Of a DNA stretch of 64,000 nucleotides, positions 1 through 64,000 are shown in pieces (the first letter of the stretch is position 1; the number at the start of each line of letters is the position of its first letter). Both the position numbers and the translations under genes were made by a program. Under the pieces are notes generated by a model. That model searched no databases, had not been told where the DNA came from, and saw only the letters and a list, made by a program, of their open reading frames with translations. Source of the DNA: Spartobacteria bacterium (GTDB lineage Bacteria; Verrucomicrobiota; Verrucomicrobiia; Chthoniobacterales; UBA10450); assembly GCA_003134785.1 (NCBI GenBank), contig PLCN01000020.1, forward strand, positions 1-64,000, read 5' to 3'.

Positions 1-2839
1 GAATGATGACCGTCTTTGGATCGGTTCCTGTGACGATAAAACCGGCAATGAGAACCTGATCGCCACCCAGGACTTCCATGCGGGTGGAGATGTTGAGCAG
101 GTTCGAAGGTGGCAGCGCGGAGACGCCGAAGATGGGGTCGAAAACGATCGTGAGGTCGGCCTGGCCGGAGCCGGCGGCGTTGTTCGCGTTGATGGGAACG
201 ATGAAGGCGCCTGCGTTTGCAGGCGTGCCGGAGATAAGGCCGGTGCTGTTATCGATCGTCAGGCCGGCCGGCAGATTCGTCGCGCCGAAGCTGGTTGGGT
301 TGTTCGTGGCGGTGATTTGGTAGCTGAATGCCGCACCGGGCGCCGCGTTGGCGGTTGTCGCGCTGCTGATGACGGGCGCGCCGGCGACGACGCTCGTAAT
401 CGTAACGGTAACGCCGGTCGCATCACTCGTTAGGTTAATTCCGGCCTGGCTCGGCTCCGAGATGGAAGCAAACGCGCCGCTGACCGAGGCCGCGTTCACG
501 ATCCGAAAGGTCTGGCCGACGGCCGGCGTGAAGCCGTTGATCAGGCGGACATTCAAGTTACCTCCGAGCACTGCGGCCCCGGTCACCTGGATTTGATCGT
601 AGCCATTTCCAGGATCAGTGCCTCCTATCTCGGCTTCAAAGGTGCCGCCGTCATCCTGTTCGTAGCTGCCATCGATCGTAAACAAACCTGGAGAATTGCC
701 TGGCCAAATAAACCCGCCCTGGGCCTCGATAACCTGGCCGTGAACACGCCCGAATCCGCCAAGAATCCCTCCGTCGCTCACACGCAAACTTCCCGGAGGG
801 CCGAAATCACCGGAACCGACGGCAATTTTACTGCTGCTATCGATGGAGACAGAACCGGCCTTGAAAACAGTCATTCGCTGCGCGACTCGCATGGTCGCGT
901 TGTTTTGAACTGTTACCGTGGAGGCGGGATCGGCTCCGAGCAGGCCACCTACATACACGTTACCTGAATTCACCCAGCTCGAGTTATCGACGATAACGGA
1001 GCCTTGCCCACTGTCGGAGTAAGGAGCGGTGAATCCGGGCATTTGCACGGTGGATTGGTTCATCGCGCTAAAAGACCCTGCTCCTGCCTTACCGATGATG
1101 ATCGGCAGGCTGTCAGCAAAGCTACTCCCGTTAACTACCATTGTTCCCGATGAGCCACTTGTGTTACCCAAGGTCAAGTTGACTGCATCGGTTTGGGTAA
1201 AGGTGACCTGCCCATCGGAGTAGATGTAAAGCGCGCCGGTGCCGGCATCGCCAATAACAGTGTCCGGCCCAAGAGCGAGCACTCCTTGGCTTTGTGCACT
1301 GATACTTCCGTTACTTCCTGGTAGACTACCCATAACGAACTTGACCTTGCGTAGGTCGATAAGGGAGCCCGCGTCTGATACACCTGCACTGCCGCTGCTA
1401 CCATTTTGCTGGCCTAAGATGAAGCTTGCGCCGCCGAATGCCGAAGAGGCGACAAACAGGCCGCCCGAATCTACCGTGAAAGTTCCAGTGCCCTGGCGCC
1501 CGATAACTGTGTTGTCGATATTGGTCCAGCTCGATCCACCTCCGCTTATGCTGATAGAGCCTCCCGCCCCCGGAGCCAGCCCCAATTCCATAAGTTCGCT
1601 ATTCAATGTCCCTCCGCCGGAAACGGAAATTCCGCCTGAGCCAGATGCACCTACTACTGCAGTAATTAGGCGTAGCAAACTATTTTGCCCATTCACAATG
1701 ACACCGCCTTGCGATCCCGCCAGGTCGCCCACTCCAAAATTGACTCCCGTGCCGCCGCTAACTTGCACCTGACTGCCTGAATTGATCACGAGGCTGCCAT
1801 AGCCGCCTTCGCCGATAAACGTATCGTGCTCGAGCGGCAGGACCGCACCATTCTTCAAAGTCATGTAAGCATTGCTGTTACCGGCATAACCGAGGTAAAG
1901 CTTACCACCAAAACCCCAGGAGGAAGTGGCGCCATCGATCGTAACCTGCGCGTTGGACCCTGCCGCCGTGCCGAGCAAGACGTCCCCGCTGGTGATCCGA
2001 CCGCCATTCCTCATCGTGAACTGGCCATTAGCAACAGTCAGCGACCCGGCGATGCTCCACAGCGACCCGCCGCCGTCGATGGTGAAGGTAGAATTCTGTA
2101 GAATGGCGGCGCCGCTGCTGATTAGCTGTCCGCTGCCGGAAACTGTCACATCTGCCGAGAAAGGATCGGTCAGCATTCCAGTTGTCCAGCTACCGCCGTC
2201 GATCAGGATGGGACCACCGTCGAGCGCCGTGCTATTGGTGTTCGCAGTGCCTCCCCCGGAAACGGTAAAGAAAGACATCGTTGCCATTCCACTGCTCTTC
2301 AAGGTGGCGCCGCCGCTCACCATCGTAAAACCACTATCGAGGGTGCCGGCTGAAAGGGTGCCGTTGCCCGAGATTTGGGCGGTGCCCAGGCTAGCCGTAT
2401 TCGCCGATAAGGTACCGGCCAGACTTAACTGAACTGTGTTGGTGAATAAATGATCAACTCCACCGCTATCGACAGTGATCATTCCTTTAAGGATCGGTCC
2501 ATTGCCGCAGCCATCGTTCTGTCCGTCACTGGCGCCCGCTCCAATGCAAGCCGTGTCGCCACCGCCCGGGACACGATGATCGCCGATGAGACCATTGGCA
2601 TTCGACCAATTATTATTATCGCTGAACGCGCCACCGTTTTCGTTAGTCCAGACGAGCACGTCGGCGCGTGCACTCACGCTTAAGAACCAGAGCGCTGCCC
2701 AAAGGGAGAACCGCCCCGCGCCTAGAAAAAGCAGCGGGGATGCGACCCGCCGCGCAAGAATCGAGGTAGCCGAGACCATCCCGGCCGTCTGCTCCGCGGC
2801 CCCGAGGCGCGTGAGGGTAAGCGGGCGCATGAATTTCAT
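1..2839 (-). CDS. Exported beta-repeat / Ig / NISTR protein, 3' end missing
   Basis: An open frame runs from an ATG at 2839 to the left edge without a stop, about 946 codons. The N-terminus has a basic stretch, a hydrophobic core and an SARA cleavage-like site before DVLVW, so it is probably exported. The middle is rich in Gly, Ser and Thr and repeats short units of the type ..TIDGGSW.., LYLGYAG, FIGEGGYGSLVI, which resemble the T5SS/PEP-CTERM-associated repeat and would fold as a beta-helix. Near the visible end is a putative Ig domain (He_PIG-like, LPAGLTIDNSTGLISGTP) followed by LLNISTRMEV and DQVLIAGFIVTG, the start of the NISTR C-terminal domain seen in five other genes here. No strong ribosome site precedes the ATG; the second ATG at 2830 is an alternative. 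Function is unknown; a surface or matrix protein is inferred. Confidence 0.8.
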   Translation of the reverse strand, partial: MKFMRPLTLTRLGAAEQTAGMVSATSILARRVASPLLFLGAGRFSLWAALWFLSVSARADVLVWTNENGGAFSDNNNWSNANGLIGDHRVPGGGDTACIGAGASDGQNDGCGNGPILKGMITVDSGGVDHLFTNTVQLSLAGTLSANTASLGTAQISGNGTLSAGTLDSGFTMVSGGATLKSSGMATMSFFTVSGGGTANTNSTALDGGPILIDGGSWTTGMLTDPFSADVTVSGSGQLISSGAAILQNSTFTIDGGGSLWSIAGSLTVANGQFTMRNGGRITSGDVLLGTAAGSNAQVTIDGATSSWGFGGKLYLGYAGNSNAYMTLKNGAVLPLEHDTFIGEGGYGSLVINSGSQVQVSGGTGVNFGVGDLAGSQGGVIVNGQNSLLRLITAVVGASGSGGISVSGGGTLNSELMELGLAPGAGGSISISGGGSSWTNIDNTVIGRQGTGTFTVDSGGLFVASSAFGGASFILGQQNGSSGSAGVSDAGSLIDLRKVKFVMGSLPGSNGSISAQSQGVLALGPDTVIGDAGTGALYIYSDGQVTFTQTDAVNLTLGNTSGSSGTMVVNGSSFADSLPIIIGKAGAGSFSAMNQSTVQMPGFTAPYSDSGQGSVIVDNSSWVNSGNVYVGGLLGADPASTVTVQNNATMRVAQRMTVFKAGSVSIDSSSKIAVGSGDFGPPGSLRVSDGGILGGFGRVHGQVIEAQGGFIWPGNSPGLFTIDGSYEQDDGGTFEAEIGGTDPGNGYDQIQVTGAAVLGGNLNVRLINGFTPAVGQTFRIVNAASVSGAFASISEPSQAGINLTSDATGVTVTITSVVAGAPVISSATTANAAPGAAFSYQITATNNPTSFGATNLPAGLTIDNSTGLISGTPANAGAFIVPINANNAAGSGQADLTIVFDPIFGVSALPPSNLLNISTRMEVLGGDQVLIAGFIVTGTDPKTVII

Positions 2840-3626
2840 CGGGTGACTGGGCAACTGGCTACATTTACATCTGGAGATCGCGGAAAGCGGTGTCCCAGCG
2901 AAGGTCCAGCCCCACGGGCTCTGTTTCAGCCCGGCCGAAGATGCGTTGAAACGTCGGGTGACGTAATCGAGCTCCTTTTTCTTCGGAGTCGGTATCCGTG
3001 TCGAGATTAATTTGGCTGTCCCGGTGGGACACGAAGGTCCCAAGTTCAAGAAAACGAAATTTAACGGACGCAATTATTTCAAAAACCAACGATTTATAGA
3101 TGATTTTCCATCGACTCGCCGCTTAGATTCTAGCCCGCCTAACGAACAGGGCATCCGTGGACAAGCGCAATCCGCACGGCCCGCCTTCGTCTTACTCCGG
3201 CGTGGCAGACCTTCCCTTTTGCGCTGGCGCTCCAAGCGAAGGCCTGGAGCCTCGGGGGTTCGAACCCTGGTCGCGAGCCATTCTTAATATTGTTCACCCC
3301 AGACTTTTCACGACAGGAGTGGACTGACGGGAAATCATCAGGGGGGCAAAACGGGTGGACCCCCCACCTCAGCGTCAAGGCATGAGCATAAGCCTATCCG
3401 CTTGCGGAAGTGGGGCTTCCGGCGTGACGGAAAGTTCTGGAGCGCGTCGTTCGCAACGACTCGCTCTGCGGCTGTCAACGCAATTCCCGCCTCGATAGGC
3501 GTAGAGACCCGCGCGGCACGGGAGCTACGTCGGTTTCATGGTGGGAAGCGCCCTCGCTAGAATCTTTGTCCCTGCGGCTTTATCGGTACGCGCAAGCTCG
3601 AAATGCTTTTTCACCGAGTTTGAAAT
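2840..3626. other. Intergenic region with remnants, no convincing gene
   Basis: Nearly 800 bases lie between the exported protein and the integrase. The short frames here lack recognisable products. At 3254-3267 there is a T-arm-like palindrome around TTCGAA, but acceptor pairing is poor on both strands. At 3301-3365 is a motif shared with 16295-16357 (GACAGGAG, then a run of six G followed by CAAA and GTGG). The stretch 3166-3215 resembles the repeat spacer seen near 22065-22110. Confidence 0.5.
3301..3365 (+). repeat. Element-boundary-like motif, copy 1
   Basis: The core has GACAGGAG at 3312, GAC a little after, and TCAGGGGGGCAAAACGGGTGG from 3338. A second copy with the same order and nearly the same spacing is at 16295-16357. 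Copy 1 lies about 260 bp past the integrase stop; copy 2 follows a tRNA half. This suggests a conserved end of integrase-type elements, which is inference. Confidence 0.45.
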
Positions 3627-4790
3627 TCATGATTTCCGCAGAGAGGGAACTGTGGCAATTGCAGAACGCATCGCCTCTACTTCGTGATGAGAGTAGCGGG
3701 CATGTGATTTCGAGTCCGTATGTCCAGCGAGCTTTTGCCGAAGGTCAGGGGCGATACCGGCATTTGCGAGGGCTGAAACAAAACTGTGTCGCAGCGAATG
3801 AAATGACAACGAACTTTGCTTCCGGCCAACGCCGGTCGCCTCCCGAAGAACCCGTCCTCCAATCTTCGCCTTTTCCATAATTCGCTTGAATTGAGACGAG
3901 AGGCCAGATTTCCCGGCGCCGCTCTGTCCATGTAATGTGGGCAACAGCGGAGCCTTACCGATTCCCCGCGGTCGCTGCGCCAACCAGGCCAGAAGATCTG
4001 AATGAAGCGGAATAGTGACGAAAATGCCTGTTTTCTTCGTTCGTAGCCGAAGCAAGCCAGCGTCGAGATCAATGGAATCCCAAGTAATGTGTGCGGCGTC
4101 GGAGAGGCGTAGGCCAGTAAAAAAGCCGAAAAGAATCAAGCCGCGCCAATCGCCTTGAGCGGTTTTTACCAAAGTGGCAACCTGGTCGGCGGAGAACACA
4201 TCCCGCGTGGCATCTTCCGAATCTCTCAACGGCTCCAGAGCGGCACAGGGATTGACCGAAAGATAGCCCAAGCTGACGGCGCGCCCGAAGGCGCTCTTGA
4301 GCAATTTCACGGCTTGATTGCACGTCGTCACAGAAAGGCCGGCCTCGCGGCGCTGATCGCGCCACTGGCGAATATCTTTGGGACTAACTCCTCCGAGAAC
4401 GACGTCTGCGCGGGCTCCCAAGTCCGACACGAACCCTTTGACCGCTCCCTTGTATTTTTTCGCGGTCTGTCCTGCCGTCGCGCCAGTCTTACCGGCGAGC
4501 CACTCCTCAAGCCATTGCCGACAGGTAAAAGTTTGCAATGGTTCTCCGGTTGAAAGAGCAACGCATTCCCGAAGGATTTTATGCGCTTGTGCCGCAGTGA
4601 AGGTTTTCGCTCGAGCAGCCTTGGAGGCGTCTTCCCATTGCAGCGCGAGTCGCAATGCAGCGCCACGATCCGCCGTGCCGGTCGATCGCATAACGCGGCG
4701 ACCATCAGGACCGGTGAAAGCGGCGTGCAAATAAGGCGAACGTAAGCGACGATGGAGACTTGGCATGAGTGCTAACAATAGTGCTAACAT
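3627..4790 (-). CDS. Tyrosine recombinase / site-specific integrase
   Basis: The 387-residue protein has a complete tyrosine recombinase active site: R228 in TGLRLSD, a lysine near 252-253, H331-R334 in SFHSLRHSF, H357 in LAGHTD and nucleophile Y366 in ARYSHHE. Residues about 85-185 form the SAM-like core-binding domain. It should cut and rejoin DNA at an attachment site. A 3' remnant of tRNA-Gly lies 80 bp upstream of the start, the expected setting for a tRNA-targeting integrase. Two starts are possible: ATG 4790 or ATG 4766 (MPSLHRRL). The bases between them contain a tandem TTAGCACT repeat, which could be a regulatory site if the later start is used. No excisionase or cargo is obvious beside it. 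The gene appears intact. Confidence 0.92.
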   Translation of the reverse strand: MLALLLALMPSLHRRLRSPYLHAAFTGPDGRRVMRSTGTADRGAALRLALQWEDASKAARAKTFTAAQAHKILRECVALSTGEPLQTFTCRQWLEEWLAGKTGATAGQTAKKYKGAVKGFVSDLGARADVVLGGVSPKDIRQWRDQRREAGLSVTTCNQAVKLLKSAFGRAVSLGYLSVNPCAALEPLRDSEDATRDVFSADQVATLVKTAQGDWRGLILFGFFTGLRLSDAAHITWDSIDLDAGLLRLRTKKTGIFVTIPLHSDLLAWLAQRPRGIGKAPLLPTLHGQSGAGKSGLSSQFKRIMEKAKIGGRVLREATGVGRKQSSLSFHSLRHSFVSALANAGIAPDLRQKLAGHTDSKSHARYSHHEVEAMRSAIATVPSLRKS

Positions 4791-4868
4791 TCCCCGCCGT
4801 TCAAGGAGATTCGCGAACGTCCATTTTACCTATGAAACAATGAACTTGCGAGAGACCGATAATGAAAC

Positions 4869-4893
4869 GAGGGTTCGATTCCCTTCACCCGCT
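4869..4893 (+). pseudogene. 3' fragment of tRNA-Gly (attachment-site remnant)
   Basis: The 25 bases form a T-stem, a TTCGATT loop, the closing T-stem and the acceptor strand CACCCGC followed by the T discriminator typical of bacterial tRNA-Gly. The D-arm, anticodon arm and 5' acceptor are absent. Such a fragment is what integration into the 3' end of a tRNA gene leaves at one end of an element. The integrase starts 80 bp away, which supports this reading. Confidence 0.7.
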
Positions 4894-4948
4894 ATCCTCC
4901 TTTTTGAGATGTCCTGAATGGGGAATGGCTTCTCGCTAACTGCCGCAC

Positions 4949-5800
4949 TCAGTCCTTCCCAAAAATGTAACGATCCACCGCCTCTGCGAAGCCTTCCTCT
5001 TCCGAAGAAGCGGTTACGTAAGTCGCGGCGCCCTTTACTTCCTCGCTGGATTGTCCCATGGCAATGCTGACGCCACTTTTCGCAAACATGGTGGTGTCGT
5101 TAGGCATATCACCAATGGTCGCGATTTGCTCCACCGGAATTCCGAGCATCTTCGTTAGCGCCAGCACCACCGCGCCCTTGTTGGCATCGGGATGTGTCAC
5201 GTCGAGGTAATAAGGCTGCGACCGCGCGGCCGAGACCTGACTAGCCTGCTCGCGCAGCGGGTTTGATTGCTGAGAATGAACCGCGCTCGCAAACTCCCGG
5301 CGCACCGCTTCCTCACACCTAGCCACGGCCTCGAGGTCGTCGCTTACGCCCACGATCTTCGCCACATCATCCATCTTGCCAGTGAAGTCCGGCACGACCG
5401 TGGGTGAAAACTTCACGGTCCATTCCTCGCGATCCACATGGGGTCCATGACGCTCGGGGACAAACCAGTCGATGCCACGATAGATCCAGACATTGAGCCG
5501 GTGCGCCCTAATGATTGCGATCACCGGCTCGACGACTTCATGCTGAAGCACCCGTTGTTCGATTACGCTGAGATCTGGCCGCACAAAAAGTCCGCCGTTG
5601 AAGGCGGCGATAGGCGTGGTGAGTGAAAGCGGTTCGATCAACATTTGCATGCCGCGCGGGGGCCGCCCGCTTGTGATTGCAAAGGCGATGCCTGCTTCCC
5701 GCAGCCGGGACACCGCCGCCTTAGCGCGCTCTGTCAGCACTTTCTCGTGCGTGACCAGCGTCCCATCAACATCGGCAAGAAGAAGTCTAATTGTAGTCAC
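4949..5800 (-). CDS. Cof-type HAD hydrolase
   Basis: This 283-residue cytosolic protein is a member of the HAD superfamily, Cof (class IIB) branch. Motif I is ADVDGTLVT near residue 10, with the nucleophilic aspartate and acid/base aspartate; motif II is ITSGRP near residue 43; the C-terminal GDMPNDTTMF motif near 230 supplies the Mg2+-binding acids. Cof enzymes usually dephosphorylate sugar phosphates, nucleotides or pyridoxal phosphate; the substrate cannot be read from sequence. It stands alone, with no partner on the same strand. Length and motifs are normal. Confidence 0.88.
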   Translation of the reverse strand: MTTIRLLLADVDGTLVTHEKVLTERAKAAVSRLREAGIAFAITSGRPPRGMQMLIEPLSLTTPIAAFNGGLFVRPDLSVIEQRVLQHEVVEPVIAIIRAHRLNVWIYRGIDWFVPERHGPHVDREEWTVKFSPTVVPDFTGKMDDVAKIVGVSDDLEAVARCEEAVRREFASAVHSQQSNPLREQASQVSAARSQPYYLDVTHPDANKGAVVLALTKMLGIPVEQIATIGDMPNDTTMFAKSGVSIAMGQSSEEVKGAATYVTASSEEEGFAEAVDRYIFGKD

Positions 5801-6079
5801 TTTGCCAGTATACCTGCGTTCGCGGGGTTCCGTGTGTGAAAATGTGTTTTCCTTCTAACGCAATCCATCGGCGATGGAGAGAGTCTCACCCATGATCCAT
5901 CCCTGCGAGATGACGCTTAAAAAAGGAGCGTCCTCGCTTCTACTGGGTTAGTGGCTCTTCTGTCTAATCCCGAATTCCCGTTAGTCGGGCGAAGATTGTG
6001 ATAGCGAATATTGTGACGTATAGGACAATATTCGGGTAACCCGCCGATTTAACGACGGCGCTGTGACCAACCAGACACC

Positions 6080-7711
6080 TTGACAGTGACCTTTCCTGCT
6101 ATCGCGCGACCCTACGGAACCTTTCGCGGTGGCGGATTCGCGATCGGCCTTTGTCTCATTGTGGCCTTGAAGCTCTGGCTGGTTCAGACCGAAGAGATCT
6201 ACGGAAGCGCGACTGAGTTCGACGCGCTTTGGTACTTGAATGCGGCCAAACATTGGTACTGGGGCTCCGAATACAGTTGGACCGCCTTCGCGCGGCCACC
6301 GGCTTATCCGTTGTTTGTCGCATTCGTTCACCTTCTGGGACTTCCACTTAGGATAGGCATCGAATTCATGCAAATGGGCGGATACCTGAGCTTGGTTGCC
6401 GGGCTCCGCAAGGCTGGCGCGCCGCGGGCAGTCTGTCTCTTAAGCTATGCCGTCATGGTCCTTCACCCGGGCAGTTTCCAGCAAAACAACTATACGATGG
6501 CGGATAGTTTGTACACCGCTATCCTACCTCTAGCTCTAGGAGGCCTGATACTAACTCTGCTTTCGGCCAGGATCATGCATGCAATCTGGACCGGGATAGC
6601 TCTTGCCCTACTCTGGAATACTCGCGAAGAAAGCCTTCTTATCCCGATGATGTTTGTTGTCTTCTTTGGTGTTGCATTGCTCTGCCGGCGCTCCCAAACA
6701 AATTCGTGGAGGAGTGCAATGCTCTCCTGGCTCAAGCCAGCCGGTGCGATGCTGGGAATACTCACCTTCTTAGTTCTCGCAGTCGATGCAGCTAACTACC
6801 ACGCATTTCGCAGCTTCTCCAAATCTGAGCTGACCGCGTCCAGTTTCAAAGCTGTCTATAGGGCACTGCTTCGAATCAAGCCCAGCCGCGACCAACGCTT
6901 TGTCTCCGTTTCCACCGAAGCGCTGGACATGGCCTACAAGGTCAGCCCTACTTTTGCGAAGCTAAGGCCACAATTCGAAGGTGAGCTCGGCCACAATTGG
7001 CAAGTCCCGGCTTTCACTACCCTCGGCGTTCATGAAATTGGGACACCCTGGTTTCTCTGGGCTCTTCGGGGTATGACAGCGAATACCCAGAATCTGTACC
7101 AGACTCCTACCTCCGCGAAGCGGTTCTATCGCAATGCGGCCAGGGAAATCAATCGCGCCTGTGATCAGGGTAGGATTCCGAGTCGCTATGTGCTTTCGAG
7201 CTTTGTTGATCCCGGCGCGATCAAGAACATTGGTTACCTGCCGGAATCGTTCTCAAGAATTGCCGGCTTGTTTCTGCTTCGCTACGAGAATACCAGGGCC
7301 CATGACGATGCCATCCTGACCGAGTCTCAGCGGGCGCTCTACGATGAGATGACAGGCCGCGGCGCTGCCCGAAATCATCCAGAAGGATGGTCAACAACAA
7401 CCGAGACCTTCATTGGTAGCTACCATCGGTTCCTTGTCGTCGGGCTGTCGCTAGCAGGAGTGGTGGCAGCCTCCATCCTGGCCTGGCGCTTTCGTCGGCT
7501 CCAGATCAACGACCCACTTAACGCCGTGCTTATTCTTCTTGCCGCAACAATCCTCCTCCGAGTGACGCTCTTTACCTTTCTCGATGCAACCTGGTGGATA
7601 GGCGGTTACGAGCGCTATCTTTTCCCGGTAGCGCCGCTCTATTCCTGTTTTCTCATCTTGCTCATCTATCAAGCCAGTGCCACATGGCGGCGACGTGGGG
7701 AAGCGAGGTGA
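6080..7711 (+). CDS. Polytopic membrane protein, glycosyltransferase-39-like
   Basis: The 543-residue protein has a hydrophobic segment near the N-terminus, several more between about 110 and 235, then a soluble stretch and more helices near the C-terminus (450-535). The early pattern EFDALWYLNAAKHWYWG followed by ARPPAYPLFVAFVHLLG resembles the first luminal/periplasmic loop of PMT/ArnT-type glycosyltransferases, which carry acidic residues there and use lipid-linked sugars. I cannot assign a substrate. The start is uncertain: a TTG at 6080 or a GTG at 6086; no ATG lies near. No operon partner is clear; the next gene begins 78 bases downstream. Confidence 0.6.
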   Translation: MTVTFPAIARPYGTFRGGGFAIGLCLIVALKLWLVQTEEIYGSATEFDALWYLNAAKHWYWGSEYSWTAFARPPAYPLFVAFVHLLGLPLRIGIEFMQMGGYLSLVAGLRKAGAPRAVCLLSYAVMVLHPGSFQQNNYTMADSLYTAILPLALGGLILTLLSARIMHAIWTGIALALLWNTREESLLIPMMFVVFFGVALLCRRSQTNSWRSAMLSWLKPAGAMLGILTFLVLAVDAANYHAFRSFSKSELTASSFKAVYRALLRIKPSRDQRFVSVSTEALDMAYKVSPTFAKLRPQFEGELGHNWQVPAFTTLGVHEIGTPWFLWALRGMTANTQNLYQTPTSAKRFYRNAAREINRACDQGRIPSRYVLSSFVDPGAIKNIGYLPESFSRIAGLFLLRYENTRAHDDAILTESQRALYDEMTGRGAARNHPEGWSTTTETFIGSYHRFLVVGLSLAGVVAASILAWRFRRLQINDPLNAVLILLAATILLRVTLFTFLDATWWIGGYERYLFPVAPLYSCFLILLIYQASATWRRRGEAR

Positions 7712-7789
7712 GCGTCCTTGTTGCAACGATTCCGGATCGCGCCTGCACTCAAACTGGCGCGTTCGCGACAGACCCATTATAGGTCAGGT

Positions 7790-8641
7790 ATGAACGACGT
7801 GAATACCGCGCAGATGTCCGCCATCGCAAAATTTCGTGCTATGCACGAGTCAGGTTGTTTTGTCTTGCCGAATCCCTGGGACGTCGGGACGGCTGTCTAC
7901 TTACAGCATCTGGAGTTCAAGGCGCTGGCTACGACTTCGGCCGGCGCTGCTTTTAGCCGGGGATTGCCTGACTCGGTGCAAGCCGTCTCCTGCGACATGA
8001 TGCTCGCGCACATCCGGGAGATCGTCGAGGCAACACCGTTGCCCGTGAACGCGGATTTTCAAACAGGCTACGCGGACGAACCGGAAGGGGTCGCGGCTAA
8101 TGTGAAGCGTTGTGTTGCCACCGGGGTCGCTGGTCTTTCCATTGAAGATGCAACCGGCGACAAGACAACTCCGCTCTACGAATTCGATCTGGCAATCGAT
8201 CGCATCAAAGCGGCGCGCGCGGCGATCGATGCCTCGGGATTTCCCGTGGTGCTGACGGGACGCTGCGAGTCGTGGCTGGTAGGAGTGCCTGACGCGAATA
8301 ACGTGGCGCTCAAGCGACTCGCCGCCTACGCGGACGCTGGCGCCGATTGTCTCTATGCGCCGGGCGTGACCGATCCCACGGAGATCGCGGCGATCGTGAA
8401 AGCGGTCGCTCCGAAACCGGTAAACGTTCTCGTCTCCCGCGCCAGCGCAGCATTGTCGGTTTCGCAGCTCGCGGATCTTGGTGTTCGTCGCATCTCAGTC
8501 GGCTCGGCTCTGGCGTGTGTGGCATGGGGAGCATTTATGCGCGCGGCTCGAGGCCTTACCACTGGCTCGTTCGATGCCTTCGCCGACGCGGCTCCCTATT
8601 CCGAAATCAACGGTCTCTTCGTCGAGCGAAGTGCGCGCTAG
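7790..8641 (+). CDS. Isocitrate lyase / PEP mutase family enzyme
   Basis: The 283-residue protein belongs to the ICL/PEPM superfamily of TIM-barrel enzymes that make or break C-C or C-P bonds in carboxylates such as 2-methylisocitrate or oxaloacetate. Matching features are FVLPNPWDVGTA near the start, FKALATTSAG, the metal-region segment NADFQTGYADEP, and GLSIEDATG. ATG 7790 is chosen because AGGTCAGGT precedes it and the family normally begins near this point; the open frame itself extends further upstream from a TTG. The KKCGH lyase signature of true isocitrate lyase is absent, so it is more likely a paralogue of the oxaloacetate-decarboxylase or carboxyPEP-mutase kind. It is followed after 30 bases by serA on the same strand. 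Confidence 0.82.
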   Translation: MNDVNTAQMSAIAKFRAMHESGCFVLPNPWDVGTAVYLQHLEFKALATTSAGAAFSRGLPDSVQAVSCDMMLAHIREIVEATPLPVNADFQTGYADEPEGVAANVKRCVATGVAGLSIEDATGDKTTPLYEFDLAIDRIKAARAAIDASGFPVVLTGRCESWLVGVPDANNVALKRLAAYADAGADCLYAPGVTDPTEIAAIVKAVAPKPVNVLVSRASAALSVSQLADLGVRRISVGSALACVAWGAFMRAARGLTTGSFDAFADAAPYSEINGLFVERSAR

Positions 8642-8671
8642 CGTTTTTGTCACAGCTGCAATCATAGACTC

Positions 8672-10264
8672 ATGACCGCTCCAAAAATTCTGATCGCCGA
8701 TTCCATTTCGCAAAGTGGTGTCGACGAATTGGCGCGAGATGGCGCGCTCGAAGTTTCCACGCAAACCGGCTTGAGCGAAGCCGCGCTGTTGGAAATCGTT
8801 CCGGATTTCAGCGCGGTCGTGGTGCGCAGCCAGACCAAGATCACAGCGGCGGTGCTGAAAGCGGGATCGAAGCTGCGAGTCGTCGGACGCGCTGGAGTTG
8901 GGATCGATAATGTGGACGTAGCGGAAGCAACGCGGCGCGGCGTGATCGTGATGAATGCACCGGGCGGTAATACGATTTCCACCGCGGAACACGCCTTCTC
9001 GCTCCTGCTTTGTGTCGCGCGAAAGATTCCGCAGGCCGACGCGACACTCCGCGGCGGAAAATGGGACAGGAAAAATTTGGAAGGCGTCGAGCTTTTTAAC
9101 AAAACGCTCGGCATCGTGGGGATGGGCCGGATCGGGAGCGAATTGAGCCGGCGCGCGATTGCCTTTGGAATGCGTGTCGTTGCTTTCGATCCCTATCTCT
9201 CCGCGACTCGTGCGCGCACGTTGCAGGTGGAGTTGATCGACGAACTCGACGATCTCCTGGCCGCGGCGGATTTCATTACCTTGCACACACCGCTCACGCC
9301 GGAGACGCATCACTTGCTTGATCAGGCGCGACTGGCGAAAACGAAACGCGGCGTGCGCGTGATCAATTGCGCCCGCGGCGGCCTCGTCGATGAGACGGCG
9401 CTCGTGGAAGCGTTGCGTTCAGGCCACGTGGCTGGAGCCGCACTCGATGTTTTCGAAACGGAGCCGTTGCCGGTTGATTCACCGTTACGGGATGCGCCGA
9501 ATCTCGTCCTCACGCCGCACCTCGGCGCGTCCACGGCCGAGGCGCAGGAGAGTGTCGGTATCGAAATCGCGCAATCGATCCGGGCCGCGCTTCTCGAAGG
9601 AACGATTCGGAACGCGGTGAACATGCCGAATCTCGACGCGAAAACGCTCGCAGTCGTCGGGCCGCATTTACGTTTCGGCGAGAAGCTCGCGCGTTTCCTG
9701 GCCCAGCTCGCGCCCAAGCGGGTCGAGCGACTCAACATCAATTACAGCGGGAAGGTGAACGAAGTCGATACCACCGCGATCACGCGCTCGGTGCTCAAGG
9801 GATTTCTGGAACACGCCGGCGGCAGCGAGATCAACGAAGTGAATGCGCCGGCGTTCGCCGAAAGTCTCGGGATGAAAATCACAGAGACGCGTTTGAGCGC
9901 GGTCGGCGATTACACCGATCTGCTCGAACTGTCCGCGGTGGCCGAGGGCAAAACTGTTTCAGTGGCCGGCGCATTTTTCGGTGCGACGCCGCGGATCGTA
10001 AATGTAAACAGTCGTCCGGTGGAAGCGCGTCCGCATGGTGTCGTGCTCGTGCTGGAAAACACCGACCGTCCCGGCATCGTCGGGCGGATAGGAACGTTAC
10101 TCGGCGAGCACGGAGTAAATATCGCGACGATGTCGCTGAGCCGGAACCAGGCCGGCGGCACCGCGTTGACCGTTTTGAATCTCGACACGACGCCGGATGA
10201 TGCGCTGCTCGAAAAGATTCGGGCGAGCGACGACATAAAATCCGCGCAGGTGATTCAGTTGTAG
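8672..10264 (+). CDS. serA: D-3-phosphoglycerate dehydrogenase
   Basis: The 530-residue protein catalyses the first step of serine synthesis, NAD-dependent oxidation of 3-phosphoglycerate to 3-phosphohydroxypyruvate, in the cytosol. It has the long type I layout: substrate domain, Rossmann domain with GIVGMGRIGSE near 150, catalytic Arg in INCARGGLVDE, Glu in FETEPLP and His in LTPHLGAST, then the intervening regulatory domain and a C-terminal ACT domain (VLENTDRPGIVGRIGT onwards, about 455-530) that in relatives binds serine for feedback inhibition. ATG 8672 follows the previous gene by 30 bases. Composition is like its neighbours. Intact. Confidence 0.96.
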   Translation: MTAPKILIADSISQSGVDELARDGALEVSTQTGLSEAALLEIVPDFSAVVVRSQTKITAAVLKAGSKLRVVGRAGVGIDNVDVAEATRRGVIVMNAPGGNTISTAEHAFSLLLCVARKIPQADATLRGGKWDRKNLEGVELFNKTLGIVGMGRIGSELSRRAIAFGMRVVAFDPYLSATRARTLQVELIDELDDLLAAADFITLHTPLTPETHHLLDQARLAKTKRGVRVINCARGGLVDETALVEALRSGHVAGAALDVFETEPLPVDSPLRDAPNLVLTPHLGASTAEAQESVGIEIAQSIRAALLEGTIRNAVNMPNLDAKTLAVVGPHLRFGEKLARFLAQLAPKRVERLNINYSGKVNEVDTTAITRSVLKGFLEHAGGSEINEVNAPAFAESLGMKITETRLSAVGDYTDLLELSAVAEGKTVSVAGAFFGATPRIVNVNSRPVEARPHGVVLVLENTDRPGIVGRIGTLLGEHGVNIATMSLSRNQAGGTALTVLNLDTTPDDALLEKIRASDDIKSAQVIQL

Positions 10265-10324
10265 CTTTACACCCAGACGAACATCGCGACGCGAATAGTT
10301 TTCGGAACCAACACGATCACGCTC

Positions 10325-10582
10325 ATGGGCCATTCAATCATCTGGACGCTGGTAATTGGATTGCTAATCGGAGCTGTAGCGAAACTTCTCATGCCGGGGC
10401 GCGATCCCGGCGGTTGCATCATTACCATGTTGATCGGTATCGCCGGCGCATATGTCGCCTCTTATTTCGGACAAAAAATGGGCTGGTACGAACAAGGTCA
10501 GCCCGTCGGCTTCATCGCCTCAGTCGTCGGCGCGATGGTGCTCCTGCTGCTTTACCGATTGATCGCTCCGCGGCGCGACTAG
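10325..10582 (+). CDS. GlsB/YeaQ/YmgE family small membrane protein
   Basis: The 85-residue protein has three hydrophobic segments and the pattern GLLIGAVAKLLMPGRDPGG followed by IGIAGAYVASYFG, which is diagnostic of the YeaQ/YmgE (transglycosylase-associated) family. Members are inner-membrane proteins induced by stress; their biochemical role is not settled. It lies 60 bases after serA on the same strand but with no overlap, so separate expression is possible. Confidence 0.88.
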   Translation: MGHSIIWTLVIGLLIGAVAKLLMPGRDPGGCIITMLIGIAGAYVASYFGQKMGWYEQGQPVGFIASVVGAMVLLLLYRLIAPRRD

Positions 10583-10701
10583 AGCGATTGCTCTCCTCTT
10601 TGCTTTCGAACGCGTGTCATCCCGAGCCGGAAAATGCTGTCGTTCCAAGAAAATTGGCGAAAGCGATTGGCGCGAACATCGCGGCGATGACACGATAGCC
10701 G

Positions 10702-11667
10702 GTGCCCGCTCGACCGAAAAAAATCGCGATCCTCACCGCTTTCGCGGCGCTCTATCTCATCTGGGGATCGACCTATCTTGGGATCCTGTTCGCGATCCGC
10801 TCCATCCCACCGCTGCTGATGGCCGGAACGCGCTTCCTTCTTGCCGGCCTCATTCTTTATTTCGCTGCGCGCTTGAGCGGAGCGGCGCGCTCCAAGCCAA
10901 TCGAATGGCGAACGGCACTCATCGTCGGCGCATGTTTGCTGCTCGGCGGCAATGGCGGCGTGACGCTCGCGGAGCAATACGTTCCCTCTGGACTCGCCGC
11001 TCTGCTCGTCGCCACCGTGCCCCTTTACATAACGCTGCTGAGCTGGCTGTTCGGAATGTCGAAACGGCCCAGCGCAATCACCGTGCTCGGGCTCGCCGGA
11101 GGATTCATCGGAGTGGGCGTGCTGGTCGGACCGGCTTTGCGATTTTCCGGGCATGGTGAATCGCCGCACGCCTGGATCGGTATGTCGATGCTTCTTTTCT
11201 CCTCGTTCATCTGGTCGGCCGGCTCCCTTTATTCGCGCAAGGCTAGGAACGCCGCCTCGCCCTTTCTCGCCGCCGGAGAGCAAATGCTTTGCGGCGGCTC
11301 GCTCCTGATCATCGCCGGCCTCGCGACCGGCGAGCTGCGGCATTACGATCCGCGCCAGATCACGATGGTATCGCTCATCGCGTTCGCGTATCTCGTCTTC
11401 ATCGGCGGAATCATCGGCTACGTTTCGTATGCGTGGCTCTTGCGGCATTGCGATCCGGCCAAGGTCGCGACTTATGCGTATGTGAATCCCATTGTGGCCA
11501 TCCTGCTCGGGAGCGCCTTCGCGGGCGAAGTCCTCACACTGCGCACCTGGGTCGGTGCGGGATTGATTATCGGCTCGGTCGCGGTTGTAATCATGGCGCA
11601 ACAAATGAGAGCCAAAGGCGAGCAGCCCATCCCCGCCATCATCGACCCGGCCGATTGCGCGAGATGA
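10702..11667 (+). CDS. EamA/DMT-family exporter
   Basis: The 321-residue protein has about ten hydrophobic helices in two repeated EamA halves. The first half carries YLIWGSTYLGILFAIRSIPP and GTRFLLAGLILY, the second GYVSYAWLLRHCDPAKVATYAYVNPIVAILLG, both typical of the family. These transporters export metabolites such as amino acids across the inner membrane; the substrate is unknown here. GTG 10702 is the only reasonable start, since the preceding ATG frame closes at once. Its stop overlaps the start of the next gene (ATGA), so the two are translationally coupled. Confidence 0.88.
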   Translation: MPARPKKIAILTAFAALYLIWGSTYLGILFAIRSIPPLLMAGTRFLLAGLILYFAARLSGAARSKPIEWRTALIVGACLLLGGNGGVTLAEQYVPSGLAALLVATVPLYITLLSWLFGMSKRPSAITVLGLAGGFIGVGVLVGPALRFSGHGESPHAWIGMSMLLFSSFIWSAGSLYSRKARNAASPFLAAGEQMLCGGSLLIIAGLATGELRHYDPRQITMVSLIAFAYLVFIGGIIGYVSYAWLLRHCDPAKVATYAYVNPIVAILLGSAFAGEVLTLRTWVGAGLIIGSVAVVIMAQQMRAKGEQPIPAIIDPADCAR

Positions 11668-12839
11668 AAAAAGAAGAGTCAACCGGCGTTCCGAAAGCGG
11701 AGACGATCGAGGTCATCCAGCGCAACTGGCGCGCGGAAGTTGAAACCGCGGAGGCTTATCGCGATCTCGCCTCGCGCGAGACGGACGAAAAGCGCAAAGG
11801 CATTTTGCTGCGCATGGCCGAGGCGGAAGAACGTCACGCGCAGCGTTGGGAACAGAAGTTGAAAGATCTCGGCCTCGAGCCGCCGGTTTTGCAAAACACC
11901 ATCGGGCGGAGGCTGAATCGATGGTGGAACAAAGTGGCCGGCGCCGATATCGCCATCCGGCGGATGGAAGCCGCGGAAGAAAAACATGAAGCGCAGTTTC
12001 GCGACCAACGTGAGCGCGCGCTCGCCGGCGAAGAGGATGTGCGTGATTTCCTGCGCGAGAGCGCCGTTGAAGAGAAAGCGCACGCCCGCGCCTTGAACGC
12101 CATGGTTTCGCCGCCCGGACCGAGAACAGCGCTCGATGCCATCTTGAAACGGGAGCGCTGGCACGGACGCGGCGGCAGTTGGGTGGCCGACGCGATTTAT
12201 GGCGCAAACGATGGACTGGGCGCGGTGTTCGGAATTGTTTCAGGCGTGGCCGGCGCCACGAATAACCAGCAGCATTTCGTGCTCATTTCGGGACTGGCCG
12301 GCATGTTGGCCTCGACGCTTTCCATGGGAGCGGGCGCTTATCTCGCGGCCAAGAGCGAAGCCGAGGTCTACGAGGCGGAAATGTCGCGGGAGCGAGCGGA
12401 GGTGGAAGAAAATCCCGAGGAGGAAATCGAAGAGATGGCGCTGTTCTATCAGCTTCAGGGATTCAACGTGGAAGAATCCCAGCGAATGGCGGAGCGTCTC
12501 GCCGAGCAGCCGGAACAGTTCGTGCAAGCGATGGCGCAAAGTGAGCTGGGCCTGTCGGAGCATCGTTTCCCGAATCCTTGGACGTCTGCGTTCTCGGCCG
12601 GTATCTCCACGGCGATGGGCGCTTTCGTTCCCATCATTCCATTCTTTTTCATGAGCGGTCTTCAGGCGGTCATCTTTTCTTTCGGCATTAGCCTGGTCGC
12701 GCACTTCGCCGTTGGCGCGGTGAAATCGCTCATCACCATCCGTTCATGGTGGGCCTCCGGACTCGAAATGACATGGATCGGCGTGATCGTTGCCGTAGTC
12801 ACTTACGGCCTCGGTCTCGCCTTCGGCGCGGCAGCGTGA
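11664..12839 (+). CDS. Rubrerythrin-like domain fused to VIT1/CCC1 metal transporter
   Basis: The 391-residue protein begins with a ferritin-like (rubrerythrin) domain, about 1-130, with repeated Glu and ExxH patterns (ETAEAYRDLASRE, EAEERHAQRWE, EEKAHARAL) that would bind iron or manganese. From about 165 it is a VIT1/CCC1 domain: ADAIYGANDGLGAVFGIVSGV, GMLASTLSMGAGAYLAAKSE and C-terminal hydrophobic helices. The VIT family moves Fe2+ or Mn2+ out of the cytosol. The open frame extends much further upstream, but ATG 11664 fits the family and overlaps the EamA stop. The fusion is known in bacteria and suggests that the N-terminal domain loads or senses the metal. Confidence 0.88.
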   Translation: MKKEESTGVPKAETIEVIQRNWRAEVETAEAYRDLASRETDEKRKGILLRMAEAEERHAQRWEQKLKDLGLEPPVLQNTIGRRLNRWWNKVAGADIAIRRMEAAEEKHEAQFRDQRERALAGEEDVRDFLRESAVEEKAHARALNAMVSPPGPRTALDAILKRERWHGRGGSWVADAIYGANDGLGAVFGIVSGVAGATNNQQHFVLISGLAGMLASTLSMGAGAYLAAKSEAEVYEAEMSRERAEVEENPEEEIEEMALFYQLQGFNVEESQRMAERLAEQPEQFVQAMAQSELGLSEHRFPNPWTSAFSAGISTAMGAFVPIIPFFFMSGLQAVIFSFGISLVAHFAVGAVKSLITIRSWWASGLEMTWIGVIVAVVTYGLGLAFGAAA

Positions 12840-12850
12840 TTCGCCAATCT

Positions 12851-12940
12851 TCCTGCTCCTGATCCTGATCTTGATCATGCTCCTGTCCTGATCCACCTCT
12901 CAGAAAGGATCATGAGCAGGATCACGAGCATGAGCAGGAG
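12851..12940. terminator. Large imperfect hairpin of 6-bp units between convergent genes
   Basis: The left arm (about 12851-12885) and right arm (12906-12940) are imperfect reverse complements built from units such as CTGCTC, GATCAT and GAGCAT. The hairpin lies exactly between the convergent rubrerythrin-VIT gene and the zinc-ribbon gene, so it could end transcription from both sides. No T run is present. Confidence 0.55.
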
Positions 12941-12951
12941 TAAAAGACGCG

Positions 12952-14061
12952 CTATTTCGAGTGCGCGTAAATCGCGAGGCCGATCATCAGGATAATGATC
13001 GCAGCGAGCACCGCCAGCGTGATCTTGATCCAGCTCAACGGATGACGTCCCGCAATCGAACCCGTATAACCGTTCACGACGACCTGAAAAGTCTTCGCGC
13101 CATAGGTGTAGGCCACGAGCCAGATCGGCACGAGAATGTGTTTGAAGGTCTGCGCCGAAAACGTGGAGGCCACATTGAGACTGCGCTGCGTATCCCCCGG
13201 TACTTCCTTTGAGCAAAGATCGCGCGTCTTGCGCTCCATGATCTCTCGCGAGTTCTGCGCGGCCGCGACCAGATCGATCTGATATTGCTCGACCACCCAC
13301 CCGGAAAGGAAACCGGGATCGTATGGTTTCAGATCGGTCGTGGTCGGGAACGGCTCGATCTTTCGCAAAAGTTTTTCGTCGACGCCCTTCGAAGCCGGCA
13401 CCAGCTCGTCATCGAAAAAATGATCGAGCGATCCGGAGCTGGGGACCCAGCGCGTTTTCTGCACCTGGCGCGTCTGCGACTTGCCGTCCGAGTCGGTATA
13501 ACTCTCGGTAACGTAATAATAGTAGCCTGATTCCGCGGTCCAATTCGCGTGGACCTGCGCGTCGAAAGTCCAGTAGGGAATGTAAACGCCGCGCACGGTA
13601 TCGGTGAGCGCCCGTCCCTTCAGCGCGTTCGGCGCGAACCAGCGATCGCCATACCATTTGCGGACACGGTCGCGCACGTCGGGTTCCGGCAGCTTGAACT
13701 CGAGCAAAGACTCGGGGCGGATCGGCGCCTTGATCTCATCGTAGGGAATGAGCGCCGCCGATCCGCAAAATTCACACCGCTGTCCGACGCGGGTCGAATC
13801 GAAAACAGAAATGGCCTGGCAGCTCTGGCATTTCACGGAAGTCTTTTCCGCCTGCCAGCCGCGCTTATCTTCGCTCACCGCGCTCAAGGCCGTGGCCAGA
13901 TCGTTCTCCGTCGCAGCCGCAGTGGCGCCTTCTTGCGGGATCGGCGGCGGCAGAACCGTGTTGCAAAATGGACAGACGAGCGCCTGCTTCGCTGCATTCC
14001 ATTCGGCCGCGCCGCCGCAAGTAGGGCAAGCCTGTTTTTGTCGCGCCGTGATTTCCGCCAT
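12952..14061 (-). CDS. Double zinc-ribbon membrane protein (YdjG-like)
   Basis: The 369-residue protein starts with two zinc ribbons: C12-C15/C30-C33 (CPTCGG, CPFCN) and a second set in KCQSCQ and CEFCGS near 80-97. A soluble domain follows with VYIPYWTFDAQ and a Tyr-rich strand pair, then the C-terminus has a single hydrophobic helix ending in IYAHSK. This resembles the YdjG-type proteins that sit beside SPFH proteins. Its ATG lies 11 bases after the stop of the SPFH gene, on the same strand, so they form an operon. The role is unknown; assembly with the SPFH protein at the membrane is inferred. Confidence 0.7.
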   Translation of the reverse strand: MAEITARQKQACPTCGGAAEWNAAKQALVCPFCNTVLPPPIPQEGATAAATENDLATALSAVSEDKRGWQAEKTSVKCQSCQAISVFDSTRVGQRCEFCGSAALIPYDEIKAPIRPESLLEFKLPEPDVRDRVRKWYGDRWFAPNALKGRALTDTVRGVYIPYWTFDAQVHANWTAESGYYYYVTESYTDSDGKSQTRQVQKTRWVPSSGSLDHFFDDELVPASKGVDEKLLRKIEPFPTTTDLKPYDPGFLSGWVVEQYQIDLVAAAQNSREIMERKTRDLCSKEVPGDTQRSLNVASTFSAQTFKHILVPIWLVAYTYGAKTFQVVVNGYTGSIAGRHPLSWIKITLAVLAAIIILMIGLAIYAHSK

Positions 14062-14072
14062 GGCCGCTGGCG

Positions 14073-15206
14073 CTAACTCTTCAGGAATTCATCCACCGCC
14101 GAGCGAGTGATGCGCCAGGTCGAGCCGATCTTTTTCGCCTTGAGATCACCGGCTTCGATCGTGGCAATGACATCGCCTTCGCTTACACCCAAGGTGTTGG
14201 CCACATCGCCTGGACTGAGCAGCTCCGGTGTGCCCGTCGCGGTCTTCGGTGGCTCGGGTGGCTGCGCCGGAGCGGGCGGCGGCACGCCCTTTCCGGTTTG
14301 AGTTGCAGGTGGTGATGGCGGTGAGGCGGCTGGCGTCGATTGTGGCCCGAGGATTCCGTCCTGCTGTTGCATCATCTGTTGCGCCATCGCCATGCCGACC
14401 GCCATTTCGGTAGCGAAACCGCCCGCGCTGCTTCCGCCGGGCTGCGTCATCCCCTGCCCCATTTGAAATTTCACGAAATCATTCAGGTTCCCCACCGCCG
14501 CCATGGAGGAGCGTTTGTCGATCGCCTGCTCGACTTCCGGCGGCACACTGACGTTTTCCAAAACGAAGCTGGTCAATTCGAGCCCGTACTTCACCGTCGT
14601 CACCGGGTTGATCAACGGCAGCAACGCCTCGCCGACTTCGCTGTAACGCGCCGCCACATCCAGCACCGGAATTTTCGAATGCGCGAGCGCTTCGCTGAAA
14701 AGGCTGACGATGCGCGAGCGCATCGTGTCCGCAAATTCATCCAGCCGAAAATGCTGATCGCTTCCCGCCACCTCTTTCAAAAACAACTTCGGGTCGGTGA
14801 TCTTGAAATCGTAAATGCCGAAAGCGCGTGCCCGCACGATGCCGAAGTCGTTGTCGCGCATCATCACCGGGTTCGACGTTCCCCATTTGTTGCCGGTGAA
14901 AAGGCGCGTGCTGACGTAATAAACATCCGCCTTGAAGGGCGATTGAAAGCCGTACTTCCAGCCTTTCAGCGTCGTCAGCACCGGGATGTTATCCGTGGTC
15001 AGTGTATACTTTCCGGGCGCGAACGTGTCGCCGAATTGCCCGAGGTAAACAAACTGCACGACCTGCGATTCGCGCACGATCAATTGCGCGCCGTTCTTGA
15101 TTTGCTTGTCGTTGTCCGGCCAACGAAAGCTAAGGGTGTCGCGCGAATCGTCGGTCCATTCGATAATTTCGATCAGCTCGCCTTTGATGAAGTCCATGAG
15201 GCCCAT
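14073..15206 (-). CDS. SPFH protein with C-terminal excisionase-like helix-turn-helix
   Basis: Residues about 1-270 match the YdjI/virion-core-like SPFH branch: MDFIKGELIEIIEW at the start, the strand-rich middle ending SKIPVLDVAARY and LTSFVLENVSVPPEVE. These proteins form membrane-associated assemblies. A low-complexity Pro/Gln linker follows (270-325). In relatives the tail is usually a zinc ribbon; here residues 327-377 instead read as a MerR/excisionase-type DNA-binding domain (LLSPGDVANTLGVSEGDV, then KAKKIGSTWRITRSAVDEFL). The zinc-ribbon protein is encoded immediately downstream. The pairing is known; the HTH tail is unusual. Whether it binds DNA is untested. Confidence 0.82.
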   Translation of the reverse strand: MGLMDFIKGELIEIIEWTDDSRDTLSFRWPDNDKQIKNGAQLIVRESQVVQFVYLGQFGDTFAPGKYTLTTDNIPVLTTLKGWKYGFQSPFKADVYYVSTRLFTGNKWGTSNPVMMRDNDFGIVRARAFGIYDFKITDPKLFLKEVAGSDQHFRLDEFADTMRSRIVSLFSEALAHSKIPVLDVAARYSEVGEALLPLINPVTTVKYGLELTSFVLENVSVPPEVEQAIDKRSSMAAVGNLNDFVKFQMGQGMTQPGGSSAGGFATEMAVGMAMAQQMMQQQDGILGPQSTPAASPPSPPATQTGKGVPPPAPAQPPEPPKTATGTPELLSPGDVANTLGVSEGDVIATIEAGDLKAKKIGSTWRITRSAVDEFLKS

Positions 15207-15376
15207 AAGTTTTTGCTTTCTATTGGATGAGGTCGCGCCGCTCTAAACGATGATTGCCGCACGAAGATAAAACCTTTCGCGCCGCCGACAGGGAAAAAAC
15301 ATCGCTGCCGATTAACTTCAAGGAGAATATATCCGCGGCGAACGGCGTGCCGCCGATTCCGAACGAGCCGCCTGCC

Positions 15377-15901
15377 TCAAGCCTGCGCGACGCGCCGTGA
15401 AGCGCGCGCGTCTTGCGGAAGCGTCCCTGCGGCAGCAGCCGCGGGCACGAACCATGGAACTTCCCGCGTCGCCCGCTGCAAACATTTTTCGGCTTCGGTC
15501 ACCGGTTGCGAATATCTGCCTGAGCGAATGGCGAGATACTGGCCATCCTTGAAGAAGAACTCGGCCAGAGCAATCCCCTCGGGCGAAGTCGTAAGCGAGT
15601 GCTGTGTCTCCTGCTCTTCGGCGCCGACATGGCACGCGAACACCTCGACCTCACTCACGCAGAGGAGCGCGTTGCGCAGATAGCTCCTCAGCTCGGCGAT
15701 GGAATCGTACTCATGCTCGTAGTTGAAAGCGCACGAACAGCCTTGCTGCGAACCGGCATAATAAACGTAATCGTGCCGGAAATGCTTTCGCACACCTTCA
15801 GCCCGCTTCGGCAAATGGACCACGTGGAAGGCCGGCTTTTCGGCATCCCAAGCGATGACTGGTAATTCCTGCGAAGCCGCCAAGTAAAGTGCTAAACACA
15901 T
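15377..15901 (-). CDS. Conserved hypothetical protein
   Basis: The 174-residue protein begins MCLALYLAASQELPVIAWD and contains HDYVYYAGSQQGCSCAF and EYDSIAELRSYL, with a Cys-x-Cys pair near residue 55. It looks like a small soluble protein of a conserved but unnamed family; no catalytic motif is recognised. It stands alone, about 170 bases upstream of the SPFH operon on the same strand. The C-terminal 25 residues are Ala/Arg-rich and may be variable. Confidence 0.6.
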   Translation of the reverse strand: MCLALYLAASQELPVIAWDAEKPAFHVVHLPKRAEGVRKHFRHDYVYYAGSQQGCSCAFNYEHEYDSIAELRSYLRNALLCVSEVEVFACHVGAEEQETQHSLTTSPEGIALAEFFFKDGQYLAIRSGRYSQPVTEAEKCLQRATREVPWFVPAAAAAGTLPQDARASRRVAQA

Positions 15902-16153
15902 CGTTGTTTTCCCTCTGAAAGCCGCGCGTTTATCGAGTGGCGATCGATATTTGAACGAAGCAGTTTACAGGCCAATTTTATAATTTCCATAATGCGAATT
16001 TGGAGTCCCTTTCGCTCGATGCAGGGTGTGCTCATGCTTCGCCCGGCGTTTCACGCGGTTGGAATAAAAGACGGCCGGATGACAAATCGACGTGATCTAC
16101 TGCGCTTTTCTTGAAAACCGCTGCGGCACGGTTAACCTAAGGGCCGCAAAGTT

Positions 16154-16191
16154 GGGGGTATAGCTCAGTTGGTAGAGCGCTTCGTTCGCAA
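16154..16191 (+). pseudogene. 5' half of tRNA-Ala(CGC)
   Basis: These 38 bases are identical to the first 38 bases of the complete tRNA-Ala(CGC) at 19636-19708: acceptor strand GGGGGTA, full D-arm, and the anticodon arm through the CGC anticodon to TTCGCAA. Identity stops at the last loop base and unrelated sequence follows. The break inside the anticodon loop is a known crossover place for tRNA-targeting integrases. Confidence 0.85.
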
Positions 16192-16294
16192 AGATTTTTT
16201 GCGGTTTTGTCCCTCGTCCCGACGGCGATGGACACTGCAGGACAGGTGCGGACGCTAAAAGAAGTCGCGTCCCCTCCGATCCGCACAATCGTGT

Positions 16295-16357
16295 GGACAT
16301 TTCTGGACAGGAGCAGACCGGATTTCCACCGTCAGGGGGGCAAACGAGTGGCCCTCC
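16295..16357 (+). repeat. Element-boundary-like motif, copy 2
   Basis: GACAGGAG at 16305 and TCAGGGGGGCAAACGAGTGG from 16332 repeat the order of copy 1 at 3301-3365. It begins about 100 bases after the tRNA-Ala half and ends at the stop of the NISTR gene. Confidence 0.45.
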
Positions 16358-16358
16358 G

Positions 16359-19289
16359 TTATTGCAGGTTGTAAACCTCGACCAGTCCTACCCCAGTCGT
16401 GTTGCTCTTGCCGGCGACAATCGCAGTGTAGGCGCCCGGCGGCAGTGTCACGAGAATGGCGGACTCAGCGTCGTTGCTGGGTGGAAGGGTGGTGGCGCGG
16501 ATGGCTGCTTCCTGCGATTGGCCGCTCGTATCGTCCACCTTCCAGTCATCGTTGGTCTTGATCGTGGCGCCGTTACTATCGTGCAGGGCGAGAGTGGGAT
16601 CAGCCAAGGCATTGGTGACGCCGAAATTCGCCAGCGACGGGCCGATGCCGTGAATAAGCACGCTGCTCCCCTGGCTGCTTCCACCCAGGATGAATCCGCC
16701 GATCATGACGTTGTCCCCGGTGTCGATGAATCCGCGGGTGCTGATGTTAGCGAACTGGTTCGGGGCGCTCTGGTCCAGGTCATAAGCTTCGGCTAACCCG
16801 ATGCCGGTCTCGCCGTGGGCTCCTTTTAAGATGGCGGTGAAATCGGAGGAGCCGCCGCTGCCAATGGGCAAAGTGGCGATGATGACTGATTCGCGTGGGT
16901 CAGCTGGTTGGAAGCCATTGGGGATGTCGCCGCTGTTACTGGCCTGCTGCCAGTCGTCGTTGGTTATGACGGTACCATCAGGCAGGTGTAGCTCGAGCAA
17001 GGGATCAGCCAGTGGGTTAGTAACTCCAGCGTTAGCTAAGGAAGGACCGAGGCCTCTGATCATGACTTTTTTGCTGGAACCTTGTGGCCCGCTGACGATG
17101 AAGCCGGCGATGAGCACATTGTCAGCTCCCTGCACCTCCATTCGGGTGGAGATGTTCAAGGGATGAGCGGGGAGACCGGAGGACGTGTTCACCATCTGGC
17201 TCAGGGTATCGCTGCTCTTGTTGAAGTCGGAATCGCCGCTGTAGGCGCCGGTGATCGTATAGGTGCCCACGCTGGTGAATGAGTGGGTCACCTGGGCGAC
17301 ACCGCTGCTCAGCGAGATCGTCGCGGGCGCGCTGCCGTCCCCGAAATCGAACACGACCGTGCCCGTCGGCACGCCAGTACCACCCGGTGCCGGGGAGACG
17401 GTGGCCGTAAACATCACGTCCTGCCCCGCGACGGAAGGATTCATCGACGAAGTCACGGTTGTCGTGGTGCTGGCTGCTCCGGTCGACTGCAGCGTGAGCA
17501 CGACATCGTGGCCGCTGGTGCCGCCTTTGTAGGTAATCTGAGCATTCAGCGAAGAATTAGGAACCGGCCAGGGATAGGTAGAGCCTTCAGGATGATCTTT
17601 GAACGTGCCGGTGAGCGTCCCGCCATCCACCTTCACGACGGTGAACATGTCTCCCACGTTCCCGGCGTAGGTCGTCCCTGTAAGGTCAAGCCCCACACTA
17701 TCCAAGCTCACGTTGCCACTGACGTGGAGTTGCGGGTAATTGGTATCCGCCACGGTTCCCATGATCGGCATACTGAGACTGCCGCTCTCCAGACCCAGTG
17801 TGTGTCCGGAAAGGTTGAGGTCGATCCCAGTCGCTACAGCTTTCAGAGTGGAGTTCGGAACAAGAAGAATGCTGCCCGGAAAGGTGAGAGGCTGGCTGAT
17901 CACAATACTGCCTTGCGTGCTGTGAAATTCGATATTCCCCTTTAGACGCGCCATCTCCGCTGCGGGGAAGCCAAGCGTGCCTGCGGCATTGTCTCCGCCC
18001 AAATCGATCGTGGTCGCGGAGATGGTGAAAAATTGGACGAAGTACATTGCTCCGATGCTGGCCGTATCTTGAATCGAGACACTATCAGCGTAGATCATCG
18101 CCAGAGGGATATTGTGGTCTGCGCCGTCGAAGATTTCCGCTGCGGCGTAGAGGATGAGACCTAAGCTATTACCCGGCCCGGCGACGGCGGTGATGTTAAG
18201 CGAGCCGTTATCGGCAGTAATTTTCGAGGGGGCTGTTGAGCTCGAGTCGTCTCCCAGTTCCACCCCCTCGTTATTATCCCCCAAGCCATTGCCGGTGCCA
18301 GTTACCTTTGTGTTATGCGAGCTGCTGATCAGCCCACCATCAAGGACCGAGACGCCGATGCCGTAGCCGCTGCCCTTCGCGCCAGCGGTGCCTGTAACCG
18401 TGGTGGAGGCCGACGAGATAGCCGACCCTGCGCCATACACCAACACCCCCCGGTTCTCGATGCCCTTGCTCACCCCGCCCGTGCCTGTGACGTTTATGTT
18501 ATTCGCGGAAAGCAATTGCGCTCCGCCCGTCACACTCACGCCCGGCTGGAAACCACCCGAATCATCCCCGCCCGTCCCCGTTACCGTAACATCGCCGCTA
18601 CCGGTTGTCTGCACCACCGTCCCGGCACCATCCAGTGTGACGCCGCTGAAATTCCCCGAGGTCGCCGTGGTCTGCTGGTTCGCACTTAGGGTCACGCCGC
18701 CTACGTCTGCCGTCACCTTGGCGCCGTTGTAGATGTAGACTCGCTGGCTGCACTCCAGGTCAATCGTGCCGCTACCGCTCGCCGTGAGGTGCGCTCCGAC
18801 CACATTGATATTGTCCACGCCGCCCGCGGTGCTGCCGCTGCCGCTCTGCAGATTTGCCCTCAGGCTGTTGCCGGACCCGAAGATGATGCTGCCATTGAAA
18901 TCCACCGTGTCGTTGCCCGCGCCGCCATTGATGGTGAGCGAAGGAAACGATGTGCCGCTGAAGGCGCCGATACTGACAAACTGTCCGTTCGAGCCGCAAT
19001 TGATGATGATCGAGGTGATGGAGGGGTTGCCGGAGAGCGGAACGGTCGCGCTGTCCTGGGTGGTGGTGCCATTGACCTGAAAAGTCGCGCCCTGCACCAT
19101 GAATTTGATGCCGCTGGAGCCGGCGTCGGAAACCATCAGATTGTCAGGGTTGCCGCTATTATTGACGACGGAAATTCCCCCGTTGGCGACGTTGATGATG
19201 TAGTCCGCGGCGAGCGCGCGGGCAGCCGGCAGGAGGAGAGCCGCGCCGAGCGCACTCCAGATGAGAAGACGAAGCGAGAATGTTTTCAT
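16359..19289 (-). CDS. Exported beta-helical protein with Ig-like and two NISTR domains
   Basis: ATG 19289 is chosen over the earlier frame start because GGAGG precedes it at good spacing. The protein (976 residues) has a signal peptide ending ARALA before ADYI. The first 600 residues are Gly/Thr/Asn-rich strands with repeated VTGTGG-type units, consistent with a right-handed beta-helix. An Ig-like repeat follows (SSMNPSVAGQDVMFTATVSP to YTITGAYSGDSDF). The last 260 residues are two NISTR domains: LNISTRMEVQGADNVLIAGF and ANISTRGFIDTGDNVMIGGF, each with an IGPSL/GPSLA motif, NDDW and a TGVGLVEVYNL ending. No outer-membrane barrel or LPXTG signal is seen. A surface role is inferred. The only gene between the two tRNA-Ala copies. 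Confidence 0.82.
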   Translation of the reverse strand: MKTFSLRLLIWSALGAALLLPAARALAADYIINVANGGISVVNNSGNPDNLMVSDAGSSGIKFMVQGATFQVNGTTTQDSATVPLSGNPSITSIIINCGSNGQFVSIGAFSGTSFPSLTINGGAGNDTVDFNGSIIFGSGNSLRANLQSGSGSTAGGVDNINVVGAHLTASGSGTIDLECSQRVYIYNGAKVTADVGGVTLSANQQTTATSGNFSGVTLDGAGTVVQTTGSGDVTVTGTGGDDSGGFQPGVSVTGGAQLLSANNINVTGTGGVSKGIENRGVLVYGAGSAISSASTTVTGTAGAKGSGYGIGVSVLDGGLISSSHNTKVTGTGNGLGDNNEGVELGDDSSSTAPSKITADNGSLNITAVAGPGNSLGLILYAAAEIFDGADHNIPLAMIYADSVSIQDTASIGAMYFVQFFTISATTIDLGGDNAAGTLGFPAAEMARLKGNIEFHSTQGSIVISQPLTFPGSILLVPNSTLKAVATGIDLNLSGHTLGLESGSLSMPIMGTVADTNYPQLHVSGNVSLDSVGLDLTGTTYAGNVGDMFTVVKVDGGTLTGTFKDHPEGSTYPWPVPNSSLNAQITYKGGTSGHDVVLTLQSTGAASTTTTVTSSMNPSVAGQDVMFTATVSPAPGGTGVPTGTVVFDFGDGSAPATISLSSGVAQVTHSFTSVGTYTITGAYSGDSDFNKSSDTLSQMVNTSSGLPAHPLNISTRMEVQGADNVLIAGFIVSGPQGSSKKVMIRGLGPSLANAGVTNPLADPLLELHLPDGTVITNDDWQQASNSGDIPNGFQPADPRESVIIATLPIGSGGSSDFTAILKGAHGETGIGLAEAYDLDQSAPNQFANISTRGFIDTGDNVMIGGFILGGSSQGSSVLIHGIGPSLANFGVTNALADPTLALHDSNGATIKTNDDWKVDDTSGQSQEAAIRATTLPPSNDAESAILVTLPPGAYTAIVAGKSNTTGVGLVEVYNLQ

Positions 19290-19635
19290 ATTAAGCCTCC
19301 AGATATTGCGCCGGGCGCCGTTCAGCGAAGGTTCAGCCCCTTTCCTTCTCACTCAGCCGGAGCCGCAGATGCGTTGCCACGTGGATCGACGTAATTAACC
19401 GCGCTTCTGACAGAGTTTAGCGACGCAGTCAATCGAATTGCTGCGCACGGCGGCCTGGGAGTCCGTCCCTGTTTGCGTCGATGATGCTTCTCGCCTCGAT
19501 TTTGCTCAGATCGTGCCCGATGAAAGCCAACTCAGCGCTGTGCTCTTCCTCGAACGCGCCTTGTCAGTGCGTTTCGGCGCTTGGCGGCTTGTCTTGAAAA
19601 GCGCGGACGTGCTGCTAGCATGACGCCCGCAGTCC
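19290..19635. other. Intergenic region, nothing recognised
   Basis: About 350 bases upstream of the NISTR gene and upstream of tRNA-Ala. It must hold the NISTR promoter and the tRNA promoter, but I see no clear -35/-10 pair and no gene. Confidence 0.4.
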
Positions 19636-19708
19636 GGGGGTATAGCTCAGTTGGTAGAGCGCTTCGTTCGCAATGAAGAGGCCAGGGGTTCGAATCCCCT
19701 TACCTCCA
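19636..19708 (+). tRNA. tRNA-Ala(CGC)
   Basis: A full cloverleaf folds: acceptor GGGGGTA with TACCTCC (one G-T), D-arm GCTC/GAGC, anticodon stem CTTCG/TGAAG with loop TTCGCAA (anticodon CGC, reading GCG), T-arm AGGGG-TTCGAAT-CCCCT, and discriminator A. The CCA end is not encoded. Its first 38 bases are repeated at 16154. Confidence 0.95.
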
Positions 19709-19869
19709 GTCTTCGCTCGTAGCCAAGGCGGCCTTTCATCTTGCCACAAACACTGCTGCGAGTCCTGGACGTGCAGAGGCACCTCCCGCCGAAGTGATTC
19801 GTCCACAGATTGCAGCCTCCGAAATTTCATGAGATTCCAGATTCTGCTTGCCAACTATACGCTGTAAGG

Positions 19870-19882
19870 TATACGACGTATA
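19870..19882. promoter_or_regulatory. Palindrome TATACG-A-CGTATA before tetR-type gene
   Basis: A perfect 6+1+6 palindrome ends one base before the regulator ATG at 19884. Another TATACG half-site lies at 19856-19861. A TetR-family protein often represses its own gene through such a site, so this is a candidate auto-operator. Confidence 0.5.
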
Positions 19883-19883
19883 A

Positions 19884-20468
19884 ATGCGGATGAAGGATAC
19901 GGACCAAAGGATCGCGGTGGCGGCGCTGCAACTGCTGGAAAAGGAAGGGCCGGCGGCGGTGAGCATGCGGCGGATCGCGCAGGCCGTCGGGATTACGCCG
20001 ATGGCGATCTATCATCATTTTCCGAATCGCGAGGTGCTGCTCAAGACGGTCACGGACCGCGAATTCGAGAAGCTGGCGGGGTTTATGGATGCACGCCAGA
20101 ACGAAGCTCGCACCGAAGGCGAGAGGCTGCTCAGGGTGATGGACTACTACATCGATTACGCGTTCAAGCATCCCAAGGTTTTCGACTACGTCTTCTCCCA
20201 ATACCGCACGGACGCGCGCAGATTCCCAAAGGACTTCCGCGCCCGGCGTTCTCCTACGATGAATCGGGTGGCCGACACCGTGGCGGACGCCATGGCCCGA
20301 AGAGAAATCCAGAAGGACGATGTCTGGGAGGTGGCGATGGAGCTGTGGGCGCACATTCATGGCTACGTGGCTCTCTTTCGCGCCGGCCGTTTCGCTCTTT
20401 CCGAAAAGCAGTTCCGGTTGTTATGCCGGCGTTCACTAAAGAGGCTTCTTCATGGACTCAAACCCTAA
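19884..20468 (+). CDS. TetR/AcrR family transcriptional regulator
   Basis: The 194-residue protein has a canonical TetR N-terminus: RIAVAALQLLEKEGPAAVSMRRIAQAVGITPMAIYHHF, with the DNA-reading helix at about 35-50. The remainder is helical and would bind a ligand and dimerise. The palindrome next to its start is a likely operator. Its stop lies inside the start of the Lnt-like gene (17-base overlap), so the two are co-expressed, and the regulator probably controls that gene. Confidence 0.92.
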   Translation: MRMKDTDQRIAVAALQLLEKEGPAAVSMRRIAQAVGITPMAIYHHFPNREVLLKTVTDREFEKLAGFMDARQNEARTEGERLLRVMDYYIDYAFKHPKVFDYVFSQYRTDARRFPKDFRARRSPTMNRVADTVADAMARREIQKDDVWEVAMELWAHIHGYVALFRAGRFALSEKQFRLLCRRSLKRLLHGLKP

Positions 20469-21933
20469 TCGCGCCAGGACAGTTATCCTGGCTCTCGCGG
20501 CAATCGTCCTGTCATCCGCGATGTTTTTCTTCGGCACGGGCATGCGTCCCATCTGGTGGCTGACCTGGCTGGCTACACTCCCCGTTCTGCTTATCGCTCC
20601 TCGCGTGCCGGCCTTCTTCGCATTTGGAATAGCGGCGCTCGCCTGGTTTGCGGGCACGCTGAACATGTGGCGCTACCTTCGTCACATTCTGGTCTTGCCG
20701 GACAATCCACACGCGGGTCCGCTGGTCATGCCACTTGGTGTGGCGATAGGTGTGTTGATTGTTCCTTCCGGCATCTTCGGTCTGGCGGTCTTGTTATCGC
20801 GGAGCTTCACGCGCCGCGGCGCTTTGTGGCGGGCGGCCCTGGCTCTGCCCACAGTTTGGGTGACCTACGAATACCTAACCGCTGTTTTTTCACCGCATAG
20901 CACCTTTGGCAATCTCGCATACACGCAGATGGGTTTTCTGCCGATGCTCCAAGTAGCTTCAGTAACTGGTGTCTCGGGAATAACCTTCTGCCTCTTCCTC
21001 CTGCCTTCGTCGATAGCAGCTTCGCTGGCGGGTTGTGAGAGGCCGCAACAAAAGCGAATGCGAGCTGGAGCTATCGGGACATTCTACCTGATCGTGATGC
21101 TCTTCGGCTGCGCTCGCCTTCACTTTACACCTAAGGCAGAGCATTCCGTCGCGGTCGGCCTGGCCGCTTCCGATCTGCCGCGGAATTTGCGGATCGAGGA
21201 GCCGGAGGAAAAGGGGCGTTTGTTGCGCGACTATTTGAGCAACGTGAAGTCGCTCGCGGCGCAAGGCGCCCAGGTCATCGTGATCCCGGAGAAACTCAGC
21301 GTCGTGGTGGATCCGGAGACTGAGGAAATCGACACCTTGTTCAAGGAGGCGGCCAACGCCGACAAGACGAGATACGTCATAGGTGTCCTGCATGTAACCA
21401 AGGACGCGAAGCTCAATGAAGCCCGGATGTATTCACCGGATAGTGCTACCGTGCTTACCTACGAGAAGCATCATATGCTCCCCGCGTTCGAATCGAAGCT
21501 TCGTCCAGGGACAACCCGCACCCTCATCTCGCAACCTTCCGGGTTGTGGGGAATCGCAATCTGCAAGGACATGGATTTTCCGTCGCTTAGCCGGGAGTAT
21601 GGAAGAGACGGCATAGGTCTCCTTCTCGTGCCGGCGTGGGATTTCAGCGATGACGGCTGGCTGCATAACCGCATGGCTGTTATGCGCGGGGTCGAGAGCG
21701 GTTTTAGCATTGCGCGAACGGCAAAGGAAGGATTGCTCACGGTAAGTGACGACCGAGGCCGGCTCCTGGCCGAGCAGAACAGCGCCTCAGCTCCCTTTGC
21801 CTCGATCGTAGCGAATGCTCCTGTTCGGAATAATCGTACGTTCTACATGCGCTTTGGAGATTGGTTCGCGTGGGTGAATATTGCGCTGCTGGTGGGACTG
21901 ATTGGCAGCCGGCGATTGAACACGGATGCTTGA
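20452..21933 (+). CDS. Divergent apolipoprotein N-acyltransferase-like nitrilase
   Basis: The 493-residue protein has about six N-terminal membrane helices (1-220) with the Lnt-type pattern STFGNLAYTQMGFLPMLQVASVTGVSGITF, followed by a CN-hydrolase domain. The catalytic triad is visible: E280 in VIPEKLS, K339 in TYEKHHMLPAFE and C371 in IAICKDMDFP. Lnt adds the third acyl chain to lipoproteins in the periplasmic leaflet. The sequence is far from classical Lnt, and control by a TetR regulator is not usual for a housekeeping lnt, so an accessory acyltransferase or amidase is plausible. A short C-terminal helix ends the protein. Confidence 0.78.
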   Translation: MDSNPNRARTVILALAAIVLSSAMFFFGTGMRPIWWLTWLATLPVLLIAPRVPAFFAFGIAALAWFAGTLNMWRYLRHILVLPDNPHAGPLVMPLGVAIGVLIVPSGIFGLAVLLSRSFTRRGALWRAALALPTVWVTYEYLTAVFSPHSTFGNLAYTQMGFLPMLQVASVTGVSGITFCLFLLPSSIAASLAGCERPQQKRMRAGAIGTFYLIVMLFGCARLHFTPKAEHSVAVGLAASDLPRNLRIEEPEEKGRLLRDYLSNVKSLAAQGAQVIVIPEKLSVVVDPETEEIDTLFKEAANADKTRYVIGVLHVTKDAKLNEARMYSPDSATVLTYEKHHMLPAFESKLRPGTTRTLISQPSGLWGIAICKDMDFPSLSREYGRDGIGLLLVPAWDFSDDGWLHNRMAVMRGVESGFSIARTAKEGLLTVSDDRGRLLAEQNSASAPFASIVANAPVRNNRTFYMRFGDWFAWVNIALLVGLIGSRRLNTDA

Positions 21934-22123
21934 GAAAGACAACACGCCACGCTGTAGCCGCTTCGCTGCCTCCTGCGCGCTAAGCGCTTCCAGCCGCTGG
22001 CGCTTTGGCCCGGCGGCAGGTGCGAAGCGCAGGGATTAGCTATCACGTCATCACCGGCGCCGCCCACCCGCCCTTCGCCTTGCTTCGGCGTGGCAAGCAG
22101 GGCGGCGGCTACAGAGCGGCGTC

Positions 22124-25100
22124 TTAGTTATCGAGCTTGTAAGCTTCGGCTAGTCCTATGCCTGTCGTGCGATTAACTCCGCGCATCACCGTTGTGTAAT
22201 TTCCCGGCGAAAGCGTCATGAGTATGGCTGACTCGTGGTCGTCGGTGGGCGCGAGGCCAGTCGCCTGGATCTCCGCGGCATTCGGCGCGTCCTTCCAATT
22301 ATCGTTACTCAGTAGGAGCGCACCGTTGCCATCGTGAAGCTCGAGCGTCGGGTCCTGCAACGCTCCCGGCACGGGTGCGCCATTGACCTTGACCGATGGA
22401 CCGAGCGCGCGAAAGAGCACGCGCTTGGGAGTGCCACCGCGCAGGATCACACCATCAATCAGCACGTTGTCATCGGTGCCAACGGCGGCGCGCACGGAGA
22501 GATTTCCCAGCTCCAGGGTATTCGCTGCTTCTGACTCGGCGGGTTTCGTCGCCAGGTTTTCCTGCTCGACGGCAGCCGATCCTCCCAAATCGTAGACCTC
22601 GATCAGGCCAACGCCGGTCGTGTTATTAGCGCCGCGAATAATGCCCGTATAGGTGCCAGCGGGAACTGTCCGGATGATCGCCGCTTCGCGATCGTCAGTG
22701 GGCGCGAGACCGCTTTGTTGAATCTCGGTCTCCTGGGAGTCGCGCCAGTTATCATTAGTGATAACCGCGCCGTTGCTGTCGTGCAGTTCAAGAACCGGAT
22801 CCTGCAAGGTCCCGGGAACTGGCTGACCGCCGGACTTAAGAGAAGGCCCGAGCGCGCGAACTATGACCCGCTTGAAGCCGGACCCTTTTACAATAAACCC
22901 GGCGATGCCGACATTGTCGCCCGTCTGCGCGAAGACGCGGCCGGCAATGTTCACTAGCTGAACGTCCGCCGGCGTAGGTGCGGGTGTGGCCGTCGGGGTC
23001 GCCGTGGGCGTTGGCGTCGCCGTCCCGCCAGGCGTAGGAGTGGAGGTAGGAGTAGGCGTTATCGTTGGCGTTGGTGTCGCTGTCCCGATCGGCGTCGCGG
23101 TCGGAGTCGGGGGAGGAGTAGGCGTTGGCGCTACTACGGCTGGATCGAAGGTATAAGTCTGGGCCACATCAATCAGGTTAAAGAGCGAGCCCCCGATGCC
23201 ACCAAAGGAAGGCGTAGTATTGGCAGGCTCCTCAAGCGTCATGGTGCTGGCGGTGACTTCATGCAACCGCTCGTCGATAGCGCCCGGCTCAGTTACCAAT
23301 GAAAAGGGAACGTAGATCGTAATAGTCCCGTTCACGCCGAGCGTGGAAGTGCAATTGGCCGCGGGCAGCGTGGTCGCGCCGGGGTAGGTCATGGTTACGC
23401 CGCCACCCACGACCATAGAGGCGTTTTCTCCCACAAAGCACTGCAATGCGCCGCCGTTCAAAGATTCGGCATAGGCATGGAAATTCTTTCCACCATTCAC
23501 GTCACTCGATGAAGGAACCAGCCACTGGGTCAACCAGACCAGATCCGGGTCTGGATCTTGAGTCGTCGTGGGCGCGAGGCTTAAGTTATTTAGCTGCATC
23601 ACAACCTGGTAACAAGGATCAGCCGCGGAACAAGGCGCAGCGGTAACCTTGGAGATGCTGGAGCCAGTGATATCGAGCTGAGGCATGTTCGCGCTGCTCG
23701 TGCCGTTTACTTCAAACTTTCCGTCGCCGCTGGGATCGGACACGGCATTCAGCGGTGTCAGTCCTGGAATGTTCACGGGAGAGCTGGCGGCCAGCAAGCC
23801 ATCGCCGCTATTCTGCCGGACGAACATCCCATGGGGGTCAAAGACTTCGACGATGCTATTGGAGTCGGAATAAGAAATCTGCGCCTCACCGAGGGCGCCC
23901 ATCCGGATTTGCAGGAAATCACCTAACGAGCGGTCGCCGCTTTGTGCGCCCATGAGAGTCTGGATGCTGCCACGGTGGATAAAGTGCGTACTGGTTTGCA
24001 CCGGAGCGGTGAAGGTAGGAGCGGCATCATGACCGTTCAAGGTCTGGACCATCCACAGGCTCCAGTCGCAGGGCGCCGGCCCTTGCGGGGTGATCCCGGG
24101 GCAGGAGTCGGGGCCATTGGAAGGAAAGGTAGGAGCGCCAGGTGTGCCATACCAGGCGATATCCACCCGGCCATCATCACCCGCAACGATCCACGCGAAT
24201 ACGTTAGTGTGAAGAACGCCCACGGGCGAGCCAGAGGTATTAATCGCAACCGGCGCCGACCAGTGATTACCTTGATCGGTGGAGTAGGCATACTTAAGAA
24301 TAGTATCGCCGTTGATCATCCCATTGGTATCAATGGGCGCTTGTTCCCAAACCGCGTAGAGGTTACCGGCCTTATCTATCGCCATGGTGGGGAAGTCGCC
24401 GCCGGTCTTGAAGCCCGTCAAATCCGCCACCGGCAGGTCAGTGCAATTCAAGCCGCTCGGATCGCTGACGTTAGCGACCGGAGCACCGAAGGCGACCGGG
24501 AAGCAGCGGCCAATTCGGATTTGATCCAAGGCCGCGTTATCATGAAGCACGAAGATGTGCTTGACCGGCGTGGGAAGCGTAGCGAATCCCCCGTTACCAT
24601 CGGGTTGGCCCAAAGTGGTGGCAATAGGGCTAAGCTCGTCATTACCCATGATGGCCTCGTCACAGCTACCCGCCGCCGTAACCTTGTTAGCCGGTCCGAA
24701 AGTAATGCCCGCAGTCGGTCCTAGCCCGCCCACAGGCGAGCGATACATCACGAGAACATTATTGCCGACGCTGCTCCCACACATTACTCCGCCGGGCCCG
24801 ATCTCGTCGTTCACGAGATAGATGTTGCCGCCGTTGGTCGGATCGCCGTCGATGGTATACCATTGACGGTCAACCGCGGTGTCTGGCACTCCAGTGTTGC
24901 TACAGGTGAAGCTCGCGCCCTGATCGTCCGAGCGCGCGGTGCTGAAGTTCGCCAGGGTCAGATCGTTGAAGTAAAGATGCCCGGCAGAATCGACACCCAG
25001 CTCGGTGTCCCCGCCGCCGTGGCAGGTAGTAACCTTTCCTTCCAGGGCCGCGGCCCCAGGAACCCACTTAAAGGTCTTGCCCGTGTCGAGCGAACGCCAA

Positions 25101-25387
25101 ATCCAACTGGTGTCGGCAGAAGCAGTCCCTGGCACGCTGGTATAGACAAGGTTCGGATTAGTAGGATCGAGGCGCAGATCTTCTTCGAAACCGCTTCCTC
25201 CAATACCGCTGATGATCGGCTGGCCGAAGGTAGGCGGAGTGAGTGACGCTGCCAACGGCGATCGCGGCGCCGGTTCCGGCGCGGCCAGACTGAACATGGC
25301 AAGAAGCGCCCCTCCCGCACAAAGAAGAAAGGCCAGGAAGATGCGCGGATTAAGAAGGCCGGATTCGGACGCGGGTTTCTTTTTCAT
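22124..25387 (-). CDS. Exported BNR-repeat protein with Thr-Pro linker and two NISTR domains
   Basis: The 1087-residue protein starts after a good ribosome site (AAGGAG, 8 bases before ATG). A signal-anchor with the motif SESGLLNPRIFLAFLLC begins it, shared with the protein at 33417. Residues about 50-600 hold BNR/sialidase-type blades (RSDDQGASF, STDQGNHW), a beta-propeller seen in exo-sialidases and many non-enzymatic proteins. A long TPTPTATP-type linker follows near 760-820, then two NISTR domains (VNIAGRVFAQTGDNVGIAGF, and a second with DDNVLIDGVIL) to the end. No sialidase catalytic Arg triad can be assigned, so sugar binding or adhesion is as likely as hydrolysis. Secreted or surface location is inferred. 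Confidence 0.82.
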   Translation of the reverse strand: MKKKPASESGLLNPRIFLAFLLCAGGALLAMFSLAAPEPAPRSPLAASLTPPTFGQPIISGIGGSGFEEDLRLDPTNPNLVYTSVPGTASADTSWIWRSLDTGKTFKWVPGAAALEGKVTTCHGGGDTELGVDSAGHLYFNDLTLANFSTARSDDQGASFTCSNTGVPDTAVDRQWYTIDGDPTNGGNIYLVNDEIGPGGVMCGSSVGNNVLVMYRSPVGGLGPTAGITFGPANKVTAAGSCDEAIMGNDELSPIATTLGQPDGNGGFATLPTPVKHIFVLHDNAALDQIRIGRCFPVAFGAPVANVSDPSGLNCTDLPVADLTGFKTGGDFPTMAIDKAGNLYAVWEQAPIDTNGMINGDTILKYAYSTDQGNHWSAPVAINTSGSPVGVLHTNVFAWIVAGDDGRVDIAWYGTPGAPTFPSNGPDSCPGITPQGPAPCDWSLWMVQTLNGHDAAPTFTAPVQTSTHFIHRGSIQTLMGAQSGDRSLGDFLQIRMGALGEAQISYSDSNSIVEVFDPHGMFVRQNSGDGLLAASSPVNIPGLTPLNAVSDPSGDGKFEVNGTSSANMPQLDITGSSISKVTAAPCSAADPCYQVVMQLNNLSLAPTTTQDPDPDLVWLTQWLVPSSSDVNGGKNFHAYAESLNGGALQCFVGENASMVVGGGVTMTYPGATTLPAANCTSTLGVNGTITIYVPFSLVTEPGAIDERLHEVTASTMTLEEPANTTPSFGGIGGSLFNLIDVAQTYTFDPAVVAPTPTPPPTPTATPIGTATPTPTITPTPTSTPTPGGTATPTPTATPTATPAPTPADVQLVNIAGRVFAQTGDNVGIAGFIVKGSGFKRVIVRALGPSLKSGGQPVPGTLQDPVLELHDSNGAVITNDNWRDSQETEIQQSGLAPTDDREAAIIRTVPAGTYTGIIRGANNTTGVGLIEVYDLGGSAAVEQENLATKPAESEAANTLELGNLSVRAAVGTDDNVLIDGVILRGGTPKRVLFRALGPSVKVNGAPVPGALQDPTLELHDGNGALLLSNDNWKDAPNAAEIQATGLAPTDDHESAILMTLSPGNYTTVMRGVNRTTGIGLAEAYKLDN

Positions 25388-25745
25388 GGTGATTACTCCT
25401 TACTTGATCGGTGATCGGCCGATGGGAGGAACAGTCTTATGAAACAGAAACGGGAAGTCGAACTTCTTTTGTGCGGTCTGCACCACGTCCAAGGAACAAA
25501 CTGTCCGCGTGACACCCTCATATCGCCGCCGCATCTCTGATGCCTTAGCGACAATACCAACCTTACATTTTCGTAAGCAACGAGAAATTTGCGTCCGCTA
25601 AGACCGGTATGCGCCGAATACAGAACGTCTCCATTACTTGTCCGATGTAGCACGGCATCTTGGCCCTGGCACAGGCATCTTGGCTGTGCTACACGAGACA
25701 AGCGAAGACTTGAGCGGCTTGCCAGCTCTGCCATACTTTCCATCG
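25388..25745. other. Divergent intergenic region
   Basis: About 360 bases separate the BNR gene and the lipoprotein gene, which point away from each other, so it must hold both promoters. I see no additional gene or repeat. Confidence 0.4.
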
Positions 25746-26423
25746 ATGCTCACCAAAGCTTTGCCACGCCACGGAAAAACCTTCTCCGTCTATTTTGTGG
25801 TGGTGATTCTTTCCGGATGCAACAAACCGGCCACCAACCAAAGCTCAGCCGGCGATCAACCTACCCCGGCAGCGGTGAGCAGCCCACGCTCCAAGTTGCC
25901 AGCGGTAGAACCCAAGCTCGTCGCCTGCTCTTTGATTACCCAGGATGAAGTCGCCGCCGTGCAAGGAAATCCGATTAAGGAAACCAAGAGCAGCGCCCGC
26001 ACGGATGGGTCTTTCCTTGTATCACAATGCTTTTACACGGCAGGAGAATTCAGCAAATCCGCTAGCGTGGCCGTGACCCAACCCGATGCGAATAAGCCGG
26101 ACCTCAACAAGCGCACGCCAAAGGACTTCTGGAACGAAACTTTTGCACGTTACTCCGGTAACGAAGAAAAGGAACGCGACACTGCCAGCCAGGCACCGGC
26201 TTCGGAGCGGCACCGGGACGAAATTGAGAAGGACGCAGCAGTTCCGCCGAAAAAGATTTCCGGCATCGGCGACGAGGCGTATTGGACCCCGGGGCCAGGC
26301 GGAGCGCTCTATGTCTTGAAGGGCGATGCCTTCATCCGGATCAGTTTAGGTGGCAGCGACGACGAGGCGACTAAGATCGAAAAGTCGAAGGTGCTCGCGG
26401 CGAAAGCACTGGCGCGTTGGTAA
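25746..26423 (+). CDS. Putative lipoprotein
   Basis: ATG 25746 gives a 225-residue protein starting with MLTKALPRHGKTF, a short hydrophobic core and the lipobox VILSGC at about 19-24, so it is probably lipid-anchored after cleavage before Cys. The frame open upstream would hide this signal. The mature part has LVACSLITQDEVAAVQG near the start, ISGIGDEAYWTPG and ALYVLKGDAFIRISLG near the end. This matches small lipoproteins that share a domain of unknown function. No partner gene is clear. Confidence 0.7.
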   Translation: MLTKALPRHGKTFSVYFVVVILSGCNKPATNQSSAGDQPTPAAVSSPRSKLPAVEPKLVACSLITQDEVAAVQGNPIKETKSSARTDGSFLVSQCFYTAGEFSKSASVAVTQPDANKPDLNKRTPKDFWNETFARYSGNEEKERDTASQAPASERHRDEIEKDAAVPPKKISGIGDEAYWTPGPGGALYVLKGDAFIRISLGGSDDEATKIEKSKVLAAKALARW

Positions 26424-26535
26424 TCATCCCAGTCGCCATCCGTCCACTTCGGTACCGGGGCACGATTAGTTATTTGTCCTGCGGCCAAGCCGGCTGCGGG
26501 CCCTGCCTGATCCGGAATCAAAATCGACCGCGCCT

Positions 26536-29500
26536 ATGAAAACTAACTCCTTCTCCATCAGCGCTCGCGTGACCGTGAGCACCCTCTTTTTCATGATTGG
26601 TTTTGTGCTGATCCTGCTCGCGCTCACCACCACTAGGTCCCGCTCAGCGACGCCGGCGACGGGCACGATCAATCCAGCGGGGCCTGCGCTAGCGTGGGAC
26701 GGCACCGCCTTGGGAACAGGCTCGGGCGGCGGCGAAGGCACTTGCGTCGAGGGGACGAACTGCGACACCTACACCTTTACCGTGGGCGGAACGGCCGCGG
26801 ACTGGGCGAATCAACGCATCGAGGTCAGGATTACGCCCCCAGCTTCGCAGGATGATTACGACTTGGTTATCCACAAGACGGATAACAACGGTGCGATCGT
26901 GGATACCTCAGGCAATGGCGCGGGCGTGCCGGAGAAAGCGCACATCAACCCGGCCACCGACGGCGTGGGCGTCTTCACGGTGCACGTGATTTATTTTACG
27001 ACTCTACCGACCGACCAATACCATGGCACAGCCACGCCGGTGCCGCTCTTACCTCCGGCACCGCCGGCCGCTCCGCAAGATAATGGCCCGAAAGTAGGAT
27101 ACGAAAACTTCGAAGTGCCGGGCGTGCTTACTCCGGTTACCACCACGACTGGTCCAACGGTGGAATGGATGGGGCGCAATGCCGGCGAGCCTTCCATCGG
27201 TGACAATTGGAACACCGGTGTAGTAAACCTCCAGTCGGACCTGGAAACATTGTTCGTTAACTTCAACACCAGCTGCCCTGCCAACGGCCAGTCAGCTACC
27301 TGGGTTAACCGCGCGGCACCTACGTCGCAGGTGATCGATTCCGATCCTATCGGCTTCACGGACCGCCAGACCGGACGCACCTTCGCCGCGGAACTGACCG
27401 CTACGTCTCCTACCTGCAAGATCTCTTACACTGATGACGATGGAGCTACCTGGGTTCCTAGTCCGGGAACACTCGCCTCCGGCATCGATCACGAGACGAT
27501 CGGTGGCGGCCCTTACCATGCGCCTATCCCGCCGGGACTGACCTATCCGAATGCGGTCTACTATTGCTCGCAAGACCTGGTCGCGGCCTTTTGTTTGCGG
27601 AGCGATGATGGCGGGACGACCTGGGGACCTCCCGTGTAGACCTATACAACGGAATGCGGTGGATTACATGGGCACGTGAAGGTCTCTCCCGTGGATGGCA
27701 CCATTTACCTTCCTAATAATGCCTGTGGTGGCGACGGCGCCCTGGTCGTCTCAGAAGATAACGGTCTTACGTGGCATATCCGCCACGTCGGCAATGCGTC
27801 GGTCAGCAGTACCTCCGGCGCGAGCGATCCAGCTCTCGGCGTCGACAAGAATGGTCGTGTTTACTTTGCCATGGCTAATGCTGACAGCGCCGCGCTGGTC
27901 GCTACCTCGGACGATCATGGCAATACCTGGAATAACATTTTCGATGTAGGCGCTATCTTTGGGCTTGCTAACATCCGATACCCTGCCGCCGTCGCCGGCG
28001 ATGCTGGCCGCGCGGCAGTCGCCTTTTATGGGACGACTACCGCTGGCAGCGCCAACGCGGCTACCTTCAACGGGATCTGGCACCTTTATGTAGCTCACAC
28101 CTTTGATGGTGGAGCTACCTGGACTACTTCCCACCTGACTCCGGATGCGCCGATGCAACGCGGGTGTATCTGGACCGGAGGCGGAGCTAATATCTGCCGC
28201 AACCTGCTCGACTTCTTTGACGTCACCATTAACAAGGAAGGCCGCGTGGAAGTCGGCTACGTCAATGGCTGCGCGGGTGGCAATTGCGCGCAGTCGGCGC
28301 CCACCGCCACTGGAAATGCCTTCAGTGCTACGGCCACGATCGCCCGGCAATCGAGCGGCCGCCGGCTTGTCGCGGCCTTCGATCCACCCGGCTCAACTTC
28401 GGCGCCGGGAATACCATTCGTGACCCAGCGGCGCGTGGGCAATGTTGTCCATCTCGGATGGTCGGAAGCCGATACCGGCAATTCGGCGATCACCGGCTAC
28501 CAGATACTTCGAGGCACCTCGAGTGGCACCGAGACGCTTCTAACTACGGTGCCGGGTGCGTCCACAAAGTTCGATGATGTTACGGCTACCGATACCACTA
28601 AGACCTACTTCTATAAGGTAGCAGCAGTAAATGCGGTAGGAACGTCTTGCAGTAACAATGAGGTGGCGGCGCCATACCTCGGTGACTCCTGCACCGGCCT
28701 CATTATCCACCAAAACGATCCCACTCATCCGGAAAGCACGTCCGCCGCTGCTAATCCTGGGCTGGCTATCGATTCCATCGCCGTGGGCGAACCTGCTTCC
28801 AGCAACAACTTTATGTTCAAGATGAAGGTAAGCAGCCTGGCCTCGGTGCCGCCCAACAGCAGGTGGCGCATCGTCTGGGATTCGTTCAAGTCCGATGGCC
28901 AGCAGTTCTACGTCGGCATGAACACCGACGCATCTGGCGCCGCCACTTTCACCTATGGCACTGTCGCTACCGCGGTGGTAGGCCTGGTGGTAGGTGTGCC
29001 GCAAGAGACGCAAGGAACTTCGACCGGCGACCCCGGCATCGCGTTGCCTCAGAGTAACTTCAAAGCCGATGGCACGATCACGATCTTCGTTCCGAAGTCC
29101 GCTCTCGGTAACCCCAAACCGGGCGACCTTCTCGGGGCGGTCAACGGACGCACTTTTGCCGACACCACTAACGTCGAACGCTCGACCGATTTGATCGACC
29201 ATACCTTTGTCAAAGCTCAGACCGACAACGCCTATCCAGCCGCGACCTATACCCTAGCCGGTAATAGTTCTTGTTCGCCGCACCTCCTGAACATCTCGAC
29301 CCGCGGCCAGGTCCAGACGGCCGATAATGTTCTCATCGGCGGATTCATCATCACCGGCACCGATCCGAAGAAGGTCATCGTGCGCGGGATAGGACCTTCG
29401 TTAGGTTCTGCCGTGCCGGGGGCGCTGGCCGATCCTTTCCTGGAATTGCATGACGATACCGGCATGATTGGCAGTAATGACAATTGGAAGGAGAACCAGG

Positions 29501-30057
29501 CGCTCGTCGAAAGCACTGGCATTCCGCCAACTAACGATCTGGAATCAGCCATCGTCCAGACACTAATGCCCGGCCACTACACTGTCGTGCTCAGAGGCGC
29601 GGGCAGCAGCACGGGTATCGGCGTAGTGGAAGCATACGATCTTGACCAAATCGCGAACTCGGAAGCCGGCAACATCAGCACCCGCGGTTTTGTCGATAAC
29701 GGTGATAATGCCCTGATCGGCGGCTTCATCCTCGGTGGAGGCAGAGGCCTGGGTAATGGGACCGTCGTGGTGCGAGCAATAGGTCCTTCGCTGGGCGCAT
29801 TCAATGTCGCGAACCCAGTGCAGGATCCCACGCTGGATCTCGTTAACGCCAGCGGCACTACCATCGCGAGTAACGATAACTGGCAGACCGATCCCGGCGC
29901 GGCCCAGATTCAATCGAACAACCTGGCTCCGTCGGATACGCGCGAGTCAGCCACGCTGCAATCCCTTGCGCCCGGAAACTACACCGCGATTGTACGCGGC
30001 AAAGGTAACGCTACCGGTGTTGGGTTAGTGGAAGTTTACAACCTGCCTAACCCATAA
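26536..30057 (+). pseudogene. Exported PPC/BNR/FN3/NISTR protein interrupted by an in-frame TAG
   Basis: Two open frames, 26536-27639 and 27676-30057, are in the same frame and separated by one TAG at 27637. Across the stop the match to the paralogue at 33417 continues: GGTTWGPPV, stop, TYTTECGGLHGHVKVSP versus the uninterrupted GGQTFGPGI...CGGLHGHLKVGP. The order is signal peptide, a PPC-like strand domain (about 50-150), BNR blades, an FN3-like domain (GYQILRGTSSGTETLL), a lipocalin-like strand domain, and two NISTR domains at the end. A single nonsense change, a sequencing error, or amber readthrough would each explain it. The downstream half has no good start, so it is not a normal separate gene. 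Confidence 0.82.
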
Positions 30058-30071
30058 AAGTGGAGCTTTCT

Positions 30072-30104
30072 AAAGCGCCCCTCTGCAATCAAGGAGGGCG
30101 CTTT
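30072..30104. terminator. Stem-loop after the BNR/NISTR gene
   Basis: AAAGCGCCCCTC and GAGGGCGCTTT form a near-perfect hairpin 15 bases after the stop. A TTT follows, short for a Rho-independent terminator. A related sequence follows the next NISTR gene at 31180. Confidence 0.6.
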
Positions 30105-30182
30105 CCAAACCGCCCGCCTTACGCTGCGGCTTTCCGAACCGCACACTTTTCGCAGACGGCGGTTTGTAAACCGCCGCTCCTT
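30105..30182. repeat. GGCGGTTTGTAAACCGCCGCTCC-type palindrome
   Basis: A palindrome GGCGGTTTGTAAACCGCC near 30160 is preceded by decayed GCGGCTTTCCGAACCGC units and ends CGCTCCTTGG. A close relative is at 31210-31268, after the neighbouring NISTR gene, so the 3' flanks of the two genes are related. Confidence 0.6.
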
Positions 30183-30255
30183 GGAAAACTCTGGCCACGC
30201 TCCAATCCCGGGCGCCGGACGCCGCGATCGTGCACGCGGAACCGTGAAGAGGCAA

Positions 30256-31172
30256 ATGGAGTATTGCTTCCCGCACCCAAACCAAAGAATTTACCTCGGC
30301 ATTCATTGGGCCTTCGACAAGACCGAAGGAATTGCCCTCGGTCGCAAAGTAGGAGACTACGTTTATGCGAGCGCCTTCACGATCGCGCCGTGCCAACTGG
30401 TGAACATCTCGACGCGGACGAAAGTCCTGACCAATGACCGCGTCCTGATTGGAGGCCTTATCATCACGGGGTCGAAGGCGAAGAAAGTCGCTCTCCGTGC
30501 GATTGGACCTTCTCTGGCTGGTTCGGGTCTTTCCGGCTTGCTTGCCGATCCAGTCCTCGAGGTACATGATGTGAGCGGCTCTGTTATCGCGGTAAATGAT
30601 GACTGGCAGACCGACGCTGGGGCGGCCGAGCTTTCTGCTAACGGCATTGCACCTGGTGACGATCGCGAATCTGCCACCGTGCAGACTCTATCGCCGGGCG
30701 CCTACACCGCTGTAGTGAGCGGGAAGAACAACACCACTGGCGTCGCAGTGGTAGAGCTATATGACCTGGATCAGGGAGCTAACTCAATCCTCGCGAACAT
30801 CAGCTCGCGCGGCTTTATCGATACCGGTGACAATGCCCTGATCGGCGGCTTTATCCTCGGCCGCGGCTTGGGCAGCGGGACCGTCGTAGTGCGAGCGATA
30901 GGTCCTTCCCTAAGCGCTTTCAATGTAGCGGGCCCGGTGCAGGATCCCACGTTGGAGCTAATTAACGCCAGCGGCACGACCATCGCGAGTAACGATAACT
31001 GGCCGATCCCGGCGCGGCCCAGTTCCAATCGAACAACCTGGCCCCGTCCGATTCGCGCGAGTCAGCCACGCTCCAATCCCTTGCGCCTGGAAACTACACC
31101 GCGATTGTGCGCGGCAATGATAACACTACCGGTATTCGGTTAGTGGAAGTTTACAATCTGCCTAACCCCTAA
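30256..31172 (+). pseudogene. Haloperoxidase C-terminal remnant fused to two NISTR domains, frameshifted
   Basis: From ATG 30256 the frame reads RIYLGIHWAFDKTEG followed by IALGRKVGDYVY, the C-terminal helix of vanadium-dependent haloperoxidase/PAP2 proteins including its active-site His region; the catalytic N-terminal part is missing. Two NISTR domains follow. At about 31002 four bases present in the closely related copy near 29882 are missing, shifting the frame; the open frame then ends at 31143, whereas the restored frame reads VEVYNLPNP and ends at 31172. So the gene is truncated at the front and broken near the end. It is probably a decayed duplicate. Confidence 0.7.
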
Positions 31173-31179
31173 AAGTAGC

Positions 31180-31268
31180 GCTTTTCCAACCGCCCTTCTG
31201 AAACCAAGGAGGGGCGCTTTCCAAACCGCCCTGTGAAAACGTCGGCGGTTGGTAAACCGCCGCTCCTT
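31180..31268. repeat. Second copy of the NISTR 3'-flank palindromes
   Basis: The stretch repeats AAGCGC-type and GGCGGTTGGTAAACCGCCGCTCCTTGG palindromes found at 30072-30182, showing that the duplication of the NISTR gene end included its downstream flank. Confidence 0.55.
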
Positions 31269-31293
31269 GGTTTTGGAGAAGCTCCGCACGCGC

Positions 31294-31917
31294 TCAGAAG
31301 GCATTGAGCAGACCCGCGACATCACCACCGATCTGGAGCGCCGTCCGGGCGAATAACTCTCCATAGCCGCCGCCGAAAGCACCGACGCCGGAGCGCCGCT
31401 CCTGCGCGAAACGGACCAGCGTCTTCCGCGAAGCGGCGTCCACGATCTCGCCTATGATCGCGACCTTCACCGCGCCCGCGCCGAAGCCGATGAAATATCG
31501 CGCCGCTTGCGAGCCCGGATCCACTTTGGTCAAACGCGCGCGTATAACCAGCGTGCTGGGCCTGGCGTGCGGCCCGACCTCCACTACATTTGGCCCGACC
31601 TTGCGCCGCAGATTTCTCTGGAAGCCTTCCAGGAAAGCCGGCTTGATCCTGGCAATCGCGGAGCGCACCGCCTCGAAGGTGTTTTCTTTCGGGTTCGGGA
31701 GCGGCACCCCCGTGAGGTCAAAGGATTCCACCGCGATATCGTTGTAACTGTCGAGGCGAAACGGCTGGATGACCGTCACCTCGTCGATGTCGCCGTTCCA
31801 GTCGCGGTAGGTCCCCGGCGCGGTGGAGCGTTTCGAGCCCGCGCTTGCATGAGGACAAAGAGCGAGCGAAAGAGTCGCCAGCGCGGCACAAAACCAAGTA
31901 AGTTTTCTGGCTATCAT
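31294..31917 (-). CDS. DUF4410-type exported protein
   Basis: The 207-residue protein begins with a signal peptide ending PHASA before GSKR. The mature part has IAVESFDLTGVPL, a stretch of helix (EAVRSAIARIKPAFLEGFQ), STLVIRARLTKVDPGSQAARYFIGFGAGAVKVAIIGEIVDA and an ending that packs as strands. This matches DUF4410, periplasmic or lipoprotein-like proteins of unknown function. It is read divergently from the DsbA gene, 92 bases away. Confidence 0.75.
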   Translation of the reverse strand: MIARKLTWFCAALATLSLALCPHASAGSKRSTAPGTYRDWNGDIDEVTVIQPFRLDSYNDIAVESFDLTGVPLPNPKENTFEAVRSAIARIKPAFLEGFQRNLRRKVGPNVVEVGPHARPSTLVIRARLTKVDPGSQAARYFIGFGAGAVKVAIIGEIVDAASRKTLVRFAQERRSGVGAFGGGYGELFARTALQIGGDVAGLLNAF

Positions 31918-32009
31918 TTTGTTATCGTCATCCCTTCCGTAATATTAGACAAGCGTTTAGAGATCGGGAACCTGCCACTGGCGCTCGCGTCCTGTCCACT
32001 CTTCGTTCG

Positions 32010-32678
32010 ATGAAAAAATATCTTCCGTTCCTTATCGTTCTCGCAGTCGGATTGCTCACGCTCGGCGGCGGCACGCTGCTCTACCGGGCCAAACTGCGGG
32101 CTACTGCTGCGGCCGCGAAAAATTCCAAGGCGGCGGAAGCGGACAAAGCGAAAGCGCTCCATGTGCGCGGTGAGGCGAAGGCGCCGGTGACTCTCGAGGA
32201 GTTCGGCGATTTCCAGTGTCCGCCCTGCGGCACGCTCGCGGGCGCCCTTAAGCAACTCGAGAAGGATTACGGCGACCGGCTCCGGGTGATTTTTTATGAG
32301 TTTCCACTTCGCGTGCACGAGCATGCCCGCGAAGCCGCGTTCGCCGCGGAGGCGGCCGGCCTGCAAAACCATTTTTGGGAGATGCACGATCTGCTTTACC
32401 AGGAACAAGCTAACTGGAGCAAAGGCACTGACGTCCGCGGGATGTTCAAGGCTTATGCGGGGACGCTCGGCTTGGAGGTCGACCGCTTCCTGCGCGATAT
32501 GGAAAGCGCGGAGGTCAAAGCGCGGGTTGCGTCCGAGCAAAAGCTCGGGACCTCGCGCGGCGTCGAGAGCACGCCTACCGTCTTCATTAACAGTGAGCGC
32601 GTGCCCGTGCCATCCCTTAACCCCGCCGGCCTTCGCGCCATGATCGATAAGGCTTTGCAGGAAAAGCCCGCGCCCTGA
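32010..32678 (+). CDS. DsbA-family thiol oxidoreductase
   Basis: The 222-residue protein has an N-terminal membrane anchor (5-25), then a thioredoxin fold with active site C70-P-P-C73 in FGDFQCPPCGTL and a cis-Pro loop in ESTPTVFINSE. It should oxidise cysteines of exported proteins on the outer side of the membrane. A VKOR gene follows 23 bases later on the same strand; the pair form a complete disulfide-forming system, with VKOR re-oxidising this protein. Intact. Confidence 0.9.
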   Translation: MKKYLPFLIVLAVGLLTLGGGTLLYRAKLRATAAAAKNSKAAEADKAKALHVRGEAKAPVTLEEFGDFQCPPCGTLAGALKQLEKDYGDRLRVIFYEFPLRVHEHAREAAFAAEAAGLQNHFWEMHDLLYQEQANWSKGTDVRGMFKAYAGTLGLEVDRFLRDMESAEVKARVASEQKLGTSRGVESTPTVFINSERVPVPSLNPAGLRAMIDKALQEKPAP

Positions 32679-32701
32679 TAACTAACCGTGGATAACTAAC
32701 C

Positions 32702-33169
32702 GTGACACGCAAAGCAAAAAGAGAGCCTCAAGCCAGGGGAACGCGCGGCCGGACTTTTCTCTACGCGTTCGCCGCCGTCATCTCGCTCGCCGGACTACTG
32801 GATGCCACCTATCTCACCGTCCTGGCTCTGACCGGCGAAACCGCTACCTGCGGCGGCTCGACCGGCTGCTTCGAGGTCCTGGGCAGCGTCTATGCGCGGA
32901 TAGCTGGCATACCTGTGGCCTCTTTCGGAGTGTTAGGTTATTTCAGCGCCTTTAGCTTCGCTATCTTTACCGGGTTCGGCTACGAGCGCACGCGAAAGCT
33001 TTTCGTTCTTACCGTCTGGGCCATGTTCGCGATGACTCTGTGGTTGCTCTACGTGCAGGCCTTCGTCCTTCACTCCTTCTGCCGCTACTGCCTGTTCTCC
33101 GCCGCGATCACCTTTCTCCTGGCCGGCCTGGTCGTCGCCACTCCCCCGCCGCGCGGCTCTGAAGATTAG
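32702..33169 (+). CDS. Vitamin K epoxide reductase family protein
   Basis: The 155-residue membrane protein has four helices and the four conserved cysteines: C50 and C56 in the loop TCGGSTGCFEVLGS, and the quinone-side C127-x-x-C130 in FCRYCLF. VKOR homologues pass electrons from DsbA-like proteins to quinone. It starts at GTG 32702 close behind the DsbA gene. The Ser of the usual VKOR segment is present in CFEVLGSVYA. Confidence 0.92.
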   Translation: MTRKAKREPQARGTRGRTFLYAFAAVISLAGLLDATYLTVLALTGETATCGGSTGCFEVLGSVYARIAGIPVASFGVLGYFSAFSFAIFTGFGYERTRKLFVLTVWAMFAMTLWLLYVQAFVLHSFCRYCLFSAAITFLLAGLVVATPPPRGSED

Positions 33170-33416
33170 CTAGCTGTAGCGATTTGCTGGCCTCAGCCAG
33201 TTCCTCACACCGCTCGAAAGCACCGACATAAGCGACGGGCACTCAATGCGTTGTCGCGGTGGACGGCGCAGGGTGTTCGTTGAAATATATGCGCTCTTTC
33301 CGTTTGATGCGCTCTTAGTCGGGCTGATTTCGAAAGAAATTTGCATCCGGCGGGGTCGGGGCTCCGAATACAGATAGCGGCTCCGTCCTTCTACCCACAC
33401 ACCACACAGGATCATT

Positions 33417-36400
33417 ATGCGAAAAAATCCCTCTCCCGAATCCGGCGTCCTGAACCTCCGCATGTTTCTCGCGCTGCTGCTCTGTTCCGTGGGCATATTG
33501 ATAGCGGTGGCCGGCTTCGCCTCCACTCCGTCGAGCGGCACCCTCACCGACTCCAGTGCTCCGGTCACCTGGACCGGGGGTCCTTTCGTCGTGCCGAATG
33601 TAACCGCCCAGGCCGGCGGTGGACCGGTCTGCACCGGGAGCGGCCAGGACTGCGATGACTTCACCCTGCACGTTAGTGTCACGACTGATGCGACGAAGAA
33701 GGTGCGGGTCGAGGTAGGCTGGCCAGTGACGACAGCGGATTTTGACGTTTACATTTATAAGACAGATGGCACCACCTTGGTGACTTCTTCTGCCAGCTCC
33801 GCCGATCCCGAGGTTTGTTTGCTTGATGCGAAACCTGGCGATTACATCGTGCGCGTTGTGCCTTTCGCGCCGGCTGGTCAGAGCTATACCGCGACCGCAT
33901 CGCTTTTGGCGCCGGCAGTTGCTCCTCCTGCCGGCACTGGTCCCGCGGTGCGCTACAAGAATTACCCCGCGCCGCTCGATTTACCGGGCGCAGGTTCGGC
34001 TGGTGAGCCATCCATCGGGGTTGATTGGAACCCGAACGTGGCAACTCTTTCCCACGATACGGTGAACACGGGCGGCGTTGCGTTTTTCACCGCGAATCTG
34101 AACGAATACCGCGTTTCGTTCGACGATTGCCCGTCGCCGGCAAAGGCGCTTTGGACAGATGTAACCAACGCGACCGAGGGGGCAACAACGCTCGATCCGA
34201 TCGGATTTGTCGATCGTCTGCTTCCGAATGTAACGCCTGCGACGAAGTCGCCGGGCCGCGTGTTTCAATCACAGCTCGCCGGCGCCAGCAGCATCACGTC
34301 GTTTTCGGATGATGACGGAAATACCTGGACGCAATCGCAGGGTTCGGGGCAGCCGGCAGGGGTTGACCACCAGACACTCGGCGGCGGTCCTTATGCGCCG
34401 ACCGACTCATCGGCAGTGCCGCCAGTGGTCGAGCCTCCTCATCCGCTTTATCCGAATCAGATCTACTACGCTTCGCAAGACATCGCTACGGCCTTCGCGG
34501 CGCGCAGCGATGACGGTGGCCAGACCTTCGGTCCGGGCATCACGATGTACAATCTCAGCCAATGCGGAGGACTGCACGGCCATCTGAAAGTAGGCCCGGA
34601 TGGCACCGCCTACGTGCCCAATCGCGGCTGCGGTGCTAACCAAGCCGTCGTGGTCTCTCGGGATAACGGAGTGACATGGACGGTCAAACCAATTCCGCAA
34701 AGCTCTGCCGGCAACACCGACCCTTCGGTCGGCATCGCGGCTGATAATACCGTTTACTTCGGCTACCAGAACGGCGACGGACATCCGCACATCGCGGTTT
34801 CGAAGGACCATGGTGATCACTGGAGCGACGTGGACGTCAGTCAAAACACTATCCAGAACTGTGTCTTTCCCGAAGTGGTTGCCGGAGATGGCGATCGCGC
34901 CGCTTTCGGATTCCTTGGCACCTCCACCGGCGGCAATTATCAGGACACCGCCAACTTCAAAGGCGTGTGGTTCTTTTACATCGCGACGACTTTGGACGGC
35001 GGCAAGACTTACACACTGGTGGATGGGACGAATGGCGATCCAGTCCAAGTCGGCTCCATCTGCACCGGCGGCACCACCTGCGGCGCCGATCGCAATCTTC
35101 TCGACTTCAATGATATCACGATCGACAAACAAGGACGTGTTCTCGCGGCTTATGCCGACGGTTGTGTCGCGCCCGGATGCGCGGCCGCCACGGCGACCAG
35201 CAGCACTCCGCCGTACAGTGCATCGCGGAGCGCGCTTTCTTCGATCATCAGGCAATCGGGCGGCCCTCGTTTGCTCCATCAATTCGATCCGCCTGAGCCC
35301 ACCGTGCCGGCCGCACCCCAGCTAACAGCAGCGAAAGTTACCAGCTCCGGTGTGCAGTTGTCATGGCAAGAACCCGATAATGGCGGGTCGCCGATCACCG
35401 GATATAAAATATACCGCGGCACGGCTAGCGGAGCGGAGACGTTTCTTGCTTCGACCGGGCCGAAGACGACCTTTACCGATACAACCGCAACCGATCCGAA
35501 TGCTAAATACTTCTACAACGTTACAGCCGTAAATGCGGTTGGCGAAGGCGCATCCTGCGGCGAGATCGCTGCCGTCGCGCCTGTTGCCTTGCCAAGTCCT
35601 TGCTCGTTGCCCGGCGTTCTCGGCGTGAATGATGTCAACGCTGACGGATCTGACAACGACGTCGCGCCGAACGTGCCGCCAGATCCAAGCGTGAACATCA
35701 GACGCTTGTTCGTGGCCGAGCCATTTCTTGGCGCCGGCGTTAACAAACTTGTTTTCACGCTCCAAGTGGCGCCATCCGCCAATGCGGCTCCGGCCACAAG
35801 TCAATGGTACATCGTTTGGAACAAGCTCACTCCGACAGCCGATTTCGATCGCAACTTTGTCGCGATGAAAACCGATGCAGCTGGAGCAATCTCTTTTCAA
35901 TACGGGGATTTCGGTGTGCCGCTCGCTCCGACTAATCCAAACCCGAACGCGAATACGCCGGTCACAAAAGGAGATGCTGACGCCGGCAGTTATGACCCGG
36001 CGACGGGCACGATCACGATCTCACTCTCTAATAATAAGGTCGAAAGTATCCACGCCGGACAAACACTTGGCGGCTTGAATGTCCGCACTTATCTGGCCCG
36101 CCCCGACGCCGGCCAGAAGTCACAGAACAATGCCAGTGACATCACGGGTGACGGAAGCTACACGCTCCAAGGCAATGCCATCTGCGTGCCTAACACTCCG
36201 CCCGTCGCGGCCTTGACTGCCTCGCCCACGGACGGCGATCTTCCGCTGACGGTCAGCTTCGATGCCTCCGGCTCCACCGATGCCGACACTGGCGATACGA
36301 TCGCATCCTACACATTCAACTTCGGCGACGGCTCTGACCCAGTGACGCAGACCAGCCCGAAAGTGGACCACACTTACACAACGCGCGGGGTCTTTCGTGC

Positions 36401-37253
36401 CACTGTTAGCGTCACCGATTCACGCGGTGCGCTCAGCAGCAACCTGGCCGGCTTGGAAATCGAGATCGATGCCGAACTACAAAACATCTCCACCCGCGAA
36501 CAGGTCTTGACCGGCGACAATGTGCTGATCGCCGGATTTATCATCACAGGACCTGATCCAAAGAAAATCATCATTGAAGCCATCGGTCCCTCCATCAAGG
36601 ACGCTAACGGACAGCCTATGGCCGGCGCTCTGCAGGATCCGACCCTGGAGTTGCACGACGTAAATTCCGTCATTGCCTTCAACGATAATTGGAAGGACAA
36701 ACAGCAGGCCGACATTCAAGCCACCGGCTTAGCTCCCACTGACGACCACGAAGCGGCGATCGTTGCAACGCTCGATCCCGGCGCTTACACAGCCATCGTG
36801 CGCGGTAAGAACGACAGCACTGGGATCGCTCTCGTCGAGCTCTTCGATATTGATGCTAAGCAAATCTCGAAGCTGGCGAATATCAGCTCTCGCGGGTTCG
36901 TTCAAACTGGCGACAACGTCATGATCGGCGGCTTCATCGTCGGTCCGCCCAGCGCGGGAAAAACTAAGGCGCTTATTCGCGCGATCGGCCCATCGTTGAA
37001 ATCGCAACTGCCTAATGCCCTCGACGATCCGATGCTCGAACTCCATGATGCCAACGGCACCCTCTTCGCTTCGAACGACGACTGGAAGAGTTCGCAACAG
37101 GCCGACATCGAGGCGACCGGTCTGCCGCCAAGTGATGAACGCGAATCGGCCATTCTGCTCGATCCTATCGTCCCCGGCAGTTACACGGCGATAGTCCGGG
37201 GGAAAAACGACACCACCGGCATCGGCTTGGTCGAGATTTACAACGTGCCCTAG
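33417..37253 (+). CDS. Exported BNR/FN3/PKD protein with two NISTR domains
   Basis: The 1278-residue protein is the intact paralogue of 26536-30057. It has the signal-anchor PESGVLNLRMFLALLLC, a strand domain like PPC (about 60-160), BNR blades (SFSDDDGNTW, SRDNGVTW, VSKDHGDHW), an FN3 domain (ITGYKIYRGTASGAETFL) near 660, a lipocalin-like strand domain, a PKD domain (DASGSTDADTGDTIASYTFNFGDGS-type, about 945-1020) and two NISTR domains to the end. No catalytic triad is seen. Surface or secreted location inferred. Its cysteines fit the neighbouring DsbA-VKOR pair. Confidence 0.85.
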   Translation: MRKNPSPESGVLNLRMFLALLLCSVGILIAVAGFASTPSSGTLTDSSAPVTWTGGPFVVPNVTAQAGGGPVCTGSGQDCDDFTLHVSVTTDATKKVRVEVGWPVTTADFDVYIYKTDGTTLVTSSASSADPEVCLLDAKPGDYIVRVVPFAPAGQSYTATASLLAPAVAPPAGTGPAVRYKNYPAPLDLPGAGSAGEPSIGVDWNPNVATLSHDTVNTGGVAFFTANLNEYRVSFDDCPSPAKALWTDVTNATEGATTLDPIGFVDRLLPNVTPATKSPGRVFQSQLAGASSITSFSDDDGNTWTQSQGSGQPAGVDHQTLGGGPYAPTDSSAVPPVVEPPHPLYPNQIYYASQDIATAFAARSDDGGQTFGPGITMYNLSQCGGLHGHLKVGPDGTAYVPNRGCGANQAVVVSRDNGVTWTVKPIPQSSAGNTDPSVGIAADNTVYFGYQNGDGHPHIAVSKDHGDHWSDVDVSQNTIQNCVFPEVVAGDGDRAAFGFLGTSTGGNYQDTANFKGVWFFYIATTLDGGKTYTLVDGTNGDPVQVGSICTGGTTCGADRNLLDFNDITIDKQGRVLAAYADGCVAPGCAAATATSSTPPYSASRSALSSIIRQSGGPRLLHQFDPPEPTVPAAPQLTAAKVTSSGVQLSWQEPDNGGSPITGYKIYRGTASGAETFLASTGPKTTFTDTTATDPNAKYFYNVTAVNAVGEGASCGEIAAVAPVALPSPCSLPGVLGVNDVNADGSDNDVAPNVPPDPSVNIRRLFVAEPFLGAGVNKLVFTLQVAPSANAAPATSQWYIVWNKLTPTADFDRNFVAMKTDAAGAISFQYGDFGVPLAPTNPNPNANTPVTKGDADAGSYDPATGTITISLSNNKVESIHAGQTLGGLNVRTYLARPDAGQKSQNNASDITGDGSYTLQGNAICVPNTPPVAALTASPTDGDLPLTVSFDASGSTDADTGDTIASYTFNFGDGSDPVTQTSPKVDHTYTTRGVFRATVSVTDSRGALSSNLAGLEIEIDAELQNISTREQVLTGDNVLIAGFIITGPDPKKIIIEAIGPSIKDANGQPMAGALQDPTLELHDVNSVIAFNDNWKDKQQADIQATGLAPTDDHEAAIVATLDPGAYTAIVRGKNDSTGIALVELFDIDAKQISKLANISSRGFVQTGDNVMIGGFIVGPPSAGKTKALIRAIGPSLKSQLPNALDDPMLELHDANGTLFASNDDWKSSQQADIEATGLPPSDERESAILLDPIVPGSYTAIVRGKNDTTGIGLVEIYNVP

Positions 37254-37269
37254 TTATCTCACAGATAAA

Positions 37270-37295
37270 GGGACGGCCTGAGGGCAGGCCGTCCC
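37270..37295. terminator. GGGACGGCCTG hairpin
   Basis: Perfect 11-bp stem starting 17 bases past the NISTR stop. No T run, but position fits a terminator. Confidence 0.5.
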
Positions 37296-37374
37296 CAACC
37301 TCTAACCGTATCGACTCGTAACTCTGGCGCGTTCGTAGGGACCTGCTTCTGCACGTCTAGCCTTCTCTCCCTGT

Positions 37375-37507
37375 AGCGGCGGTTATGACCGCCGTCGTCT
37401 TCCGCCATTGCTATGACCGCCGTCTCTGCGGACTCCGTTCTCGGCGGTCATAGACCGCCGCTACAGAAGAGCTCCGTTCTCGGCGGATAGACCGCCCCTA
37501 CAGAAGA
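37375..37507. repeat. GTAGCGGCGGT-CATAGACCGCCGCTACAG palindrome cluster
   Basis: Three to four overlapping imperfect palindromes with the arms GGCGGTC and GACCGCC followed by GCTACAG. Related units occur at 55990-56140, 58625-58690 and 59375-59420. Confidence 0.65.
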
Positions 37508-37579
37508 GTGGTGGAATCCAGGGAGAGTGCTAATAACGTAGTCGCATGGATCACCAAGGAGCGTCGATTCTCCTGTAAC

Positions 37580-38308
37580 ATGAGCACCAACTTCGAAGAG
37601 CTGGACTACCAACAGACTGAACTCGGTGACCTCATCTTGAGGCGCAGGCGCATGGTTTCTTTAGAAGCCGAGGTATTCGAGATCAAGCTGGGCGATAGCT
37701 TTCTCATGTCCAGCTTGTTCACCAAAGTAGAGATTGCACTAGCCCAGCTGGCTTTGGCTGAATTATCCGGCAGCAACCTCGACGTTGTAGTAGGAGGTCT
37801 TGGTTTGGGTTATACTACTCGGGCCGCGCTAGCGAATCCGGCGGTTGGATCTGTGGTTGTGATCGAGACGCTTTCCCCGGTGATCGATTGGCATCGTCGC
37901 GGCCTCGTGCCTTTGGGCGCTCAACTAACAACCGACCCGCGCTGCCGATTCGTCCAGGGCGATTTCTTTCAGCTGGCGAAGTCCGCTTCGATAGATCCCG
38001 AGAATCCAGGCAAAAAGTTTCACGCGATTCTGCTCGATATCGACCACTCGCCCCGTAGTCTGCTGCATCAGCGTCATCAATTCTTCTATGAAGCCGCCGG
38101 ACTTCGCCAGGTCGCGGCTCACCTGCACCCGGGGGGAGTCTTCGCCATGTGGTCCGATGACCCGCCCGATGAGGAATTCTTGCGCGAGCTCGACCTCGCG
38201 TTCGCGGACACACGAGCTCACATCGTCACCTTCGCCAATCCACTGTTGGAATGCGATTCCGCCAGCACGGTCTACGTCGCCCGCTTCCTAGGCGAGCCCC
38301 CTTCTTAA
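37580..38308 (+). CDS. Spermidine synthase-like SAM-dependent protein
   Basis: ATG 37580 gives 242 residues. The SAM-binding glycine loop is VVVGGLGLGYTTRAAL near 60-75; the acidic strand end VVVIETLSPVIDWH and CRFVQGDFFQL follow, as in spermidine synthases and related SpeE-like proteins. The later LLDIDHSPRSLLHQ and AHLHPGGVFAMWSDDPPDEEFL agree. The polyamine-specific Asp pair is not certain, so the substrate is unknown. It is alone on this strand; a thioredoxin-like gene follows after 80 bases. Confidence 0.72.
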   Translation: MSTNFEELDYQQTELGDLILRRRRMVSLEAEVFEIKLGDSFLMSSLFTKVEIALAQLALAELSGSNLDVVVGGLGLGYTTRAALANPAVGSVVVIETLSPVIDWHRRGLVPLGAQLTTDPRCRFVQGDFFQLAKSASIDPENPGKKFHAILLDIDHSPRSLLHQRHQFFYEAAGLRQVAAHLHPGGVFAMWSDDPPDEEFLRELDLAFADTRAHIVTFANPLLECDSASTVYVARFLGEPPS

Positions 38309-38388
38309 CCAACAACCGCAGCTACGGCAGACGAGAGACGGCCCGTCCCTGGTCTGCCAATGGCCCATCATCTGCTCGATAACCACGG

Positions 38389-39276
38389 ATGCGCCGCTTC
38401 TTCATCGTGCTTCTTTTCTTCGCTGCCGCGTTCAGCAACGCCATCGGCCGGGCTCTTCCGCTCACGGTGAAGGACGTCTGCCTCATGCTGCGCTCCGGTT
38501 TTTCGAGCGAAGCGGTCCAGCGCGAACTCTCGGTCCGTCATTTTGCCGAATCGTTTGACGCCGCGACCGAAAAAGCCCTCACCGACGCCGGCGCGGCTCC
38601 GGCCTTGATCGACGCCATCAAAAATGGCTCTTACGCAAGCTCGGCGGAAGAAGCAGAGTCAGCTTTGGCCCAGCGCGATGCTCGAGCGCAGAAGAGCGCC
38701 CTCGAGAACGAACGATTGCGCAACCTAAACACCCATTACCAGGCCCAGCGCGCCCGTGACCTGGCGGCGCCTCGTCCGCTCGAAGCGCCCTCGGTTGTCG
38801 CCGATCTGGTCAAAGGCGATCTCGTTTGCTGGAAGAACGGCAGTGTGGCCCGTTTCGATGACGAAGCGCTCGCGAAGAAAAAGCTTATCGCTCTTTATTT
38901 TTCCGCTCACTGGTGTGCACCCTGCCGCAAGTTCACGCCGCAACTGATCGAGTTTTATAACCGGGTCGCCCCGCAGCATCCCGAATTCGAAATCGTTTTG
39001 GTCAGCGCCGATCGCTCGCCCTTTGGGATGGAAACTTACCTGCGCGAAACCCAGATGCCCTGGCCCGCGGTCGACTTCGCCAAGCTGCCTGGCAAAGCAG
39101 CGCTCAAGAAATATAGCGGCGCAGACATCCCATGCCTCGTCGTGCTAGATGCCAGCGGGAAAGTGATCCTGGACACCTACGTCGATAAGAAATATGTCGG
39201 GCCGGAGAAAGTCCTTACCGCCCTGGACGCCATCTTCGCGCAGCCACCTGCCACGGCGGTCACCGCCAGTCGTTGA
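38389..39276 (+). CDS. Nucleoredoxin/TlpA-like thioredoxin protein, exported
   Basis: The 295-residue protein has a signal peptide (FIVLLFFAAAFSNAIGRA), a helical region with a coiled-coil-like Glu/Arg stretch near 85-125, and a C-terminal thioredoxin domain. The active site is W175-C176-A-P-C179 in SAHWCAPCRKF; LVSADRSPFGMETY and PCLVVLDASGKV match nucleoredoxin-like folds. It likely reduces periplasmic disulfides. The N-terminal part is not recognised. Confidence 0.82.
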   Translation: MRRFFIVLLFFAAAFSNAIGRALPLTVKDVCLMLRSGFSSEAVQRELSVRHFAESFDAATEKALTDAGAAPALIDAIKNGSYASSAEEAESALAQRDARAQKSALENERLRNLNTHYQAQRARDLAAPRPLEAPSVVADLVKGDLVCWKNGSVARFDDEALAKKKLIALYFSAHWCAPCRKFTPQLIEFYNRVAPQHPEFEIVLVSADRSPFGMETYLRETQMPWPAVDFAKLPGKAALKKYSGADIPCLVVLDASGKVILDTYVDKKYVGPEKVLTALDAIFAQPPATAVTASR

Positions 39277-39287
39277 CGAATAACTGT

Positions 39288-39818
39288 CTACGGTTTCACG
39301 CTCGGCGCTGACTCCGGCGCGGGCGGCGGCCCTTTCGGAAAGGGCCTTTCTGGAATGCTGTTCGTGTTTTGGAAGGAGGCAATCAACCATTTGCCCGCCT
39401 GCTTTTGCAGGACCTGGATTTGAATGCCTTGCTGCGGTTCCGGAATGCCTTTGGGAGTCCTCGCGCCAGTCATGGTCCATTTCACATGCGCCACCGCGAT
39501 CTCGGGAGTGAGGAACTTCGACTGGACGTCGGTAATAGTGAGAGCGCTCTCTCGAAAGACGTAGGCGTAAGCATCGGTCAGCTTACTCTCGATCTCCGCC
39601 CGCCCTTTCCACCACCAACCGACGACGTTAACGATATCGCCGTCGTCCAAGAACAAGCTGGCGTAAGCCCTGGCGTCATGTTGGTTCCAGGCCTCCTGCT
39701 GGCGTTTCTCTACGTTCCGGATTTCAGCCTCGTCCTGACCGTGATCGAGGCCAAATGCCGCTCCCGCCACAACTGTCACCAAACTCAGAGTCAGCGTTTT
39801 CAAGAAATTTCCATTCAT
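39288..39818 (-). CDS. SnoaL/DUF4440-like exported protein
   Basis: From ATG 39818 (MNGNFLKTLTL) a 176-residue protein with a signal peptide ending GAAFG. The core RNVEKRQQEAWNQHDARAYASLFLDDGDIVNVVGWWWKGRAEI has the NTF2-like cone of DUF4440/SnoaL proteins. It ends in a Pro-rich tail. The reaction is unknown; some relatives are calcium/calmodulin-associated or polyketide cyclases. The frame opens seven codons earlier at 39839, but the later ATG gives a normal signal. Confidence 0.7.
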   Translation of the reverse strand: MNGNFLKTLTLSLVTVVAGAAFGLDHGQDEAEIRNVEKRQQEAWNQHDARAYASLFLDDGDIVNVVGWWWKGRAEIESKLTDAYAYVFRESALTITDVQSKFLTPEIAVAHVKWTMTGARTPKGIPEPQQGIQIQVLQKQAGKWLIASFQNTNSIPERPFPKGPPPAPESAPSVKP

Positions 39819-39967
39819 AATTGTTTGTCGCAACCGCACGGCTGCCTTTCTCTTCTAGACCTTGCCAATCAACAAGCGAGAACAATCCTGCGAGCTACTT
39901 CGGTGACCAGGAAGTCCTTCGACCGATCTCCGTGACGATGCGACCGGCGCAGCCGGTAAGATGGTTG

Positions 39968-40963
39968 CTAGCTTGCGGCATCGAGCGACTTCAACTCCGC
40001 CGGCGTTAGTTGAAGCTTTCCGGAAGCTACATTCTCTTCCAGGTGTGTCACTGACGACGTGCCGGGGATCGGCAACATCACCGGCGATCGAGCCAGCAGC
40101 CACGCGATCGCAACCTGGTAGACGCTGGCGCCATGGCTCTTCGCCACCGCTTCAAGTGCGCCGCTTCTTAGCGACCTGCCCCCACCCACGGGCGACCATG
40201 GCATAAAGCCAAGCCCCTCCTTCTCGCAATAGGCCAGGGCCTTGTCCCACCTTCGGTTGTCCACGTTGTACTGGTTCTGCACGCTCACGATCGGAAGAAC
40301 CTTGCGCGCTCGCACGATCTCCTCCGGACCCACCTCGGATAATCCCACATGCCGAATCTTCCCGGCCTCCTGCATTTTTTTGATGGCACCGAGTGACTCT
40401 TCCATCGGCACCTTTGAATCCACGCGATGCAATTGGTAAAGATCGATCCGGTCCAGCCGTAATCGTTTCAAACTCTTCTCGACACATTGCGTCAGGTATT
40501 CCGGCCGGCCGTTCGGCACCCACTGGCCGGGTCCGGGTCGGGTGAGACCGCCTTTGGTGGCAATGACCAATCCTTTCGGGTAAGGATGGAGCGCTTCGGC
40601 GATGAGCAGTTCGCTTGTTTCCGGCCCGTACGCATCCGCCGTATCGATGAGATCAACCCCGAGCTCAACCGCTCGCCGCAGGACCTTGAGAGCCTCATCC
40701 CGGTTTGGAGGCCAACCCCAGATGCCATCGCCGGTAATGCGCATCGCGCCGAACCCAAGCCGATTGACCGGGAGATCCCCGCCCAGCTTGAATACCGAAT
40801 CAGCACCCGCGCTGGCAGCGGCATTCGACGCAGTGCTGAAGAGCACGCTCGATCCTCCGGCCAGAATCGCGGCCCCGCCTCCGATCGTCACACCTAGAAA
40901 TTTACGACGCCCCACGCCTCGCTCCACAGGGTCGCCGTTTGTCTTCGTCTCATTGTTCATCAA
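39968..40963 (-). CDS. Aldo/keto reductase with Tat signal
   Basis: The 331-residue protein starts with a twin-arginine signal (GRRKFLGVTIGGGAAI), so it is probably folded and then exported. The barrel has the family markers LGFGAMRITG, DLIDTADAYG (catalytic Asp and Tyr), IATKGG (Lys), IDLYQLHRVD (His) and SVQNQYNVDNR. It reduces carbonyls with NADPH; the substrate is not known. A Tat-exported AKR is unusual because NADPH is cytosolic; the N-terminus may instead be a membrane anchor. Confidence 0.86.
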   Translation of the reverse strand: MMNNETKTNGDPVERGVGRRKFLGVTIGGGAAILAGGSSVLFSTASNAAASAGADSVFKLGGDLPVNRLGFGAMRITGDGIWGWPPNRDEALKVLRRAVELGVDLIDTADAYGPETSELLIAEALHPYPKGLVIATKGGLTRPGPGQWVPNGRPEYLTQCVEKSLKRLRLDRIDLYQLHRVDSKVPMEESLGAIKKMQEAGKIRHVGLSEVGPEEIVRARKVLPIVSVQNQYNVDNRRWDKALAYCEKEGLGFMPWSPVGGGRSLRSGALEAVAKSHGASVYQVAIAWLLARSPVMLPIPGTSSVTHLEENVASGKLQLTPAELKSLDAAS

Positions 40964-41077
40964 TCACAATGTTGATCGCAAAGCCGATCAACACAAGGCC
41001 GGTGACGAATCATCTCGCCTGTAGAACGCCACCTGATACCCTGCGAGCTTCTCGTTTTCGAAATCAGGAACCCACTT

Positions 41078-43159
41078 ATGCGAATCATATTTTCTTTGTT
41101 AATGGCGTCCCTGGCGCTGCTATCCTCTCCGTCATCCAGCGTGCTGGCCGCTTCCGCGCGAGACAAGACCGGCGGGGATAAGACCAAGCCGGCGACTGCC
41201 GATAACTATCTCGATCAATTCGTCGATCGTTCGGTCTCTCCGCGGGACGACTTTTTTCATTTCGCGGTCGGCAAGTGGCTCAAGGCCCACCCGATCCCGC
41301 CTTCGGAAAAGTCGTGGGGAATCTATCAGGTCGTGCAGGACGAGACCTACGCTCGGGTGGTGACCCTGAACCACGAGGCAGCCAAGGCCAAGGATGCGCC
41401 TGCCGGCAGCAATCAGCAGAAGATCGGCGACTTTTGGACCGCGGGCATGGATGCCGCGACCAACGCAAAGCAAGGATTCACGCCGATCGCGGCGGAGTCC
41501 GATCGCATCGCAGCCGTGCATGATACACCGAGTCTGCTCGGAGCCATCGCGCACCTTCAATACATCGGCGTCCATGCGATGTTCTCTCCCTTCGTCTCCC
41601 AGGACGAGAAGGACAGCGACAAGAATGTCCTGCACCTGTATCAAGGTGGCCTCGGGCTGCCGAATCGCGATTACTACTTCGATACCGACAAGCGCGCGAC
41701 CATGATTCGCGCGGAATACCTTAAGCACATCGCCCGGATGTTCCATCTCCTGGGGGATGACACCGCTCGCTCCGCGACCAACGCCGCCACCGTCATGACT
41801 CTCGAGACCAAGCTGGCTCGCGCCTCGCGCAAACTCGAAGATTTGCGCGATCCACAAGCGAACTACAACGCCATGTCACTCGACAAGGTAACTGAGCTTA
41901 CTCCCTCGATTCAGTGGCGTGAATTTCTCGAGCAAGGACACATCAGCGGCATCAATAATGTCGTCGTCGGTCAACCCGAGTTCTTCGAACAGGTAGAAAA
42001 ATCGCTCGGAGCGCAATCGCTCGAGGCCTGGAAGACCTACCTCCGGTGGCAGCTTGCGCACAGCTTCGCCGCGGAAGCAGGCGGGCGTTTCGATGAGGAA
42101 GACTTTCACTTCTTCGGCACGATCCTAAACGGCACCTTGAAACAGCGGCCACGCTTCAAGCGCGTGCTCGACGCAGAGGAAGCCTGCCTGGGCGACGCGC
42201 TCGGGCAACTCTACGTTCAGCGTTACTTCTCCCCGCAGACCAAGGAGCGTTACTCCAAATTAACGGACGAAGTCTTCGCCACCATGCGCGACCACATCCA
42301 CACGCTCGATTGGATGAGCGACCAGACCAAGGAGCGGGCGATGCGCAAGCTCGCGGCCATCACGAAGAAGGTCGGTTACCCCGAGCACTGGCGCGATTAC
42401 TCCACCTATACCGTCGATCGCACCTCCTACCTGATGAATTGTGTGCGCGGCAACATCTGGCGGACCGAATACGGCATCGCCAAGCTGCATAAGCCCGTCG
42501 ACCGCACTGAGTGGGACATGACGCCCCAGACCTATAACGCCTACTACAACCCGTCGAACAACGAGATGGTCCTTCCAGCTGCCATCTTCATCCTGCCGGG
42601 CATCGACGATGCGCAGATCGACGACGCCATCGTCTACGGTTACGCCGCCGGCACAACCATCGGCCACGAGCTCACGCACGGATTCGATGACCAGGGCCGC
42701 CAGTTCGATGAACGCGGCAACCTCGAGGACTGGTGGACCAAAGAAGACGCCGCCGAATTCGTCAAGCGCACCACCGGCATCGTGCAGCAATTCAACCAAT
42801 ACATCGCGGTCGATACTATGCACGTCAACGGCGCCGCCACGCAAGGCGAGAACGCCGCCGACCTGGGCGGCATCACTCTGGCCTGGGATGCCTTCACCAG
42901 GACGGACCAATACAAAAGCGGCAAGTCGTTCGGTGGATTTACACCAGCGCAGCGCTACTTCATTGGCTGGGCGCTTGGTTGGATGAATCAAATTCGCCCG
43001 GAAAACATTGCCGTGCGGGTGAAGACGGACGTGCACGCGCCGAGCTTCCTTCGTGTGACCGGACCGGTTAGCAACATGGTGCCGTTCTACGACGCCTTCG
43101 GGGTCAAACCGGGCGACAAGATGTATCGCGCGGACGATGTGCGGGTGAAGATTTGGTGA
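41078..43159 (+). CDS. M13-family zinc metallopeptidase
   Basis: The 693-residue protein has a signal peptide (ASLALLSSPSSSVLAAS) and the neprilysin-type sequence SVSPRDDFFHFAVGKWLK near the start. The zinc site is H530-E531-L-T-H534 in GHELTHGFDD, and the third ligand is E591 in GENAADLGG with D595. The C-terminus has the usual HAPSFLRVTGPVSNM and ends in VRVKIW. It would cleave peptides in the periplasm or outside. Length is normal for the family and all catalytic residues are present. Confidence 0.95.
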   Translation: MRIIFSLLMASLALLSSPSSSVLAASARDKTGGDKTKPATADNYLDQFVDRSVSPRDDFFHFAVGKWLKAHPIPPSEKSWGIYQVVQDETYARVVTLNHEAAKAKDAPAGSNQQKIGDFWTAGMDAATNAKQGFTPIAAESDRIAAVHDTPSLLGAIAHLQYIGVHAMFSPFVSQDEKDSDKNVLHLYQGGLGLPNRDYYFDTDKRATMIRAEYLKHIARMFHLLGDDTARSATNAATVMTLETKLARASRKLEDLRDPQANYNAMSLDKVTELTPSIQWREFLEQGHISGINNVVVGQPEFFEQVEKSLGAQSLEAWKTYLRWQLAHSFAAEAGGRFDEEDFHFFGTILNGTLKQRPRFKRVLDAEEACLGDALGQLYVQRYFSPQTKERYSKLTDEVFATMRDHIHTLDWMSDQTKERAMRKLAAITKKVGYPEHWRDYSTYTVDRTSYLMNCVRGNIWRTEYGIAKLHKPVDRTEWDMTPQTYNAYYNPSNNEMVLPAAIFILPGIDDAQIDDAIVYGYAAGTTIGHELTHGFDDQGRQFDERGNLEDWWTKEDAAEFVKRTTGIVQQFNQYIAVDTMHVNGAATQGENAADLGGITLAWDAFTRTDQYKSGKSFGGFTPAQRYFIGWALGWMNQIRPENIAVRVKTDVHAPSFLRVTGPVSNMVPFYDAFGVKPGDKMYRADDVRVKIW

Positions 43160-43231
43160 AGATCCTAACTTGGCAAACGTGCCACTATCGCTTCAGATCA
43201 GGGACTCGGCCAGCCAGCTCCGGCAGGGCTG

Positions 43232-43600
43232 TTAAACGATTTTGCAAGGAACCAAATTGTCTTCATCAAACAAATAGACGGCGCACATTCGGTGATAGCC
43301 GTCTGCGATGACCAGCTTCCCATGGCTTGGATCTCTGACGAGCAGAAGCGGCGAGAGCTTTTTGCCGGCAGCGAGCTTCTTCTGATTCTTGCGCACGTGA
43401 GAATTGGTTATCCCCAATAAAGCTAGCTGCGACGCGCGAAAGATATCTTTCGCCTTGAACGAAGTCATGGGCGCATCGGCCAGTGCCTTTGCATATTTCG
43501 CGGCGGTTTTCTCATCATAAATCAGACTTAAGTATGAGACCGCCGCCGGGTAATCGTGTTTTTCAGGCTTAGCCAGCCATTTGTTTTTCGATTGTTTCAT
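43232..43600 (-). CDS. Small ParB-like conserved protein
   Basis: The 122-residue protein contains YPAAVSYLSLIYD, FKAKDIFRAS, LGITNSHVRKNQKKLAAGKKLSPLLLVRD and IADGYHRMCAVYLFDEDNLVPC. The GYHRMCA motif resembles the ParB/sulfiredoxin-like nucleotide-binding loop (GxxR). The family is widespread; the role is unknown, and no partner is seen. Confidence 0.7.
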   Translation of the reverse strand: MKQSKNKWLAKPEKHDYPAAVSYLSLIYDEKTAAKYAKALADAPMTSFKAKDIFRASQLALLGITNSHVRKNQKKLAAGKKLSPLLLVRDPSHGKLVIADGYHRMCAVYLFDEDNLVPCKIV

Positions 43601-43761
43601 ATTACCTCGTTTGTAGTCCCAACTTTGTCAGGCGACCCATTTAGCACAGAGCAACTCCGCTTGGGCAAGTACCGTCTTCATCTCCCCTTCCCCGAGGTCC
43701 AGTGGATAACCGTGTTTCCGGAGAATAAGATCAGCGGGTAGCTGTCGCTGCATCGTCTGCT

Positions 43762-44268
43762 TTAGATGGTTGGCGTTGTACTGGATGTCTTATGCCACTT
43801 AAAGCCCGTGACGATAAGCTGTAGATTGTCGTCCGGCTTCACCGCGTAGAGTCGTTGAAGGATCTCTCGACCCAAGCCGGTAAGATCCGGTGTCCCGGTT
43901 GCGCGCAAATAGCGCACACCATTGCCTTCTTTTTCTTCTATTTTCGCGCCAGCGCTATGAGCCACATCAAGGAACCGCTGCTTGTCTTCCAAGTTTCGCT
44001 CAGCGATTAAGACCCAATCTAGGCCGACGACGCCATCTTCGATTGAATACTGCAGATTGGCAGTGTAGCCATCTGCCTTGGCCGTTCCGGGAACGAGCAC
44101 CACCCAAAACGAACCGGGGCCGCCCGTCTCCTTAAGTGCGGAGACTAGCGCTGGGAAGTCTCGGGTCGTTACGAAGCCACCGTCGGTGTCGCTGGTGACC
44201 TGGCGGGTGAAGTACCAGATCGCGACAACGCAGGCCAGAGCGATCAACAGCGCAACGGCGATTTTCAT
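43762..44268 (-). CDS. Hypothetical membrane-anchored protein
   Basis: ATG 44268 follows AAGGGTGAG and gives 168 residues beginning MKIAVALLIALACVVAIWY, a membrane anchor. The rest is soluble (RDFPALVSALKETGGPGSFWVVLVP and LQRLYAVKPDDNLQLIVTGF). I do not recognise the family. The earlier frame start at 44346 would add an unlikely basic leader. It lies 19 bases behind the cupin gene on the same strand, so the two may be co-transcribed. Confidence 0.6.
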   Translation of the reverse strand: MKIAVALLIALACVVAIWYFTRQVTSDTDGGFVTTRDFPALVSALKETGGPGSFWVVLVPGTAKADGYTANLQYSIEDGVVGLDWVLIAERNLEDKQRFLDVAHSAGAKIEEKEGNGVRYLRATGTPDLTGLGREILQRLYAVKPDDNLQLIVTGFKWHKTSSTTPTI

Positions 44269-44287
44269 CTCACCCTTTACGCCTACA

Positions 44288-44722
44288 CTAAGCCGACCCG
44301 CGAAGCGGGTCCACCTTGGATGAGTCGTTAGGCGGCGGCTCCACAAAAACAGTCTGCGCGCCTTGCTTTTCGTAGGTAACGTTAACCGTGCGTCCTATCG
44401 CACGTGTTCGGTGCACGATGCCGGCCGGCACCACCATGCTTTGCCACTCGGTAAGCGTTGACTGGGCGCCCCCCTCAAACTCGATCTGGAGTTCGCCCGC
44501 TACCACGAGAAAGAGCTCGTCAGAATCCGGGTGGTGATGCCAACGATACTCTCCCTCAAATACCGCAAGCCGCATGCACTCTTTGTTGATATCAAGCAGC
44601 ACCTGATTCTTGTAGGAATCGGTGATAGCAGCTTGCTCAGAGCGAATGTCGACGACAGTCATAGCCGGATAGTGCGCCCTCTGGGACGAATACTCCTCGG
44701 CCGTGGGAAATTCAGATTTCAT
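44288..44722 (-). CDS. Cupin-domain protein
   Basis: From ATG 44722 a 144-residue cupin. Metal-ligand motif 1 is GEYRWHHHPDSDELFLVVAGELQIEF and motif 2 is VVPAGIVHRTRA. Cupins bind a metal and may isomerise, oxygenate or only sense small molecules; the substrate is unknown. The upstream open frame to 44890 overlaps the hsdR 3' end and is not chosen. Confidence 0.78.
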   Translation of the reverse strand: MKSEFPTAEEYSSQRAHYPAMTVVDIRSEQAAITDSYKNQVLLDINKECMRLAVFEGEYRWHHHPDSDELFLVVAGELQIEFEGGAQSTLTEWQSMVVPAGIVHRTRAIGRTVNVTYEKQGAQTVFVEPPPNDSSKVDPLRGSA

Positions 44723-44765
44723 ATCAGGTTCTAATTGCAGAGAGATAAGGACCGGGGCGCCGTGC

Positions 44766-47700
44766 CTACGCAGCATCTTGCCCGGTATGGGCGAACGTTT
44801 CAAAGACGTGCTCAAACACAGCTGAACATTTCTGCTGGTACAACTCAGGCGAATAAGAGCGTGGCAAGCCATCGTCGAGTTCGTCTTCAATTGCCAGCCG
44901 CACTTGCGCCCGCGCCTGCGCTTTCTGTCGCCAGTCGATCACGAGCGCCTGTTTCACACGCTTCAGCAGGAGACGCGTGACCTTCTTCACTTCCTCACGT
45001 TCCTCATCGCTAAGGTTAGGTCCTGGCCGAGTGAGAAGATCGAACACTGTAAGCTCCGCCTCACTAAGCTGTTCGCGGACGTGGCGCTGCTGTTCCTCAT
45101 TGAGACTGCGGCTAAAGACGAGCAACTCCTCGAACAGTTCTTGGATCGTTCGGCTACCAGAGTTGTACGACTCAATCAGCTCCTCAAACTTCGTCAGGTA
45201 GTCAGCGCGCGTTTTGTTTAGCCGGATAAGCTTGTCGAGTTGAGCGCGGATCGCCGCCTTCAGCTGCTCCAAGTCGATGTTCTTCTTCTTCGATTGCTTG
45301 AACCGTTTTGCCAGCTTCTCGAAATCGATTTTTGCCAGGTCAATGATCGCGCGCCCGTCACCGTCGGCGCGGATGTTGAAGCCATCGGCTTCGATCGATT
45401 CATCCAGCAACTCGTTTACTTTTGCCATTACCGCTGAGATGTCCGCTGATTGTTTGCCGGTGGTGCGCAAGCGGATTTCGTCCGCAATTATTCCAAGGCA
45501 GTAAACGCGGGAGACAAACTCCAGTACGGCGGGATCAGGCTTGATCGCCTGAAACAGAGTTCGAACCAGTCTCTCGCGCGCGAGAAACTCTTTCCGCAGC
45601 GGATCGGGCGAGATGAGTGCGTCTACTGCGTCACCGATTAACTGCACCTTCTCCAATCCGGCGGCACTTTCGGTCTTGGCAATGTCCACACCGTGCTCTA
45701 AGCAAAACGCGACCGCTGCTTCAACGGTTTTCCCGAGTTCCTTGATCAACTCGGCTTTGTCGCGCACCGGTGTCGCGCCACCTTTGCCTGCTCCATAGAT
45801 CGCGAGTGCCTTCTCGAGTGACGCGAACACGTTCGCGTAATCCGCGATCAGCCCGCTGTGCTTACCGGGGAACACTCGATTCGCGCGCGCAATCGTCTGC
45901 ATGAGTGTGTGATTCCGCATCGGCTTATCGAGATAGATCGTGGAGCAACTCGGCGCATCGAATCCGGTCAACCACATCGCGCAAACAAAAGCGATGCTGA
46001 GTGGATCGTCAGGATCTTTGAACTTCTCATCGAGCGGTTCAGCATTCATGCGCTGTCGATGTGGAACGATGTCGAGCCCGAGCTTCACCATTCGCTCTAC
46101 TTCGTTTTGGGCGGCGGAGACGATCAAGGCCATATCCACCGCTTTGATGCGCGCTAGCCTGTCGTTCAGCTCACGCACTTTATCTGGATCGGAAGCGGTG
46201 AACTTAGTTAGCCTCGCAAGCTCGCCTTCAACACGCGTCCGTTCTGCCGCCCAGTGCTTGCGCACTTTGTCGTGCATCTTCAGTGCGGTCGCCTTGTCGA
46301 TGGAAACGACCATCGCTTTCCCTTGGAAGCCGCGGCCAAGGAAATGATCGACGATGTCCTTGGCTACTTTCTCCAGCCGGTCATCACGCGTGATGATCTG
46401 GTATTGCCGGCCGAGTTCGCGCTCCAGCTTCTTCTCGGCTTCGTCATCCAGCTCAGCGGCTTCGATTAGCTCGTAGATGTCTTCGTTGAGGTTCGGGTTC
46501 TTGAGCCGCAACTCCGGCGTCCGGTTTTCGTAGAATAGCGGCACCGTTGCGCCATCTTCGACCGACTGCTGGAAGTCGTAGATCGAGACATAGTCACCGA
46601 ACACCTCGCGCGTCCGCTCTTCGCCGGAGATCAGCGGCGTGCCGGTGAAAGCGAGGAACATCGCGTTCGGCAGCGACGCACGCATGTTCAACGCGAGCGT
46701 GTCGTATTGGCTGCGATGGGCTTCGTCCGTCAGGACGATGATGTCGCGCCGATCCGAAAGCACCTCCGGCGCCTGGAACTTGTGGATCAAGGTAAACACG
46801 AACCGATGATTCCCGCGCAGGAGTTCGCGCAACTCGGAGCCGCTTTGCGCATGGCACTCGTCGCCCTCGTGCTGCGTGACGGCGCCCGTCGCCTTGAAGG
46901 TCTTCGCGATTTGATCGTCCAGTTCCTTGCGGTCGGTGACGACGACGAACGTCCAGTTACCCGTGATCTTCCGCAAAACTTTCTGGGAGAAGAACACCAT
47001 CGAGAAACTCTTCCCGGAGCCCTGCGTCTGCCAGAAAACTCCGGCGCGTCCGTGTCCTGCCTTCCGCGCTGTAAGCATGGAAGCCATCGTGTTGTTCACG
47101 CCGAGCACCTGATGATTCTGCGCGAGAATCTTGATCAGGCCGCTCTTGTGTTCGGAGAAGAGAGTAAAATTCTCGATCAGATCGAGCAATCGACCCGGCT
47201 CGCAGACGCCGCGGATCATCACCTCCAACGACACGCGGCGCGGTTCGTCCTCGCGCTCGACGCGCTTCCATTCTGCCATCCGCTCCCAATCGGCCGTGAT
47301 CGAGCCGACGCGGCTTTCGGTCCCGTTCGAGGCGATGATGAGCGCGTTGTAGCGGAACAACGCCGGCACGCCATTCTGCGGGTGTTTGTAACTGGTGATG
47401 TTCTCGTCGAACGCTGCGCGCGCGGAAACGCCCGGCTTCTTGAACTCAATCAGGACAAGCGGTAATCCGTTGACGAAACCGATCAGATCAGGCCGGCAGG
47501 TGTAGAGCGGCCCGGTGAAGGTCATTTGACTCACGAGCAAAAAATCGTTCGCCAGCGGATCATCCCAATCGATCACGCGCACCCGCTCGCTCCTCTGGCC
47601 GCCGCGCTCCGGATCAGGCACGCTCACCTGCACTCCTTCTTTTAGGAGCGTGTAGATTTCGCGATTCGCCGCCGCGGGGAGCATCGCGCTACGGTCGCGT

Positions 47701-47936
47701 GTGAGCGGATCGACGGCGGCAGCAATCGCCCCCGCCGACAGTTGCGGATTGAGTCGCGTTAAGGCCGCCCGCAGCCGCGTCACCAGCACTACTTCGGCGC
47801 TGGTCTCGCGCTCCAATGTTCCGTTCGCGCCGAAGATTTCCTCTCGCGCCGAGATCGTACTCCATCCCATACCAGCGAACAGCGCGACCGCCGGCTGTTC
47901 AATCAACTGATCTTCGCTGTAGGTATGGAAAGTCAT
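44766..47936 (-). CDS. hsdR: Type I restriction enzyme R subunit
   Basis: The 1056-residue protein is the motor and nuclease subunit of a type I restriction system. An N-terminal PD-(D/E)xK nuclease has D150 in CRPDLIGF and E164-F-K166 in VLIEFKK. The translocase follows with Walker A at 304-310 (TQGSGKS), DEAH at 404-407 and motif VI-like LIADYANVF downstream. The protein reads through without a break. It starts MTFHTYSEDQLIEQPAV. Between it and hsdS lie vapBC, a decayed DUF1016 gene and the accessory genes. A stub of a second hsdR start is at 49397-49468. It needs hsdM and hsdS to act; hsdM here carries a frameshift. Confidence 0.95.
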   Translation of the reverse strand: MTFHTYSEDQLIEQPAVALFAGMGWSTISAREEIFGANGTLERETSAEVVLVTRLRAALTRLNPQLSAGAIAAAVDPLTRDRSAMLPAAANREIYTLLKEGVQVSVPDPERGGQRSERVRVIDWDDPLANDFLLVSQMTFTGPLYTCRPDLIGFVNGLPLVLIEFKKPGVSARAAFDENITSYKHPQNGVPALFRYNALIIASNGTESRVGSITADWERMAEWKRVEREDEPRRVSLEVMIRGVCEPGRLLDLIENFTLFSEHKSGLIKILAQNHQVLGVNNTMASMLTARKAGHGRAGVFWQTQGSGKSFSMVFFSQKVLRKITGNWTFVVVTDRKELDDQIAKTFKATGAVTQHEGDECHAQSGSELRELLRGNHRFVFTLIHKFQAPEVLSDRRDIIVLTDEAHRSQYDTLALNMRASLPNAMFLAFTGTPLISGEERTREVFGDYVSIYDFQQSVEDGATVPLFYENRTPELRLKNPNLNEDIYELIEAAELDDEAEKKLERELGRQYQIITRDDRLEKVAKDIVDHFLGRGFQGKAMVVSIDKATALKMHDKVRKHWAAERTRVEGELARLTKFTASDPDKVRELNDRLARIKAVDMALIVSAAQNEVERMVKLGLDIVPHRQRMNAEPLDEKFKDPDDPLSIAFVCAMWLTGFDAPSCSTIYLDKPMRNHTLMQTIARANRVFPGKHSGLIADYANVFASLEKALAIYGAGKGGATPVRDKAELIKELGKTVEAAVAFCLEHGVDIAKTESAAGLEKVQLIGDAVDALISPDPLRKEFLARERLVRTLFQAIKPDPAVLEFVSRVYCLGIIADEIRLRTTGKQSADISAVMAKVNELLDESIEADGFNIRADGDGRAIIDLAKIDFEKLAKRFKQSKKKNIDLEQLKAAIRAQLDKLIRLNKTRADYLTKFEELIESYNSGSRTIQELFEELLVFSRSLNEEQQRHVREQLSEAELTVFDLLTRPGPNLSDEEREEVKKVTRLLLKRVKQALVIDWRQKAQARAQVRLAIEDELDDGLPRSYSPELYQQKCSAVFEHVFETFAHTGQDAA

Positions 47937-47948
47937 CCGCCGCGGCGG

Positions 47949-48317
47949 CTAGAGAGAGGCAAGTTGATCGAAATGTTTGTCGCGGTGCAGCAGTTCGACT
48001 CGGTTCACCCTTGCGCAGGCATGGATCAACAGATCGGGATATGGGCAGCTCATTCCCTTGCTGCGCGCGCGCTCAGCCAGTTCGATCGCGTGTGCCCAAA
48101 CACCTTGTGTAATCGGCAGATCAGTGACGATCGACTGATACTGCACAAGAATGCTGCGCTCCCGGGCATCGCGCGTTCCAGGCCAGAGCTCGAGCCGAAT
48201 TGCGGCGCACCAGGCAGCTTCTCCAGCCTCCAGCAGCATCTGCAGCCGCTGCCGAATATCCGCAGGACCCGATTGCCGCAAGGCATCAATCCAAACCGAC
48301 GAATCAACGAGAACCAC
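47949..48317 (-). CDS. vapC: VapC-type PIN-domain toxin
   Basis: The 122-residue protein has PIN-domain acids in LVDSSVWIDAL (D5), RLELWPG (Glu), and PYPDLLIHACA (Asp), the layout of an Mg2+-dependent RNase. VapC toxins cleave tRNA or rRNA when free of antitoxin. Its start overlaps the end of the antitoxin gene by 14 bases, the usual coupling. It sits just upstream of hsdR. Confidence 0.9.
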   Translation of the reverse strand: MVLVDSSVWIDALRQSGPADIRQRLQMLLEAGEAAWCAAIRLELWPGTRDARERSILVQYQSIVTDLPITQGVWAHAIELAERARSKGMSCPYPDLLIHACARVNRVELLHRDKHFDQLASL

Positions 48318-48534
48318 GCAGACGCTCCTTCTGATGCCGCATCTGCTCTTCCTCCATTTCCTCGTTCGTCATGATGGAGGTAAACGTCCCCAGATGTTTC
48401 GTTAGTTCCTCCACCCGCCTGCGCCGATTGAATTCCGCCAGCGCCACGTTCACTGCTTCGCGCTTCGTCTTCGCCTTGGTGAACCGCATCGCGGCCTTCA
48501 ATTCCTTTTCAGGAATATCGATCGTGGTCTTCAT
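48304..48534 (-). CDS. vapB: VapB-type antitoxin
   Basis: The 76-residue protein begins MKTTIDIPEKELKAAM, a ribbon-helix-helix-like N-terminus, and has KTKREAVNVALAEFNRRRRVEEL. The charged tail would wrap the PIN toxin. It overlaps vapC. Such proteins also repress their own operon. Confidence 0.88.
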   Translation of the reverse strand: MKTTIDIPEKELKAAMRFTKAKTKREAVNVALAEFNRRRRVEELTKHLGTFTSIMTNEEMEEEQMRHQKERLRGSR

Positions 48535-48540
48535 GGATTC

Positions 48541-49392
48541 TTAAAATGGCGCAAATTGGATGCCAGAACAAGCGTATATCGGCTTCCGTGATACCCGTAG
48601 CCAGTCGGCGGGGCGTCGAGTTTGTCGAGAAAGGCGAGGTTGAGGGAGCCACTGCAATTGTGCACCCGGCTGGTGCATAATTACCCGATTGGATTCTTTG
48701 GGCTTGGTCAATTGGGTATCAGGCTGCTGCACAATTGCCGTCTCCGGCCACGCCTCGGCGAAGGCCCGCATATATTTGAGATTGCGCGGGGAGAAGCCCT
48801 GCTGGCCAGCGACCGTCCGAAGCGCTGTTTTGACCGCGAGCATGTGGTCACGACGGCGGGAGGTTTGACTTTCGCCTCGTTGTGGAATCCGGTCACGGCC
48901 GCAGCTGCATGGACCGGCATGTTCACGCACAAACCGATGTTCACGCCCCCGTGAACTTGGCAGATTTCGTGAACATTGGACCGAACGCGCTGCGGTCGAT
49001 TGACGGCCATCTTGCTTCGCAATGCCGAAAATTCTGGCGGCCGGCAATTGTGCCGATGCTGCTGGCACAATTGCGAAGACGTCTGGATATTCCCGGTAGA
49101 AAGCGATCATGCGCTTCAAATTTCGCTCCGAGAATCCCCGCATCTCCGGGAACTCCGCGTGCAGGTCGGCCGCCAGCCGCGGGATCACGCCCGCGCCCCA
49201 GCCTTCCTTCGCCTGCATCTCCGCGATGCGCTGGCCCATCTGCCAGTAGAGCAGGACCAGCTCCGCATTCGCGGCCAGGGCCGCTTTGACCTGGGCGGTG
49301 CGGATGCGCGCCTTGATCTCAGCCAACAAAGGCGCGTAGTCCGCCGGCAGCACCGCGACGGACTTGGACGATTTTGGAAGGCGCTTGGTCAT
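48541..49392 (-). pseudogene. Degenerate DUF1016 / YhcG-like nuclease gene
   Basis: From ATG 49392 the first 120 residues are a good DUF1016 N-terminal domain: LLAEIKARIRTAQVKAALAANAELVLLYWQMGQRI and EFPEMRGFSERNLKRMIAFYREYP. After about 130 the sequence loses the family, then a second, partial copy of the same region appears (GFSPRNLKYMRAFAEAWPE) and ends in shifted frames (PADWLRVSRKP). The C-terminal PD-(D/E)xK part is missing. So it looks like two DUF1016 fragments joined after deletion, not a working gene. It sits between the hsdR stub and vapB. Confidence 0.75.
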
Positions 49393-49396
49393 GCGG

Positions 49397-49468
49397 TTAG
49401 AAATGCTCCGCGAACAACCCGGTGGCGGGCTGCTCGACAAGCTGGTCTTCCGAATGGGCGTGAGGCAT
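49397..49468 (-). pseudogene. 23-codon stub resembling the hsdR start
   Basis: The frame reads MPHAHSEDQLVEQPATGLF then AEHF and stops. The intact hsdR begins MTFHTYSEDQLIEQPAVALF then AGMGW. The similarity is at protein level while the codons differ, so this is not a recent copy. It starts 6 bases after the Nmad2 stop, exactly where an hsdR would follow in an operon. Confidence 0.6.
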
Positions 49469-49474
49469 GGCGTA

Positions 49475-50098
49475 TCAGCAGCATGCGCTTGGGGAATCCG
49501 CATTACATAGCCGATCTCGATCCTTTTCCGTTGGAATCCCCACCTTCATCCGTCGGTATTTCCTCCAGTTTTCAGCTTTCAGCGCCAGAAGTTCTCCGCG
49601 CAACGCCGCAGAATGATAGCGACGATGTCCCTGTTTCAGGTTCTCGACCAACCTTCGGATCTTCGGGTATCGCTTCTTGAAATCGTCGGTGCCTTTGTGG
49701 CCGAGATATCGAAAGTCGTCGCTGAGAAGCACAAAGGCATTCTCGAAGTGAAAACCTACATCCTTCTTTCTTTGATCCGAGTCAGAGTGGTATCTAGCGG
49801 AGACTTTGCGTGCGGGTCGGTCATTCTCTACTCGGTAAATGCAATCGGGTCGGCGTGCAAACCCACGCTGTCGATAGTAGGCGTCTCCCTGCAGCTTGCC
49901 AGTGACTCGCGCGATGTAGATCAAGCGTTCATCGTATCCCTTTCCACCGAAACCGAAGACGAGTGACTCTTCACCTGCGGTCTTGCGAATCTTTGGCTTG
50001 CAGATGGCGAGGCTGAGAAGGTTACCGCTCACGCAGGGTGCACCGCCGTTGTCGGTAACCATTTTGTAAACGTAAATCTCCCTCTCGTTGTCAGTCAT
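49475..50098 (-). CDS. Nucleotide modification associated domain 2 (Nmad2)-like
   Basis: The 207-residue protein carries VTDNGGAPCVSGNLLSLAICKPKIRKTAG, then VFGFGGKGYDERLIYIARVTGKL and DAYYRQRGFARRPDCIYRV. This resembles the Nmad2 domain, predicted in surveys of DNA base-modification systems and found beside restriction and modification genes. The substrate is unknown. Its ATG is one base after the Nmad3 stop (TGA-T-ATG), so the two are co-translated. It may handle or read modified bases; no enzyme making such bases is in the window. Confidence 0.65.
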   Translation of the reverse strand: MTDNEREIYVYKMVTDNGGAPCVSGNLLSLAICKPKIRKTAGEESLVFGFGGKGYDERLIYIARVTGKLQGDAYYRQRGFARRPDCIYRVENDRPARKVSARYHSDSDQRKKDVGFHFENAFVLLSDDFRYLGHKGTDDFKKRYPKIRRLVENLKQGHRRYHSAALRGELLALKAENWRKYRRMKVGIPTEKDRDRLCNADSPSACC

Positions 50099-50099
50099 A

Positions 50100-50801
50100 T
50101 CAGTTGTTGCGTTGGATCAGCGCCGGTTTCTGCGCCAGAAACCAACGGTAGAATTTTGCGGCGTCCAGGAACGCTGGGAGCCTCACGCTGCGCTGAATGT
50201 AGCCATCCTTGATGTCAAGGCCGCCCCAGGCATCTAGCAGGTCGTTGCGCACCCGATAGGTGCTGTCACGTAGCTCACCGATTGGAATACAGCAGCGCAA
50301 ACGGCCAGAGACGCCGGGTTTGGCACGCACGACAATATCACTCTCGCCCGGCTCCCGACGCGTATGCGCGTTCTCGGGCCAGCGCGCCTGCGGCACGGAC
50401 TTGGCCGCGACAATTTCTTCAATCACATACAAACCGATGAGCGCGTAGATTAGCGGCCGGGGCGGTCCGTCCACAGGACGCAGAGCGGCGAAGAACGCTA
50501 GCACGTCGCCCGCGGTCAGCAGCGAGGTAATGCGTTTCCCGCGCTGGCCTTGGTCGCCGTAGGTCAGTTGGTCGAAGTCAGGATCAAGATGCGTCGGTTG
50601 GCCCAGCAGCGGCGCGGGCAACCTCTCACCGAATCGTCTCGCCACAGGGATAAACTCGTCATAACAACGGGCCATACCATGGCGCAGCGGTTTTGTGTCA
50701 GTAATGGTGACGTAGGCAAACTCACCCGATGCCAACCTCATAGGTGCATTCCAACAACCGTCTGTCGAGTCAATGCCGATCCTGACGAGCAACCCGTTCA
50801 T
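50100..50801 (-). CDS. Nucleotide modification associated domain 3 (Nmad3)-like
   Basis: From ATG 50801 the protein (233 residues) begins MNGLLVRIGIDSTDGCWNAP. It has HGMARCYDEFIPVARRFGE, PTHLDPDFDQLTYGDQGQRGKRI, PLIYALIGLYVIEEIV and DIVVRAKPGVSGRLRCCIPIGE, ending in LIQRNN. This agrees with the Nmad3 domain. A GTG at 50885, next to the RT stop, would lengthen it; the later ATG matches the usual start of the family. Function unproven; adjacency to Nmad2 and RM genes suggests work on modified nucleotides. Confidence 0.65.
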   Translation of the reverse strand: MNGLLVRIGIDSTDGCWNAPMRLASGEFAYVTITDTKPLRHGMARCYDEFIPVARRFGERLPAPLLGQPTHLDPDFDQLTYGDQGQRGKRITSLLTAGDVLAFFAALRPVDGPPRPLIYALIGLYVIEEIVAAKSVPQARWPENAHTRREPGESDIVVRAKPGVSGRLRCCIPIGELRDSTYRVRNDLLDAWGGLDIKDGYIQRSVRLPAFLDAAKFYRWFLAQKPALIQRNN

Positions 50802-50886
50802 TCTCGTCGTCAAATCCAACCAAGTTTTGAGAATAAACCGATGGTAAGCGGTTCCACAAACGGGTGTTCGGTATGAGCCTGCCACA

Positions 50887-52878
50887 TCACGTAGTCAGAA
50901 TGTGATCTGTAATAAGACGAAGTATCTTTGGCTCGTAATGCTCGAGATCTTCACGAGTGACTTTTACCGAGGGCTTTCCCTTCTGGCTGGGGTGTGAAAT
51001 CGCGTTGAAATTCCTCCGGTCGTAAAATTGCATGACAAGCAATTCATCCTCGATGCCGACCGTCTTGAGGCTCATCGTCACGTCAGCAAGCGTGGCATTG
51101 TCCGCGAGCTCGAAACGTAATTTGCAGAGTTCATGAAAGACGTTCTGGAAATGATTAAAGGCTACGTCCCACCGCTGGTTCCAACGTTCGTATACGTAAT
51201 ATTTTAGCAGCTGAATGATTGTTTCCTGTGAAGGATACTTCGCAGAAATACTTTGAATTGCGCGCTCGTGACCCGTTATGGGCGAAAAGAGGTAGACGTC
51301 TTTCTTGAACTTCTTGCCCCAGTGTTCACTACAGATTCTCCGATACACCACGTTGTCGGGAATCGATTCTGGAGGCTGGTAAAGACTTAAGAGATATTTC
51401 CCGTAGTTGTCGGCAGCGAGCTTGTGTGCGGCCCTGCTAATCTGTGCCTTTATTTTAGGTGGACCGGATGCCTGCGCCCAGCATGCCAGCACAATGTGAA
51501 TGTGGCGTTTGTCCGAAAGGTCTATGTCGTTCTGCAAGAAATGGAGGAGGATCTGGAAGAATGGCCGGTCCTTATTCTGCTCAAGATAAAACAGTGCAAT
51601 GACCACGTTGATTTGCTCTGCGGTTAACTCGAAATCGATTTGTTTTAGTATTGTCCGCACCCTTTCGGTGTTTTCCTTCTTGAAGAGGAAGGCTTGAAAG
51701 GGTTTGGCGAGAACGTGTTTTAGGCTCTCCCTTTCATTCAAGGGGAGTTCAAAGTCGAAGTCCTCGGTGTCTGGAATGCGGAACTTCTCCAGCACCTGTG
51801 CAAACTGCACGAATTGTCTTTCTATCTCAGTCCTCTGAGCCTCCAGCGCATCTGGAGTTTCATCGTCTTGTCCAGGACTCGACACCGCCTTCTTAGACGA
51901 TTTCAGAAATTCATCTTTGATGTCCGGAGACTTGATGATCTCCCGTTTCGTTTTCTCCGGGCTGATGCTCAAACCCCATTCGTTGTAGAGCCAGTTTGCG
52001 ACGCGCTGCTCGACCTTAAGCAGTTGTTTGAAAACTCGTCTACGCGAGAGCCCGGGCTCAGGGCTGAAAATCAGATACATGTCGTCCACGTAGCGGACGA
52101 AACTTTTCCACCGGAGGCAGGGCGCCTTCGCGAGCCTACCGACTTCCATATCAAAAGCGACGAGGTACAGGTATCCGAAATAGTCAGAGACGAAATTCTT
52201 TCGCCCTTGAGGGATGCCCTGTTTCCGCTGCATCAGCGACTCCAGATAAAATTCAATAGCAGGTGGCGACTCGTTGCTGATGTTGTGTTTCTGCAACGTG
52301 GATTCTGGGGCAAAGCGTCGCAGGAGAGCTGCTAGCTTGGAGTGCGATATCGTTTCGAAATATCCAGAGATGTCCATTTTCAGGACCGCGTCGCCCGGCT
52401 GGATATGTTGTTTGAGCGCATCAGAAAACTCTTTGTATTCGATCCGATAGTCATTCTTCACTTCCCAGCCCCCGGGGCTACTGAGAAATTTCGTGGGATA
52501 GAAGGAGAACACCTGCCTCCCTTTAAAATCGAGTTGTGTGAGGGTCGGAGAACAGCTGTCTACAAAGAGTAGGCCTATAGCATTATAGAGAATCATCGCA
52601 GGCGCTGAGAAGAAGCGATATTCTCTAACTGCGGAAAGACCCTTGGGAACCGATACGACGTCGGAGGCAAATAACTCCCGGAGCGAATATGCGAATTCGG
52701 TCGCGACGTATTTCCTATAGAGACCTTTGACCTCGCGGTCTTTTAAACCGACGAAATGCTCTTTGAGTAAGAGAAAATTTACATCGAAAATCATTTCGCC
52801 GCTCGTGCAGTAGTCGCGGCATATATGAAAAGCGTTTAGGAAGAGCTCCTCAGAAACGATGTCTCCGATCTTTTGCAT
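50887..52878 (-). CDS. Reverse transcriptase with HEPN-like C-terminus (AbiA-like)
   Basis: The 663-residue protein has RT motifs: D169 in VLKMDISGYFETISH, QG-x-PQG at 220-225 (QGIPQGRKNFVSDYFGYLY), the polymerase box YVDD at 263-266 in FVRYVDDMYLIF and the following GLSISPEKTKRE. It lacks group II intron maturase parts and there is no retron msr/msd nearby. From about 340 on it is helical. Near the end RRNFNAISHP (621-630) has R-x6-H, the HEPN RNase signature. RT plus C-terminal HEPN is the layout of AbiA-type abortive infection proteins. It lies 30 bases after hsdS. Likely a phage-defence enzyme; DNA synthesis product and HEPN role untested. Confidence 0.88.
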   Translation of the reverse strand: MQKIGDIVSEELFLNAFHICRDYCTSGEMIFDVNFLLLKEHFVGLKDREVKGLYRKYVATEFAYSLRELFASDVVSVPKGLSAVREYRFFSAPAMILYNAIGLLFVDSCSPTLTQLDFKGRQVFSFYPTKFLSSPGGWEVKNDYRIEYKEFSDALKQHIQPGDAVLKMDISGYFETISHSKLAALLRRFAPESTLQKHNISNESPPAIEFYLESLMQRKQGIPQGRKNFVSDYFGYLYLVAFDMEVGRLAKAPCLRWKSFVRYVDDMYLIFSPEPGLSRRRVFKQLLKVEQRVANWLYNEWGLSISPEKTKREIIKSPDIKDEFLKSSKKAVSSPGQDDETPDALEAQRTEIERQFVQFAQVLEKFRIPDTEDFDFELPLNERESLKHVLAKPFQAFLFKKENTERVRTILKQIDFELTAEQINVVIALFYLEQNKDRPFFQILLHFLQNDIDLSDKRHIHIVLACWAQASGPPKIKAQISRAAHKLAADNYGKYLLSLYQPPESIPDNVVYRRICSEHWGKKFKKDVYLFSPITGHERAIQSISAKYPSQETIIQLLKYYVYERWNQRWDVAFNHFQNVFHELCKLRFELADNATLADVTMSLKTVGIEDELLVMQFYDRRNFNAISHPSQKGKPSVKVTREDLEHYEPKILRLITDHILTT

Positions 52879-52908
52879 AGGCTTGTGCGACGGCTTATGC
52901 GCGCCGAA

Positions 52909-54131
<1,223 letters not shown>

Positions 54132-54135
<4 letters not shown>

Positions 54136-54497
54136 ACTTCTAGCAGGTCCCCCACATTTACCGCGATGGTTTCCTCCAACTCGCGAGCCTGCACGTTGAG
54201 CGTTACCAGTTCCTCGTTGAGGACTGCGAGCTGCGCCTTGAAGTCTTCGTCGCTCACGTCTTCGCCGGGGGCGACGCCGACGTAGCGACCGGGGTTAAGC
54301 GACCAGCCTTGCGCTTCAATCTCCGCGAGCGTCGCGGCTTTGCAGAGGCCGGCGACGTCGCGATACCGAAGCGAGTTGAGAGTCTTTGGTTGAGAGTTGA
54401 GAGACGAAGCGAAGACTTCCTTCAGCTTCGCTTTCGCCTCGTTGCCGCCGAGGGTAAAATCCGGCGCTTCGCCGCGATAGAGGCGGACGACGTTGGC
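54132..54497 (-). pseudogene. hsdM: C-terminal part of hsdM after a +1 frameshift
   Basis: In the frame that overlaps hsdS (stop TGA 54134-54132) the sequence continues the family: [39 protein letters not shown] and GRYVGVAPGEDVSDEDFKAQL. It matches the tail missing from the 54316-55806 frame. One extra base near 54498 explains the change. Confidence 0.75.
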
Positions 54498-55806
54498 GAA
54501 GGAAGCCGATCTGCGCGGGCGTCCAGTCGCGGTGCGCGCGGTCGATCTGCCGGTAGATGTGCCGGGCGTCTAAAAAGAGGACTTCGTCCTCTCGATTGCG
54601 GAGTGCGGAATGCGGATTGCGGAATTCAGACTTCGCCCGATCCAGGAACCAAAGGGTGCAGGGGAGCGTAACGGTGTAGAAGAGGTTCGGCCCGACGGCG
54701 ACCATGACATCGACGCTGCGGGCCTCGACAAGCTGACGGCGTATCTCCTTCTCGGAGCCACGGGCGTCTGAGGCGGAGTTGGCCATGACGAAGCCGGCGC
54801 GGCCGTTCTTATTCAGCGCGGAGTAGAAGAGTTGAATCCAGAGGTAGTTCGCGTTGTCGGTGCGCGGCAGGCCCAGGGGGAAGCGGCGATTCTTCCCGAC
54901 CTCGCCCTCCAGTCGCTCCTTATCGACCGCGTTGACGTTGAAGGGCGGATTCGCGAGGACGAAGTCGAAGCGTCCGGTGCTTTCGTGCGGGTCGTCGTAA
55001 TAGCTGTTCGCTTCCCGGATGTCCCCTTCGAGTCCGTGCATGGCGAGGTTCATTCGCGACAAGGCGACGGTCGTGCCGACCTTTTCGTGTCCGTGAATGG
55101 AAAGCTCGGAAGCCGGGTTTTTCTTGTGCTCGGCCACAAAGCTCGCGCTCTGCACAAACATGCCACCTGACCCAGACGCTGGATCAAAGACGCTGCCGTG
55201 ATACGGCTCCAGCACTTCTACAATGAAACGAACGATGCTGGCTGGCGTGTAGAATTCGCCACCCTTCGAGCCTTCCGTCCGTGCGAACTCGCCCAGGAAA
55301 TATTCGTAGATTCTGCCGAACGCGTCGTAATCAACGGTCGCCGGAATCTCCGAGACGCGCTTGAGCAACTGTTTCAGCAATGCGCTCGAAAAGAGCTCGT
55401 AGGTTTTCGGCAAGACGCCGGCGAGCTGTGGGTTGTCGCGCTCGATCGCGCGCATCGCGTCGTTCAGCTTCGATCCGATGTTCGCGCCTTCGGGCAGGGC
55501 GAGAAGGAAATCAAAACGCGCATCCGGGGCGAGGAAGAGGATCCCGTCGGCGTGGTAAGCCTTGGGGTCCTCCAGGCGCGAGCCACGGCGGCTTCCTTTC
55601 GCCTGTTTTTCAAGCACCGTTCGTTGCTTAGCGAAACGGACTTCAACGAAGCGAAGGAAAATCAGTCCGAGAACGGGTCCGGAATATTGCTGCGCGTTGA
55701 GCCCAGAGTTCGCGCGAAGTTGATCTGCTGCTTCCCACAGCCGCTTTTCCAACGCGTGGTTAGCAGCGTCTTTTTCTGAGGGGGCGATCCATTGCATGTC
55801 AGTCAA
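54316..55806 (-). CDS. hsdM: Type I restriction enzyme M subunit, frameshifted near the 3' end
   Basis: The 496-residue frame has HsdM_N ([30 protein letters not shown]-type, 25-55), the SAM loop [10 protein letters not shown] at 208-217 and the catalytic NPPF at 286-289 (N6-adenine methyltransferase). After residue 436 ([11 protein letters not shown]) the sequence turns into [10 protein letters not shown], a nonsense tail, and the true continuation is in the next frame to 54132. Either the assembly has one extra base near 54498, or the gene is truncated. The catalytic domain is complete. It is the first gene of the hsd operon. Confidence 0.88.
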
Positions 55807-56220
55807 GGACTTATCCGGGGAGTGGCGAAGTAGAAAGGAGAATCAGCGTGGGAGAGCTGGGTTATTCGCCACGGCGCGAACGTTCCCGCGAAGAACGAGA
55901 TCGCGATCAAGCAGGATGCCTGGGCTGGGGAATTTCGGCGGTCATCCTTCCTTCGCCAAGGCTACTCCGAAAGCCTTCGCGAGGAGCGGGCGTGAGAAAC
56001 TAGACCGCCGCTACAGGAGGAATTCGCTTCGCGTTTCTGCGAGCGCAAGGGCTGCCGATATTATTTCGTGAGCTTCCCGGGGATTTCGGCGGTCACAGAC
56101 CGCCGCTACAGGAATTCGCTTCGCGTTTCTCCGAGCGCAGGGACGCGCTGGCTGGCAAAAGGCGGAAGGCCGGGGTTGGCGATCAGACGTTTCCCCTCGC
56201 TGGGCGTTTCAACCGCCAAT
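55807..56220. repeat. Intergenic direct and palindromic repeats
   Basis: No gene. A roughly 42-bp direct repeat with CCGCCGCTACAGGA...ATTCGCTTCGCGTTTCT and CGAGCGCA occurs at 56002-56047 and 56097-56139; the first has three extra bases. Both carry the GACCGCCGCTACAG unit of the palindrome family. These lie upstream of hsdM. Confidence 0.65.
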
Positions 56221-56666
56221 TCAAGGTGGAGCGACCAGCACCTTTAATTCGTCCGCTATAATATTGCTGGTGTGGATTGCGCGACGCAAAGCTTTGCGCA
56301 GAACAAGCGGCAAATCCTTCTGGACGCAACCAATCTCCTTTCTAACAAATCGCTCGTTAAATTCCGCGAGCGTGATTGTTTTCAAGCTGTTGCAATCGAC
56401 GATCGATGACCTGGTGAGGATATCGAAGTCTTTCGGAGAGAGTTCAACAACCGTGGCGAGACAGTTCGCGCGGCGATGCGATGCTTCACTTCCTCGACTT
56501 TGGAAGTGACGACCGAAAGCAGAAGCACTTGTTGCGTCAGCGGGTGAGCGTTGACGACGATGAAGTAATGCGGCTCCGGGGACGTGAGAGTTCTTTCGGT
56601 GAAGTAATAGACGCTCCCTTCGCGCAGAGAAAGGCGCAACTTCAGGTCGATGCCTGGGGGAGCCAA
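56221..56666 (-). pseudogene. Frameshifted toxin-like gene paired with Panacea
   Basis: Two frames join: the first has GSVYYFTERTLTSPEPHYFIVVNAHPL and VLLLSVVTSKVEEVKHRI, the second ATVVELSPKDFDILTRSSIVDCNSLKTI and KALRRAIHTSNIIADELKVL. A single missing base near 56470 separates them. Together they form a roughly 148-residue protein with a strand-rich front part reminiscent of the MazF/PemK fold; that fold is inference. It starts (TTG 56666 or nearby) four bases past the Panacea stop. Confidence 0.6.
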
Positions 56667-56669
56667 ACC

Positions 56670-57293
56670 TCAACTCCAACGCTGATTGAATGCCTGTTGG
56701 TCGAGGAAGAGATTAAGCGCTATTTTGCGGTCCTTCGCCAAAAGGGCGTGGCAAGGATTGTAACCGGGCGCTGGATCGTTGAAGAAATCGGCGTAATCCA
56801 TCTCGACCCGTTTATTGCCGTCATGCCGGAGTTTTGGCGCGTGCCGTTTCCACTCAGGATAATGGTGTGTGATGTCACGCAACTGAAACTGGGTGTATTG
56901 CCCAAAGGTGCGCCACGCGAACTCCAGCGCCTCGATATCGGTCTGCGAAAGGACGCTCTTATCGACTTCCGCCACAGAGGTGAAATGATAAGCATCCTTT
57001 CTGCGAACGAAGCGGCGCGCGTAACTCCGTTCTGAAGCCTCAAGGCGGAAACTTTCCTCGGCGATATTCTTCGCTTCGGAAGCAACCGGGCCATTTTTCA
57101 TTGCGAAATAGGCGCAATCGCTGACGGGGCGCCCATACTTGCGCAAATGGTAACGGTCGGCAAAGAAAAGGAGCTTTAACGCCTTCATCTTGTTTAGCGG
57201 CTGCGGCGCACCTCGAGCGGCAAGACAGGCGAAATAATTAAGCGCCTGCGTGGACTTCCGCACCGAGGCGGGGATGTGAACAGCTGGCGACAT
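56670..57293 (-). CDS. Panacea-domain (SocA-like) antitoxin
   Basis: From ATG 57293 (MSPAVHIPASVRKSTQ) 207 residues. It has LNYFACLAARGAPQPLNKMKALKLLFFADRYHLRKYGRPVSDCAYFAMKNGPVASE-type sequence, the hallmark of the Panacea domain found in SocA and antitoxins of PanAT systems. The domain neutralises many unrelated toxins. The neighbour directly downstream is the broken toxin-like gene. The open frame extends to a TTG at 57326. Confidence 0.85.
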   Translation of the reverse strand: MSPAVHIPASVRKSTQALNYFACLAARGAPQPLNKMKALKLLFFADRYHLRKYGRPVSDCAYFAMKNGPVASEAKNIAEESFRLEASERSYARRFVRRKDAYHFTSVAEVDKSVLSQTDIEALEFAWRTFGQYTQFQLRDITHHYPEWKRHAPKLRHDGNKRVEMDYADFFNDPAPGYNPCHALLAKDRKIALNLFLDQQAFNQRWS

Positions 57294-57446
57294 CGAGACG
57301 AGAGAAGTTAGCAGGGAAAGCGCCAAATTCGAGGTGGCATCATGACTGGCGTATCTGACGGGTCAAGCATGAAGCCTTGCGGGAATTGGGATTGTCAGAA
57401 AATGAAGCTCGTTGCAAACAGGCGCAATCCCATGCTTTGATCGGAT

Positions 57447-58562
57447 ATGAATAGACGCCGTTTTGTACAGTCCAGCGCGGCGGGAGGGTTGACGCTGGCG
57501 GTCGCGCCGCGCGCGCTCTTTGCCCAAGCTCCTACCATTATGAATTCGAAATCAGTCAAGCCGGTCGTGATCGCATCCGCCAATGGCAACAAGTTCAAGA
57601 ACGGCGGCGACATGACTTGCGTGCAGAAGGCTTTCTCCATGATGACGCAGGGAGGCGCCGACGTGCTCGACGCGTTGATCGCCGGGGTGAACATCGTGGA
57701 GCTGGATCCGCTCGATACCAGTGTGGGCTATGGCGGGTTGCCGAACGCGGATGGAATTGTGCAGCTCGATTCCTGTTGCATGCACGGACCGAAGAAGCGC
57801 GCGGGCGGCGTGGCTTGCATCGAGGGTGTGCGCACGCCTTCGCTGGTGGCGAAGGCGGTGATGGAACAGACGGATCATCATCTCATCGTGGGCGCCGGAG
57901 CCCAGACTTTTGCGCGGGGGATGGGATTCAAAATCGAGGACGACCTGAATACCGAGGAGTCGAGAAAGCTTTGGCTGGAGTGGAAACGGCGGATCGATCC
58001 AGAGCATTATCTCGACCCGCAGAAACGCGCGGAGGCGGGCAGCAAGGTGATGAGGCAGATGGTGGCGGAGGGATTGATCGACCGCCAACACATTTACGGG
58101 ACGATCAACTGCGACGGGATCAATGCGAAAGGCGAGATCTGCGGGGTGACGACGACGAGCGGGCTAGCCTGGAAGATTCCGGGGCGCGTGGGTGACTCGC
58201 CTATTCTCGGCGCGGGTCTTTATGTGGATGGACAAATCGGCGCGACGGGATCGACCGGACGCGGCGAAGCGAATCTCTACAATCTCTGTTCGTTCCTGAT
58301 CGTGGAGAACATGCGGCGTGGGATGCATCCGAAGGATGCGGGACTCGACGCTTGCCGGCGGATCAAAGGAAACACGATTGAAAAGCGGCTGCTCAACAGC
58401 AAGGGCAACCCGAATTTCAACATCAATTTCTACGCGTTGAATGCGAAGGGCGAGTATGCGGGAGTCTCGATGTATCCCGGAGCGAACTACGCGGTTTGCA
58501 CGGAGAAGGGACCGCAGACGCTGCCGTGCGAAGCGCTGCTTGAAGGGAAGCCGGAGGATTAG
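57447..58562 (+). CDS. N4-(beta-N-acetylglucosaminyl)-L-asparaginase family hydrolase
   Basis: The 371-residue protein has a twin-arginine-type signal (RRRFVQSSAAGG). It is an Ntn hydrolase of the glycosylasparaginase/plant-type asparaginase family. The nucleophile after autocleavage would be T219 in YGTINCDG; the family motifs GVTTTSGLAWKIPGRVGDSPILGAG and GATGSTGRGE follow. It removes Asn-linked GlcNAc or splits Asn-type peptides. Probably periplasmic. Intact. Confidence 0.9.
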   Translation: MNRRRFVQSSAAGGLTLAVAPRALFAQAPTIMNSKSVKPVVIASANGNKFKNGGDMTCVQKAFSMMTQGGADVLDALIAGVNIVELDPLDTSVGYGGLPNADGIVQLDSCCMHGPKKRAGGVACIEGVRTPSLVAKAVMEQTDHHLIVGAGAQTFARGMGFKIEDDLNTEESRKLWLEWKRRIDPEHYLDPQKRAEAGSKVMRQMVAEGLIDRQHIYGTINCDGINAKGEICGVTTTSGLAWKIPGRVGDSPILGAGLYVDGQIGATGSTGRGEANLYNLCSFLIVENMRRGMHPKDAGLDACRRIKGNTIEKRLLNSKGNPNFNINFYALNAKGEYAGVSMYPGANYAVCTEKGPQTLPCEALLEGKPED

Positions 58563-58762
58563 CTGTAGCCGACCCTTTCGCCGCTTCGCTGTGCGAAGCG
58601 CGAGAGAAATGTGGTCTGTCCAAGAGAGCGCCGAATTAGTACGGTGACGACGCCGCCATTACGTCGCCCACAGAACGACGGCTACAGGTAGAAGCGAGGA
58701 CGAGCGCGCGATCCAGCATTGTTTCATCGATCCAAACCGGATAGAACGATCGCAACCCAACC

Positions 58763-59296
58763 ATGAAAAATAAATTACGAGTTATTACGGCGTGCGTTGC
58801 CGCTATTGCGCTGTGTGCGTCCGGCGAAGCTTTCGCCGCCCCCAAGAAATCGCCTTCACCAGCGCCAAGCCCGAGCGCATCTCCAGCAACCAAGAGTACC
58901 GCGACAACGGACGCGACCAAGGTTCGCGCCATTCCGTTCCGCGGAAAGATTGCCGCCGTCGATCAGAAGGCGAAGGCGTTCACGATCGCGGGCAAGGAAA
59001 AGTCGCGCGTTTTCAAGATCACCAACCGGGCGATGCTGACCAAGGCGGACGCGGCTGCGACGATGAAGGATGTGGTAGTGAATGAAGAAGTACGCGGTTC
59101 GTATTGGAAAGTCTCGGATGGCAGCCTCGAAGCAAAGACGGTGAAGCTCGGACCAATGACTGACGCGGAGAAAGCTGCGGCAGAGAAACAGGCGAAAAAG
59201 AAAACTCCGAAAGCGGAAGCTTCGCCGGACGCGTCACGGGCCGCGTCGCCGGCCGCGCCAGCCAGCCCATCGCCCTCGGCTCCGCCGACGCCGTAG
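58763..59296 (+). CDS. Small secreted Ala/Pro-rich protein
   Basis: The 177-residue protein has a signal peptide (ACVAAIALCASGEAFA) and Ser-Pro-rich ends (SPSPAPSPSASPA near 30 and ASPSPSAPPTP at the C-terminus). The middle FRGKIAAVDQKAKAFTIAGKEKSRVFKI looks like a small beta-barrel. Function unknown. Similar small proteins are common in this phylum. Confidence 0.7.
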   Translation: MKNKLRVITACVAAIALCASGEAFAAPKKSPSPAPSPSASPATKSTATTDATKVRAIPFRGKIAAVDQKAKAFTIAGKEKSRVFKITNRAMLTKADAAATMKDVVVNEEVRGSYWKVSDGSLEAKTVKLGPMTDAEKAAAEKQAKKKTPKAEASPDASRAASPAAPASPSPSAPPTP

Positions 59297-59421
59297 AATG
59301 CGAATCGCATGTTGTGCCAGCTCGCTATGCGAAGCGAGACGGTCGCGCGATCAGCCGAACGTCGCCGATAGGGCGACGGCTACAGGATTCGCTCCAGGCG
59401 ACACGCCTGCCGCTACAGAGC

Positions 59422-59442
59422 GGACATCGCAGCGCGATGTCC
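59422..59442. repeat. GGACATCG-CAGCG-CGATGTCC hairpin
   Basis: Perfect 8-bp stem with a CAGCG loop, followed by CTACC. It ends where the UdgX gene ends. A sister with changed arms is at 60293-60313. Confidence 0.6.
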
Positions 59443-60117
59443 CTACCTGGAAGCTTTGAGCGCGGCGCGAAGGTCGGCGACGAAATGGGCGTACTCGCGC
59501 TGGCGGGATTCTTCATCGGGCTGGCGCAGCAGCGATGAGGGATGAACGGTAGCCAAAACCCTGGGCGCAATTTCGGATTCCAGGACTTTGCCGCGTTCGC
59601 GCGTGACGCGAAAAGAAGGACCAAAGATCGATTGAGCAGCCGTCGCGCCGAGACAAACAAGCAGTTTCGGCCTAACGAGACGTAGCTCCGCCTCCAGCCA
59701 GGGACGACAGGCGGCGATCTCGCGCGAGTTCGGCTTTTGATGGATGCGCCGTTTGCCGCGCGGCTCCCATTTGAAGTGCTTCACCGTATTCGTGACGTAG
59801 ACCTCGTCGCGATTGATCCCCGCCTCTTCGAGCGCGCGATCGAGAAGCTTGCCCGCGGGACCGACAAATGGTTTTCCCGCGAGGTCTTCCTGGTCTCCGG
59901 GTTGCTCGCCCAGGAGGATGAGCCGCGCGCGCTTCGGCCCTTCGCCGAAGACGCTTTGGGTCGCGCGTTTGTAAAGATGGCACGCGGTGCAACTCCTGGC
60001 TGCTTTCGCCAGCGCGGCCAGGCTCGATGTGTCCGGCACGGGCGCGGGCTTCCAATCGTCTGCGTCATCATCCTGGATTTTCGCTGAAAGCTTTTTCATT
60101 GGTCGCCGGCCAATCAT
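59443..60117 (-). CDS. udgX: UdgX-type uracil-DNA glycosylase
   Basis: The 224-residue protein belongs to UDG superfamily 4/X. Cys43 and Cys46 (CTACHLY), with Cys137 and Cys155, can bind a [4Fe-4S] cluster. Motif A is GEQPGDQED at 70-78. The UdgX-specific loop KRRIH is at 122-126; in UdgX this His forms a covalent bond to the sugar after uracil is removed. The final motif is VHPSSLLR at 191-198. ATG 60117 follows GAAG; an alternative start is ATG 60099. Confidence 0.88.
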   Translation of the reverse strand: MIGRRPMKKLSAKIQDDDADDWKPAPVPDTSSLAALAKAARSCTACHLYKRATQSVFGEGPKRARLILLGEQPGDQEDLAGKPFVGPAGKLLDRALEEAGINRDEVYVTNTVKHFKWEPRGKRRIHQKPNSREIAACRPWLEAELRLVRPKLLVCLGATAAQSIFGPSFRVTRERGKVLESEIAPRVLATVHPSSLLRQPDEESRQREYAHFVADLRAALKASR

Positions 60118-60292
60118 GCCAATACTTCTTCGACATACACGTCCGCAACGCGTGCACTTTTTACAAGCAGAGGCGCTCTCCAGACCGGCTTCTGGTAGTG
60201 ACGGCGCGCTGCGCCGTCCGAAGCGTTCACGCATCGCACCAGGAGACACAGACACATCAGAAATTCGGATGCGTCTAGCTTCACATCGCCGC

Positions 60293-60313
60293 GGACGGCG
60301 CAGCGCGCCGTCC
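60293..60313. repeat. GGACGGCG-CAGCG-CGCCGTCC hairpin
   Basis: Same loop and CTACC trailer as 59422-59442, with compensating changes in both arms. A further relative GACGGCGCGCTGCGCCGTC lies at 60199-60218. Confidence 0.6.
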
Positions 60314-60368
60314 CTACCCGCTTGGTTAACGCTAGGCGCTCATCTTTTCTTTTGCTAAACGACGCCGG

Positions 60369-60761
60369 ATGAATCGCCTGGATTATTTGCTCGTCGCCGG
60401 CGGTGGCGCGTTCGGTACTGTCGCTCGCTACTGGCTGTCCGGCGTGGTCGGCCGGCGCTTCGGCGAAACATTTCCCTACGGCACTTTGCTGGTGAACGTG
60501 AGCGGTTGTCTCGCGATCGGATTTTTCGCGGCTTACACCGGAACGGAGGGCCGCGCGTTGCTGCGGCCGGAATGGCGGCTCGCTTTCATGACCGGTGTCT
60601 GCGGCGGTTACACGACGTTTTCGTCCTTCAGTTTGCAAACGCTGAACCTGGCCACGGATGGAGATTGGCTGCGCGCGGGCGCGAACGTGATGCTCTCCGT
60701 GGCGCTTTGTCTTGGCGCGGTCTGGCTGGGACATCTCTGCGCCACCGTGATCAGCCGATGA
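60369..60761 (+). CDS. crcB: Fluoride ion channel CrcB
   Basis: The 130-residue protein has four membrane helices and the family sequence GGAFGTVARYWLSGVV, PYGTLLVNVSGCLAIGFF and GVCGGYTTFSSFSLQT, which line the fluoride pore. It exports F-. Its stop overlaps the start of the GNAT gene (ATGA). No fluoride riboswitch is visible upstream. Confidence 0.95.
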   Translation: MNRLDYLLVAGGGAFGTVARYWLSGVVGRRFGETFPYGTLLVNVSGCLAIGFFAAYTGTEGRALLRPEWRLAFMTGVCGGYTTFSSFSLQTLNLATDGDWLRAGANVMLSVALCLGAVWLGHLCATVISR

Positions 60762-61285
60762 ATTGCATGACCGCGCTCCAGACTCCGCGTTTGACCTTGC
60801 GTCCATTTTCCGAGGACGATTTGGACGATCTGTCCGCGCTGATGGCGAGCACGGATTTCATGCGATTTTCGCTCGGCGTGTTTTCGCGCGAGCAGACTGC
60901 CGGGTTTCTCGAGAAAGTTCGCGGGCGCGATCGCGAAGGTTTGCCCTCGCAGTTCGCCCTCGTCTTTCGGCCGGAGCAAAAGTTGATCGGCTACTGCGGC
61001 TTCTTTCTCCAAACCGTGGATGAGATGGAAGAGCTGGAGATCGCCTACCGGCTGGATTCTTCGTATTGGAGTCGAGGCCTCGCCACCGAAGCGGCGCGGG
61101 CGGTGTGCGATCATGCTTTCGACGATCTGCAACTTTCGCGGGTGATTTCGCTCATTCATCCGGACAACATTGCGTCTCGCCGCGTGGCGGAAAAAAATGG
61201 AATGATCCCGGAGAAGGAAACTGTCTTTCGCGGTTTTCCCGCGATCGTTTTCGGGATCAAGCGCGAGCAACGAAACGGACGCTAA
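60758..61285 (+). CDS. GNAT acetyltransferase (RimJ/RimL-like)
   Basis: ATG 60758 (MNCMTALQTPRLTLRPF) overlaps the crcB stop. The 175-residue protein has the GNAT fold: LTLRPFSEDDLDDL, LIGYCGFFLQ, LEIAYRLDSSYWSRGLATEAARAVCDHAF (acetyl-CoA loop) and VISLIHPDNIASRRVAEKNGM. It acetylates an amino group of a peptide or protein. Its stop overlaps the DUF190 start, so three genes are coupled. Confidence 0.9.
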   Translation: MNCMTALQTPRLTLRPFSEDDLDDLSALMASTDFMRFSLGVFSREQTAGFLEKVRGRDREGLPSQFALVFRPEQKLIGYCGFFLQTVDEMEELEIAYRLDSSYWSRGLATEAARAVCDHAFDDLQLSRVISLIHPDNIASRRVAEKNGMIPEKETVFRGFPAIVFGIKREQRNGR

Positions 61286-61629
61286 TGGAAATCCCGCACG
61301 AAGCCACTCTGCTGCGAATCTTCATCGGCGAGAGCGATCGCTACGAGCATCGCCCGCTCTACGAAGCGATCATCCTCAAGGCGCGCGAACTGCATCTGGC
61401 CGGCGCGACGGCGTTGCGCGGGCCGATCGGCTTTGGGAAATCGAGCCGGATGCACACGTCGAAAATCCTGCGGCTCTCGATGGACCTGCCGATGATCATC
61501 GAGATCATCGATAGCGAGGAGAAGATCCAAAATTTCCTGCCCGTGCTCGATGGGATGATCACAGGCGGATTGGTGACGATGGAAAAAGTCCGGGCACTGC
61601 ATTACCGCGGCGACACGCGCGAAAAATAA
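61285..61629 (+). CDS. DUF190 PII-like protein
   Basis: The 114-residue protein has LLRIFIGESDRYEHRPLYEAIILKARELHLAGATALRGPIGFG, then HTSKILRLSMDLPMIIEIIDSEEKI. This is DUF190, related in fold to PII. It is often next to crcB and may regulate or support fluoride export. It overlaps the GNAT stop by one base. Confidence 0.92.
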   Translation: MEIPHEATLLRIFIGESDRYEHRPLYEAIILKARELHLAGATALRGPIGFGKSSRMHTSKILRLSMDLPMIIEIIDSEEKIQNFLPVLDGMITGGLVTMEKVRALHYRGDTREK

Positions 61630-62403
61630 TCAAGGCGCCGGATGCCGCTTGATGAACTCGGCGGCGAGAGCGCGATAGGCGCGGGCGCCGGTTCCATTCG
61701 TGTCGTATTCGAGAATCGATTTGCCGAAGCTGGGCGCCTCGCTCAACCGGACGGTGCGCGGAATGACGGTTTCGTAAACGCGTTCGGCAAAATGTTCCCG
61801 CACGTCGGCAACAACCTGGGTGCTGAGGTTCGTCCGGCTGTCGAACATTGTCATGACGATACCCGTGATGGCCAGGTCGTCGTTCGCGCCGGAATTGCGC
61901 ACCTGTTCGATGACGCGGTCAATTTTCACGAGCCCCTCCAGCGCAAAATATTCGCATTGAATCGGGGTGAGCAGCTCGTCAGCCGCAGCCAGGGCGTTCG
62001 TCATCAGAATGCCGAGAGAGGGAGGGCAATCGAGCAGGACGAAATCGAACGTCTCATCGGACCGAAGCGGGGCGAGCGTGGCGGTTAGACGCGTGAGGTG
62101 ATTATCCATGCGTGCGATCTCAACTTCCGCGCCCGCAAGATCGAGATCGGCGGGGACGATGAACATGCGCGGCAGGCGCGTGGGCAGGATTTTTTCCGCG
62201 ATCGAGATGCCTCCGAGGAGCGGCTCATACAGGCTCTCGCCTTCAAGTTCCTGCATGCCAAAGGAACTCGTCGCGTTTCCCTGCGGATCGAGATCGATGA
62301 GCAGCACGCGCAATCCTTCTTCCGCGAGCGCGCAACCGAGATTCACGGCTGTGGTGGTTTTTCCGACGCCGCCTTTCTGGTTCGCGATCGCGATGATTTT
62401 CAT
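61630..62403 (-). CDS. parA: ParA/Soj chromosome-partitioning ATPase
   Basis: From ATG 62403 (MKIIAIANQKGGVGKTT) 257 residues. The deviant Walker A is KGGVGKTT at 10-17, the Walker B-like LLDCPPSLG near 130, and the ending DTNGTGARAYRALAAEF typical of Soj. With ParB it would place chromosome origins. No parB is next to it in the window. The start lies beside a MITE-like repeat and a 20-bp duplication of the first codons. Confidence 0.93.
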   Translation of the reverse strand: MKIIAIANQKGGVGKTTTAVNLGCALAEEGLRVLLIDLDPQGNATSSFGMQELEGESLYEPLLGGISIAEKILPTRLPRMFIVPADLDLAGAEVEIARMDNHLTRLTATLAPLRSDETFDFVLLDCPPSLGILMTNALAAADELLTPIQCEYFALEGLVKIDRVIEQVRNSGANDDLAITGIVMTMFDSRTNLSTQVVADVREHFAERVYETVIPRTVRLSEAPSFGKSILEYDTNGTGARAYRALAAEFIKRHPAP

Positions 62404-62591
62404 CTTTGGGATCGGGGAACGCGCGCGCCTCGCGTGTGGGCGATGGCGCCCCCGACATCGCGAACTTTGTCCCATTTGGAAGTGTGGTATCGCGGTCCAA
62501 CCGAGAAAGTTCGTTTCGGCGAAGGCGCCGAAACCAGCACGCGAGGGCGCGTGCGCTCCCCATTTCGATTTGCGATCGCGATGATCTTCAT
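62384..62591. mobile_element. MITE-like repeat with duplicated parA start
   Basis: The core at 62414-62561 is 148 bp with inverted ends (GGGGAACGCGCG.CCTCGCGTG against CACGCGAGGGCGCGTGCGCTCCCC). Around it 62384-62403, the first codons of parA, and 62572-62591 match in 19 of 20 bases (GCGATCGCGATGATTTTCAT / ...ATCTTCAT). So the parA start codon region is copied on both sides. The second copy keeps MKIIAIAN but then runs into the repeat. No transposase is present. Confidence 0.55.
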
Positions 62592-64000
62592 GCGCGCGGA
62601 ACGATCTGGGTGCGGAGTTCGAAGCTGCGGCGACCGTCGGCCTCGCGCCAAAGCAGATCATCGGGACTGGGCAACATTTCGCTGACTTCCAGCTCGCCCG
62701 CTTTGGTCAACCAGCGATGGAAGATTTCGAGGAAGAGATAACTCTCGAGATCGATGAAGACTGGCTTGGTATCCTTATCGCGGCCTTCCGCTCCGCTCCG
62801 GCGCAACGCTTGTTCGCTCGGGCGAATGTAGACGTAGCGCGGCCATCCCTTCTGCGCGCGCAGACGCTCGAGGGCGAGAACGAGATCGCGCGAAATGCCG
62901 GTGAAATCTCCCGGGCCGAGCTCTTCGAACGTAACGGTCCACGAGCGGCGTTGGACAATGACTCGCCCGCAACGCAATCGCGGCATGTGGGGAGCGCGAC
63001 CGAAATGAAAGGGATGAAAGCCGAGCGGGATCACCCACGCGCGCGCAAACGAACCGAGATATTCGCGCGATCCGCGCGTTCGCAAACCGACGTCGCCGTT
63101 CTTGTCATCGACAAATACTTCGATTTCCGCCGGCGGAACAATTCTCCACCGCGGGTCGCCGCGTTGAGGCGCAACGAAACTCATCCGCTCCGGAATTGCA
63201 TCCAGCATGCGCACGGTGGTGGTAGCCGTGAAATCCGCCGCAAAAAAACCGAAATGAAAACTCGGGCATCCTTTCACGGTACTGGCGAGCGCGCGCCCAA
63301 GTTCCATTTTGTCCGGGCAGCTCCAGTAGAAGCCATGATGGAGCAGCGCGACCGGCGGATGAAGCTCCGCCAAAATCCAGCGATACTCACCGCGAGTGAC
63401 CGCTGCCACCGACCTGGCTTCGAGTTGCAGATCAGCCGATGGATAAGTGAATTCATCGAACTTCTCGTACTGAAAATTTTGGCGGATGAAGTGGCAATCA
63501 TCGGCGGTGAGTTCCCATTCCTCCGCGTCCGGCCGATCCCGCATGCGCTCGCGAAAGGCAGCCTTCACTTCCTGGAACGCCATATGCGCGAGACCAACCA
63601 TCGCAGGACCGTTCAAAGGCATTTTGAGCATGGCGCAATGGTGCAAGAAGGCCGGGAATGGAAGACCTCCATTTTGCAAAGGTGCTTTTTCAAGAAGCGC
63701 TCGCAATCCCGCCGCCACACGGCTCGCGACAAAGGCGTAATTATCGCGCCAGAGATCGATCCATGGTTCGGCTTCGGTGGTGACTTCGTTGATCAGATCT
63801 TCGCCGATCGAGAAATGGCATTCGCGAAAACATTCTTCTCCGATGGGATTGCTCGCCGAATAAAGAAAGCGGTCTGCGGTTTCGCGAGCCGTGCCGAGCT
63901 TCTGCAATTGCCGCCGCGCTTCATCCATGATGTCCGCGCGAGCAGCCGTCTCTTCCGCGTCGGCGAATTTGGACGGCAAGGCGGCGATCGGTTGAAGCAG
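62588..64000 (-). CDS. Lantibiotic-dehydratase-like protein, N-terminal part outside window
   Basis: The frame is open to the right edge (first visible codons LLQPIAALPSKF), so the start is missing; about 470 residues are visible. The C-terminal half has MPRLRCGRVIVQRRSWTVTFEELG, GDFTGISRDLVLALERLRAQKGWPRYVYIRP and FIDLESYLFLEIFHRWL. This resembles the dehydratase (LanB) glutamylation-domain proteins, with the arginine- and tryptophan-rich segment before a helix pair. A lanthipeptide precursor or cyclase is not visible, so the role is open. The stop is at 62588-62590, inside the duplicated flank region of the MITE. Confidence 0.5.
   Translation of the reverse strand: MLQPIAALPSKFADAEETAARADIMDEARRQLQKLGTARETADRFLYSASNPIGEECFRECHFSIGEDLINEVTTEAEPWIDLWRDNYAFVASRVAAGLRALLEKAPLQNGGLPFPAFLHHCAMLKMPLNGPAMVGLAHMAFQEVKAAFRERMRDRPDAEEWELTADDCHFIRQNFQYEKFDEFTYPSADLQLEARSVAAVTRGEYRWILAELHPPVALLHHGFYWSCPDKMELGRALASTVKGCPSFHFGFFAADFTATTTVRMLDAIPERMSFVAPQRGDPRWRIVPPAEIEVFVDDKNGDVGLRTRGSREYLGSFARAWVIPLGFHPFHFGRAPHMPRLRCGRVIVQRRSWTVTFEELGPGDFTGISRDLVLALERLRAQKGWPRYVYIRPSEQALRRSGAEGRDKDTKPVFIDLESYLFLEIFHRWLTKAGELEVSEMLPSPDDLLWREADGRRSFELRTQIVPRA

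Follow-up and report, generated by a model that had tools for sequence, protein, structure and literature searches.

Two adjacent genes of a Spartobacteria contig, belonging to the Nmad3 and Nmad2 families, appear to encode two coupled PUA-like proteins that together sense modified bases in the nucleic acid of invaders, a reading to which we assign a probability of roughly 60%. The genes lie within a 64,000-nucleotide stretch of DNA (the window), between the hsdS and hsdR genes of a type I restriction-modification (RM) locus. This gap also holds other cargo genes and short fragments of the hsdR 5' end, which we call scars. The features of the locus are as follows.

54316..55806 (-), hsdM; PF02384, E=5.5e-73; frameshifted near 54.5 kb
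52909..54135 (-), hsdS, type I specificity subunit; PF01420, E=3.5e-24
50887..52878 (-), AbiA-like reverse transcriptase (RT), 663 aa; PADLOC AbiA, E=2.4e-32; separate cargo
50806..50892 (-), scar 1, degraded hsdR 5' fragment, MWQAHTEHPFVEPLTIGLFSKLGWI*; nhmmer E=4e-8
50100..50801 (-), Nmad3 gene, 233 aa, ATG start; PF18754, E=1.8e-17; PUA-like fold predicted
49475..50098 (-), Nmad2 gene, 207 aa; PF18753, E=3.4e-21; PUA-like fold predicted
49403..49475 (-), scar 2, hsdR 5' fragment directly after Nmad2, MPHAHSEDQLVEQPATGLFAEHF*; nhmmer E=3e-18
48541..49503 (-), damaged DUF1016 gene (listed ORF); PF17761, E=3.3e-34; PADLOC PDC-S02; cargo after scar 2
47949..48317 (-), VapC-like PIN toxin gene; PF01850, E=2.3e-11; NF047959, E=1.4e-17, under the curated cut-off
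44766..47936 (-), hsdR; TIGR00348, E=3.5e-142; open along its length; 90% to the HsdR of locus L047

Both proteins carry the domains named in the original prediction, with scores far above the curated Pfam cut-offs (64.2 bits vs 27 for Nmad3, PF18754; 76.1 bits vs 26.1 for Nmad2, PF18753). The prediction would have fallen had neither protein matched an Nmad model, and it survives that test. The predicted spacing was also correct, a single base lying between the TGA of Nmad3 and the ATG of Nmad2. The start residue of Nmad3 is common to its homologues, and the protein is 87% identical to that of the sister locus L047. Comparison with relatives gave dN/dS values of 0.08-0.10 for Nmad3 and 0.08-0.12 for Nmad2, indicating purifying selection on both genes. 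Each family has one match only in its own genome; phages gave no match to the Nmad3 or Nmad2 of the window, and plasmids gave few. It had also been claimed that no modifying enzyme is nearby. None was found among ten genes of the locus scanned with Pfam, and these ten genes do not constitute a TET/JBP-type hypermodification system. Searches of the genome with Tet_JBP and 5-hmdU kinase (HMUDK) models gave no match either, with control genomes equally silent. The lack of a modifying enzyme in the locus is no anomaly, as the pairs that Nmad3 forms with a partner elsewhere showed no recurrent third gene beside them, whether for such an enzyme or for anything else.

Nmad2 and Nmad3 very probably adopt a PUA-like fold, the beta-barrel superfamily fold that two aligners returned for their AlphaFold2 models at Z scores of 7-8.5, which are moderate. 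The Nmad3 model (57 sequences) reached a pLDDT of 96.5 and the Nmad2 model (25 sequences) 87.4. For Nmad3, the best Foldseek match was the McrB N-terminal domain with 5mC DNA (6p0g; E 4.8e-3, probability 0.95), with ASCH domains next, while VIA-align placed EVE-type proteins first (Z 8.2-8.4), then YTH, VcaM4I and ASCH (5guq, Z 7.4). For Nmad2, Foldseek ranked THYN1 with 5mC DNA (5j3e) and other EVE proteins first, followed by YTH, and VIA-align gave YTHDC1 at Z up to 8.5. The two models thus independently return one superfamily on top, PUA-like (EVE/YTH/ASCH). No EVE, YTH or ASCH profile was detected at the sequence level, where Nmad2 and Nmad3 were the sole Pfam matches at E<=0.1, and by this measure neither protein belongs to the EVE family proper. 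PDB sequence and profile searches with the RT, Nmad3 and Nmad2 returned nothing useful. The proposal that the proteins read phage-made modified bases agrees with both the PUA-like folds predicted for them and the defence setting, with base binding as the inferred step; going by fold and context only, we consider modified-base reading by the Nmads rather probable.

We compared the pair with 65 other Nmad3 loci, 64 from a species-genome scan with an Nmad3 alignment and one from a viral scan. Partner profiles detected a partner gene beside Nmad3 in 50 of them, across about 14 phyla. These partners comprise 21 of Nmad2 type (two partial or weak), 27 of a type B (two partial) and two of a type C (one on the other strand); types B and C correspond to no Pfam family. 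Among the 15 partnerless loci, Nmad3 is damaged in three (L061, L107 and L109). Spacing between Nmad3 and its partner is mostly -25 to +19 nt, with a 4-nt overlap frequent, and Nmad3 and type B occupy one ORF in L066, L067, L088, L097 and L115, and perhaps in a sixth locus, L087. In a class sample of 286 genomes, Nmad2 occurred in 8 and Nmad3 in 9, with both on one contig in 3. The partner label switches many times on the Nmad3 tree, at least four of them on well supported branches, and the partner is Nmad2 in the window and type B in the sister locus L047, showing that Nmad3 is usually partnered but that its partner is exchangeable. We conclude that Nmad3 and its partner are a real coupled unit. 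Nmad3, Nmad2 and type B showed no convincing relation when their profiles were compared, and hhalign of Nmad3 against Nmad2 was likewise unconvincing.

Some loci have further features. A LEM-3-like GIY-YIG gene lies right after Nmad3 and its partner in L057 (11325-12167) and L059 (11286-12134), where the partner types differ. An Nmad3-like gene occupies a similar place in two haloarchaeal plasmids (L040, 9052-9867; L041, 9010-9843), near acyltransferase and arginase genes and in no obvious defence setting.

Nmad2 also occurs in other settings. In L026-L028 its neighbours are genes for thymidylate synthase and 5-hmdU kinase, and the clusters containing the 5-hmdU DNA kinase helical domain span 4950-9652 (L026), 5467-9918 (L027) and 7418-9857 (L028); L026 additionally has a dCTP deaminase-like gene and L027 a ThsB-type TIR gene. 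Nmad2 follows such a TIR gene in L027, L043 and L111. In viral contigs, it lies near genes that by eye resemble nucleotide pyrophosphohydrolase and uracil-DNA glycosylase (L112, 1140-4007; L113, 6584-9476; L114, 5718-8594; a TIR-like gene included). This neighbourhood recurs in plasmids L042 and L043, where the annotation names the pyrophosphohydrolase and uracil-DNA glycosylase. Judging from these neighbours, the ligands of that Nmad2 branch may be modified forms of uracil or thymine.

We think it unlikely that the pair is instead enzymatic, with one protein working as a PUA/ASCH-like hydrolase or transferase on RNA or a modified nucleotide and the other serving as its cofactor. The structural matches do include ASCH proteins (5guq), and some members of that family are catalytic, being ribonucleases or N4-acetylcytidine amidohydrolases. 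Invariant polar residues are also densely packed in Nmad3 (HxDPDF, YGD, NAHxR) and could equally form an enzyme site. Two mixed alignments were too divergent for a pattern search. Furthermore, a recurrent effector neighbour is missing for most pairs, and no conserved effector was found beside them. However, the top Foldseek matches of both proteins are binding domains with 5mC DNA (6p0g and 5j3e), and Nmad2 joins other effectors, such as the ThsB-type TIR, as a sensor would.

A sensor would be in keeping with the surroundings of the pair. The HSDR_N domain was found in 7 of 50 Nmad3 loci vs 0.44 expected from gene density in the 50 genomes themselves (P about 4e-7), and outside the close Verrucomicrobia clade in 4 loci vs 0.33 expected, so the co-occurrence with type I RM that had been put forward as a check is indeed enriched. 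In L047 the pair immediately precedes hsdR, and in L048 and L051 only a short distance separates the two. Other cargo at the hsdS-hsdR site is defence-like (Lit, HerA, SoFic, PDC-S06, DUF1016, AlbA_2). As assembled, the type I RM operon of the window is not intact: hsdS and hsdR are open, and hsdM is frameshifted, its C-terminal part continuing in another frame up to hsdS. Relative to the L047 hsdM (84% identical), the frame shifts at about 54505, through true decay or an assembly error. The RM enzyme may consequently have lost its function in this locus, whereas the pair has been retained.

The pair could also be imagined as a type I specificity adaptor, docking on HsdR or HsdS so that the complex then attacks modified DNA. 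The position before hsdR in those three loci and the significant RM enrichment speak for this, as do a published prediction for EVE and ASCH proteins near type I RM and a fusion of ASCH to HsdS in Methanohalophilus (PMC7641849). Nevertheless, the majority of pairs in the phyla sampled lack an RM neighbour, HsdM and HsdR being undetected by tblastn within 10 kb in 53 of 64 Nmad3 loci (some contigs are short), and the window hsdM is frameshifted, yet both Nmad genes are intact. We therefore regard an adaptor as improbable.

In this lineage, genes inserted into the hsdS-hsdR gap are bounded by hsdR 5' scars. In L048-L053, the HsdR start MPHAYTEDQLVEQPAIGLFAELGW is encoded in the 70-80 nt before Nmad3. 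A DNA model of the scar (nhmmer), built from these loci with the window left out, found two copies in the window in addition to the genuine start of hsdR. Scar 1, whose ATG overlaps the RT stop (TGATG), is the more decayed, with 65% identity to foreign hsdR and 52% to the window's own. Scar 2 is 91% identical to the foreign hsdR consensus vs 62% to its own hsdR, suggesting that its cassette was probably imported. Multiple copies also occur elsewhere: L051 has four, separated by Nmad3-Nmad2, a Fic gene and one further stretch, and L150 and L147 have two each. Scar left ends coincide with the hsdR start codon, and right ends vary, so that about 40 to 260 nt of hsdR are retained. The junction between scar and Nmad3 is kept behind different upstream genes, for example HerA (L052) and Lit (L053), suggesting exchange by homologous recombination at the scar.

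Two other accounts of the fragments were considered. As ORFs of about 29 codons, with stops overlapping the Nmad3 start in L048-L053, they might be coupled leader peptides, but in the window, L055 and L056 these ORFs have decayed, making scars the likelier account. A fixed recombination site is argued against by the varying right ends. At E<=0.01, a class scan for the scar matched 63 of 384 genomes; many of the matches were weak or fell on ordinary hsdR starts. Solitary hsdR 5' fragments, with no hsdR detected nearby, adjoin Fic, AAA-type or unknown genes at 9694-9770 (reversed L157), 9542-9621 (L159) and 9796-9872 (L164).

Scar 1 fills the 86-bp gap between the RT and Nmad3, setting the two genes apart as separate cassettes. 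The neighbouring RT is a real gene (52878-50887), AbiA-like and with YVDD intact. Relatives of it were found neither in other Nmad3 loci (tblastn) nor in the plasmids or viral contigs searched. It also has no close relatives in the class searched, and its C-terminal end (RRNFNAISH) is by eye HEPN-motif-like. In an RVT_1 search of the 50 genomes, an RT fell within the Nmad3 locus just twice: L053 has a UG19 RT with a Lit-type peptidase gene after it, and L106 a DRT4 RT that lies between hsdS and hsdR in the opposite orientation. The three Nmad3 loci with an RT, including the window, thus have three RT classes. The proposed co-occurrence check thus gave no other locus with an AbiA-like RT and 2 of 50 with RTs of other classes, vs 0.20 expected (P=0.017), a slight enrichment as expected for a defence island. 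The idea that the RT, Nmad3 and Nmad2 form one operon, with the Nmads handling nucleotides or cDNA made by the RT, is favoured by same-strand adjacency in the window and by this enrichment, but we consider it highly improbable given that the window RT is absent from all other Nmad3 loci, that neither of the other two RTs is AbiA-like and one of them has the opposite orientation, that a degraded hsdR fragment parts the RT from Nmad3, and that Nmad3 relatives lie behind like scars with HerA (L052) or Lit (L053) upstream instead. Likewise, the suggestion that the Nmads act on the dNTP pool used by the RT is not supported, as the RT is not a conserved neighbour and an hsdR scar intervenes. The locus is not a DRT system with Nmad accessory genes, since the RT neighbour is not conserved; the RT is an unrelated passenger beside the Nmad pair.

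In our preferred explanation, Nmad3 and Nmad2 would act together as a sensor of modified bases in an invader, probably as a physical heterodimer and with an antiviral role. The pair would be one of several defence cassettes gathered between hsdS and hsdR, with the upstream RT and the downstream DUF1016 and VapC genes as others. Each cassette would once have abutted an hsdR gene, with later accretion leaving short 5' scars as boundaries. Protection could be exerted via HsdR where RM adjoins. Most pairs have no RM neighbour, suggesting that the pair may otherwise act alone or via host factors, and cooperation with HsdR in the window is the part of which we are least sure. We suggest tentatively, at less than even odds, that type I RM operons of this lineage are cassette collectors, scar homology shuffling defence cassettes between the operons of different lineages. 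If so, the shuffled cassette here would be a new two-component modified-base sensor with interchangeable partners.

As far as we found in the open-access literature, the fold assignment for Nmad2 and Nmad3, the frequent pairing in which the partner can be exchanged and is fused in some loci, and the presence of hsdR scars at cargo boundaries are new; a search of open-access titles and abstracts found no report of hsdR fragments bounding cargo. Nmad domains have so far been named from genomic context only. With a reader fold predicted for both, an almost obligatory two-gene arrangement across many phyla and a second family of partners, the Nmads become a testable sensor system. The scars, in turn, provide a sequence record of defence-gene build-up inside restriction operons and help to distinguish, within defence islands, genes that work together from mere passengers.

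The pair resembles several known systems. Standalone EVE proteins, often with ASCH, occur near type I RM (PMC7641849); as in the window, these are small PUA-like proteins beside HsdRMS, and they are predicted to steer defence to modified bases. In contrast, Nmad2 and Nmad3 are not detectable as EVE or ASCH by sequence, and the Nmad pair is coupled, mostly without RM, with exchangeable partners and fusions. A figure legend of the DefensePredictor study lists thymidylate synthase, 5-hmdU kinase and NMAD among validated anti-phage systems (PMC13092281). Going by that legend, the Nmad2 of L026-L028 has the same kind of neighbours, whereas thymidylate synthase and kinase are absent from the window locus; the legend states neither the Nmad family nor a shared operon. 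McrBC and EVE-HNH proteins (TgMcrB, VcaM4I) also contain a PUA-like reader domain, share the predicted fold and occur in a defence context, but the putative Nmad readers have no fused nuclease or motor. Lastly, the hsdS-hsdR gap has been suggested as an insertion hotspot, with DarTG2 lying between hsdS and hsdR in the RptR island (PMC12255303), so that defence genes occupy the same type I gap as in the window. Unlike that island, the Verrucomicrobia arrays carry hsdR 5' scars between successive insertions.
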